Positions 1 through 37,348 of a stretch of 37,348 nt of DNA are shown in pieces. The stretch comes from an uncultured Mycoplasmatota bacterium (GTDB lineage: Bacteria > Bacillota_I > Bacilli_A > RF39 > UBA660): NCBI GenBank assembly GCA_947649365.1, contig CANSRH010000018.1, positions 1-37,348 on the forward strand, in the 5' to 3' direction. The notes beneath the pieces are model-generated. The model did no database searches. It saw only the letters and a program-made list of their open reading frames with translations, and was not told the DNA's origin. Position numbers and translations under genes: made by a program. How positions within the stretch are numbered: position 1 is the stretch's first letter; each line of letters opens with the position of its first letter.

Positions 1-263
1 ATACTTCTGTCAATTGGATGGCTTCTGTTATATCCTTGTATTCTATTTTGATACAGCTACTTTCTAGTACATTTATTTCTTTTTGACTTGTATAATACGC
101 TATGTATGCATACGTGATTCCTATCACTACTGTTACTAGACAAATTGTACTCAGTATTACTAATAGTTTCTTCTGGTTCCTTCTTGGGTCTTTTTTACTA
201 TTTAATGTACCCCCCCCCCAGGACGGTTCCTGAAGTTGGGAGGATTTGTTTTTCTTTTTTCAT
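1..263 (-). CDS. Secreted or membrane-anchored protein, 3'-partial, frame broken by a G10 tract (candidate phase-variable, OFF state)
   Basis: An ATG at 263-261 follows a perfect GGAGG (271-275) with 7-nt spacing and a good promoter, but as written the frame runs only 21 codons and stops at TAG (198-200), just after a run of ten G. If the run is 9 or 12 G, translation continues in the other frame with no stop to the window edge. That product has a basic stretch (KKDPRRNQKK), a hydrophobic segment (LLVILSTICLVTVVIGI) and then TYAYIAYYTS, resembling the signal regions of TasA/SipW-type secreted proteins of Bacillota. The open frame has no start of its own downstream of the tract. Function is unknown and the C-terminus lies outside the window. 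A homopolymer sequencing error is the main alternative to phase variation. Confidence 0.6.
210..219. repeat. Homopolymer C10 (G10 on the coding strand) inside a reading frame
   Basis: Ten consecutive C on the plus strand, read as G10 in codons 15-18 of the left-edge gene. One base fewer, or two more, joins the start codon to the long downstream frame. Runs of this length are far outside expectation for DNA of about 30% G+C, and the only other G/C runs of 8 or more in the window are at 11350-11359 and 14268-14275. Confidence 0.9.
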
Positions 264-293
264 TTTCTTTCCTCCATCTATTTTCTATCTATT

Positions 294-322
294 ATTATAG
301 TTTAAAACACCTTTAATTACAA
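294..322 (-). promoter_or_regulatory. Sigma-A-type promoter of the left-edge gene
   Basis: On the minus strand, -35 TTGTAA (317-322), a 17-bp spacer and -10 TATAAT (294-299) sit about 30 bp upstream of the start codon. This fixed promoter contrasts with the homopolymer-containing promoters of the sortase substrates: here the switch would act on translation. Confidence 0.6.
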
Positions 323-381
323 TACTTGTGTTGCTTTTTAGAAAAGAAAAAAGAATCTATTTTGACTCCTTCTTCTTTTGA

Positions 382-2784
382 TTATATTTCTTTGATATAT
401 TCTAATAATTTTAAGAACATCCTAATGAATAAACTATCTAACCCTTCTTTTTTTAGCTTACGAATTTGAATTCGTTTTCTTCGAATGTCGTTTTCACTAA
501 AGAAAATTGTTCCTATTTTTTCTTTTAAACGTGTTTCAATTTTTAAGTCACTGATAATGGAATCTACTTCATCATTAATAATACGTACCGCATCTATTTC
601 AATGTCTTTTCCTTTACAATTGATGGTTAATTGACTAGTGGTTGGCACCTCTTTTACTTCTACTATAAAATCATTGTCTTCTACATAATTATTCGTAATG
701 ACAACATCTTTTCCGATGTATGCTAATACATCATCTGCTTCTCTTGTATTTCTAAAACGTATTTTGTAATCTCTTTTTTCAGGAATGATTCCAGTTTTTC
801 CTTCTACTGGACGAATAATTAACGTGTAATTGTTTTGTAAATAGTTATAATCTATGTGTGTCATGATGTAAAATCCTTGTTCAAAAAGAGACGAATAGCC
901 ATCATCTTCGTAAAGTTTAAAAAGATTACTTTTTCCAGGGAAGATATGTATTTCTAATTTTTTTGGAGGGTTGGTAACATTGATATTGTCTTCCAATATG
1001 GCTAGTGGGATAATGGATCCTGCCTTAGCAAATATAGGATAGTCTTCCTCTTTATAAAATGTAACGTACCGTTTGTTTCCAGGAAATTTTTTTCCAGTGT
1101 TAAAGTTATACCACATTCCGTTTGGTAAAAATATTTTTTCAACTGCACGATTCATAACGGTGTCTTTTTTGTTGGTGATTGGAGCTACAAATAGTTCACT
1201 ACCAAAGAAGTATTCGTTTTTATATAAAGGTTCATCATAAGTTTCTGGATGATTGTAATAAAGTGGCTGAATGAGTGGTAGTCCAGTAGTATGGTATTTA
1301 TAAGCTTCCGCGTAGAGATAAGGGATAAGCCTATGTCGTAAATTACAATATTCTCTCACAATGTTTAGTGTTTTTATGTCCCAACGCCATGGTTCTCTTT
1401 TATAATAATGCCCATGTTTGGCACTGAAACGGAAGACTGGACTAAATGTTGCTAGTTCGACATATCGAAGATACAATTCACTATCTTCTATTCCATCTTT
1501 GTATCCACCAACATCATGACTCCACCAAGATACTCCAATATTACTTGCTGTTGCATTGTAAAAAGGGAGTATTTTTAATGTGTCCCAACTGACACTTGTT
1601 CTTCCTGAATAATGAATGGGGGTACGATGTGGTGCAATCGAACTTGCTCTTGATAAAAGCATTCCTCTTCTGGTTGCATATTTTTTGTAATCATTGAAAT
1701 GGTAATGATTTAATGCTCTTAATGTACTTAGTTCTTTTGGATTGTAGTAGTCAATAAAATAAAAGTCAATTCCTATTTCGTTTAAAGGATTAATTAAATG
1801 ATGAAAGTATTCTGTTAAGAGATCGGGGTTAAAGACATTAAAAGGAATGTTTTGTTCTTCTGTAAGACCAAGATTTCTTTTGATTAAAGGATAGTTTACT
1901 TCTGCTTTGGAAATTCCTTCGCTAGGATCAATGGTTAGTCCTACTCGCACTCCTCTTTCATGCATATAATCTACAAACCCTTTTGGATTTGGAAATAAAC
2001 TATGATTGAATGTGTATCCTGTTTTTGGTAAATCCGTTTTGGTATGCCACTCATTTCCAAGTAATAAAACAGAGTAAGGAATTTTATTTTTGGCAAAGTT
2101 GGCAAGTAATTTTTTTAAGTCTTCGAAACTATAAATTTCATCTTTGTTCCACCAAATTCCTAAAGCATATCTTGGAATCATTGCAGGACGCCCTGTTAGA
2201 GTAAAATAATCTCTTAAACAAAGTCCAAAGTCTCTTCGGTAGATAAATAAATAGGTATCTACTCTTGGTGTGGTTGGTTCTATTAGCTCTCCATTTTCAC
2301 TGATTAAAAGAGAGGTTGAGTCATCTATGGATGCAAACCCATCTGTTGAATATAACCCTTTTTCTAGTTTTGCTTTGGTACTATTTTCATCTAAACTGGT
2401 GGTAGTTCCTTTAAAGTTTCGTGCTTCAGGGTGACCAAAGTACCACATTTTGTCTGTATTTTGTAAAAGTACTTTTAGATTGGCATCGGGAGCCATGGCA
2501 CTTCCTTTGAATGGCTTTTCTTTGGCATAGGTCAATTTGAAATATTTTGTTGCAATTTCCAAATAACGATTGTCTTCTTTTACTTCGTAATCGGGGACAG
2601 GAAAATCTCGATTGATTACTCGTTCTGTTAGTCCATCATAAAAGATACCATTTTCATTGTACTCAAATCGTATGAGTCTTTCCGATAAAATGGTAATTCG
2701 ATAGTTTTGCCCTTGAAATATTGTATTTTGTTTTGCTTTGTTGTGTGTATAATTCATTTTAAAATGTTCATCTAAACTAGCCAT
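382..2784 (-). CDS. Glycoside hydrolase family 31 (alpha-glucosidase/alpha-xylosidase-like)
   Basis: An 800-residue cytoplasmic protein without signal peptide. It has the GH31 order: N-terminal beta domain, (beta/alpha)8 barrel (about 200-550), then beta-sandwich domains including a DUF5110-like C-terminus. The nucleophile strand reads GIDFYFIDYYNP (about residue 345) and the acid/base region SGRTSVSWDTLK (about 400), followed by SWWSHDVGGY and FSPVFRFSAKHG, typical of the family. The nucleophile context is FIDYYNP rather than the textbook WxDMNE, so substrate (alpha-glucoside, alpha-xyloside or transglycosylation) cannot be assigned. The start is supported by AGAGGGTG about 9 nt upstream. 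It is transcribed divergently from the radical SAM gene and probably monocistronic. Family confidence is high, substrate low. Confidence 0.9.
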   Translation of the reverse strand: MASLDEHFKMNYTHNKAKQNTIFQGQNYRITILSERLIRFEYNENGIFYDGLTERVINRDFPVPDYEVKEDNRYLEIATKYFKLTYAKEKPFKGSAMAPDANLKVLLQNTDKMWYFGHPEARNFKGTTTSLDENSTKAKLEKGLYSTDGFASIDDSTSLLISENGELIEPTTPRVDTYLFIYRRDFGLCLRDYFTLTGRPAMIPRYALGIWWNKDEIYSFEDLKKLLANFAKNKIPYSVLLLGNEWHTKTDLPKTGYTFNHSLFPNPKGFVDYMHERGVRVGLTIDPSEGISKAEVNYPLIKRNLGLTEEQNIPFNVFNPDLLTEYFHHLINPLNEIGIDFYFIDYYNPKELSTLRALNHYHFNDYKKYATRRGMLLSRASSIAPHRTPIHYSGRTSVSWDTLKILPFYNATASNIGVSWWSHDVGGYKDGIEDSELYLRYVELATFSPVFRFSAKHGHYYKREPWRWDIKTLNIVREYCNLRHRLIPYLYAEAYKYHTTGLPLIQPLYYNHPETYDEPLYKNEYFFGSELFVAPITNKKDTVMNRAVEKIFLPNGMWYNFNTGKKFPGNKRYVTFYKEEDYPIFAKAGSIIPLAILEDNINVTNPPKKLEIHIFPGKSNLFKLYEDDGYSSLFEQGFYIMTHIDYNYLQNNYTLIIRPVEGKTGIIPEKRDYKIRFRNTREADDVLAYIGKDVVITNNYVEDNDFIVEVKEVPTTSQLTINCKGKDIEIDAVRIINDEVDSIISDLKIETRLKEKIGTIFFSENDIRRKRIQIRKLKKEGLDSLFIRMFLKLLEYIKEI

Positions 2785-2809
2785 TTGAAAACACCCTCTA
2801 TTCTAGATT

Positions 2810-2838
2810 ATTGTAACATATATCCTTGCAATTCACAA
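2810..2838 (-). promoter_or_regulatory. Promoter of the GH31 gene
   Basis: Minus strand: -35 TTGTGA (2833-2838), 17-bp spacer, -10 TACAAT (2810-2815), 26 bp before the start codon. An inverted repeat (aagaaatttctt) lies just upstream in the divergent region, but nothing ties it to a regulator. Confidence 0.55.
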
Positions 2839-2986
2839 AGAAATTTCTTCTTTTTGTGTTATAATAAGAAATATTTTTGAAGAAATAAAAATTGTTTTTT
2901 TGTTTATTTTTTCTTTTCTAATTTGGATTTTAGATGAAAGAAAAACAATTGTTTAAACTGTTTACAAAACTGAAAGAAGTGATGTT

Positions 2987-3919
2987 ATGTTTCCTTATCG
3001 TCTTGATAATAAAAGATACCATACGTTAAATTATTATTATCGTAATCTTTTTCATAATAAGGTGTTTAAAGTGAGTTTGAATGCTAATTTTACTTGTCCT
3101 AATTTTAAGAATGGAAATGGTTGTATTTTTTGTTTGCATGGCAGTAATGATTATGATGTAAGGAAAAACCAAGATTTAGTGCGTCAATTTGAGGAAGTAA
3201 AAAATGTAGTAGAGAAAAAATGGCCGAATAGTTTTTATATCGGTTATTTTCAAGCCAATACGAATACTTATGCTCCTGTTTCTGTTTTGAAAGAAAAATA
3301 CGAAGCGATATTGCATTTAGAAAATGTTGTTGGATTATCGATTGCTACTCGAAGTGATGCTATTACAGAGGAATGTTATGACTATTTAGAAGAACTTAAT
3401 AAAAAGACTTTTTTGACTGTTGAACTTGGTTTACAATCTGCTAAAGAAGAAACTTTGCAACTTATTCATCGTGGGCATGACTTGAATAATTTTGTAGAGG
3501 CTGTCCACAATTTAAAGAAACGAAATATTCGCGTTGTGGTTCATATTATTAACGGACTTCCTTATGAAACGAAGGAAGATATGATTCATACAGCTCAATT
3601 TTTAAATGATTTGGGAATTGATGGAGTTAAAATTCATATGCTTCATATTTTAAAGGGAACGGAACTTGCAAGTATGTATGCAGAACATCCTTTTCCTCTT
3701 CTAACAAAGGAAGAATATATTTCTATTGTTGTGGAACAATTGGAATATTTAAATCCTAAAATTGTTATTCATCGTATTACGGGAGATCCTAATATACAAG
3801 ATTTAATTGCACCTCACTGGTTAGTAAAAAAATTTTGTGTTTTGAATGATATTGATAAAGAAATGGTTAAAAGAGATATTTATCAAGGAGATAAAGTAAA
3901 AGAAAACTCTATTTGTTAA
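2987..3919 (+). CDS. Radical SAM protein, TIGR01212 (YhcC/YtqA-like) family
   Basis: A 310-residue cytoplasmic protein. The N-terminal cluster motif CPNFKNGNGCIFC matches the spaced Cys pattern of the TIGR01212/YhcC radical SAM family, expected to bind a [4Fe-4S] cluster and cleave S-adenosylmethionine. Other family landmarks include GYFQANTNTYAP, LSIATRSDAI, VELGLQSA and HIINGLPYET. Length agrees with family members (about 300-320). The start is the ATG at 2987, preceded only by a weak AAGAAGTGA. The ending converges within 5 bp of the next minus-strand gene, so transcripts may overlap. The substrate of this family is not known to me, although close relatives act on tRNA or small molecules. 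Confidence 0.88.
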   Translation: MFPYRLDNKRYHTLNYYYRNLFHNKVFKVSLNANFTCPNFKNGNGCIFCLHGSNDYDVRKNQDLVRQFEEVKNVVEKKWPNSFYIGYFQANTNTYAPVSVLKEKYEAILHLENVVGLSIATRSDAITEECYDYLEELNKKTFLTVELGLQSAKEETLQLIHRGHDLNNFVEAVHNLKKRNIRVVVHIINGLPYETKEDMIHTAQFLNDLGIDGVKIHMLHILKGTELASMYAEHPFPLLTKEEYISIVVEQLEYLNPKIVIHRITGDPNIQDLIAPHWLVKKFCVLNDIDKEMVKRDIYQGDKVKENSIC

Positions 3920-3924
3920 GTTTT

Positions 3925-4266
3925 CTAGTTTTTACATTCATTGATACTTATTTTGTCAATTCTAAACCCTTTTAATTCTGCTTCTAACGCACTTTCTAAA
4001 TCTTTATTTTTTAAAAGAGCAATGTTTTGTTTTATAAAGTCTTTTATTTCTTGTTCAATATTTGCTCCATTTATATTTTTACATGTTACGGAACTACAAA
4101 TACTCATTATTTTGTCGGTTAAATGATTTTCTTTTATATAAGATAAGATATTTTTAGAATTGATTTGGAGATTGGAAATTTCTTCTATACAATTTTTGAT
4201 ATCAAATGCATTGGTTTGATTTGCAAAACAAATTAATAGGATTCCTGTTATTAAAAATTTCTTCAT
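3925..4266 (-). CDS. Small secreted protein of unknown function
   Basis: A 113-residue product with a clear signal peptide (MKKFLITGILLICFANQTNAF, cleavage probably after NA at residue 20). The mature part is helical and charged, with four Cys (NCIEE, CSSVTCKN, ECKN) that could form two disulfides outside the cell. AGGTGA precedes the ATG with suitable spacing. The 86-bp gap to the GH25 gene upstream makes co-transcription uncertain. I recognise no family; the coding call rests on signal peptide, RBS and composition. Confidence 0.6.
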   Translation of the reverse strand: MKKFLITGILLICFANQTNAFDIKNCIEEISNLQINSKNILSYIKENHLTDKIMSICSSVTCKNINGANIEQEIKDFIKQNIALLKNKDLESALEAELKGFRIDKISINECKN

Positions 4267-4351
4267 CTCTCTTCACCTATTTTTAGTTTGGCTAAAAATT
4301 ATATTTTCACAATAAAAAAATGAATAATTTTTATCCATTTTTTGGTATTTT

Positions 4352-5566
4352 TTAATTGTTTAGATATAAAATATCAATGTCAACGGCCCCATTAATTCCA
4401 TCAACTCTTCCATCATCACAAAGTTGCCAAAATTTGTAGGATCCTTCGTAATTTGTTTTTTTCGTGTAATGCGCAAGCCAAGTATCGTATTTTGTGGGTA
4501 ACCAAATTTTTTCTAGATAGTTTTTACTACTATACAATAACCCTTCGTAACCTGCCTCTTTTATTGTGTCTAAAAACGTATGTGCCATATCTGTTAGGCC
4601 AAAGAAACTTAAATTGTAATCGTTGAAGTTGTTCCAATTTTCCCAATCAAATGCTATTGGAAGCGTTATTTTGTAGGGTTTTAATTGTTCAATTACCCAT
4701 TTTGCATCACGAGTGGCGTGTTCGTTCGAGTTTGCATAGGAATAAAAATAGATTCCTACATCGATTCCTAATTCGTTGGCTTGTTTGATATTTTGTTCAA
4801 ATTTTTCATCAATAAAGTATTCTTTGTTGGTTCCTCTCGTCCCTCCAATGCGAATGATTATAAATTCTACTCCAGCATTTTTTAATTTTTCAAAGTCAAT
4901 ATCTCCTTGCCACTTGGATACATCGATCCCTATCCGCGTATTTTCAGTTTTGTAATTGGCAACAATATCTTGAAAATCAGTTTTTGATGGTTCTGCTGGT
5001 TTAGCATTTGGATTGGGTTTCGGTGGTTCTACAACTCGTAGATTGAATTTTTGTTCACTTTTGTTTCCACTTTTGTCTTCTGCTTTAAAGGTAAGAGGAT
5101 ATGTTCCTATGGTGTTGTGATCGTACTTTCCTTCAATGTAACAATTGGGATTTGCGTCTTCATTGTCGCCACATAAAATTTTACTTGTTAAATCAATTTC
5201 TTTTCCTTGCGTGATGGTATAACTATTTCCTAACCATATGACGGGGGCGATTGTATCTTTTACTTCTACTTTGTACGAGAATTCTACTTTGATTCCATCT
5301 TCATTTTTAAATTTGAATTTTACTTCTTTTTCACCTAATGTTGTTGCATCAATGATATAATCATCCATTATGGTACCATTTATACTTGTGATAAAGTCAG
5401 AAACATGTTTTTCACTTGCAAATTCTATTGTTAAATCGTTTGCTAATTCTACCTCTATTTTTGCGAATTTTATTCTAAAATATTGCCAAATGGATAATAA
5501 AACGATTATTAGTAAAAGTACTACCATTAAAATGCTCGTTGTTTTTAAAATTTTTTTCTTGTTCAT
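4352..5566 (-). CDS. Membrane-anchored GH25 muramidase (lysozyme) with a DUF5011/HYR-like beta domain
   Basis: A 404-residue protein. Residues about 10-30 form a membrane anchor. Residues about 105-185 form an Ig-like domain of the DUF5011/bacterial-surface type (DTIAPVIWLG, GTYPLTFKAEDKSGNKS). A Pro-rich linker follows, then GH25 (about 212-400). GH25 hallmarks are GIDVSKWQGDIDF with the first catalytic-pocket Asp, and FDWENW with the catalytic Asp/Glu pair. It is expected to cut the MurNAc-GlcNAc bond at the outer face of the membrane. It starts 19 nt after the zeta-like gene with AGAGGATAAATT as RBS, so the two are likely one transcript. The Cys pair in the Ig-like domain (CGDN, NCYI) may form a disulfide. 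Confidence 0.9.
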   Translation of the reverse strand: MNKKKILKTTSILMVVLLLIIVLLSIWQYFRIKFAKIEVELANDLTIEFASEKHVSDFITSINGTIMDDYIIDATTLGEKEVKFKFKNEDGIKVEFSYKVEVKDTIAPVIWLGNSYTITQGKEIDLTSKILCGDNEDANPNCYIEGKYDHNTIGTYPLTFKAEDKSGNKSEQKFNLRVVEPPKPNPNAKPAEPSKTDFQDIVANYKTENTRIGIDVSKWQGDIDFEKLKNAGVEFIIIRIGGTRGTNKEYFIDEKFEQNIKQANELGIDVGIYFYSYANSNEHATRDAKWVIEQLKPYKITLPIAFDWENWNNFNDYNLSFFGLTDMAHTFLDTIKEAGYEGLLYSSKNYLEKIWLPTKYDTWLAHYTKKTNYEGSYKFWQLCDDGRVDGINGAVDIDILYLNN

Positions 5567-5585
5567 AATTTATCCTCTATTGTTA

Positions 5586-6417
5586 TTATAACACGAATGA
5601 TTTTTTTATTTCTAAATAAATGTTTTCTATTTTCTTTAGTTCTTCCCACTCGTCTTTTTGGGCATTTCGTTTGGTCATACTTTCTTTTATATTTTGTATT
5701 CGTTTTTCGTATTGAAATAATGCTTCTTGATTGCTTTTTTCTCTTATTTTTCTTAGCATTTCTAAATTTTTGATAGGTATTGTTTTATACGTTCCATTTT
5801 TTACAAGAACTAAATTTACATCAACTTTTAAGGACATACATTTTAAAATAAACTCTGGCATGAAAGTATAACAAATATTATGGGCTTCTATGTTTGATAA
5901 CTTAGCTATTTTCTTTTCTAGAACTTCTTTTTCATACCGTTCTCGAGTTCGTAATAAACTTTCTAGATTTCCTGTTGCAACAATGTGTAGTGCTACTTTA
6001 AATGATTTAGGTATTTTTCTTATTGTTTCTAATAAACTTTGATTTATTGGCGCTTTTTCTCTTAAAACGGAATATCCTTTTTGTAGAGCATAAGAAAACA
6101 GTTCATCTCCCCATAAGTGAACATCATAATTGGTCAATTTTGTATAATAAATTGGATATAATTCTAGAATTTCTTTTGCATATTTATGAAGAGAACGATA
6201 CTCGTCTGAATTAATATTTATATAGTTTGAAAAATTAGAGTTTTTTATATAAGTTGATTTCCCACTTCCTGGTGTCCCAATTACAAATAAAATAGAAGGT
6301 TTATTGCTTGGTACTTTATTAGAAACTATTTTTTTTTAGTATATTTAAAATATGATTATGTTCTTCTTTTGTTAATTTGTATTTTTTTATAAGTTTTTCT
6401 ATTTCTTGTTTATTCAT
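5586..6417 (-). pseudogene. Zeta-toxin-family kinase, frame split at an A9 tract (pseudogene, slippage-recoded or switchable)
   Basis: Two frames encode one protein. An ATG at 6417 with AGGGAG upstream opens MNKQEIEKLIKKYKLTKEEH and stops within 37 codons. The other frame then carries a P-loop GTPGSGKST, INSDEYRSLH and LESLLRTRERYE, in the order of zeta/PezT-type kinases, and ends at 5586. The frames meet at an A9 run (6329-6337 on the plus strand as T9); removing one A joins them into 276 residues. The 183-residue ORF beginning at TTG 6137 lacks the P-loop and is not the true gene. Zeta toxins phosphorylate UDP-GlcNAc-type wall precursors or act as other kinases; the substrate here is unknown. 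Options are assembly error, decay, or transcriptional slippage on the A run. Confidence 0.75.
6329..6337. repeat. Homopolymer T9 (A9 on the coding strand) at the zeta-like frame junction
   Basis: Nine T on the plus strand, read as A9 exactly where the start-codon frame and the P-loop frame meet. A9 is the length class known to promote transcriptional slippage in A+T-rich bacteria, and also a common site of sequencing error. Confidence 0.8.
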
Positions 6418-6456
6418 AAATTTCTCCCTATTTTTAGAAAGATAGCCTCTTACAAG

Positions 6457-6639
6457 TTATAAATTGTTATTTGTGATTACTACATTTATTATATTTTTTT
6501 TGATTGTCGCATTTTCTATTGATGATTCAACTATATTTTTAGGATTATTCGTTGCTACATTCATTATATTCGTGCACCATATTTCTTTTAAGCTTTCTAA
6601 AGATTCTTTTGTGTACCAGGCATAGGATGGAGTTACCAT
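6457..6639 (-). CDS. Small ORF upstream of the zeta-like gene (unknown, possibly a 5'-truncated remnant)
   Basis: A 60-residue ORF starting at ATG 6639 with AAAGGA 6 nt upstream. Protein-like sequence continues upstream in the same frame to about 6717 (LEKNEIGYAFEFYNN), ending in the NUDIX gene's last codons without a start codon. This suggests either a truncated older gene or an ORF whose real start is ATG 6639. It lies 39 nt before the zeta-like start, the usual place for an antitoxin, but I see no epsilon/PezA helix-turn-helix features, so an antitoxin role is only a guess. Confidence 0.35.
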   Translation of the reverse strand: MVTPSYAWYTKESLESLKEIWCTNIMNVATNNPKNIVESSIENATIKKNIINVVITNNNL

Positions 6640-6713
6640 AATATTTCCTTTGTATTCTTTTTTATAGTCACAATTATTATAAAATTCAAAAGCATAACCA
6701 ATCTCATTTTTTT

Positions 6714-7262
6714 CTAAATGCGAAATAAGTAGGCAGCTAGTTCTTCATAACATTCATCACGATTTACAACCAAACCTTGTTCACGCATACTTTCTAATTC
6801 ATTAATTGACACAAATTTAATGGCTTGTACTTCGCTATCTTGGAAACGAATGTTATTTGCTGATAATCCTTTTTGTCTTAAAATAAAGAAATCGTAAAAT
6901 TGTCTATCTATATGCTCTTCATTGACTTTTTCTTCTTTCCAGTAAGAAAACATAAAACGAAAATCTCTTACTTCTACACTATACCCTAAACTTACACTGA
7001 CTTCTTCACTAATTTCACGTGTGGCAGCAGTTAGAGAATCTTGTCCAGCAGATAGATGCCCTGTTACAGATATATCCCACATTCCAGGATTTTTATCTTT
7101 ATTAACACTTCTTTGTTGTAATAGAACTTCATTTTTTTCATTTACAATGGCAACTACAATAATTCTATGCCATAATCCTTGTTTATGTACTTCTTTTCTT
7201 GGTAAGACTTGTCCAGTTTTTATTCCATGTTCATCCAAAACATCAATGAGTTCTTCTTTCAT
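6714..7262 (-). CDS. NUDIX hydrolase (YfcD/IPP-isomerase-like subgroup)
   Basis: A 182-residue cytoplasmic NUDIX protein. The N-terminus (ELIDVLDEHGIKTGQ, LWHRIIVVAIVNEKNEVLLQQRS, PGMWDISVTGHLSAG) matches the YfcD/isopentenyl-diphosphate-isomerase-like subgroup. The NUDIX box at about 84-106 keeps the metal-binding REISEE core, but the early Glu is Gln and the late Gly is Ser relative to GX5EX7REUXEEXGU. It probably hydrolyses a nucleoside or isoprenoid diphosphate; the substrate is undetermined. AAGGAG lies about 11 nt upstream of the ATG. The gene stands alone in orientation with the zeta unit downstream. Confidence 0.88.
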   Translation of the reverse strand: MKEELIDVLDEHGIKTGQVLPRKEVHKQGLWHRIIVVAIVNEKNEVLLQQRSVNKDKNPGMWDISVTGHLSAGQDSLTAATREISEEVSVSLGYSVEVRDFRFMFSYWKEEKVNEEHIDRQFYDFFILRQKGLSANNIRFQDSEVQAIKFVSINELESMREQGLVVNRDECYEELAAYLFRI

Positions 7263-7455
7263 TTTCTACACCGCTCCTTGTATAAATATAATACCATAAA
7301 ATGAGAAATTAAACAGACGCATTTTTGCTTTGCTAAGTTTACGAAAAAAGAAAACTATTAATAATACTTAAGTTTAAAGTCAGCCTAACAATTTATATTG
7401 TTATTTTGTAAGATTTTACCATTATTTTTTCAGATTATTTTACAGGTGCATATTA

Positions 7456-7484
7456 TTGACAATCTTAAGTAGTTTAATTAAAAT
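7456..7484 (+). promoter_or_regulatory. Strong sigma-A promoter for the repeat-containing membrane protein
   Basis: Consensus -35 TTGACA (7456-7461), 17-bp spacer and -10 TAAAAT (7479-7484). Transcription would start about 20 bp before the ATG at 7512. The rest of the 7263-7455 gap shows nothing recognisable. Confidence 0.7.
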
Positions 7485-7511
7485 AATAATGTTTGAAAAG
7501 GATTGGTTTTT

Positions 7512-8351
7512 ATGAAAATAAAAAATATTAAAAAATGTGGAGTTAGAATTACAATATATTCTATTGCAGTAGCACTTATAGCATGGGGAGGAAAAGAGTT
7601 AAAAAATGTATTAGAAACTAATCAAAAAAATTATGACATTATCAATGAAAGTTTAAATTCTTTTTCTCAAATGATTGAACAAATCAATGAAGAATCAACG
7701 AAAAAAAGTATTTCATCTAAATATACTTTAACAGAAAAAGAGGCTAAATCCCTATTTTATGAAGATGGGAAATTAGTTGTTGATAAAATAAGTGCTCCTT
7801 ATGAAAAATTTTACTATGAAAATACATATGTAAGAAAAATCCTAAAAAATGGAAAAAAATATTTAGTAGATGCAGAGAATATTTGTAAAGTTCTGTTATG
7901 TGATTATGATAGTTATGGTAGAGTTTTTTATGCTACTTATTATAAAGATGGACTTACTACTGGACTTCATTATTATGTAGTTTTAAAAGACGATAAACAT
8001 TATATTGTAAATGCACGCAATTTTAATATTGTTATTACCAATTATGAAGGAAATCTTTTAGATTATCATACATTTTATTTGAAGAATTATGACTATAATT
8101 ATGATGGTAGAGATTTGGGAGAAAATTCTGGATATGTCACAGAAATCATAAAGAATGGTATTAAATACTTAACTGATGCCCAAGATTTCACAAAAGTTTT
8201 AGTAAGTGATTATAAAGAAATACAAAATTGCCCAGAAGGAATTTTAGCTACCTTTCAAGATGGATCTCAATTAATTATTCCAAAAGAAGAGTTTGCACCA
8301 CAAAGTTCTAATATTATTATTAGAGAATTAGTACAAAACCAAAAAATGTAA
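7512..8351 (+). CDS. N-terminally membrane-anchored protein with three internal repeats, unknown function
   Basis: The start is the ATG at 7512 (MKIKNIKK), 9 nt after AAGGA; an upstream in-frame TTG at 7503 has no better support. The 279-residue product has one membrane helix (about 11-28) and an extracellular region. Three units share the pattern (I/V)-L-K-(N/D)-G/D-K-Y-(L/I)-V/T-D/N-A-x-(N/D)-(I/F)-x-x-V-(L/I): ILKNGKKYLVDAENICKV, VVLKDDKHYIVNARNFNIV and IIKNGIKYLTDAQDFTKV. The repeats look like beta-hairpin units of about 45-70 residues. I do not recognise the family. It is the only plus-strand gene in this part of the window, with its own promoter and terminator. Confidence 0.65.
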   Translation: MKIKNIKKCGVRITIYSIAVALIAWGGKELKNVLETNQKNYDIINESLNSFSQMIEQINEESTKKSISSKYTLTEKEAKSLFYEDGKLVVDKISAPYEKFYYENTYVRKILKNGKKYLVDAENICKVLLCDYDSYGRVFYATYYKDGLTTGLHYYVVLKDDKHYIVNARNFNIVITNYEGNLLDYHTFYLKNYDYNYDGRDLGENSGYVTEIIKNGIKYLTDAQDFTKVLVSDYKEIQNCPEGILATFQDGSQLIIPKEEFAPQSSNIIIRELVQNQKM

Positions 8352-8379
8352 ATACTTTATTATAAGCATTTACATTTTT
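8342..8379. terminator. Bidirectional Rho-independent terminator
   Basis: Inverted repeat aaaaatgtaaat (8342-8353) and atttacattttt (8368-8379) with a 14-nt loop, A-rich on one side and T-rich on the other. It lies between two convergent genes and can serve both. Confidence 0.75.
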
Positions 8380-9217
8380 ATTTTATGTGAATATCTCCAC
8401 TTGTTGTTTTTATGAATAATGTATATTCGGATTTACGATCGTTGTTTGCAATCTCACTATCTCCACTAACCGTTTTTGTTTCTATGTAGGCATTTTCTAC
8501 ATTATTTATTTCTACTTCTCCGCTTACAGATTTTATTTCTGAATTTTCTTTGCATTGAAATTGATTGATTTTAATATCTCCTGAGGTTGTAGAGATTTTG
8601 CTTTTCCCTTCTATTTTATTTCCTTGTATTTCTCCACTTACAGATACTATAGAAACATTTTTTACGTCTCCTATATTTATGTCTCCACTCGTTGTATGAA
8701 TGTCTACATCTGCTGCACTATTTAATGAAACATCTCCACTGGTTGTTTTTATTGTTGTGTTTGCTTTTAGTGAAGTTGAAACTTTTATGTCTCCAGATAT
8801 TGTTTTTAATTCTATTTCTTTGATTTCATTTTCAGGAAGATAAATGATTATTTCTTCTTTTCCAAAAAAGCAGAATCCAAAACAAATACGATTTTTCTTT
8901 TGGGCAGAAATGGTTAATGTATTTTGTTCTAATTCACTTTTTACTTTGTCTGTTTCTTCTCCATAAATAACGACTTTTGTTTTTTCATTTTCACTCGGTA
9001 CAATCTTAATATCAGATACAGAAGTATCTGCTACTATTTTTTTTATTTCTTCTCTACTATATTCTTGTTCTACAATGATTTTTGTATCTCCTTTGAAATG
9101 GAAAAAAGAAAATCTATTGTTATCACCACGAAGTAAGAGCACCATTGCAATTACTAAAGCGATTACAAGACAGACTAATAAAAGAATGATAAGCCATTTG
9201 ATACTATTCTCTTTCAT
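8378..9217 (-). CDS. DUF4097 family beta-strand-repeat membrane protein
   Basis: A 279-residue protein with a short cytoplasmic N-terminus, one membrane helix (about 8-30), then an external right-handed beta-type domain built on repeated TTSGD and SVSGE turns (KTISGDIKV, KTTSGDVSL, HTTSGDINI, VSVSGEIQG and more), the signature of DUF4097/LiaG-like proteins. It overlaps the XRE regulator by 14 bp, so translation is coupled. In other Bacillota, such XRE plus DUF4097 pairs are associated with cell-envelope sensing, but the role here is inferred from neighbourhood only. Confidence 0.85.
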   Translation of the reverse strand: MKENSIKWLIILLLVCLVIALVIAMVLLLRGDNNRFSFFHFKGDTKIIVEQEYSREEIKKIVADTSVSDIKIVPSENEKTKVVIYGEETDKVKSELEQNTLTISAQKKNRICFGFCFFGKEEIIIYLPENEIKEIELKTISGDIKVSTSLKANTTIKTTSGDVSLNSAADVDIHTTSGDINIGDVKNVSIVSVSGEIQGNKIEGKSKISTTSGDIKINQFQCKENSEIKSVSGEVEINNVENAYIETKTVSGDSEIANNDRKSEYTLFIKTTSGDIHIK

Positions 9218-9851
9218 TTTTTTCCTCCTTCATTCCCATTAATAAATGGACAATTTCAATAATAAGAGCATAAATAATCCAAACAATCCAAGTAATATGC
9301 CAAGCACCAGTGAAAAAACTGATAAATAAATATATGCAAGTGAAAAGGATTGCAATTAACCCATCGTATTTTTCTCTTTCTTTTTCTTTTCGTTTTTTTT
9401 CTTGTATTTCTACACTGTCTTTTGAGGTACTAATAAAATAAAAAACTAATAAAACAGTTGCTATTGCACAAATGAATAAAAAACTCCCTATCATTATATT
9501 TTCTGATATAGCTTCTATGGGCTCTGCTATTATAATCCATATTACTGCTATAAAGTATAAAAATACACTGCTACTTACTACTATTGCTGTTTGTATCTTT
9601 TTCTTTTTATCATTTTCTATGGTGTTTTCTTGTGTTTCTTTACACGTTTTGGAAGAGGCTCCTGTTAATAATTCGTCAGTGGTGATTTCATACAATACAC
9701 ATAAGGGAAGTATTTTATCAAAGTCTGGTAGGCTTTGGTCTGTTTCCCATTTTGATATCGTTTGCCTTGTGACTCCTAATTTTTCTGCGGCTTCTTCTTG
9801 TGATATATTTTTCTTTTTTCGTAATTCATATAAACGATTCCCTAAACTCAT
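9204..9851 (-). CDS. Membrane-associated XRE-family transcriptional regulator
   Basis: A 215-residue protein. Residues 1-65 form a Cro/C1-type helix-turn-helix (LYELRKKKNISQEEAAEKLG, VTRQTISKWETDQSLPD), followed by a charged linker and four hydrophobic segments (about 88-112, 118-140, 165-182, 185-205), so the DNA-binding domain is tethered to the membrane. It is first in a two-gene operon with the DUF4097 protein. A perfect palindrome 69 bp upstream is a candidate autoregulatory operator. The target genes other than itself cannot be told from the window. Confidence 0.88.
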   Translation of the reverse strand: MSLGNRLYELRKKKNISQEEAAEKLGVTRQTISKWETDQSLPDFDKILPLCVLYEITTDELLTGASSKTCKETQENTIENDKKKKIQTAIVVSSSVFLYFIAVIWIIIAEPIEAISENIMIGSFLFICAIATVLLVFYFISTSKDSVEIQEKKRKEKEREKYDGLIAILFTCIYLFISFFTGAWHITWIVWIIYALIIEIVHLLMGMKEEKNERE

Positions 9852-9919
9852 AAATTTTCCTTCTTTCTGGATTTCATTTTAAATTATTTGTTGGTTGCAT
9901 ACTAGAAAGTTTACTTGGA

Positions 9920-9931
9920 AGTTGCGCAACT
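9920..9931. promoter_or_regulatory. Perfect 12-bp palindrome, candidate XRE operator
   Basis: agttgcgcaact, G+C-rich relative to its surroundings, 69 bp upstream of the XRE start codon. A related half site (gttgcat) occurs closer to the gene at about 9893-9899. No convincing -35/-10 pair was fixed here. Confidence 0.45.
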
Positions 9932-9977
9932 ATTTTTAACATTCCCTTTCTTTTGCTTTGTAAATCAAGTATAACAC

Positions 9978-10010
9978 AAAAAAACAAACCCATAAAATGA
10001 TTTGTTTTTT
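9978..10010 (-). terminator. Terminator of the downstream sortase-substrate gene
   Basis: Inverted repeat aaaaaaacaaa (9978-9988) and tttgtttttt (10001-10010), 6 bp after the stop of the 10016 gene on the minus strand, with a T run following in that direction. Confidence 0.6.
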
Positions 10011-10015
10011 GTTTT

Positions 10016-11320
10016 TTAATAAGATTTTGTCTTTTTAATGATTAGATATGCTATACCAATCACTGACCCTATGGCCAATGTAGAATAAAATGGTATATTC
10101 AATGTTCCTGTTTGGGCATTGTTTGATTTTTCTTTTTCTTCAACTAACACGTATTCACTACAATGTTCTAAACTAAATTCTACATAGCCTTCTTTTACTT
10201 CCAAGTTCTTCACAACTTCTTCAAGTTCTCCTTTGTCATTGTAATAATATAAACTTACTTGTTTTCCATTTTCAAATGTCTTATTTACATTTACTTTGAC
10301 TTGTGTTCCTTTTGGTAGTTCTCCATGATGTCCAAATTCTAGTACCAATGCTTTTTGTTCGTTTGCTACAAGACTCACGATTTTCTCTTTGTTGGTACTT
10401 TCTCCAATTTTTACATTCAAGTCAACATTTAAATCTGTATTTTCTATTTTACTTCCATCAAATGTCCACATATATAAAACGTTTCTTTCTTCGTCGTTAC
10501 TATAACCATTTATAGAAGCGATGTATCCATTTTGTTTAATAATTTCTAATGTTTTATTATTGATTTGAGAATTTTCTCCGACCGAAACTTCAATTTCTTT
10601 ATTTCCAAAGACAGCATCTACTTCTTCCATCATTTCTTCTAGTGTTTTTTGTTGCCAGTTTTGAATTTCTATTGTTTTTGTCATGCCAACTTCTTCATTT
10701 TCTAAGTATTGGACAGCAATGAAAAGGATATAGTCTTCGTTGGTTTCTCCAGCGCCAATGGGCCATTCAGGGTATTTTGTTTCTATTGTATTTATTAATT
10801 CGCTTGTGAGGTCATGTCCTTTTTCAACACTTTCTACTTTATTCTCCTTTGTATTATAGACAATTGTTTCATAGTCATAATTTTTATCTTTTAAAAAGAT
10901 TTCTACTAGAATATCTGCAGTTGCAAAACTTTCATTTTGCATTTCGTAATATTGGGCAAGTGTCATACCAGAGGTGAGTGCTGTATCTTTAATTGTTGTT
11001 CCTTCTACTTTGGTTGCGATACAAGTAGTTGTATTCGGAACAATAATCATTCCATCAGTTTCACAAACTCCATCAAAACAACTACTGCCAAAGAATTGAT
11101 AGTCTGTACTTCTTATACTAATATTCATCGTTGCATTCGCATTTGTTAAATCAATATCTTTTTTCAGTTCAAATTTTACAGCCATTTTATTCTCTTCTTT
11201 TACAACGCATAGTTTACTTAGGTCAATAAAATCAGAGGTCAGTTCTTCTGCACTTACATTTGCTGTGATACATAGTGTAAATAATGCAAGTATTATTCCT
11301 ATTATTTTCTTTTTCTTCAT
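10016..11320 (-). CDS. Sortase-anchored surface protein A (NAQTG sorting signal), predicted phase-OFF
   Basis: A secreted protein of 434 residues from the ATG at 11320, which has AGGAG 5 nt upstream. The in-frame ATG at 11341 lies only 2 bp from the -10 box and cannot be used. A signal peptide (MKKKKIIGIILALFTLCITANVSA) precedes an acidic extracellular region with a Cys-containing N-domain (SSCFDGVC, TTCIA). The C-terminus is a cell-wall sorting signal: NNAQTGT, hydrophobic helix (YSTLAIGSVIGIAYLII) and KKTKSY. The module before it (LYYYNDKGELEEVV, LEHCSEYVLVEE) is homologous to that of surface protein B at 12711. The sortase gene lies directly upstream, facing the same way. The promoter contains a G10 tract that stretches its spacer to 19 bp. 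The ligand or role is unknown; adhesin is a reasonable guess. Confidence 0.82.
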   Translation of the reverse strand: MKKKKIIGIILALFTLCITANVSAEELTSDFIDLSKLCVVKEENKMAVKFELKKDIDLTNANATMNISIRSTDYQFFGSSCFDGVCETDGMIIVPNTTTCIATKVEGTTIKDTALTSGMTLAQYYEMQNESFATADILVEIFLKDKNYDYETIVYNTKENKVESVEKGHDLTSELINTIETKYPEWPIGAGETNEDYILFIAVQYLENEEVGMTKTIEIQNWQQKTLEEMMEEVDAVFGNKEIEVSVGENSQINNKTLEIIKQNGYIASINGYSNDEERNVLYMWTFDGSKIENTDLNVDLNVKIGESTNKEKIVSLVANEQKALVLEFGHHGELPKGTQVKVNVNKTFENGKQVSLYYYNDKGELEEVVKNLEVKEGYVEFSLEHCSEYVLVEEKEKSNNAQTGTLNIPFYSTLAIGSVIGIAYLIIKKTKSY

Positions 11321-11343
11321 CTTTTCTCCTCTTTTCTGCATCC

Positions 11344-11374
11344 ATTATACCCCCCCCCCGAAAACTTTTGTCAA
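11344..11374 (-). promoter_or_regulatory. Promoter of surface protein A with G10 in the -35/-10 spacer (19 bp)
   Basis: Minus strand: consensus -35 TTGACA (11369-11374), then AAAGTTTTC plus ten G (19 bp), then consensus -10 TATAAT (11344-11349). Both hexamers are perfect, so the spacer length is what limits strength. Eight G would give the optimal 17 bp. The sister promoter at 14262-14290 has the same layout with exactly eight G. Confidence 0.8.
11350..11359. repeat. Homopolymer C10 within a promoter spacer
   Basis: Ten C on the plus strand abutting the -10 box of surface protein A. Slipped-strand length change here would alter promoter spacing, as known for poly-C or dinucleotide promoter switches in Neisseria and Haemophilus surface genes. 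Confidence 0.9.
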
Positions 11375-11383
11375 GGAAAATAT

Positions 11384-11401
11384 TTACCATAATTTTGGTA
11401 A
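11384..11401. promoter_or_regulatory. Inverted repeat upstream of the surface protein A promoter
   Basis: ttacca-N6-tggtaa, ending 10 bp upstream of the -35 box. The sister promoter has the same TTACCAA half at the corresponding distance (14309-14316 on the plus strand as ttggtaa), so it may be a shared activator or repressor site. Confidence 0.4.
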
Positions 11402-11439
11402 AAATAAAGCAAAAAAAAAGAAAACCATCTAGTCTACTT

Positions 11440-12606
11440 TTACTTTATTAATTTGGCATGAATAACTCTTCTTCGTGTAGTTCCATGCGGTCCTGCACAA
11501 GTGGAAAGGGTAAGTATCTTATCATTTGTAGTCACATTTACTCCTCGATTGCCATAACTTCTACTTTTGATTGTTTTTAAAAATTGTTGGTAGTCCTTTG
11601 TACTTCCGAATGAAGTAGTTATGTAATATTCTTCACTTTCAATGACGTAATAACTAAAGATTTGGTATTTTCGCAAGTTGTGGTTAGTATCAAAAATATA
11701 AATAATATCTGCATTTTCCGTGTCAAAAAATTCTTTTTTAAAGACATCTGACAAAGAACCAAACATCGTATTGTTTGGGGTATGGTGTCCAAACAAAACT
11801 ACATTCTTATCTTCCCAAGAAGTATTTCGGTAGTCCATGAAAATAGCACCAACAGAATTTTCTTTATTTTTAAAGGAATGGTTTAAATAGTATTCGTTAT
11901 TGGTGGTTTGAACTAAGGGGTTGTTTATGTATTTGTTATTGAAAACCATCCACCCTACAATGTCTTTATTGGTTTGTTTTAGTTTGGCAAAATCAATTTT
12001 CATGTCTTCAATTTTTTTTTCTTCCTTTATCTCTTCATAAACTTCAGGAGGTTCTACAAATTCTTCAATGATGTTTTCTTTTTCTTCCACAATTTCATTG
12101 AGTTCTTTTTTAAAGAAAAAGAGTTTATAAGTAGAAAAAAGAAAAATGGTGCTAAATAGAAGAAAGAAGAAAATAGAGAGTATATTCCGGTATTTTGTTT
12201 TTAATTTATGTTTCTTTTTTATGGGTTGTTCTTTTTTTCTTGTAGATTGTTTCATTGAGTTTCTAATGCTCTTCTTTGATGCTCCCGTTTTTTGGGGAGT
12301 TGTTTGTTTTACTTGTTTGCTTTTTGCCCTTTTCTTTTTTTCTGGTTCTTTCAAGTAAGCATTGTCAAAATCTTCGTATTTGCTTTCTTCTTTTGGTAGA
12401 GTTAATTTTTTTGCTTTTGCTGGAACACTTAAGGATGTTGTTTTTATTTTTGAAGTAGTTGTTTGTTTGTTTTTATTTGTATTTGAAGATGTTTTTGTCT
12501 TTGTTTGATTGTTAGATTTTTGGGCCACTTGTTTTTTAGTTTTCGGTGGTATTTCCTTTTTCTTACTTTTATTATTAGTACTTTTTTTCTTTTCTTTTGT
12601 TGGCAT
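11440..12606 (-). CDS. srtB: Class-B-like sortase with a long lysine-rich cytoplasmic N-terminus
   Basis: A 388-residue transpeptidase from the ATG at 12606, 9 nt after GGAGG; an ATG nine bases upstream abuts the RBS and is rejected. Residues 1-140 are extremely Lys/Thr/Ser/Gln-rich and probably disordered in the cytoplasm. One membrane helix follows (about 143-165), then an acidic linker and the sortase domain (about 205-388). The class B-type order is visible: GWMVFNNKYINNPLVQ, FGHHT with the catalytic His, TLSTCAG with the catalytic Cys, and RRRVIHAKL with the catalytic Arg. It joins surface proteins cleaved between T and G of the sorting motif to peptidoglycan. The two flanking genes end in NAQTG signals and are the likely substrates. 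It has its own promoter without a homopolymer. Confidence 0.9.
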   Translation of the reverse strand: MPTKEKKKSTNNKSKKKEIPPKTKKQVAQKSNNQTKTKTSSNTNKNKQTTTSKIKTTSLSVPAKAKKLTLPKEESKYEDFDNAYLKEPEKKKRAKSKQVKQTTPQKTGASKKSIRNSMKQSTRKKEQPIKKKHKLKTKYRNILSIFFFLLFSTIFLFSTYKLFFFKKELNEIVEEKENIIEEFVEPPEVYEEIKEEKKIEDMKIDFAKLKQTNKDIVGWMVFNNKYINNPLVQTTNNEYYLNHSFKNKENSVGAIFMDYRNTSWEDKNVVLFGHHTPNNTMFGSLSDVFKKEFFDTENADIIYIFDTNHNLRKYQIFSYYVIESEEYYITTSFGSTKDYQQFLKTIKSRSYGNRGVNVTTNDKILTLSTCAGPHGTTRRRVIHAKLIK

Positions 12607-12631
12607 TACAATCATCCTCCTTTTTCACAAA

Positions 12632-12661
12632 ATAATACTCTTATCTTTTTCATTCTGTCAA
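12632..12661 (-). promoter_or_regulatory. Sortase promoter
   Basis: Minus strand: -35 TTGACA (12656-12661), 18-bp spacer with no G/C tract, -10 TATTAT (12632-12637). Expression of the enzyme is therefore independent of the switches predicted for its substrates. Confidence 0.65.
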
Positions 12662-12663
12662 TC

Positions 12664-12705
12664 AAAAAAGAAAACGTCTTGAAATTTTTTCGTAAACGTT
12701 TCTTT
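12664..12705 (-). terminator. Terminator between surface protein B and the sortase
   Basis: Minus strand: arm AAAGAAACGT (12696-12705), loop, arm ACGTTTTCTTTTTT (12664-12677), imperfect by one base, ending in a T run. It separates the surface protein B transcript from the sortase promoter just downstream. Confidence 0.6.
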
Positions 12706-12710
12706 CATTT

Positions 12711-14234
12711 TTATTTTTCGGTTTTCTTTTTTACTAGGATTCCAATGATTCCTACAAGAGAAGTAAGAGCAAATGTACCATATAGAACAACATTTAATGT
12801 TCCCGTTTGAGCATTGTTTGACTTTTTCTCTTTTTTTACATAATTGCTTGTTAATACGTAAGAAGAAAAGTGGTCAAATGTTAATTCGATTTTATCGTCG
12901 ATTGCTTTTAAATTTTCTGCAACCACTTCCATTTCGTCTTTTTCAGGGTTGTAGTATAGTAAAGTGAACGCTGTATTTTTAAGATACTCTTCTAGCTCTT
13001 TGGTATATTTTTCTTCTAGATTGTTATCGGTCCAACATTTACTTAGTTTATCATAGTCTTCTTTAAAAGAAGCGCAATATTGATCAATTAATTTATTGCC
13101 AATGATTTCTCCAATATAGTCTCTTATATTGACACTTAGTTTGTATTCTGTTGGTAAACTACCATGATAGGTAAAATCAATATAAATAGCGTCTTTGACA
13201 TCAACCAAATTATCAATTTTATCTTTGTTGATAGATGTTTCCATAGAGATGTTATGATTGTAAGTAAAGCCTTCTTCCACTTCATTTTTGATTTCTTTTC
13301 CATTTAGAAAATAGATTGATTCTCCAACATTTGTATATTGTCTAAATAGAACCGTAATGTCTTTTCCTTTTAAAGCATTGATGACTGCACTTAAATCTTC
13401 ATTCTCTGAAATATAATAGGTAAAGTTGTATTCTTTTTTGGTATCATAATCTTCTTGGGTTGGAATCAAGTTTTTGTATTTTTCTAAATTGTTCAAAATT
13501 TGTGCTAGACCTTTACTCATATTAGAAGCATCATAATTCGGTCCTACAGATTCTCCAAAATCATAAGCTTTTATTGTCCAATCTAAAGTGATGTCTTGAT
13601 GTCCTGCTGCACTTAGTGTTAGTGTAGCTTTTCCTAAATCTTTTGCATAGGAAATAACTTCAGTTGCATTTTTAGGTTCTGCCGATAAACGATAAGCTTC
13701 CCACCATGTTTTTGGCTCAGTTTTATATTCACTATATTCCCACCATGTAGGTTTTTGTGTATATTCACTGTTGCAATATTGTTTGTCTTGTGAAAAATTT
13801 CCATTTTCGTCCACACAACCTTCATAATCTCTTAAAAATTCTTCAAATGTTGCTTTATTAAATTCTTCGATGTAACTTTCGTAATTTTGTTTTTCGTAAG
13901 AGAAATCATAAGGTCTTGTTATAGCTGTTACTATATTTTCATTACTACTTTTAATTGTTATTTCTCCTATATTGTCAAAAACTAAATTGTATGTACCTGG
14001 AGTTGGATTAAATTTCGTATCATAGCCTCCACAGCCACCATACCTTATCGATTCTTCTTTGGTCATGTTTTGCCACTCGCTTAAATAAGAAGGTCCATTT
14101 AATCCACATCCCGTATATCCTTGTATAGGTGTTTCTTTAAAATATTCTTCCCAGTAACCATCCGCGTAGACGTTTGTACTTCCTAAAAAAAGTACTGTTG
14201 TTAATAAAATTGCGTAACTCAAAACTCTTTTCAT
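12711..14234 (-). CDS. Sortase-anchored surface protein B (NAQTG sorting signal), predicted phase-ON
   Basis: A 507-residue secreted protein. The signal peptide (to about residue 24, VYADG) is followed by an aromatic, Cys-containing N-domain (GYTGCGLNGPS, GCGGYD, EGCVDENG, CNSEY), a middle domain and a C-terminal module shared with surface protein A (LLYYNPEKDEMEVV, FDHFSSYVLTSNY). It ends with NNAQTGT, a hydrophobic helix (LYGTFALTSLVGIIGILV) and KKKTEK, a sorting signal for the adjacent sortase. AAAGGA lies 8 nt before the ATG. Its promoter contains G8 and an optimal 17-bp spacer, so it is predicted to be the expressed partner. I do not recognise an adhesive or enzymatic domain in the N-terminal half. 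Confidence 0.82.
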   Translation of the reverse strand: MKRVLSYAILLTTVLFLGSTNVYADGYWEEYFKETPIQGYTGCGLNGPSYLSEWQNMTKEESIRYGGCGGYDTKFNPTPGTYNLVFDNIGEITIKSSNENIVTAITRPYDFSYEKQNYESYIEEFNKATFEEFLRDYEGCVDENGNFSQDKQYCNSEYTQKPTWWEYSEYKTEPKTWWEAYRLSAEPKNATEVISYAKDLGKATLTLSAAGHQDITLDWTIKAYDFGESVGPNYDASNMSKGLAQILNNLEKYKNLIPTQEDYDTKKEYNFTYYISENEDLSAVINALKGKDITVLFRQYTNVGESIYFLNGKEIKNEVEEGFTYNHNISMETSINKDKIDNLVDVKDAIYIDFTYHGSLPTEYKLSVNIRDYIGEIIGNKLIDQYCASFKEDYDKLSKCWTDNNLEEKYTKELEEYLKNTAFTLLYYNPEKDEMEVVAENLKAIDDKIELTFDHFSSYVLTSNYVKKEKKSNNAQTGTLNVVLYGTFALTSLVGIIGILVKKKTEK

Positions 14235-14261
14235 TTTTCAATTCCTTTCTTTGATAAGCAC

Positions 14262-14290
14262 ATTATACCCCCCCCGAAACTTTTTGTCAA
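14262..14290 (-). promoter_or_regulatory. Promoter of surface protein B with G8 in the -35/-10 spacer (17 bp)
   Basis: Minus strand: -35 TTGACA (14285-14290), AAAAGTTTC plus eight G (17 bp), -10 TATAAT (14262-14267). Identical architecture to 11344-11374 apart from tract length. The shared sequence extends upstream through CCTTGACAAAA and a TTACCAA element. Confidence 0.82.
14268..14275. repeat. Homopolymer C8 within a promoter spacer
   Basis: Eight C on the plus strand abutting the -10 box of surface protein B. A gain or loss of bases would move the spacer away from 17 bp. Confidence 0.9.
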
Positions 14291-14364
14291 GGAGTAAGTT
14301 TGGAATCAATTGGTAATTTTTTTCATGTTGTATGGCATTTTAGGTAAAAAAAGAAACAATGTTT

Positions 14365-14568
14365 TTATTGCTCTATCTTAAAACCTAACGTTTCTATTTT
14401 TGCTTTTATCTCTTCTATTTTCTTTTCATTTTTTACTTCTAGTAAGATGGTTTGTTCTTCTAAATTTACTTTGAAATTATTAATTCCCTTTATTTTCGCT
14501 AATACATTTTCTATTCTTTTCACACAACCTTCGCAGTGCATTCCTTGCAGTTTTATTGTTGTTTTCAT
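14365..14568 (-). CDS. copZ: CopZ-like copper chaperone (heavy-metal-associated domain)
   Basis: A 67-residue single HMA domain from the ATG at 14568, which has AGGA 8 nt upstream and is preferred over the ATG at 14574 lying almost on the RBS. The metal-binding motif is GMHCEGC near the N-terminus. It would carry Cu(I) in the cytoplasm and hand it to CopA or CsoR. It is the last gene of the csoR-copA-CDF-copZ operon, 15 bp after the CDF gene. Downstream (14330-14350) only a weak AAACA-TTGTTT hairpin precedes a T run. Confidence 0.85.
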   Translation of the reverse strand: MKTTIKLQGMHCEGCVKRIENVLAKIKGINNFKVNLEEQTILLEVKNEKKIEEIKAKIETLGFKIEQ

Positions 14569-14583
14569 GATCATTTTCCTTTC

Positions 14584-15471
14584 CTAATGATGATGATGTC
14601 CCAATTCTATATTTTGTTTAGGATTACATTCTCTTTCTGTACAATTTTCGTTGTTTTTTTCTAGTTCGATTGTTACATGATGAATTCCGTGTTCTAATAA
14701 TTCTTCACGAACGGCTTTTTTTACTTTTTCTGCATTTTTAGATTCTGTTACTACGTGTAAAGTTCCATAATGATTTACTCCATCTATACTCCATACATGC
14801 ATGTGATGAATATCTAAGACTTCTTTAATTTGTAATAAATGATTCTTTATTTCTCCGATAGAAATTTCATTAGGAATACGCACTAAAAATAAATCTAAAA
14901 TATTTTTAAAGTTACGTATGGCATGAGCAAAAATAAAGAGTGAGACTCCAATGGACATTATGGAATCTATAATGTTTATGTTTGTAAATTTCATTAGAAT
15001 GGCTCCTATTAAAACAACTACCCAACCTAAAACATCTTCAAGCATATGTAAATTGACTGCTTTTTGATTTAATGAGTCTCCTTCTCTTGTAAAGTATGCT
15101 GCTAAAAAGTTAATGATTGTTCCGAATATAGCGAAGCCAATCATTCCATTATAGTTAATGTCTATTGGATGAATAAGTCGTTTGATGGCTCCATAAATTA
15201 CAATGATTGAACCTACAATTAAAATGGTGGTTGTGATAAATGCACCAAGAATAGAATAACGAATGTAACCATAGGTATATTTTTCATCTGGCTTTCTTTT
15301 ACTTTTTTTCTCAAGTCCAAAAGAAAGACCTATACTGATTGCATCCCCAAGATCATGAATCGCATCTGAAAGTATGGCAATGCTCCCTGTAAATAATCCT
15401 CCAAAAAATTCCAATATGGAAAAGCTTATATTTAATAAAAAAGCCATTAAAATATTTTTTTCTGTTTTCAT
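14584..15471 (-). CDS. Cation diffusion facilitator (CzcD/ZitB-type) with a His/Cys C-terminal tail
   Basis: A 295-residue protein with six membrane helices. Metal-site motifs sit where expected: SDAIHDLGDA in TM2 and HMLEDVLGW in TM5. A cytoplasmic domain (about 205-280: HHMHVWSIDGVNHYGTLHVV) follows, and the protein ends in CTERECNPKQNIELGHHHH, an extra Cys/His tail. CDF proteins export Zn, Co, Fe or Mn in exchange for protons. Placement between copA and copZ, overlapping copA by 4 bp, makes the metal uncertain: zinc is usual for the motif, while the operon is otherwise copper-specific. CDF transporters are not known copper pumps, so broader metal stress may be handled. Confidence 0.9.
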   Translation of the reverse strand: MKTEKNILMAFLLNISFSILEFFGGLFTGSIAILSDAIHDLGDAISIGLSFGLEKKSKRKPDEKYTYGYIRYSILGAFITTTILIVGSIIVIYGAIKRLIHPIDINYNGMIGFAIFGTIINFLAAYFTREGDSLNQKAVNLHMLEDVLGWVVVLIGAILMKFTNINIIDSIMSIGVSLFIFAHAIRNFKNILDLFLVRIPNEISIGEIKNHLLQIKEVLDIHHMHVWSIDGVNHYGTLHVVTESKNAEKVKKAVREELLEHGIHHVTIELEKNNENCTERECNPKQNIELGHHHH

Positions 15472-17657
15472 TTTTTCTTCCTTTCTTTTTTATTTAATCT
15501 TAAAGCATTCAAAGTCACTGTTAAACTACTAAGTACCATAGCAATACTAGCAAAACTTGGATTCATTTTTATTCCAAAGGGTTCTAGTAAACCTATAGCA
15601 ATCGGAAGCATTATTAGGTTGTAAATAAATGCCCATGTCAAGTTTTCATACATGACTCGCACTGCTTCTTTACTTATATAAATAAAATCTAGTATGATTT
15701 TACTATTGTTATTCATTAGAATGACTTCTGATGCATCATGCGCAACATCTGTTCCATCATTTATACTGATTCCAATCGTAGATTTTACTAAAGCAGGAGC
15801 ATCATTTAAGCCATCTCCTACCATAATTACTTTATGCCCTTCGTGGACAAGAGTGTCTATAAATGACGCTTTGTCTTTTGGTAAGCAACTAGCAACTACT
15901 TTTTTGATACCAATTTCCTCTGCAACAATTTGTGCTGTTATTTCATGATCTCCAGTAAGCATAACAACGTCTTTTCCTTCTTTGTAAAATGACTTTACTA
16001 CTTCTTTCATATCTTCACGAACAATATCTTTTACTCCAATTAAACCTATAACATGTTCATTTTCAACTACATATAGAATACTACACCCCTCTTGTAATAA
16101 TTTTTTATAATCTTCTATATGCTTTTCTTTTATTTTTAATTTGTCCAATAGCTTTTCGTTTCCAATAAAATAGGTGTTATGAAGTATCTTTCCAGAAATG
16201 CCCATGCCTTCGTAATTTTTAAAATGCGTGACATTTAATTTTTTTGTCACTTCAAAGGCATTATGAATGGGATGGGTGGAAAATCGTTCTATGTTAGCAA
16301 CTAAATTGAGTAAATCTGTTTCTTTAATAGATAAATAGTTGTAACACTTATGGATTTTCAATTTTCCATAAGTCAATGTACCTGTTTTATCAAAAACAAT
16401 GGTATCAATGTTTTTGGCTTTTTCTAAAACTTCGCTATTCCGAAGAAAAAGACCAAGACGAGCGCATTTGCTATTTTCTACTACAACCACTAAAGGAACA
16501 GCTAGTCCTAAAGCACAAGGACATGCCACTACAAATATGGTAATAAAATGCAAGAATACTTCTTGAAATGCATGGCCAATCATAAGTTCTATTCCACAAG
16601 CCAAAATAGCAAATAAGAAAACAAATGGAACGAAATAACTTGACAGTTTATCAGCAATCCGTCCAGTTTTCGTTTTGGAATTGGTTGCTTCTACCACTAA
16701 ACTTACAATTTCAGATATGGTAGAGGACTTTCCAATTTTTACTGCTTTGTATTCTACTACTTCTTCATAATTAATCGAACCTGCTATGACTTTGTTTCCT
16801 TTTGTTTTTACTACAGGTTTACTTTCTCCTGTTAAAAAAGATTCATCTACATACGTTTTTCCTTTGGTAATTATTCCATCGACAGCAATTTTTTCTCCTA
16901 TTCTTGCAATTAAAATATCACCTGTTTTTACTTCATCAATACTTATTTGTTTTTCTATTTTTCCTTCTTTTTTGATTGCGAATTTTGGTGTCACTTCGAC
17001 CAGTGCACGAATAGCGTCTTTTGTTTTGTCTTTGCTAATCCCTTCTAAGTATCTTCCTAATTTTATAAAATAAATGACCATGCAAATGGATTCAAAATAA
17101 AGATGATGTACATAAAAACTATTTCCAAAAAAGATTTGACCCATTCCATATACACTATAAATAAAGCTAAAGAAAACACTAAGGAAAACTAAACTATCCA
17201 TGTTCGGCATTTTATGAACTATATTTTTTATTCCACTTTTTAAAATTTCATAACCATAGATAATAAAGAGCAAAGAAACTAAAAATGAAAAACTTACATA
17301 TAGTTTTGGATAATCCATATTAATATAAGGAAATTTTGGTAAGCCAACCATTGAGCCCATCATGATGAAGTAGAATAAAACGAGAAGTATACCCATTCCG
17401 ATTAAATTTCGTTTTTTCTTTTTTGTATTTTCAGTATGTTTTATCGACTGAAACTCTCCTTCACTTTTAAATCCTGCTTCTTCAATGTAATGTTCAATTG
17501 TTTTTCTAGAAATATTTTCATAGTGAATGGTTGCTATAGAAAGAATTAAATTTACACTAGATTCTTGTATTCCTTTTTGCTTGTTTAAGTATTTTTCAAG
17601 TCCTTGAGAACAAGCACTACAAGTCATTCCACTAATTTGTAAAACTATTTTTTTCAT
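15468..17657 (-). CDS. copA: Copper-translocating P1B-type ATPase
   Basis: A 729-residue Cu(I) exporter. One N-terminal HMA domain carries GMTCSACS. Eight membrane helices follow the P1B plan. The ion-binding CPC is in VACPCALGLAVPL (about 377), the phosphorylated Asp in FDKTGTLTYGK (about 422), and the hinge in MVGDGLNDAPAL. The final helix holds MVLSSLTVTLNALRL with the Met-x2-Ser-Ser of copper pumps. The TGES actuator loop is also present (LTGESKPV). It is preceded by csoR, with the copA start codon overlapping the csoR stop (17657). It removes cytosolic copper across the membrane. Assignment to copper rather than zinc or cadmium rests on CPC, MxxSS and the CsoR context. Confidence 0.93.
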   Translation of the reverse strand: MKKIVLQISGMTCSACSQGLEKYLNKQKGIQESSVNLILSIATIHYENISRKTIEHYIEEAGFKSEGEFQSIKHTENTKKKKRNLIGMGILLVLFYFIMMGSMVGLPKFPYINMDYPKLYVSFSFLVSLLFIIYGYEILKSGIKNIVHKMPNMDSLVFLSVFFSFIYSVYGMGQIFFGNSFYVHHLYFESICMVIYFIKLGRYLEGISKDKTKDAIRALVEVTPKFAIKKEGKIEKQISIDEVKTGDILIARIGEKIAVDGIITKGKTYVDESFLTGESKPVVKTKGNKVIAGSINYEEVVEYKAVKIGKSSTISEIVSLVVEATNSKTKTGRIADKLSSYFVPFVFLFAILACGIELMIGHAFQEVFLHFITIFVVACPCALGLAVPLVVVVENSKCARLGLFLRNSEVLEKAKNIDTIVFDKTGTLTYGKLKIHKCYNYLSIKETDLLNLVANIERFSTHPIHNAFEVTKKLNVTHFKNYEGMGISGKILHNTYFIGNEKLLDKLKIKEKHIEDYKKLLQEGCSILYVVENEHVIGLIGVKDIVREDMKEVVKSFYKEGKDVVMLTGDHEITAQIVAEEIGIKKVVASCLPKDKASFIDTLVHEGHKVIMVGDGLNDAPALVKSTIGISINDGTDVAHDASEVILMNNNSKIILDFIYISKEAVRVMYENLTWAFIYNLIMLPIAIGLLEPFGIKMNPSFASIAMVLSSLTVTLNALRLNKKERKKK

Positions 17658-17938
17658 TATTGAAATCTCCTAAATAAATTGACAACTTCATCAATGATTT
17701 CTAGATTCCCTTTTTCTAATTCTTCTGAAACACAATTGTACATATGATTTTCTAAAAGTAAGTTGGCTAAGCTTTTAATCGATTTATTTACAGCTTGTAA
17801 CTGGATTAAAATGTCATCGCAATATTTATCTTCTTCTATCATTTTCTTTATTCCATGGATTTGACCATCAATTCTATTGATTCGATTCGAAAGTGCTTTC
17901 TTTTCTTCAAAGGAACGATGAGTTTCTTTTTGATTCAC
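17657..17938 (-). CDS. csoR: CsoR-family copper-sensing repressor
   Basis: A 93-residue all-helical regulator starting at GTG 17938, 7 nt after AGGTG. The Cys-His-Cys ligand set appears as KYCDDI and ENHMYNC, matching Cu(I)-binding CsoR; RcnR-type nickel sensors would show a His N-terminus. RINRIDGQIHGI is the family's first helix. It should bind the operator at 17965-17980 without copper and release when Cu(I) binds, inducing its own operon. Confidence 0.93.
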   Translation of the reverse strand: MNQKETHRSFEEKKALSNRINRIDGQIHGIKKMIEEDKYCDDILIQLQAVNKSIKSLANLLLENHMYNCVSEELEKGNLEIIDEVVNLFRRFQ

Positions 17939-17959
17939 TCTATTTCACCTCATGAAACA

Positions 17960-17988
17960 ATCATATACCCTAGGGGGTATTTTGTAAA
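17960..17988 (-). promoter_or_regulatory. Copper operon promoter with CsoR box in its spacer
   Basis: Minus strand: -35 TTTACA (17983-17988), 17-bp spacer, -10 TATGAT (17960-17965). The near-palindrome ATACCCCCTAGGGTAT (17965-17980) fills the spacer and is a classical CsoR box, so repressor and RNA polymerase compete. A second half site, CATACCCCC, lies at 17992-18000. Confidence 0.85.
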
Positions 17989-18012
17989 GAAGGGGGTATG
18001 TTTTAGCAAAAG

Positions 18013-18033
18013 AAAATCGCATTTCTGCGATTT
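18013..18033 (-). terminator. Terminator of the 18032-18571 gene
   Basis: Minus strand: AAATCGCA, loop GAAA, TGCGATTTT, then TCTTTT. It overlaps the stop codon and isolates this gene from the copper operon promoter downstream. Confidence 0.75.
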
Positions 18034-18571
18034 ATCTTTTTAATACATGTTTATGTACAAGTGGTTCTTCTCCTGTATTTTCTGGTTGGTTTAAATATTT
18101 TTCTGTTTTTTCATCTGGCGCTATTGTTTTCATATCGTCTGAAAATTGCTCTAACAACGGACAGACCATTTCAAAAGCTTTTTCAGCACGGAAAAATATA
18201 GGTTTTCCTAAAATTTTTCTAAAAGGTTTAATTGTAGGTTCTTTATCTTCATCACCCACATTCTGAAAAACAAAACCATATTTACCAGCTACAATTGTTC
18301 CAGTACCATAATTAAATATTGAACTACAATAATTAAACTGGAATGGTATTCCGTTTATCTGACTTTTTGCCCCTACATGAACATAAGGATCCATCCCCCC
18401 ACAAGATGTAAATTCAACTTTTGCCCCTTTAGCAGTTATAAACGTTGCTTTACTTCCATTTGGGGAACACATTCCCCATTTAAAATCCTCATTCATATTT
18501 TGATACACATAAGATGTAACTACTAATCTTGTTTCTTCTATTTTAGCTGCAATTTGCTTGTTATTTTCCAT
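18032..18571 (-). CDS. Conserved-looking cytoplasmic protein of unknown function
   Basis: A 179-residue soluble protein without signal peptide or membrane segment. GGGGGA precedes the ATG and a strong promoter lies upstream. The middle contains Gly- and Cys-rich beta-type stretches (KWGMCSPNG, FTSCGGMDPYVHV, NYCSSIFNYGTG). I recognise no domain. It is monocistronic between its promoter and a terminator overlapping the stop. A run of six G encodes part of the CGGM stretch (18395-18400 on the plus strand), the next longest G/C run in the window. Confidence 0.6.
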   Translation of the reverse strand: MENNKQIAAKIEETRLVVTSYVYQNMNEDFKWGMCSPNGSKATFITAKGAKVEFTSCGGMDPYVHVGAKSQINGIPFQFNYCSSIFNYGTGTIVAGKYGFVFQNVGDEDKEPTIKPFRKILGKPIFFRAEKAFEMVCPLLEQFSDDMKTIAPDEKTEKYLNQPENTGEEPLVHKHVLKR

Positions 18572-18603
18572 TTATATTCCCCCTTTTTTAAATAAATGAG
18601 ATT

Positions 18604-18631
18604 ATTCTATCAAAAAAAAAAAGATTGTCAA
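18604..18631 (-). promoter_or_regulatory. Promoter with a T11 run in its spacer
   Basis: Minus strand: -35 TTGACA (18626-18631), 16-bp spacer containing eleven T (A11 on the plus strand, 18612-18622), -10 TAGAAT (18604-18609). One extra base gives the optimal 17. A/T runs are common here, so a switch is less convincing than for the G tracts. Confidence 0.6.
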
Positions 18632-18645
18632 GGTCTATATAACAA

Positions 18646-18819
18646 TCATTTTAACATATCCTCTATTGCTTTTTTGTAAATACGTTTGGCTATTTGTTTT
18701 CCATTGAGAATGCATTCCATAAAATTTTTCATCATGACTCTGCTGTTGATTTCTAATACTAAAAGTTCTTCTTTTGTTGTTGTGTGATAAATACCATTGC
18801 CACAGGTGCCTCTATGGTT
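18646..18819 (-). pseudogene. Decayed coding remnant, unknown
   Basis: A 58-codon open stretch with no start, reading RGTCGNGIYHTTTKEELLVL and then NSRVMMKNFMECILNGKQIA, with protein-like composition and a TGA stop. A second stretch in another frame (18837 to about 18920: KEIYEELKIVFSLVSKDWKE) lies immediately upstream. Together they fill the 350-bp gap between two genes and look like pieces of one broken gene. I cannot name the parent family. Confidence 0.35.
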
Positions 18820-18922
18820 TTAAATAAACTTATAACCTACAATTCTTCTTCATTTATTTCCTTCCAATCTTTGGATACTAAAGAAAAAACGATTTTTAAT
18901 TCTTCATAAATTTCTTTTATTC

Positions 18923-19930
18923 CTATTTTTCTTCTTTGGCTGGCCAGTTTTCTTTGATGCTGAAGCACATCGCATAGATAGCAATTTCCGTTACTATCTT
19001 AGCGAAAATAGTGGGTAAATTAAATACAGAAGTTAAACATGCTAAGATGAGCATATTGGCAAGTAAAATGAGTCCTACAAAGAGAAAGTATAATTTGGCT
19101 ACTTTGGAACTGCTTGTTTCTTCTTTGTATATTTGTTTTTTGTCTCTATTGAAGTTAATTAGTGCACTTATGAAACGAGCAAATAGATTGGCTAAAATTA
19201 CTTGTTTAGAGAAAAAATAGAAGATGAGAAAGAAAACAAAATCAATAGCTAGACCAAGAAGTGGAAACATGGCAAATGTAAAGATTTCTTTTTCGGGAGT
19301 TTTTATTTCTTTCTTTTCTATTTGAAGTTGTTCTTCTTTGGTAAGAGCAATTTCTTTTATTTCTATGTTTTGTTCAGCACATTTTAATAAACAATTGATT
19401 TCATAATCAAAATGATTTCCTTTTGTTCCTAATAAAAATTCAGTTAAATTGCTAGTAAATGCTCGCAATCCGGCTTGAGCATCATAGATTTCTTTTCCTG
19501 TTTTTTTCTGATAAGCTAGACGCATGGCTTCGCTTCCTAGTTTTTTTATTTTGGATGTTTCTTTGGTTCTTCTTTTTGCTCCTAAGACTAGTGCGTTAGG
19601 ATTTTTGCTTGCTTCTTCTAGAACCAATTTTATGTCTTCTACCGCATATTTTTTTTGGTAATCCATGGTGGCTACTATATAATTTGTTTTGCAATTTTCT
19701 TTAATGTATTGTAGTCCTGTTTTTATAGAAGCACCCTTCCCTTTGCTAAATTCATGTTTGATTACTTTTACTATTTTTTCTGCTTCTTCAAACGTTTTTT
19801 GGAAGCTTATACTACTTCCATCGTTTATCACTAATACTTGCAACCCTATTTGTTTTAATTCTGTTAGAAAAGAAACAAAAGTTGTATCAGGTTCAAAAGC
19901 AGAAATTAAAACTATTTTTAAATCATTCAT
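18923..19930 (-). CDS. GT2 (DPM1-like) glycosyltransferase fused to a GtrA domain, DxD replaced
   Basis: A 335-residue protein from the ATG at 19930, 9 nt after GGGAG; the in-frame ATG at 19948 has no RBS. Residues 1-210 are a polyprenyl-phosphate glycosyltransferase fold (VLVINDGSSISF, FSKGKGASIKTGLQYIKEN, DAQAGLRAFTSN, HFDYEINCLL). Residues about 215-330 are a four-helix GtrA domain. The family's metal-binding DADGQH is here DYQKKY (in VATMDYQKKYAVEDI), so the second Asp is missing. It could be an altered or inactive enzyme, or use another metal ligand. The expected role is transfer of a sugar to a lipid carrier and its flipping for wall decoration. It is the only gene of its transcript visible. 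Confidence 0.8.
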   Translation of the reverse strand: MNDLKIVLISAFEPDTTFVSFLTELKQIGLQVLVINDGSSISFQKTFEEAEKIVKVIKHEFSKGKGASIKTGLQYIKENCKTNYIVATMDYQKKYAVEDIKLVLEEASKNPNALVLGAKRRTKETSKIKKLGSEAMRLAYQKKTGKEIYDAQAGLRAFTSNLTEFLLGTKGNHFDYEINCLLKCAEQNIEIKEIALTKEEQLQIEKKEIKTPEKEIFTFAMFPLLGLAIDFVFFLIFYFFSKQVILANLFARFISALINFNRDKKQIYKEETSSSKVAKLYFLFVGLILLANMLILACLTSVFNLPTIFAKIVTEIAIYAMCFSIKENWPAKEEK

Positions 19931-20035
19931 CCCTATATTCTCCCTCATTTTTTGTTGTTAGTTTTATTTTATCATCTTTCTCATTTTTTAAAAATAGAAA
20001 ATGCGTTTCTTTGGGCAGGAGATAAAGTTTTTTCT

Positions 20036-20070
20036 ACTAAAAAAAGAAATACTAGATGTCCTAGATTTCT
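20036..20070 (-). terminator. Terminator of the vanW-ligase-racemase operon
   Basis: Minus strand: AGAAATCTAG, loop GACATC, TAGTATTTCT then a T run; one mismatch in the stem. It overlaps the racemase stop codon at 20061. Confidence 0.7.
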
Positions 20071-21212
20071 TCTCTTTTGTTATGATAAATTTTATGTAAA
20101 CGAGAACCTAGTCGACAAAGAAGCTCATTGGTAATTGTTCCTGCTAGACTCGCTACTTCTTCTGCTGTTATTTCAGGAGTGTTCCCAATCAGTGTTACGA
20201 TGTCTCCTGCTTTTATTTCGGGAATATTGGTGACATTTATCATTAGTTGGTCCATACAAATACGTCCTATTACTTCTGCATATTGGTTGTTTACTATCAC
20301 TTTGGCACCTTTGTTTGATAGCTCTCTTGGATAACCATCTGCATATCCTATGGATACAGTGGCTATTTTTTCTTTTTGGTTTGCTTTGTAAGTTCTTCCA
20401 TAACCTACTGTTTCTTCTTCTTTGATTTCTTTTACACTGGTTATTCTTGCTTTGACACTTAATACTGGATGTAAAGTAAGAGATGTCTTTTTGTAGACTT
20501 CTTTTGTACTATCTACTCCGTAAAGTATGATTCCAGGTCTTACGTAGCTGTATTCATAGTTATCATTGTAGTTTAAAATGCCATAACTGCTTTGCATGTG
20601 TACTTTTCCAACATTGTATCCATCTTCTTTTAGTTTTTTTATTAATTGTTCCATTCTTTTATTTTGAAGGTTGGAAAACGCTATGGCTTCTTCTTGTTTA
20701 CTATCTGTAATACAAAAATGTGAATACATTCCTACTACATCGATTTCTTGCTTTTTGTACATGCTTTTTATAAAATCTATTTCGTGATAAGGAATTCCTA
20801 ACCGATTCATTCCTGTGTTGATTTTTAAATAAACTCTTAATTTTTTCTTTAATGGCATATGGAGAATTCGTTTTGCGTATTCTTGGTCAATTGCTGTGAT
20901 TATTAAGTCATGTTCAACTGCTAATCGTAAGCTTTGTATACTTACATGGCCTAAAATTAAAATGTTTCCTTTTGTATGATTTTCTCGTAAACTGATTCCT
21001 TCTTCTAATGTAGCAACTGCAAAATCTTCTATCCCTATTTTGTTTAAGTGTTTAGCAATTTCTATCATACCATGTCCGTAAGCGTCTGCTTTTACAACTG
21101 CCATGATTTTGGTTGAGGGAGAAATTATTTTTTGTATACTTCTTACATTTTCTTCTAATTTTGATAAATTGACTTCTATCCATGCTCTTTCTTTGGCTAG
21201 GTTATTGTGCAT
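20061..21212 (-). CDS. alr: PLP-dependent alanine/serine racemase, VanT-type residue at the substrate pocket
   Basis: A 383-residue soluble racemase without the membrane domain of VanT proteins. The PLP lysine is K41 in VVKADAYGHG; the base Tyr region is SIGYADGYPRE and the conserved MDQ is in RICMDQLMINV. The C-terminal pocket reads TITNELLCRLGSR: the Tyr of typical alanine racemases (TINYE in Geobacillus, Tyr354) is Asn362 here. As I recall, VanT_G uses Asn at this place to admit serine. The start overlaps the ligase by 11 bp with AGGA 7 nt upstream, so translation is coupled. It probably supplies D-Ser, D-Ala or both to the ligase. It could also be the cell's only alanine racemase. Confidence 0.85.
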   Translation of the reverse strand: MHNNLAKERAWIEVNLSKLEENVRSIQKIISPSTKIMAVVKADAYGHGMIEIAKHLNKIGIEDFAVATLEEGISLRENHTKGNILILGHVSIQSLRLAVEHDLIITAIDQEYAKRILHMPLKKKLRVYLKINTGMNRLGIPYHEIDFIKSMYKKQEIDVVGMYSHFCITDSKQEEAIAFSNLQNKRMEQLIKKLKEDGYNVGKVHMQSSYGILNYNDNYEYSYVRPGIILYGVDSTKEVYKKTSLTLHPVLSVKARITSVKEIKEEETVGYGRTYKANQKEKIATVSIGYADGYPRELSNKGAKVIVNNQYAEVIGRICMDQLMINVTNIPEIKAGDIVTLIGNTPEITAEEVASLAGTITNELLCRLGSRLHKIYHNKREEI

Positions 21213-22248
21213 TTTCTATTCCTAATTCAATTAATTTGTCTAGTACAAGAGAAAATTCTAAACCGATTTCTTTTAGCATGGAAGGATATCTACTATGTGA
21301 AGTACATCCAGGGATGGTGTTGACTTCGTTGAATACAATTCGTTTTTCAGGTGTATAAAACATGTCTACTCTTGAAAATCCTTTACAATTTAAACATTGA
21401 TAAATTTGTAAAGCTGTTTTTTTTATTTTGTCCCGTTCTTCTTCTGATAGACGAGCAGGTAGATGAATTTTACTGGTTTTTAAGTTGTATTTTTCTTCAA
21501 AGTCAAAGAACCCTTCTTGAAGCTCTATTTCGTCCACTTCCCCTATTGTTAGTTCTTCATTCCCAAGTATTGCACATCCTACTTCAAAACCATTAATATT
21601 CTCTTCAATTATTACTTCATTATCATAGTTAAATGCAAAGTCGATTGCTTTTTTCAATTGATTCTCTTCTGTTATTTTGGTGATTCCAAAAGAGGAACCA
21701 GCTTTTAAAGGCTTAACAAATAGAGGATAGTTTAATTTTTTTATTTCACACTCTTTTTCTTCTAGATTGTTTTTTGTTATTCGTACTGATTTTGGTACTT
21801 CTATTCCATTTAATCTTACTAATTCATGAGCTATAAATTTATCCATACATAGACTACTAGATAGCATTCCTGGTCCTACAAAAGGAATTCCAGCGAGTTC
21901 AAAGAGCCCTTGTAATCTACCATCTTCTCCGTTTTTTCCATGAAGTATCGGAAAGGCAATGTCAATGTTTATTACTTCTTTGGTGTCTATTATAATAAAG
22001 CCATGATCACTTCGATTGGAAGATATGGTTATTTTTTTGGTATATTCTTGTTGATTCCATTCATTTTTTTCTATTTTTTCAATGGGTCCTGTATATAAGT
22101 AAAAGTCCCCTTGTTCTGTTATACCTATTAAGGTTATTTCGTATTTTTCTTGGTTTAAGTTTTTTATGACTGATGTTGCTGAGACTAGTGAGACTCCGTA
22201 TTCACTAGAGCATCCTCCAAAAAAACATGCTACGTTTCTTTTTTTCAT
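21202..22248 (-). CDS. vanG-like: D-alanine--D-serine ligase-like enzyme (VanC/VanE/VanG clade of D-Ala ligases)
   Basis: A 348-residue ATP-grasp ligase. The N-terminus ACFFGGCSSEYGVSLVSA and LHGKNGEDGRLQGLFEL match VanC/VanG rather than housekeeping Ddl. The omega loop is GFFDFEEKYNL: the EKY (K253-Y254) excludes D-Ala-D-Lac enzymes such as VanA. F250 and R320 (in SHSRYP) occupy the places of Phe250 and Arg322 said to set D-Ser choice in VanC-2. It would make D-Ala-D-Ser (or D-Ala-D-Ala) for wall precursors in the cytoplasm. It overlaps vanW by 4 bp and the racemase by 11 bp. No housekeeping ddl is in view to compare with, so D-Ala-D-Ala activity cannot be excluded. Confidence 0.82.
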   Translation of the reverse strand: MKKRNVACFFGGCSSEYGVSLVSATSVIKNLNQEKYEITLIGITEQGDFYLYTGPIEKIEKNEWNQQEYTKKITISSNRSDHGFIIIDTKEVINIDIAFPILHGKNGEDGRLQGLFELAGIPFVGPGMLSSSLCMDKFIAHELVRLNGIEVPKSVRITKNNLEEKECEIKKLNYPLFVKPLKAGSSFGITKITEENQLKKAIDFAFNYDNEVIIEENINGFEVGCAILGNEELTIGEVDEIELQEGFFDFEEKYNLKTSKIHLPARLSEEERDKIKKTALQIYQCLNCKGFSRVDMFYTPEKRIVFNEVNTIPGCTSHSRYPSMLKEIGLEFSLVLDKLIELGIENAQ

Positions 22249-23069
22249 TCTTCTACCTCTTCTATTTTTGTATTTTCTGGTAGTTCGTACCCTACCGCAA
22301 CAATTTCATCGTAAAGTTTTTTCTTTTCAATTTTTTCTTTTGTTTCTTTATTTTTTATCGTTTTTATAATAGCAACACTTTCATAAACTTGATTCTTCTT
22401 TCTTATGTATTTGAAGTCTTCATTGGATATGATTGCCATTTCTTTTGTTTCATGGTTGGAAAGGATGGTTGCATACATGTATTCTTCGTCAAATGCTATA
22501 CGGATTTGATAAATATGGTCTGTATTATTTTTTACTTTTAAATCTTGCCATCCTTTGTTGATGGTCGCATCTACACCATCTAAGGCATCTTTGTCAGGAT
22601 TAGGAAATGATTTTATTTTGTGTCCATGTCTTTCTATGATTGTTAATGGTGTCATTAAAAAGGTATAGTACAAAAGATTACTTAAATGGCAAACTCCTCC
22701 CCCTTTTTCATGAATGATTTTATTGTTCCTTAATGTTAGTCCTTCTTTTAATTTCCCATATTTTTTGGTGTTTTTTTCTAGGTAATTGAAAGAAAAAATT
22801 TCGCCAGGATAAATATAAACTTTGTCCATGGTTTGACTGGTTATTTTTAAGTTGTGTACTTTGTTTTGTTGATAAATAATGTCATGACCACTTTGCTCAT
22901 TAATCATCCAAGTTTTGTTGGATGCAATTTCAAATGGTAAATACTCCCCTTTTTTCTTGGCATATTTGTTTTTGTCTAAAGCCATTTTGGTGTTTACTAT
23001 GACATTTCTTTGCCATATTCGTAATGGCACTAAAAAAGGAAAGATTTCTGTTATTCGTTTTCGCTTCAT
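22245..23069 (-). CDS. vanW: VanW family protein
   Basis: About 274 residues from ATG 23069, or 278 from ATG 23081; the second lies only about 5 nt from the predicted transcription start, so the first is preferred, but neither has a strong RBS. The VanW domain is clear: YPGEIFSFNYLEKNTKKYGK, LTLRNNKIIHEKGGGVCHLS, NLLYYTFLMTPLTIIERHGH. No signal peptide is evident. VanW occurs in vanB- and vanG-type operons and elsewhere; its function is unknown. It opens a three-gene coupled operon with the ligase and racemase. The C-terminus is highly charged (KETKEKIEKKKLYDEIV). Confidence 0.9.
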   Translation of the reverse strand: MKRKRITEIFPFLVPLRIWQRNVIVNTKMALDKNKYAKKKGEYLPFEIASNKTWMINEQSGHDIIYQQNKVHNLKITSQTMDKVYIYPGEIFSFNYLEKNTKKYGKLKEGLTLRNNKIIHEKGGGVCHLSNLLYYTFLMTPLTIIERHGHKIKSFPNPDKDALDGVDATINKGWQDLKVKNNTDHIYQIRIAFDEEYMYATILSNHETKEMAIISNEDFKYIRKKNQVYESVAIIKTIKNKETKEKIEKKKLYDEIVAVGYELPENTKIEEVEE

Positions 23070-23092
23070 TTTATCACTCATTTCTCTTTTTT

Positions 23093-23098
23093 ATTGTA
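23093..23098 (-). promoter_or_regulatory. Extended -10 promoter of vanW operon
   Basis: Minus strand TGGTACAAT, an extended -10 (TGn plus TACAAT). No good -35 lies 17 bp upstream, so activation or the extended -10 alone may be required. Confidence 0.5.
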
Positions 23099-23161
23099 CC
23101 ACTTTTCTGTATTTCCTATTGTTATTTCTGTTTCATAATGGTGTAAAATTGTTATTTGATA

Positions 23162-23203
23162 TGTAAACAAAAAGCATGTGGCGTCAATTTTTGTAAACAA
23201 AAA
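23162..23203. promoter_or_regulatory. Two 12-bp direct repeats upstream of vanW
   Basis: tgtaaacaaaaa at 23162-23173 and again at 23192-23203, starts 30 bp apart (about three helical turns). They lie 64-110 bp upstream of the vanW -10, a plausible position for activator binding, but could also be chance in A-rich DNA. Confidence 0.4.
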
Positions 23204-23222
23204 AACAAGAGTTTCTTGCTTT
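23198..23222 (-). terminator. Terminator of the M6 protease transcript
   Basis: Minus strand: AAAAAGCAAGA, loop AAC, TCTTGTTTTTTT. It follows the stop at 23230 directly and overlaps the second direct repeat. Confidence 0.7.
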
Positions 23223-23229
23223 TTCTTTG

Positions 23230-26073
23230 CTATTTTTGGATAATTTCTGTTTTTCCCATAATATGATTTCTTATTTGAACGTAATCTGTTGCATAAATAT
23301 TATTATCGTTGTTGATATCCGCGGCTAGTAAGTAGGCTCCCGTAAGATTTCCTTTTCCCATAATATGATTACGTACTTTTACATAATCCGTTGCATAGAT
23401 GAACCCATCTCCATTGACATCTCCTTTGATTACTATTGTATAGATGTGCTCTTGCCCGTTCCATTCTAAGGCAAATTGGATTCCTGTTCTTACTAACCCT
23501 TCTTTTATTTCTTTTCCTTGGTTATCTAAAAAATGTTTTAATGTTATTCTTGCATCTAGAGAAATCTTTTTTTGGATGTCTTTTAGATTTGTTCCAAGAG
23601 CAAAGCCAATTACGTAGGAGTCGTTTTTTGTTAGTCCTAAAAACTCGAGTACTTCTTTTTCTGTCATGGTTTTGTTTGGTGCTTCTACTATCAGTTGCAT
23701 AGTAAATGGCATTTTTCCTTCCCCAATTTTTAGTTCTAGCAAGATAGTCGTTGTACCAACGTTTAGGCCTTCTATTTTTCCATTTTGATACGCTGCTATG
23801 CTTGTATCTGTAAAGTGAAGTTCATAAGAAGTCGTTTTATTTGGTTCTATGTTTAACGGAATTTCTTTTTTGGTATATTGGGTAAGTGAAAAAGAGGATG
23901 GAAGTGTTACTTTGTGTATGCCTATTGCTAAATTTTCTTCTCTTAGTACATCGAGCTTATGAAATGTTTTGTCGTATCCTCCAACGGCATTTGCTATTTT
24001 GTTTCCATCAAAATATACATTTTCTGGTTGGTGATACGTAGCATCCATAATGAGTTGTAATCCTATGAATCCTCCTATTTTGTTGGTTCCATTTACATTG
24101 CTTGTAGAAAAGCTATCTTTTATTTGGGCGTTTTTGTTCAGTCCTAAAAAGCCTCCAACGTTTTGTATTCCTTTTACGAAAACACTAGAGGAACAAGATT
24201 CTATTTTCACTCGGTTATCTGCACTTCCCAGAAATCCTCCGGTGGTTTCTAAGTCGTAAAGTGGGGCTTTTTCTTGAGAGACATTTCCACTTTTTATATG
24301 AACATTGTATAAATCGATATTGACTGCATGATTTGCAAACCCACCTAATGTTCGTCCTGTTATAGACGTTGCATTTATGTTTTCAATGGTTAGATTTTTT
24401 ATTAGTGTTTTTGTATTTTCATTTCCAATGGATTGGAAAACACCTTGTTTGTTTGTTGTAATATTTTTTAGTGTTTTGTTGTTTCCATCCAAGTTTCCTT
24501 CTAATAAAATATCTTTGTATTCGATTCCAGAAAAGTCTAAGTCGTTCATTAATTTGTAGTATTTGTTTGTTGTGGATAAGCTCATTAAATATAAATACGT
24601 TTCTGTATTTCTTATTAGATAAGGATTTTCTTTTGTCCCTTCTCCTTCTGTTTTTGGATAGGTAACTTGTAAGGTAATGGAGTCTTGTGTTTCCTCTGTT
24701 ACTTCAATAATTAGCCCAGAGTTGGTTCCATCGGAAAAATAAATAGACTCATTGTCAAAGGTAGTATTGTTTAAGTCCAATTCTTTTCCAAATATTGGTC
24801 TTTTTTTGTTTAGTGTCGCAAGGGATAATTCTCCTTTTCCAGCATTTTCTGCTGTTTCGTTTGGACGGAAAATGTAAATATGGTCTTCTGCTCCATTGTT
24901 TCCTTGAAATTTATATTTTTCATTGACACGATAAATGATAATACCACTGGATTCTGCTGAATAGGTGTCGTATGTGTTTAATTTTTCATGGTATTCTACA
25001 ACAAAGTATTCGTCTTTGTTTCCTCCTACTTCTATTTTTATTGCCCTTTTTTCATTTTTATCTAGATATTTTGGTTTGTATAGTGTGATATCTTTCGTTG
25101 TTTTGTCTATTACTGGCAAGGGATTGTGCCAATTGGTATTTTTATGGTATTCACTTGTAAAATAAGTTAAAAAGCTTTGAGGATTTGAACCTATGCTATT
25201 TCCCATGATGTCATAAAATCCTACTGGATTGGTATTGTTTCCATGACGATATAAATCCATATATCCTAATGTATGACCAAATTCATGAACGATGGTTCCA
25301 TAGGTACCTCGATTGAGCGAAAATAATCCTGCTGCTTCTTTGTAATCGTTTGCATATAAGAGTGTATAAGCAGCAACTTTTTTGCCAAGTATGTTATTAG
25401 TTACTTCTGGATTGTTTTGCATATGCGACCATAGAAGATCATTGAAAGCAATGGGAACAGGTAACGTTTTTTGACCTTCTATAATGAATGATATGGCATC
25501 GATGGTTCCATCTTTATTTGGATCTAATTCGTCTGCTGTGATTCCGCTGTCTGCTACCATGTTTTTAATGTAAGAAACTGCATTGTTTATAAGTTCTGTT
25601 TCTCTTTTTGTTGCTTCTGCTTTGTTTTTGTATCCTATTGGATTTTTTTCATCGTATCGTAAGTAATAGCCAATGGAATGAGAGTCTGTGTATGCCACAA
25701 CTTTTCCTTGTACTTTTGGAAATATTTCTGTTGTGATGGATAGTGTGCCATAACTTTCTCTCTCGTAATAGCTTTTAAAGGATGGCACTTTTATTTTTCC
25801 TTTGATACTATCCATTTCAATGGCTTCTTTGCTGTTAAAAAGTTGATTTGCATTTAAAACACTTTGCTCATCGTCTAGATGATGAGGAACATTTGGATCG
25901 TTGAAGCGAATGAATACCGCTAGATTTTTTACATTTATTGTTTCATTGTTTCTTGCAAGAGTGTTTTGAATCGTCTCTGTTACAATCGCTTGATTATACT
26001 GCTTTTCTGTTGGAGTGGAAAGGATTAGAATACAAAAAACGAAAAAAACGAAAAGTTTATTGTACGTTTTCAT
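23230..26073 (-). CDS. Secreted M6-type (immune inhibitor A-like) metalloprotease with GLUG repeats and a C-terminal dockerin
   Basis: A 947-residue secreted protein. A signal peptide (about 1-20) is followed by a propeptide and an M6 peptidase domain whose zinc motif is VHEFGHTLGYMDLY with the later GFYDIMGNS. Residues about 495-690 have GTKENPYLI and repeated TLGGFANHA, TGGFLGSA, VGGFLGLN, IGGFIGLQ, that is GLUG-type beta-helix repeats. A Big-like region follows. The end is a type I dockerin: two Ca-binding loops DVNGDGFIYATD and DINNDNNIYATD, each followed by YV-x-(V/I)-RNHIMG. It should cleave proteins outside the cell and dock to a cohesin. The start has GAGG 8 nt upstream and overlaps the upstream gene by 17 bp. 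Confidence 0.88.
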   Translation of the reverse strand: MKTYNKLFVFFVFCILILSTPTEKQYNQAIVTETIQNTLARNNETINVKNLAVFIRFNDPNVPHHLDDEQSVLNANQLFNSKEAIEMDSIKGKIKVPSFKSYYERESYGTLSITTEIFPKVQGKVVAYTDSHSIGYYLRYDEKNPIGYKNKAEATKRETELINNAVSYIKNMVADSGITADELDPNKDGTIDAISFIIEGQKTLPVPIAFNDLLWSHMQNNPEVTNNILGKKVAAYTLLYANDYKEAAGLFSLNRGTYGTIVHEFGHTLGYMDLYRHGNNTNPVGFYDIMGNSIGSNPQSFLTYFTSEYHKNTNWHNPLPVIDKTTKDITLYKPKYLDKNEKRAIKIEVGGNKDEYFVVEYHEKLNTYDTYSAESSGIIIYRVNEKYKFQGNNGAEDHIYIFRPNETAENAGKGELSLATLNKKRPIFGKELDLNNTTFDNESIYFSDGTNSGLIIEVTEETQDSITLQVTYPKTEGEGTKENPYLIRNTETYLYLMSLSTTNKYYKLMNDLDFSGIEYKDILLEGNLDGNNKTLKNITTNKQGVFQSIGNENTKTLIKNLTIENINATSITGRTLGGFANHAVNIDLYNVHIKSGNVSQEKAPLYDLETTGGFLGSADNRVKIESCSSSVFVKGIQNVGGFLGLNKNAQIKDSFSTSNVNGTNKIGGFIGLQLIMDATYHQPENVYFDGNKIANAVGGYDKTFHKLDVLREENLAIGIHKVTLPSSFSLTQYTKKEIPLNIEPNKTTSYELHFTDTSIAAYQNGKIEGLNVGTTTILLELKIGEGKMPFTMQLIVEAPNKTMTEKEVLEFLGLTKNDSYVIGFALGTNLKDIQKKISLDARITLKHFLDNQGKEIKEGLVRTGIQFALEWNGQEHIYTIVIKGDVNGDGFIYATDYVKVRNHIMGKGNLTGAYLLAADINNDNNIYATDYVQIRNHIMGKTEIIQK

Positions 26074-27328
26074 GTTTTCGTCCTCTTTTTTCTTTCCAAT
26101 AGAAGAATGATACTATGCTTCCAAAAACTAATAATAAACCAATTAGTCCCCACAGAATGGGTTCTTTTGTCTTTTTTTGTTCACAATGTTCTAAAAATGC
26201 TGGAAATAGTTGAAGCGTTCCTTCTTTTTTTTCATATAAGTATTCTAGTTTTGTTCCTTCTTCGTTCATAGCATGGATTAAACAATAGTTATTTTCTTTT
26301 TGAAACGTTTCACATGGAATTTCTGTATTGTTGATTGTTATTATTTCTCGTGTTGTTTCCATTTTCTTTTCAGTGGATTCAATTAAGTAATACATTTGAT
26401 TTTTAATTTGAATTGGAATACATTCACTTATTAGTTCTTGGTTTTCTTTTGAATACAGGTACCATTTTTTTTCATTTTTTTCTTTTTCACCATATACGAG
26501 TGTAAGGTTTCCTTTCGTAAATACACTTATTTCTTTGTCGTTTATAGAAATTTGTTCTTTGGTAAAACCTTCTGGTATGGTGAGTCCTTGTATGTTTTTT
26601 ACAATTCCTATTTGTTTTCCTTGGTAATTTAGAAAGACTTCTGGTAATTCTTCTACATAGACGTGAATGGTATAAGTCTTTTTGTTTCCATTTTCCGCTG
26701 TGACAAGTATTTCTATTTTGTTGTTTCCTGGTTGTACTTTTTTGGTTCCTGTTCCTTCTACTTTGGCTTTGGTGTCCGAAGGAGTTCCTTCTATGTTGAT
26801 TTCTTTGATTTCATTAGGTAAAACTAAGTTGTATTCTAATTTGCTACTTTGAAATTCCGGCGATAAATTTCCTTCTTTTATATTTAACGAAGCTAAATCA
26901 TTGTTATCCGATTTCTTTGGCGTCGTGTTTCCAGGATTAGGTTTTGGATTGGTTGTGCTTGGTTTATTCGTGGAAGAATTTGAGATTGTTACTGAGACAC
27001 TTCTTGCACCAGGGTTATATTGATTTGCGTCTGCATCGGAAAACCCAACCACAGGAGTTGCGGTGATTACAACGGTTCCACTTCCACCTGCTGTAACGGT
27101 TACAGTTACATAGTTTTGTTCTACCCAAACACTACTTGTTGAAAGTGTTCCATTATTAATGGATAGATTGACTCTACCAATGGCATCTCCTCCTACTCGT
27201 ATCGTAAATGAACTTCCAGGAGACACTTGTTTGGTACTGGCTGATAGACTAAAAGAAGCTGCATGTACAGGGATAGCAAGTAAAACGAATAGAAAGAAAC
27301 TCAACAATAATAAACTACATTTTTTCAT
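26057..27328 (-). CDS. Membrane-anchored surface protein with a cohesin/Ig-like N-domain and a cadherin-like beta-sandwich domain
   Basis: A 423-residue protein. Signal peptide (about 1-23, VHAAS), then an Ser/Thr-rich beta domain (FSLSASTKQVSPGSSFTIRV to about 115), a Pro/Thr/Asn linker, and a cadherin-like beta-sandwich domain (about 145-230: LASLNIKEGNLSPEFQSS, YNLVLPNEIKEI, VTAENGNKKTYTIHV). A further domain precedes one C-terminal helix (about 395-413) with KEKRGRKH inside. It lacks the NAQTG motif and so is membrane-held. It is co-transcribed with the dockerin-bearing M6 protease, overlapping by 17 bp. The first domain has the length and Gly-initiated strands of cohesin-like folds, so it might be the docking partner; that is inference. 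Confidence 0.75.
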   Translation of the reverse strand: MKKCSLLLLSFFLFVLLAIPVHAASFSLSASTKQVSPGSSFTIRVGGDAIGRVNLSINNGTLSTSSVWVEQNYVTVTVTAGGSGTVVITATPVVGFSDADANQYNPGARSVSVTISNSSTNKPSTTNPKPNPGNTTPKKSDNNDLASLNIKEGNLSPEFQSSKLEYNLVLPNEIKEINIEGTPSDTKAKVEGTGTKKVQPGNNKIEILVTAENGNKKTYTIHVYVEELPEVFLNYQGKQIGIVKNIQGLTIPEGFTKEQISINDKEISVFTKGNLTLVYGEKEKNEKKWYLYSKENQELISECIPIQIKNQMYYLIESTEKKMETTREIITINNTEIPCETFQKENNYCLIHAMNEEGTKLEYLYEKKEGTLQLFPAFLEHCEQKKTKEPILWGLIGLLLVFGSIVSFFYWKEKRGRKHENVQ

Positions 27329-27356
27329 ATAAAATACTACTCCTTTAAATAGGCCT

Positions 27357-27362
27357 ATTATA
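27357..27362 (-). promoter_or_regulatory. Extended -10 promoter of the M6 protease operon
   Basis: Minus strand TGGTATAAT with a weak TTCCAC 18 bp upstream. The transcript would start about 20 bp before AAAGGAG and the ATG at 27328. Confidence 0.6.
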
Positions 27363-27396
27363 CCATAGGATTATGTTTTCGTGGAAAATTTATTTT

Positions 27397-27978
27397 TTAG
27401 TCCTTTCTATTGAATCCCCTACTTTGTTCGTATCTATTTTTGTATTCTTTTTTTGCTAATTTTACTATTTTCTCAACAAATTCCGTCTTTCCTTCTGTAT
27501 ATAAATCTCTATTGGGTTTATATTTATTAAATAATGCTAGTTTTAATTTTTCGTATTCTTTTGCTTTTCGTTCATTGTCTTTTAGATAATCCCTAAAATA
27601 TAATTCATCACAATCCCCATAGTTTTTTATATGAATATGAATTACTTTCTTTGCATACCCACTTAAGGTATATCCCTTATTAAAAGAAATTTTACTAGAC
27701 GTTTCGTTCATTAAAATATACTTTTTCTTAAGTATCTCTTTTACTTTCTCTTTCTTTTCAAAATCTATTTCTATTAAAATATCTACAATTGGCTTTGTTT
27801 TTATATTGGGAATGGATGTGCTTCCTATGTGACTAATTCTAAGTATAAATCCTTCCAACATAGATCTTAAAAGTTTTTCTTCTTCGAAATAAATCTCTTT
27901 AAAATTCTCTTTATTGTCCGTAAATAAGATTGGAAACAATTCCCATAATTCTTCATAACTCTTACTTTCTAAATTCAT
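27397..27978 (-). CDS. GrpB family (UPF0157) nucleotidyltransferase-fold protein
   Basis: A 193-residue protein with the GrpB core: RISHIGSTSIPNIKTKPIVDILIEI, a nucleotidyltransferase-like active strand, then HIHIKNYGDCDELYFRDYLK with the conserved His and RDYL. Length is slightly longer than the usual 165-180 because of a basic C-terminal tail (KKEYKNRYEQSRGFNRKD). The role is not established for the family; it may act as a nucleotidyltransferase or bind CoA-linked substrates. AGGAAGAG precedes the ATG. It is 31 bp after the ABM-like gene, probably one transcript. Confidence 0.88.
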   Translation of the reverse strand: MNLESKSYEELWELFPILFTDNKENFKEIYFEEEKLLRSMLEGFILRISHIGSTSIPNIKTKPIVDILIEIDFEKKEKVKEILKKKYILMNETSSKISFNKGYTLSGYAKKVIHIHIKNYGDCDELYFRDYLKDNERKAKEYEKLKLALFNKYKPNRDLYTEGKTEFVEKIVKLAKKEYKNRYEQSRGFNRKD

Positions 27979-28009
27979 AAGTCTCTTCCTAATGGTTTAA
28001 TTTTAACTT

Positions 28010-28309
28010 CTAATATTTTTTTATTTGTTTAGAAATTAATGCAGTACATGTATTCATTTGAATGCAAGCATAAAACTGGTTGGTTACTTCTTTTCCTTTT
28101 CCAATTGTTGTTCCATTTTTGGCATCTTCTTCTGTTTCCCAAAGAACAAAATCAGTCCATGTATCTTTTTGTAAATAGTGTTCCCAAGAAATAAACCCGT
28201 TTGCTTTGGATATGATTTCATCATGCAATTTTTGAGTTATTTCTATAAATTGTTCTTCTTTTATCCCTTTTTTAAGTTTATAAGAAAATATCCATGCCGT
28301 CTTAGCCAT
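28010..28309 (-). CDS. Small dimeric alpha/beta-barrel (ABM/stress-responsive) protein
   Basis: A 99-residue protein with ferredoxin-like beta-alpha-beta order (WIFSYKLKKGIKEEQFIEI, IISKANGFISWEHYLQKD, DFVLWETEEDAKNG) typical of antibiotic biosynthesis monooxygenase/DabB-type small proteins. AGGAGG sits 9 nt before the ATG. Substrate and reaction are unknown; many members have no known activity. It probably forms a transcript with the GrpB gene downstream. Its promoter region contains the terminator of the gene upstream only on the far side. Confidence 0.65.
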   Translation of the reverse strand: MAKTAWIFSYKLKKGIKEEQFIEITQKLHDEIISKANGFISWEHYLQKDTWTDFVLWETEEDAKNGTTIGKGKEVTNQFYACIQMNTCTALISKQIKKY

Positions 28310-28369
28310 CTATTTTTTCCTCCTTTCAAGGAATTTTTGCTCTATTTCTATTTTTACTATAACATATAA

Positions 28370-28404
28370 AAAACAAATCTACTATCTTTTGTTTGATTTG
28401 TTTT
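28370..28404. terminator. Terminator after the anti-sigma-like gene
   Basis: Arms aaaacaaatc (28370-28379) and gatttgtttt (28395-28404) with a 15-nt loop; T-rich after the stem on the minus strand. It lies 7 bp past the stop of the anti-sigma-like gene. Confidence 0.7.
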
Positions 28405-28410
28405 ATAAAA

Positions 28411-29121
28411 TTATTTTAGCATTGCTAACAAAAAGGTTGATAATTCTTGTTCTGTTATTTTAGTGGTTTCAATATCAAAGTTATAATCATTCCATTGAAA
28501 TTCTGTAAAATATGTTTCTTCGTATTTGAAAATTTTTAGTTCTATACCATTGATTGTTGTTGTTTTACTTCCTTCTTCATTAAAATAATAATCTCTTATG
28601 GGCTTACGATCTTTCGAGTATTTGATATTTATCGTTCGGTCATTATCATTTGAATAGACAATTTCATAATTTCCTATGATGTTGTACTCTTTGCTTTCTC
28701 TATTTTCCCTAAAATAAAGTATATATTTGTCGGTTTTCTCTAAATCTTTGGGGAGATTGATTCGTTCCTCTTTGTAGGGTAGTGGAAAAGCAATATCATG
28801 GTTCGTTATTCTTTTTAGTTCAGCATCTATACTACGTGTTCCTACATTTTTATTCGTCACTTCATTGATATTTAACGTTATATTCGTTTCTTTATCTACA
28901 TAAGGTTTATTCTCTAGGACTGCTTTTTTATCGTTTTGGTAGAAGAATAAAATGCCACTTACTATTATCACTAAGCCTATTGGTACGAAAGCCCATTTTT
29001 CTATTTTGTTTTTCATCTTTCTTTTTTCTCCTTTTTCTATTTTATTGATTATTTCTTTATAATACTCTTTTGGATTCATTTCTTGTTCTATTGCACGTTT
29101 TAATTTTTCTTTATTTGTCAT
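28411..29121 (-). CDS. Membrane-anchored anti-sigma-factor-like protein
   Basis: 236 residues from the ATG at 29121, inside the end of the sigma gene, 8 nt after GGGGG/TAGAG; two further ATG upstream lack better sites. A cytoplasmic N-domain (about 45 residues, MTNKEKLKRAIEQEM, NPKEYYKEIINKIEKGEKRK) precedes one helix (about 48-68, FVPIGLVIIVSGILFF), then an external domain. The gene overlaps the ECF sigma by 11 bp. Gene order, overlap and topology make it the cognate anti-sigma, although I see no zinc HxxxCxxC motif. The external domain has no recognised family. Confidence 0.75.
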   Translation of the reverse strand: MTNKEKLKRAIEQEMNPKEYYKEIINKIEKGEKRKMKNKIEKWAFVPIGLVIIVSGILFFYQNDKKAVLENKPYVDKETNITLNINEVTNKNVGTRSIDAELKRITNHDIAFPLPYKEERINLPKDLEKTDKYILYFRENRESKEYNIIGNYEIVYSNDNDRTINIKYSKDRKPIRDYYFNEEGSKTTTINGIELKIFKYEETYFTEFQWNDYNFDIETTKITEQELSTFLLAMLK

Positions 29122-29665
29122 TCTCTCTACCCCCATTTCCAAAATGCTCTTGTAATTCGTGCAGTGTTCTATAGATTAAGTTCTTAACATAAGATTCTTT
29201 TGCGTTTAAATACTTAGAAATTTCTTTACTACTTACTTCTAATTTGTAGTATAAATAAAAAACTTTTGGAATATCTTGATTTTTTTTACTTTTTATATAG
29301 TTCCAAATGGTATTCCAATGTTCTTTTGTGATTATAAGATCATTGATATCCATTTTATCTTCTATTGTATCTATTAATTCTATGTCTTTTTCATTTGTTT
29401 CAAATAAAGAGATAACTTTTATTTTCTGCAATAGAGAGTAATGTTTTTTGATTTTATTGTTTGCAATACCTATAAGATAACTTTTCATATTTCTATCGGA
29501 TATTTCTTTTTTGTTTAAAATTTTCCATAATTCTAAATAGGTTTCTTGTATAATATCCTTGGTATCAGTAATATGATGACATTTAATAATTACATATTTA
29601 AGCAAATCTAAATGGGTTTTGTCATATATCTCATTAAATTTATATAGGTTTAACTTGCTAGCCAT
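29111..29665 (-). CDS. ECF (group 4) sigma factor
   Basis: 184 residues from ATG 29665, which has AGGTGAGG just upstream; the in-frame GTG at 29674 overlaps that site. Region 2 is near the N-terminus (HLDLLKYVIIKCHHITDTKD, IIQETYLELWKIL), region 4 near the C-terminus (PKVFYLYYKLEVSSKEISKY, LNAKESYVKNLIYRTLHELQ). The group is not assignable from sight. It would direct RNA polymerase to stress or envelope promoters and be held by the anti-sigma-like protein downstream. The region upstream contains a TGAAACTTTTT element (29704-29714) typical of ECF -35 boxes, suggesting autoregulation. Confidence 0.85.
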   Translation of the reverse strand: MASKLNLYKFNEIYDKTHLDLLKYVIIKCHHITDTKDIIQETYLELWKILNKKEISDRNMKSYLIGIANNKIKKHYSLLQKIKVISLFETNEKDIELIDTIEDKMDINDLIITKEHWNTIWNYIKSKKNQDIPKVFYLYYKLEVSSKEISKYLNAKESYVKNLIYRTLHELQEHFGNGGRENDK

Positions 29666-29703
29666 GTTCCTCACCTACACTATAATAATCCTTTGTTTTT
29701 AAG

Positions 29704-29714
29704 AAAAAGTTTCA
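29704..29714 (-). promoter_or_regulatory. Possible ECF-type -35 element upstream of the sigma gene
   Basis: Minus strand TGAAACTTTTT, resembling the GAAAC core of ECF -35 boxes, about 40 bp before the start codon. No clear CGT-type -10 is seen, so a sigma-A promoter remains possible. Confidence 0.35.
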
Positions 29715-29780
29715 AAAATTTTAAAATTTGTTGCCGAAATTCTTATAATCATTAAAAATTGCTTAAGAAGATTATAATAT

Positions 29781-29809
29781 AAAAAGACAGATGATTCTTC
29801 TGTCTTTTT
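29781..29809. terminator. Terminator of the lipoprotein gene
   Basis: aaaaagacaga, loop of 7, tctgtcttttt: a perfect 11-bp stem with T run on both strands, 17 bp past the stop of the lipoprotein gene on the minus strand. Confidence 0.85.
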
Positions 29810-29826
29810 CCTATGTATTCCATTTT

Positions 29827-30366
29827 TTATCGATAACTAGCAACCGTACATTTTCCACTTTTTTTGTTAAATGTTGCACCTAATCTTTGTCCAGCTTTAT
29901 CTACCCATGTATAACTAAGGGATCCTGTTGATATACTGGTTAGCGTTCCTTCTCCTCCCACTTTTTCGACTAATTCTTCATAGGTAAATGAACCATTATT
30001 TAAATCTTTTTGTAAGTCACTTGAGGATGGTAATTTTATTGTTTCATCTTTTAGACTTTCTTTATCGATTGTTGCTTGAATTGTGATTGTATCATTACTA
30101 TTTTTGAAACTTATCCAATTTTTAGAATCAAATTTCCAAATTGGATCACTTCCTATCATGGCATCGGTAGTGGATTCAAAGCCAATTATATCATTCATTT
30201 CTTCTATCGTATTTGTTGCTTCAATTTTCTTCATACATTCTACAATGGAACAATTTCCTTTTACGTCTTCTTTTGGCTTTTCATCTAAATTTTCTTTTGC
30301 ACATCCTGTTGCAAAACATAGGGCACATAAAGCGATAATAGCACTTAATCGTATTTTTAATTTCAT
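29827..30366 (-). CDS. Lipoprotein with a DUF3862-like domain
   Basis: A 179-residue lipoprotein: signal peptide and lipobox FATGC, the Cys (residue 22) becoming the lipid-bearing N-terminus. The C-terminal half (YEELVEKVGGEGTLTSISTG, LSYTWVDKAGQRLGATF) resembles the DUF3862/BLIP-like fold. Two further Cys (GNCSIVEC) lie near the N-terminus. It would sit on the outer face of the membrane. AAGGAAAAG precedes the ATG. No functional assignment is possible; its neighbours, ECF sigma pair and DUF5131 gene, are separate transcripts. Confidence 0.75.
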   Translation of the reverse strand: MKLKIRLSAIIALCALCFATGCAKENLDEKPKEDVKGNCSIVECMKKIEATNTIEEMNDIIGFESTTDAMIGSDPIWKFDSKNWISFKNSNDTITIQATIDKESLKDETIKLPSSSDLQKDLNNGSFTYEELVEKVGGEGTLTSISTGSLSYTWVDKAGQRLGATFNKKSGKCTVASYR

Positions 30367-30432
30367 TTTCTTTTCCTTCTTTCTATAAAATTATAGCAAA
30401 AACAAAAGATCTCGTAAATATGGTTGCATTTT

Positions 30433-31146
30433 TTATTTCTTTTTATAATTAATATTTGCTAATTTTGCTTGTTTGCATAAATCTTTTGTCTGTAATTTAT
30501 ATTGTTTTCCATCTTTTATTGTATACGTCCCACATTGTCTAAATTCAAAATTAACATTTTTTCTTATACATTGCTCTCTAATATCTAATGCCCAATCATA
30601 ATGAAATACTCTAGCATTTGTATCCGATTCTCCACCTACTACAACTAATTCAACGGAATCCAAGTAGTTTTCAATAGCAATGTTCTCTAATAATGGTTGA
30701 GCTGTAATGCATTTATGTTTTATTGGTAAATCTTTAAATATTCCTAATTTGTAATCGGCATTTTTTTGATTTTCAATCGTACAACAGACTATTACATTAT
30801 CGTAACCATCGTTCCAGTCTTCTGGAATACATTTTGTAAATCGGTCTATTCTTTTTGTTAGAAATAAAAACGTACAATCCTGTCGCATTTTTATCATTTT
30901 CCAACATTCTTCTCTCCACTCGTCTGCTTCTTCAATAAGAAAATCTGTTGAAAAACATAGATAAACAATTCCTGATTTCATCTTATAGTTACCATTTTTT
31001 AATCTCTCTATTGGTTTTTCAAAGTCTTTTGTTTTTATAATTTTATTTGTGTTTTTCTTTCTTTTTGCATCTTCTTTGTGTATATAACAATGCAAACAGC
31101 CATCACTACATTTTTTACACCCACGCCAGGGATTCCACATTGTCAC
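30433..31146 (-). CDS. DUF5131 (phage Gp37/Gp68-like) family protein
   Basis: About 237 residues. The N-terminus (VTMWNPWRGCKKCSDGCLHC) matches the WNPxxGCxxxSxGCxxCY signature of DUF5131/phage Gp37/Gp68 proteins, which carry an iron-sulfur-like Cys cluster. Further family features are VYLCFSTDFLIEEADEWREE, FLFLTKR and VVVGGESD. The start is taken as GTG 31146, 11 nt after AGGAG; the in-frame GTG at 31158 falls on that RBS. Homologues occur in phages and mobile elements; the function is unknown. It follows the 31161 gene closely and is probably co-transcribed. Confidence 0.88.
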   Translation of the reverse strand: MTMWNPWRGCKKCSDGCLHCYIHKEDAKRKKNTNKIIKTKDFEKPIERLKNGNYKMKSGIVYLCFSTDFLIEEADEWREECWKMIKMRQDCTFLFLTKRIDRFTKCIPEDWNDGYDNVIVCCTIENQKNADYKLGIFKDLPIKHKCITAQPLLENIAIENYLDSVELVVVGGESDTNARVFHYDWALDIREQCIRKNVNFEFRQCGTYTIKDGKQYKLQTKDLCKQAKLANINYKKK

Positions 31147-31160
31147 CGTTTTTATCACTC

Positions 31161-31424
31161 CTAAAATCTTGATTTTTCATAATTGTAAGAAATGCTCGTT
31201 CCTACCACTATATCTTCTATTTTTTCAATTATTAACCAATCGTCCATGTTTCCTTGATGGTCAAAATCTAGTGCAGGAATTTCTTCTTCATTTTTAAATT
31301 CTACTAGACATAGACATTTTTTGTGCCATCTTTCTTTTTGTTTATCTGTTAGCTGTAATTTGTTATTATTTTCTTCAATCGTTTTGGTTATTTCTTCTTC
31401 ACTCAATTTTACATAGTTTTGCAC
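31161..31424 (-). CDS. Small protein of unknown function upstream of DUF5131
   Basis: 87 residues from GTG 31424 with GGA 6 nt upstream. The frame stays open about 23 codons further upstream (SFIKKRKEKGKKITAKAVGK, back to a TAA at about 31490) with no ATG, GTG or TTG; an upstream start such as ATT, or a 5' frameshift, may have been lost. The product has KKCLCLVEFKNEEEIPALDF and IEKIEDIVVGTSISYNY. It ends 15 bp before the DUF5131 gene, whose RBS overlaps this stop region, so the two are one transcript. No family recognised. Confidence 0.5.
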   Translation of the reverse strand: MQNYVKLSEEEITKTIEENNNKLQLTDKQKERWHKKCLCLVEFKNEEEIPALDFDHQGNMDDWLIIEKIEDIVVGTSISYNYEKSRF

Positions 31425-31530
31425 TTCTTTTCCAACTGCTTTTGCAGTTATTTTTTTTCCTTTTTCTTTCCTCTTTTTAATGAAAGATTCTTATCTTTAT
31501 AATTCTTTTTTTCTAATCGAGTGTTTATCG

Positions 31531-31950
31531 TTATTTATTATCAAAATTTTCTGTTTTTAAATCACAATAATATCTGCCACTTGTAGCAGTAAATTTTAAA
31601 ATACAATAATCTGGATCTGTTACCCCTTTTTTATAAAATAGGGTATCTCCTTTTTTCCAAAACTTAGTTTTCGTTTCTTGATCTGTTAAAACTTCCATTT
31701 TGCCTTTTAACATGACACCCTCATATTTAATTAATCCTTTATGATAAAAATATATACTAGCATTTGGATTTTTTTTATATTGTTGAACTCTCATAGAGGA
31801 GGTATTTGTAGAAAAATAAAATTCTTTTAATCCAATTCTTTTTCTAGGTTTTAACATTGCTTTTCCATTAGGATAATTTTCTTCATCAATAGAACATATA
31901 AAACTCACTTTTTGTTTATCAATCCATTTTTCTATTCTCTTTTTATCCAT
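31531..31950 (-). CDS. Pyridoxamine 5'-phosphate oxidase-like FMN-binding protein
   Basis: A 139-residue split-barrel protein of the PNPOx-like superfamily: VSFICSIDEENYPNGKAML, FSTNTSSMRVQQYKKNPNAS, IYFYHKGLIKYEGVMLKGKM. Relatives bind FMN or act as general stress proteins (GSP26-type). The reaction is unknown. The RBS is weak (GTGAGTT upstream of the ATG). It stands between a possible plus-strand remnant and the 31161 gene; promoter not resolved. Confidence 0.8.
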   Translation of the reverse strand: MDKKRIEKWIDKQKVSFICSIDEENYPNGKAMLKPRKRIGLKEFYFSTNTSSMRVQQYKKNPNASIYFYHKGLIKYEGVMLKGKMEVLTDQETKTKFWKKGDTLFYKKGVTDPDYCILKFTATSGRYYCDLKTENFDNK

Positions 31951-32155
31951 TATTTTTTAACTCACTTTCCAATTGCAATTTAGATTTTGACTTATTTTCA
32001 TCCTTTTGATTTTCTCCGTTTTTATGTTAGAATCTGTTGATTTTTTTCGAAAGGGATTTTACTATCCGTTTCTTTCTGTAAACCTTTTACTTAAAAAAAT
32101 TAAACCAGCTTTCTTAATGATGCTAGTGTCTTGTGTATTTGTTTATTGGAGTCCA

Positions 32156-32902
32156 TTAGTTTTTACAATCGCTTTCTGTATATTCCACTGAATAATCTCC
32201 AATCAAAATATTTTTATCATTTTCAGTAGTATTACATATTATCATTGTAAGATCTTTATCTTTTGATTTGTAAATCTTTGTTCCACCATCTTTTAATGTA
32301 TCTTTTAATTCTAATTCATTTGTTATTGTTTCTAAACTTCTATTCAATGTTTGATTTGCATTTGAAATATAATATTTTAATGTCATTTTACTACCACTAT
32401 CTACAATATAAAATTCTTCAAGATTGCCCGCCAAATAAATGGTACGATTGTCCAATGTATAATACTCTTTGAATCTAATACTATTGTGGACTACTGGTTT
32501 TGTAATGTAAAAATCAATGCCTTCTACAATTTCAATGTTAGTCGTACCAATTTGAGCTGGATAACTTTCGTTAATTCCTCCAACATAAGTTATTTTTACA
32601 TTGGTTCCTACTTTATAAGTTGTATTATCATTTTTTAATTTGATACTAAACTTATCAGAAGTTTTTCTTTCTTCTTCGTTTTCATTTGGTTCTACTATAA
32701 TGTTGGAGGAAGATACTTCAAGTATTTTTCCATAAAAAGAATGTTCATCAAGACTTATGGTGTCATTAGATCCCTTTGTGTCAGTTTTAAAATCAAATGT
32801 CTCTCTATTTGTAACATCTTTTTCAATGATTTTATATACAACACCCGCTCCTAAACCTACTACTAAAACCATTATCATTGTTCCTATTATTTTTTTCTTC
32901 AT
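32156..32902 (-). CDS. Membrane-anchored protein with a DUF3221-like domain
   Basis: A 248-residue protein. One N-terminal helix (about 4-22, MKKKIIGTMIMVLVVGLGAG) anchors an external region. Residues about 55-125 (SFYGKILEVSSSNIIVEPNE, KFSIKLKNDNTTYKVGTNVK, ITYVGGINESYPAQI) form an OB-like fold of the DUF3221/YobA type. The C-terminal 110 residues are not recognised and contain two Cys. AGGAG precedes the ATG. A promoter with -35 TTTAGA and -10 TATAAT is visible upstream. Confidence 0.7.
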   Translation of the reverse strand: MKKKIIGTMIMVLVVGLGAGVVYKIIEKDVTNRETFDFKTDTKGSNDTISLDEHSFYGKILEVSSSNIIVEPNENEEERKTSDKFSIKLKNDNTTYKVGTNVKITYVGGINESYPAQIGTTNIEIVEGIDFYITKPVVHNSIRFKEYYTLDNRTIYLAGNLEEFYIVDSGSKMTLKYYISNANQTLNRSLETITNELELKDTLKDGGTKIYKSKDKDLTMIICNTTENDKNILIGDYSVEYTESDCKN

Positions 32903-32949
32903 AGTTTCTCCTCGACATATTACTATTTTTACAAAACTTTCTATGAAAT

Positions 32950-32978
32950 ATTATAACACTAAAAAAGAAGAATCTAAA
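32950..32978 (-). promoter_or_regulatory. Promoter of the DUF3221-like gene
   Basis: Minus strand: -35 TTTAGA (32973-32978), 17-bp spacer, -10 TATAAT (32950-32955). About 40 bp of this region strongly resembles the promoter at 37034-37062. Confidence 0.6.
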
Positions 32979-33118
32979 CTAATCGTAATAAAGTACTATT
33001 AGAACACTAAGGTACATTGTTAGCCAAATTCGTATATTATCGCTTTTTTTTATTTATCTATTTTTCTAAAACACTATAGATTTTTAATATTTGTTATTTA
33101 AATAGTAGCTGAATATTT

Positions 33119-33169
33119 TTATTTACTTCTTAATGCCTCAATTGGATTTTTTTTACTTGCCGTTTTTGA
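33119..33169 (-). pseudogene. Remnant of an FtsX/MacB-type ABC permease C-terminus
   Basis: Seventeen codons ending in TAA encode SKTASKKNPIEALRSK, the terminal signature of FtsX/MacB permeases (ASKxxPIEALRxE). A stop immediately upstream shows that the rest of the gene is gone. The remaining 32979-33258 stretch shows no other gene; 33190-33245 is A+T-rich spacer with ttacataagtgttacata. Confidence 0.55.
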
Positions 33170-33258
33170 TTAAAGTATATTTTTAAAATTTTGAAAATTC
33201 GTTACATAAGTGTTACATAAAATTTTAATATTAATCTGTCGTAAAAATTGTATTTTTA

Positions 33259-34179
33259 TTAATTGCTTAAGTTTATTTTTTGATCTTGATAAAGTTCATT
33301 TTTGAGTATTTCTGGATTATCTCCAACAAATGCACGACTCGCTTCTTCATCCCCTTGTAATTGCCACATAAACCATGCTGTTACATATCCATCTGCTGTA
33401 TATAACATAGTCCCATGTTCTGCATCAATTCTTCTCATCATTACTTTTGATGACGGAATTTTATTATACATATCAATCATTTTTTCTATAGGTATAACCA
33501 TTTTAGTTTCAAAATCTCCCTGTGTTCCTGCTATTATCAATGTTGGTATATTTATTTTTGTTAAATCATAATTCCAACCAAACGCAAGTGCTGATTCTTC
33601 TTGTGTTGGAGATAAAGCAACAGCCGTTTTATATGCATCCTTATGTTCCATAACTGAAATTGAAGTAAATACTCCTGCCCCACCTTGAGAGTGTCCCGTA
33701 ATACCGATATTATCAATATCTATTTTTCCATATAACACACTATCTTTATCCGCATTTGCCTTTTTTATATAATCTATTGTTTCTTCCGATGACTTCCCAA
33801 ATCCTGTACTTCCATCATCATTTCCTACCACTATAAATCCCCATGATGCTAAATGTTTAAACAACGCTTTATATTTTTTAGGAAGAACACCTGTTCCATT
33901 TAAGACCACTACCACAGGATATTTTTTATTCCTACTTTCTAATTCTTCAGGATAGTAAACATAATTATACTTTGTTAATTCTGTTGCTTTACTTTTTGTA
34001 CTCTTAACTTTGTATTCACCCACTCTAAGATATTTTGCTTCAATATCCCCTCCAGTTTTCACTTCTTTAGTGTAATTTTTAGGTACTGATGAGACAAATG
34101 ATAATAGAACTAATAAACCAATAATTAACACAATTGGAATCAATATAATGATTCCTAAAATTTTTAACACTTTCTTCAT
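33259..34179 (-). CDS. Membrane-anchored alpha/beta hydrolase (cutinase/PAF-acetylhydrolase-like)
   Basis: A 306-residue protein. An N-terminal helix (about 7-31) places the enzyme outside the cell. The alpha/beta-hydrolase core follows: strand VVVVLNGTGVLPK with the oxyanion region, nucleophile elbow GHSQGGAG (about 168), SPTQEESAL, LIIAGTQGDFE and the His in DAEHGTMLYT. The fold fits chlorophyllase/PET-hydrolase-type esterases. Substrate unknown. It is 15 bp after the second esterase gene and belongs to the small-ORF-esterase-esterase operon. GGGAAC lies 8 nt before the ATG. Confidence 0.85.
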   Translation of the reverse strand: MKKVLKILGIIILIPIVLIIGLLVLLSFVSSVPKNYTKEVKTGGDIEAKYLRVGEYKVKSTKSKATELTKYNYVYYPEELESRNKKYPVVVVLNGTGVLPKKYKALFKHLASWGFIVVGNDDGSTGFGKSSEETIDYIKKANADKDSVLYGKIDIDNIGITGHSQGGAGVFTSISVMEHKDAYKTAVALSPTQEESALAFGWNYDLTKINIPTLIIAGTQGDFETKMVIPIEKMIDMYNKIPSSKVMMRRIDAEHGTMLYTADGYVTAWFMWQLQGDEEASRAFVGDNPEILKNELYQDQKINLSN

Positions 34180-34194
34180 ACTCCTGTTCCCACA

Positions 34195-35175
34195 TTATTT
34201 AACAGGCATATATTTATCTAGATATTCTTCAACTGTTTCCATATATGCTTTCATAACTTTATCATCATTTTGAACTCCATGCCCTGAGTGTTCAGCTACA
34301 AACAATTTATAATCGACGCCATTCTCTTTTAATGCTTTTTCTAAATGTCTTACACCTTTATATGGTTGTATTCTATCGTGTTTTCCATACAATAAAACAC
34401 TTGGTACAGACTTTTCATTTACAAAAGTGTAAGCAGATATTTGTTTTAAAAGACTCAGATAACTTCCATCTTTAATCATTTCTGGAGTAATTTCAACTCC
34501 ACCCATAACGCTAAATAATCTTGCTCCTGCTTCTCTTGATTCATCTGTATCTTGTCCTAATCCATAATTATCCCAATCTTCTACAAAATAACTTGATGGT
34601 CCTACCATTTCAAACATAAGTTTTACTGGTACTGGAGATTCTTTGGCATCTCTATAGGCATACAACATTGCTAATGCTCCTCCAGCTGATCCTCCACTCA
34701 TTGTAATTCCATCTATTTTATATCCATGTTTTTCTGCTTCTTCTATTACTTTAGGTATTGCACTTTTTATTTCCATCGATTGTGAATAAACACTCTTATC
34801 ATTATTTTCTGTTCGTAATGTATAGTTAATACCAACTGCTACATATCCTTTAGAACATAACCACGAAAGCATACTTTTATCATCACTCTTATCACCAGAG
34901 GTAAAACCTCCTGCATGAAGATAAACAACTAATCCATAAGTTTCTTTATTGCTATCTTTTGGTAAATATAAATCAAACTTATTTGATTCTTCCTCTCCAT
35001 AGGAAATATCTTCATACAATGTTCCTATCTCATCACTCCATTCAACAGAGTATTTTTTAGACCATTCAGGTTTTATTGTAACTTTGGAAATTGCCCCAAT
35101 GAAAACTGATACGAAAAATGCCAATATGCAAATAAATATGAACATTCCTTTCCCTCGTTTCTTTTCATTTTTCAT
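34195..35175 (-). CDS. Membrane-anchored alpha/beta hydrolase fold-3 esterase
   Basis: 326 residues from ATG 35175, 9 nt after GGAGG; the longer in-frame form starting at 35286 reads through another gene's coding region and is rejected. A helix at about 10-30 anchors the protein. The core has YLHAGGFTSGDKSD (HGG-type oxyanion hole written HAGG), nucleophile motif GGSAGGALA, the Asp in YGKHDRIQPY and the His in HSGHGVQN. This matches hormone-sensitive-lipase/BD-FAE-like carboxylesterases. The start codon overlaps the stop of the 43-residue ORF upstream. Substrate unknown. Confidence 0.87.
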   Translation of the reverse strand: MKNEKKRGKGMFIFICILAFFVSVFIGAISKVTIKPEWSKKYSVEWSDEIGTLYEDISYGEEESNKFDLYLPKDSNKETYGLVVYLHAGGFTSGDKSDDKSMLSWLCSKGYVAVGINYTLRTENNDKSVYSQSMEIKSAIPKVIEEAEKHGYKIDGITMSGGSAGGALAMLYAYRDAKESPVPVKLMFEMVGPSSYFVEDWDNYGLGQDTDESREAGARLFSVMGGVEITPEMIKDGSYLSLLKQISAYTFVNEKSVPSVLLYGKHDRIQPYKGVRHLEKALKENGVDYKLFVAEHSGHGVQNDDKVMKAYMETVEEYLDKYMPVK

Positions 35176-35303
35176 AGGAAGTTTCCTCCAAATAAAGTTC
35201 CTCCTAAAAGTAAATTCATAAATGCTCGAACTGCTAATTTTCCTACTACAATCCCAACTAAAATTACACATCCAAGTACAATCCATCTTTTTCCTGTCAT
35301 CAT
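35172..35303 (-). CDS. Small membrane protein (43 residues) translationally coupled to the esterase
   Basis: A short ORF from ATG 35303 with AAGGAGT 8 nt upstream. The product reads MMTGKRWIVLGCVILVGIV, then VGKLAVRAFMNLLLGGTLFG and GNFL: a single helix followed by a Gly-rich hydrophobic segment. Its TGA overlaps the ATG of the esterase (ATGA). Strong RBS, coupling and position at the head of the operon support it as a real gene. Function unknown. Confidence 0.6.
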   Translation of the reverse strand: MMTGKRWIVLGCVILVGIVVGKLAVRAFMNLLLGGTLFGGNFL

Positions 35304-35348
35304 ACTTCTTACTCCTTCTTATTGACTTCTTTAGAAAGTAATGTTATA

Positions 35349-35416
35349 TTTCTAACAATTGTATTTTATTCTAAAAGTATAAAAAAAACAATAGATAAAA
35401 CGTCTATTGTTAGAAA
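35349..35416. promoter_or_regulatory. Divergent promoter region with nested inverted repeats, candidate TetR operators
   Basis: tttctaacaat (35349-35359) is the perfect inverse of attgttagaaa (35406-35416). Inside the second arm, aacaataga-N7-tctattgtt (35387-35411) forms a 9-bp-arm palindrome. The region separates tetR from the esterase operon. A minus-strand -35 TTGTTT with -10 TAAAAT at about 35366-35371 is possible. Confidence 0.55.
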
Positions 35417-35434
35417 GAAAGTTGGATTATAACA

Positions 35435-35950
35435 ATGGAATTACAAAGTGATATTTCAAAAAAAGATATAGCAGATGCCTTAATTCTTTTAATGAAAAAA
35501 AAAGACTATAATAAGATTACAAATAAAGAAATAACAGATAAAGCAGGATTTTCACATATTACTATTTATCGTAATTTTAAAAATAAAGATGAAATTTTAA
35601 AGTATTATGTAGATGAAATAACAAAGAATTTCATTAAAAGAAAACAAGTTAATTACGATCCAAACAATTTTAGAAAATATCTTATTACTTTATTTACTCA
35701 TTTGAAAGAAAAAGAAGAGATAGGAATACTTCTATATAAAGCAAATTGCATACACTATATTAAAGATGAATTTGACAAAATTTTTTTAAATAAAGCTCTA
35801 AATAAAAAAGAACAATATAACTATTATTTCATATCTGGCGGGCTATATAATATTTATTATAATTGGTTAATTAATGGTTGTAAGGAATCACCTAATGAAA
35901 TTGCTGATATGTTTATAGATTTTTATATTTTAAAAGAAGATACTAAATAA
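35435..35950 (+). CDS. TetR/AcrR-family transcriptional regulator
   Basis: A 171-residue regulator. The N-terminal helix-turn-helix is of TetR type: KKDIADALILLMKKKDYNK, ITNKEITDKAGFSHITIYR, NFKNKDEILKYYVDEI. The C-terminal helical domain (TetR_C-like) binds an unknown ligand. It is divergent from the small-ORF-esterase-esterase operon and probably represses it, and possibly itself, through the inverted repeats at 35349-35416. A9 occurs in LMKKKKDYN (35495-35503), which is in frame as written. RBS weak (GTTGGAT). Confidence 0.88.
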   Translation: MELQSDISKKDIADALILLMKKKDYNKITNKEITDKAGFSHITIYRNFKNKDEILKYYVDEITKNFIKRKQVNYDPNNFRKYLITLFTHLKEKEEIGILLYKANCIHYIKDEFDKIFLNKALNKKEQYNYYFISGGLYNIYYNWLINGCKESPNEIADMFIDFYILKEDTK

Positions 35951-35960
35951 AGTTATCTCC

Positions 35961-36354
35961 TTATTTTTTGTACTTCCAACATTTGATGGATTGTTCTAAG
36001 CTTTTATCTTTGTTGTCATTATGCATTACTTTTTAACCACTTTTGAAAAGCAACATTAAATGAAAAATTATTTCCTATTTGTTCTTTATAAAATGCTCTA
36101 TGTTTTTCTGATTAAACAAAGTTTTTTTCTATTATTGTATTAAATATCAACCATTTTATTTTTAGTATTGTCAATTTTATAAGTTTTTTATCTATATCTA
36201 AAAAGTTAACGATTCTCTTTGTTAATTCTAATTTACCATCTGTTATTTGTAAATCATTCTTTCTACAAAAATCAATTAGTTCCTTTTTCAAATAATAATA
36301 TTCTTTAAATGTATTACTATCTAAATTATTGTCTAATTTAGGCCTTTCGCTCAT
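35961..36354 (-). pseudogene. Broken SAP/DUF6434-like gene
   Basis: ATG 36354 opens MSERPKLDNNLDSNTFKEYY with a SAP-like segment (ELIDFCRKNDLQITDGKLEL). Full-length relatives that I recall continue with a DUF6434 domain. Here TAA (about 36112) replaces a codon, yet the frame goes on after it as SEKHRAFYKEQIGNNFSFNV and AFQKWLKSNA. A second stop and a deletion follow, then SLEQSIKCWKYKK in another frame, ending at 35961. The gene thus has at least two disabling changes. In other Bacillota, the intact family is a small cytoplasmic protein of unknown role. Confidence 0.7.
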
Positions 36355-36376
36355 ACGTATCTCACTTCTCAATTTT

Positions 36377-36976
36377 TTATTCAAAATAATATGTTTCATT
36401 TTCATTATTTTGAATTGTAGCATTTTTGGGCACTACTTTTAAAATATTAAATATATTATAAATATCAGGATAAACACTTATCATTCCCATTATTGACATT
36501 CCAAACAATATTCCATTTAATTCTCTTAAATCATTGCTACTAAAACAAAATATAATTAATGGAATCAATCCTAAAATAATTGGTAATATACTTAAGAATA
36601 GGAAACGATTTCTATTTACTGGACTTGATGATAATGCTACTGCTGTGAAACTTTTAGGTATTACACCTATATATACTGTTGCATTTTTTGGAAACGCAAT
36701 AGCGTGTAGTAATTCGTGAACAAGTATTAATAAAAACCCTATGATAACTCCTAGAAATAGAAATCCTACATTTATTACTTTTTCATTTGCAATAAATGTT
36801 TTTACAAACATACATATAAAACAAATTAAAACAGATGGTATCATAAATGGTAATGCTTTTATTTGCATTTTTTTCATATCGTCTTCACTATCTAATTTTT
36901 TAGCCTTTTTAGGTATATCAGCAGTAGGAAAATCTTTCTCACTTTTTATTATACCTTTCCATATAATTTTAGGCAT
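36377..36976 (-). CDS. DUF3267 family membrane protein with HExxH-like motif
   Basis: 199 residues from ATG 36976, 8 nt after GGAG; an ATG 18 bp upstream has no RBS. Four hydrophobic segments occur (about 45-65, 70-92, 125-150, 155-178). The motif VHELLHAIAFP (about 90) resembles the zinc-binding HExxH of DUF3267 and related membrane metallopeptidases. The N-terminal 40 residues are cytoplasmic and charged. Proteolytic activity has not been shown for the family as far as I know. It ends just before the SAP pseudogene start. Confidence 0.82.
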   Translation of the reverse strand: MPKIIWKGIIKSEKDFPTADIPKKAKKLDSEDDMKKMQIKALPFMIPSVLICFICMFVKTFIANEKVINVGFLFLGVIIGFLLILVHELLHAIAFPKNATVYIGVIPKSFTAVALSSSPVNRNRFLFLSILPIILGLIPLIIFCFSSNDLRELNGILFGMSIMGMISVYPDIYNIFNILKVVPKNATIQNNENETYYFE

Positions 36977-37033
36977 TTTTTCTTCTCCAATCATCTCTAT
37001 AAATTAGTATTTGTGTAACACTTTATATTAAAT

Positions 37034-37062
37034 ATTATAGCATTCAAAAAGTAAAATCTAAA
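37034..37062 (-). promoter_or_regulatory. Promoter of the DUF3267 gene
   Basis: Minus strand: -35 TTTAGA (37057-37062), 17-bp spacer, -10 TATAAT (37034-37039). Shares AGTTTAGATT, a T-rich spacer and TATAATATTT with 32950-32978. Confidence 0.6.
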
Positions 37063-37074
37063 CTGATTCTACTC

Positions 37075-37259
37075 TCATTCTTCAAAAAATTTATCTATTC
37101 TAACACCTAGTATTATAGTAATCTTGTATAAAGTCATAAGTGATATATTATTTTTATCATTAGCCGATTCTATACGTTTTAGATGATTAATTGATACATC
37201 TAATATTTAGCAAAATCCAGCAATCTTACACCTTTTTCGTTTCTATATTTCTTGATGTT
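37075..37259 (-). pseudogene. Decayed XRE-type helix-turn-helix regulator
   Basis: Frame one: NIKKYRNEKGVRLLDFAKY then stop, with TAA directly upstream and no start codon. Frame two: LDVSINHLKRIESANDKNNI and SLMTLYKITIILGVRIDKFF, then TGA at 37075. Together they match a small Cro/C1-type repressor broken by a frameshift and lacking its start. Confidence 0.65.
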
Positions 37260-37283
37260 TTACAAATAACAGCCTTAATATTT

Positions 37284-37348
37284 TTATTCTTCAATATCAA
37301 TATGAAGATTAATATCTTCTTCTGTAGGAAGTTCTTTAGATATATCAT
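37284..37348 (-). CDS. 3' end of a gene running in from the right edge
   Basis: Twenty codons ending in TAA at 37284 (DISKELPTEEDINLHIDIEE), acidic and open to the edge. The family cannot be told from this piece. Confidence 0.4.
   Translation of the reverse strand, partial: DISKELPTEEDINLHIDIEE

Follow-up and report, generated by a model that had tools for sequence, protein, structure and literature searches.

Poly-G tracts in the promoter spacers of two putative sortase substrates of an uncultured RF39 bacterium: candidates for porA-type slippage switching

The question raised by this locus is whether two surface-protein genes flanking a sortase gene are switched by length changes of a G tract lying between the -35 and -10 boxes of their promoters. 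The window, that is, the whole stretch of 37,348 nucleotides analysed here, has a G+C content of 30% and belongs to a genome of 1.47 Mb assembled in 43 contigs. Its host is an uncultured member of RF39, a group that keeps srtA/B sortases, RFN20 and ML615J-28 being without them (PMC10868615). The habitat is probably the gut, judging from the RF39 placement. The relevant features are:

210-219, minus strand: G10 tract within the first codons of a gene that belongs to a surface-protein family and runs off the left edge of the window, out of frame as assembled
10016-11320, minus strand: putative sortase substrate 1, with a signal peptide and a C-terminal NNAQTGT motif, hydrophobic segment and basic tail
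11344-11374, minus strand: promoter of substrate 1 (direct reading and pattern search), a 19-bp spacer with G10 between TTGACA and TATAAT; from -35 to -10, TTGACA 11374-11369, AAAGTTTTC, G10 11359-11350, TATAAT 11349-11344
11440-12615, minus strand: class B sortase (TIGR03064, 182.3 bits for a cut-off of 153.75; Pfam PF04203)
12632-12661, minus strand: promoter of the sortase, TTGACA-18-TATTAT, near-consensus and without a tract
12711-14234, minus strand: putative sortase substrate 2, with a signal peptide and a C-terminal NNAQTGT sorting motif; orthologues at 82% (G001) and 50% (G011) identity
14262-14290, minus strand: promoter of substrate 2 (direct reading, promoter score 12/12), a 17-bp spacer with G8 between TTGACA and TATAAT; from -35 to -10, TTGACA 14290-14285, AAAAGTTTC, G8 14275-14268, TATAAT 14267-14262

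Direct reading bears out what the initial annotation had described at the two genes flanking the sortase, namely perfect TTGACA and TATAAT boxes enclosing a G tract, with exactly the tract and spacer lengths given above, and a fixed, tract-free promoter for the sortase itself. Its further statement that only tract length differs between the two promoters holds for the size of the non-tract spacer, which is 9 bp in both, but not for its letters, which are unlike. The start of substrate 1 (MKKKKIIG...) is also where it had been placed, at the ATG 11320-11318, since the earliest ATG in that open frame (11341) is only 3 bp from the -10 box. Both substrates are intact genes with a homopolymer between recognisable -35 and -10 boxes, the arrangement of porA and fetA. 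Tracts of the Bifidobacterium type, located in the coding sequence, are absent from both on direct reading, their tracts being promoter tracts.

The two proteins combine a signal peptide, a sorting motif (NNAQTGT in both), a hydrophobic segment and a basic tail, a heuristic signature that makes them putative substrates of the neighbouring class B sortase. Neither scores above any family cut-off in Pfam and NCBIfam profile searches, and the structure predicted for substrate 2 together with three orthologues reached a pLDDT of 46, too low for a fold search. Sortase loci of the genus that are more distant (L102-L107) are tract-free within the stretches covered, so that this sortase is not generally accompanied by the switch. 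At another sortase locus of the genus (G021:C69; L109, tract at 142), the substrate promoter reads TTGACA-A-G11-TTTAAATGC-TATAAT, with a spacer of 21 bp.

The reading favoured here, to which we assign a probability of roughly 0.82 on comparative sequence grounds, is that promoter strength is switched by slippage as in porA, and that both promoters are part of a genome-wide G-tract contingency set. The two sites would be core promoters of the sigma-A type, in which a slippage-prone G tract sets the distance between the -35 and -10 boxes. Gain or loss of Gs through replication slippage would shift the spacer over about 15-20 bp and change promoter strength, the gene being expressed with a spacer near 16-18 bp and weak or off at 19 bp or more. 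As assembled, substrate 2 (17 bp) would be near-optimal and high and substrate 1 (19 bp) weak or off, and the sortase would remain constitutive while its substrates switch. From this we infer slippage within populations, a link between spacer and expression, independence of the two switches with four expression states, and a selective role in surface variation.

G tracts of this kind are not expected from base composition. The window has three G runs of at least 8, whereas shuffled sequence gave 0.39 overlapping 7-mers on average. Genome-wide there are 43 runs of at least 7 and about 36 of at least 8, including two contig-end sequencing artefacts, which leaves about 34 genuine runs where dinucleotide frequencies predict about 2 per genome. 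Eight of the promoters in the source genome have a tract between perfect boxes, and imperfect boxes flank at least three further tracts. The pattern extends to the genus (36 perfect-box tract promoters in 14 of 22 genomes), the family (24 of 193 genomes, 23 of 148 genera) and the class (23 of 395 genomes, 16 of 193 genera, at least seven families), and the reversed-pattern control gave 0 at each of these levels. With 36 promoters in the genus and none in the reversed pattern, a chance origin is excluded. A scan of viral contigs for tract promoters returned six scattered matches in unrelated DNA and was set aside as uninformative.

Comparison of orthologous promoters reveals tracts that are kept and lengths that vary between species. 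At the sister-species locus (L099, CAMUBM010000025.1), the gene order is the same (substrate 2, sortase, substrate 1) and each of the two promoters has a G9 tract, with spacers of 19 bp for substrate 2 and 18 bp for substrate 1; the substrate 2 orthologue of G011 has G8 and a 16-bp spacer. Tract lengths are therefore G10/G9 for substrate 1 and G8/G9/G8 for substrate 2, a difference between relatives of the porA/fetA kind, seen here at the level of species. Spacers of orthologous promoters are 17/19/16 bp for substrate 2, 19/18 bp for substrate 1, 19/19/18/19 bp for an ABC-transporter ATPase and 15/19 bp for MSIxTK. An alignment of five promoters shows the -35 and -10 boxes and the tract core unchanged and drift in the remainder, and a similar pattern is found at other orthologous promoters, those of the ABC-transporter ATPase (five species), a DUF3419-like gene and two unknowns. 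All these lengths are single assembled values, and Illumina sequencing is unreliable at G tracts. The sortase frame of the sister species is broken as assembled (about 6500-6582 of L099; G001:C25) where an A run differs by one base, which is either real or an assembly error.

Length variation is also seen inside single genomes, where the number of Gs is not the same in promoters whose flanks are almost identical (G13-G16 in G174, G10-G11 in G153, G9-G12 in G100). The paralogous promoters of G140 are almost invariant, nearly all with G9 and a 19-bp spacer, which counts against switching. Whether the tract and the rest of the spacer compensate for each other in length also depends on this genome (p about 0.02 with G140, about 0.2 without it), and compensation was consequently dropped as evidence.

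Further evidence comes from the spacer length on which the tracts act. Promoters of the genus with perfect boxes and no tract provide a fixed set of 111 distinct members among the matches listed; within these listed matches, the spacer is 16-18 bp in 92 of 111 and 19 bp in only 2, whereas 12 of the 36 tract promoters of the genus have 19 bp. Spacers of at least 19 bp occur in 13 of 36 tract promoters versus 12 of 111 fixed promoters among the matches listed (Fisher p=0.0014). Two tracts are interrupted and, from their sequence, should not slip, and both have an 18-bp spacer: that of the G011 homologue of substrate 1 (G5AAG3, GGGGGAAGGG) and that of G001:C126 (GGGGGGAGGG). Start codons lie mostly about 25-60 bp downstream of tract promoters. 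The contrast between fixed and tract spacers, together with the interrupted tracts at 18 bp, fits the porA model, for which a 17-bp spacer is given as optimal (PMC7864442, citing van der Ende 1995), and thus predicts high expression of substrate 2 and low expression of substrate 1.

Other explanations of the tracts have to be weighed against slippage switching. They might be by-products of mutation biased towards lengthening short G runs, in which case their length would vary neutrally and have hardly any selected effect on expression. Housekeeping genes do carry tracts as well, and thyA (G000:C17; L056/L150) has G10 in its promoter spacer plus an in-frame G10 in its codons. Its relatives (L151, L152) have a G4 run and a promoter without a tract, so that ACC-G10-AG compared with ACAAAAGGGGAA represents growth of the G4 run, the promoter tract was gained too, and the gain in this housekeeping gene is lineage-specific. 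This shows that G runs are subject to an expanding bias, which may have supplied the material for those promoter switches that became fixed. As a full account it is nevertheless improbable, since many tracts sit precisely within the spacers of perfect -35/-10 pairs with no match to the reversed control in 22, 193 and 395 genomes, the same early codons are hit across a paralogous surface-protein family, and tracts are kept at orthologous promoters in spite of flank divergence. Loss of mismatch repair was likewise rejected as the cause of the tracts: MutS is found in 20 of the 22 genomes of the genus, including the source genome, and repair is not obviously lost.

A role of the tract as a regulator binding site or DNA-structure element, instead of a spacer-length switch, would agree with its motif-like context, as it is usually preceded by C and followed by T/TATAAT. 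Yet tract length and offset from the -35 box both vary, similar tracts occur in coding frames, where length counts and binding does not, and the two broken-tract promoters retain an 18-bp spacer, all of which makes such a role quite unlikely. We give the least credence to the idea that two-colour Illumina poly-G produced the tracts or their lengths artefactually in sequencing or assembly, even though genuine artefacts of this type are present at contig ends (G48 in C37, the start of C23). Internal tracts are flanked by unique sequence on either side, their positions are meaningful, and they turn up again in independently assembled genomes at the orthologous promoters; exact lengths could be 1-2 off, but for tract presence the artefact explanation is largely refuted. 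Four contigs of the source genome (C11, C23, C37 and C6) end at tract promoters, some in runaway poly-G of up to G48, and short-read artefacts break assemblies there.

Slippage switching, as put forward by the initial annotation, thus has strong comparative support in kept tracts, changing lengths and flanks, 19-bp spacers and interrupted tracts at 18 bp. The two-gene frame in which it was placed is too narrow: the set is genome-wide and class-wide, and non-surface genes are driven as well. Only about one-third of the tract-promoter genes of the genus are surface-protein-like, the rest including the ABC ATPase and cytoplasmic proteins. In addition, the source genome contains 13 paralogous genes for N-terminally anchored surface proteins with G9-G11 in their first codons (window 210-219, minus strand; L037, L038, L040, L042, L045-L047, L050, L054, L055, L058, L063). 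In the assembly twelve of the 13 are out of frame and L050 is in frame (binomial p=0.04 against one-third in frame).

Coding G tracts are found in other genes too. L049 and L067 are long proteins with N-terminal regions that look sigma-factor-like by eye and coding tracts of G9-G10, L067 being out of frame as assembled; it is possible that they are phase-variable regulators. Further coding tracts lie in L060:1673 (minus strand), L048 and L057, respectively Fic-domain-like (by eye), a CDP-alcohol phosphatidyltransferase (PssA-like) and guanylate-kinase-like (by eye).

Other genera display tract promoters in arrays. A tandem array in G541 (C6:5000-28500; L196, L197) comprises seven sortase substrates, each with its own tract promoter and with a 19-bp spacer at six of them and 18 bp at one. 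Five consecutive sortase substrates in G048 (C25; L137) each have their own poly-G-spaced promoter, and G140 has about 20 tract promoters, with surface proteins downstream in the four that have a readable gene. Among the loci examined, N-terminal hydrophobic segments are found in 54 of 78 tract-promoter genes versus 71 of 202, and sorting-like C termini in 16 of 66 versus 6 of 202; these loci are non-random, include the arrays and outside the genus were partly picked as multi-copy, so that p-values are inflated by pseudo-replication. We lean slightly towards a wider reading, a class-wide contingency system of uncultured Bacilli in which arrays of surface proteins, sortase-anchored and others, would each have one near-consensus promoter with poly-G. 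Most members would be off or weak at about 19 bp, the loss of one or two Gs would turn single members on, and a combinatorial repertoire would be displayed with a constitutive sortase.

If slippage switching is correct, Bacilli that are uncultured and apparently live in the gut diversify their surface by promoter slippage similar to that of Neisseria. Stochastic switching would then account for much of the apparent strain variation in surface proteins and could be read from existing metagenomic reads. The relation of G count to transcript level is a testable prediction for organisms without a cultured model, and a tract within a promoter spacer offers a simple sequence signature of phase-variable surface genes in assembled genomes.

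Several known systems resemble this one in part. The fimbrial promoter of Haemophilus influenzae contains dinucleotide TA repeats common to two divergent genes. Promoter-region indels control these fimbriae (mentioned in PMC9187656), and the likeness is that of a surface structure under promoter-region length change. Bifidobacterium breve has two sortase pilus clusters switched by G tracts, with four states and the tract in the coding sequence; real tract-length distributions are unlike the annotated sequence, a poly-G read artefact is described, and promoter-spacer G tracts are mentioned in the same strain without detail (PMC9187656). The likeness here lies in a gut commensal with sortase substrates, G tracts and two independent switches, but B. 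breve belongs to Actinomycetota and its tract shifts the pilin reading frame, whereas the present tracts set promoter spacing. Within Bacillota, a T tract upstream of the LPXTG protein R28 of Streptococcus pyogenes (Spy1336/R28) alters transcript level (PMC7098570). This is also a homopolymer indel upstream of an anchored surface protein, although it involves a T tract, a divergent intergenic region and direct-repeat spacing instead of a G tract between -35 and -10 boxes. The literature searched yielded no report for the present lineage, and genome surveys of the relevant orders contained neither 'phase vari' nor 'homopolymer'. B. breve (PMC9187656) and S. pyogenes (PMC7098570) are closer precedents than those named in the initial annotation.

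The mechanism itself is already known from Neisseria porA. In N. meningitidis porA (poly-G), and in gonococcal fetA, for which poly-C phase variation in the promoter spacer is documented (PMC5320596), a homopolymer between the -35 and -10 boxes sets the spacer and the targets are surface proteins, as proposed here. There, the switched products are outer-membrane proteins of Gram-negative pathogens, and few genes per genome are involved. The targets described here are sortase substrates, along with other genes, in uncultured Bacilli; a single genome may have as many as about 20 such promoters, and tandem arrays occur. It is the host group, the sortase-substrate targets and the array scale that look new.
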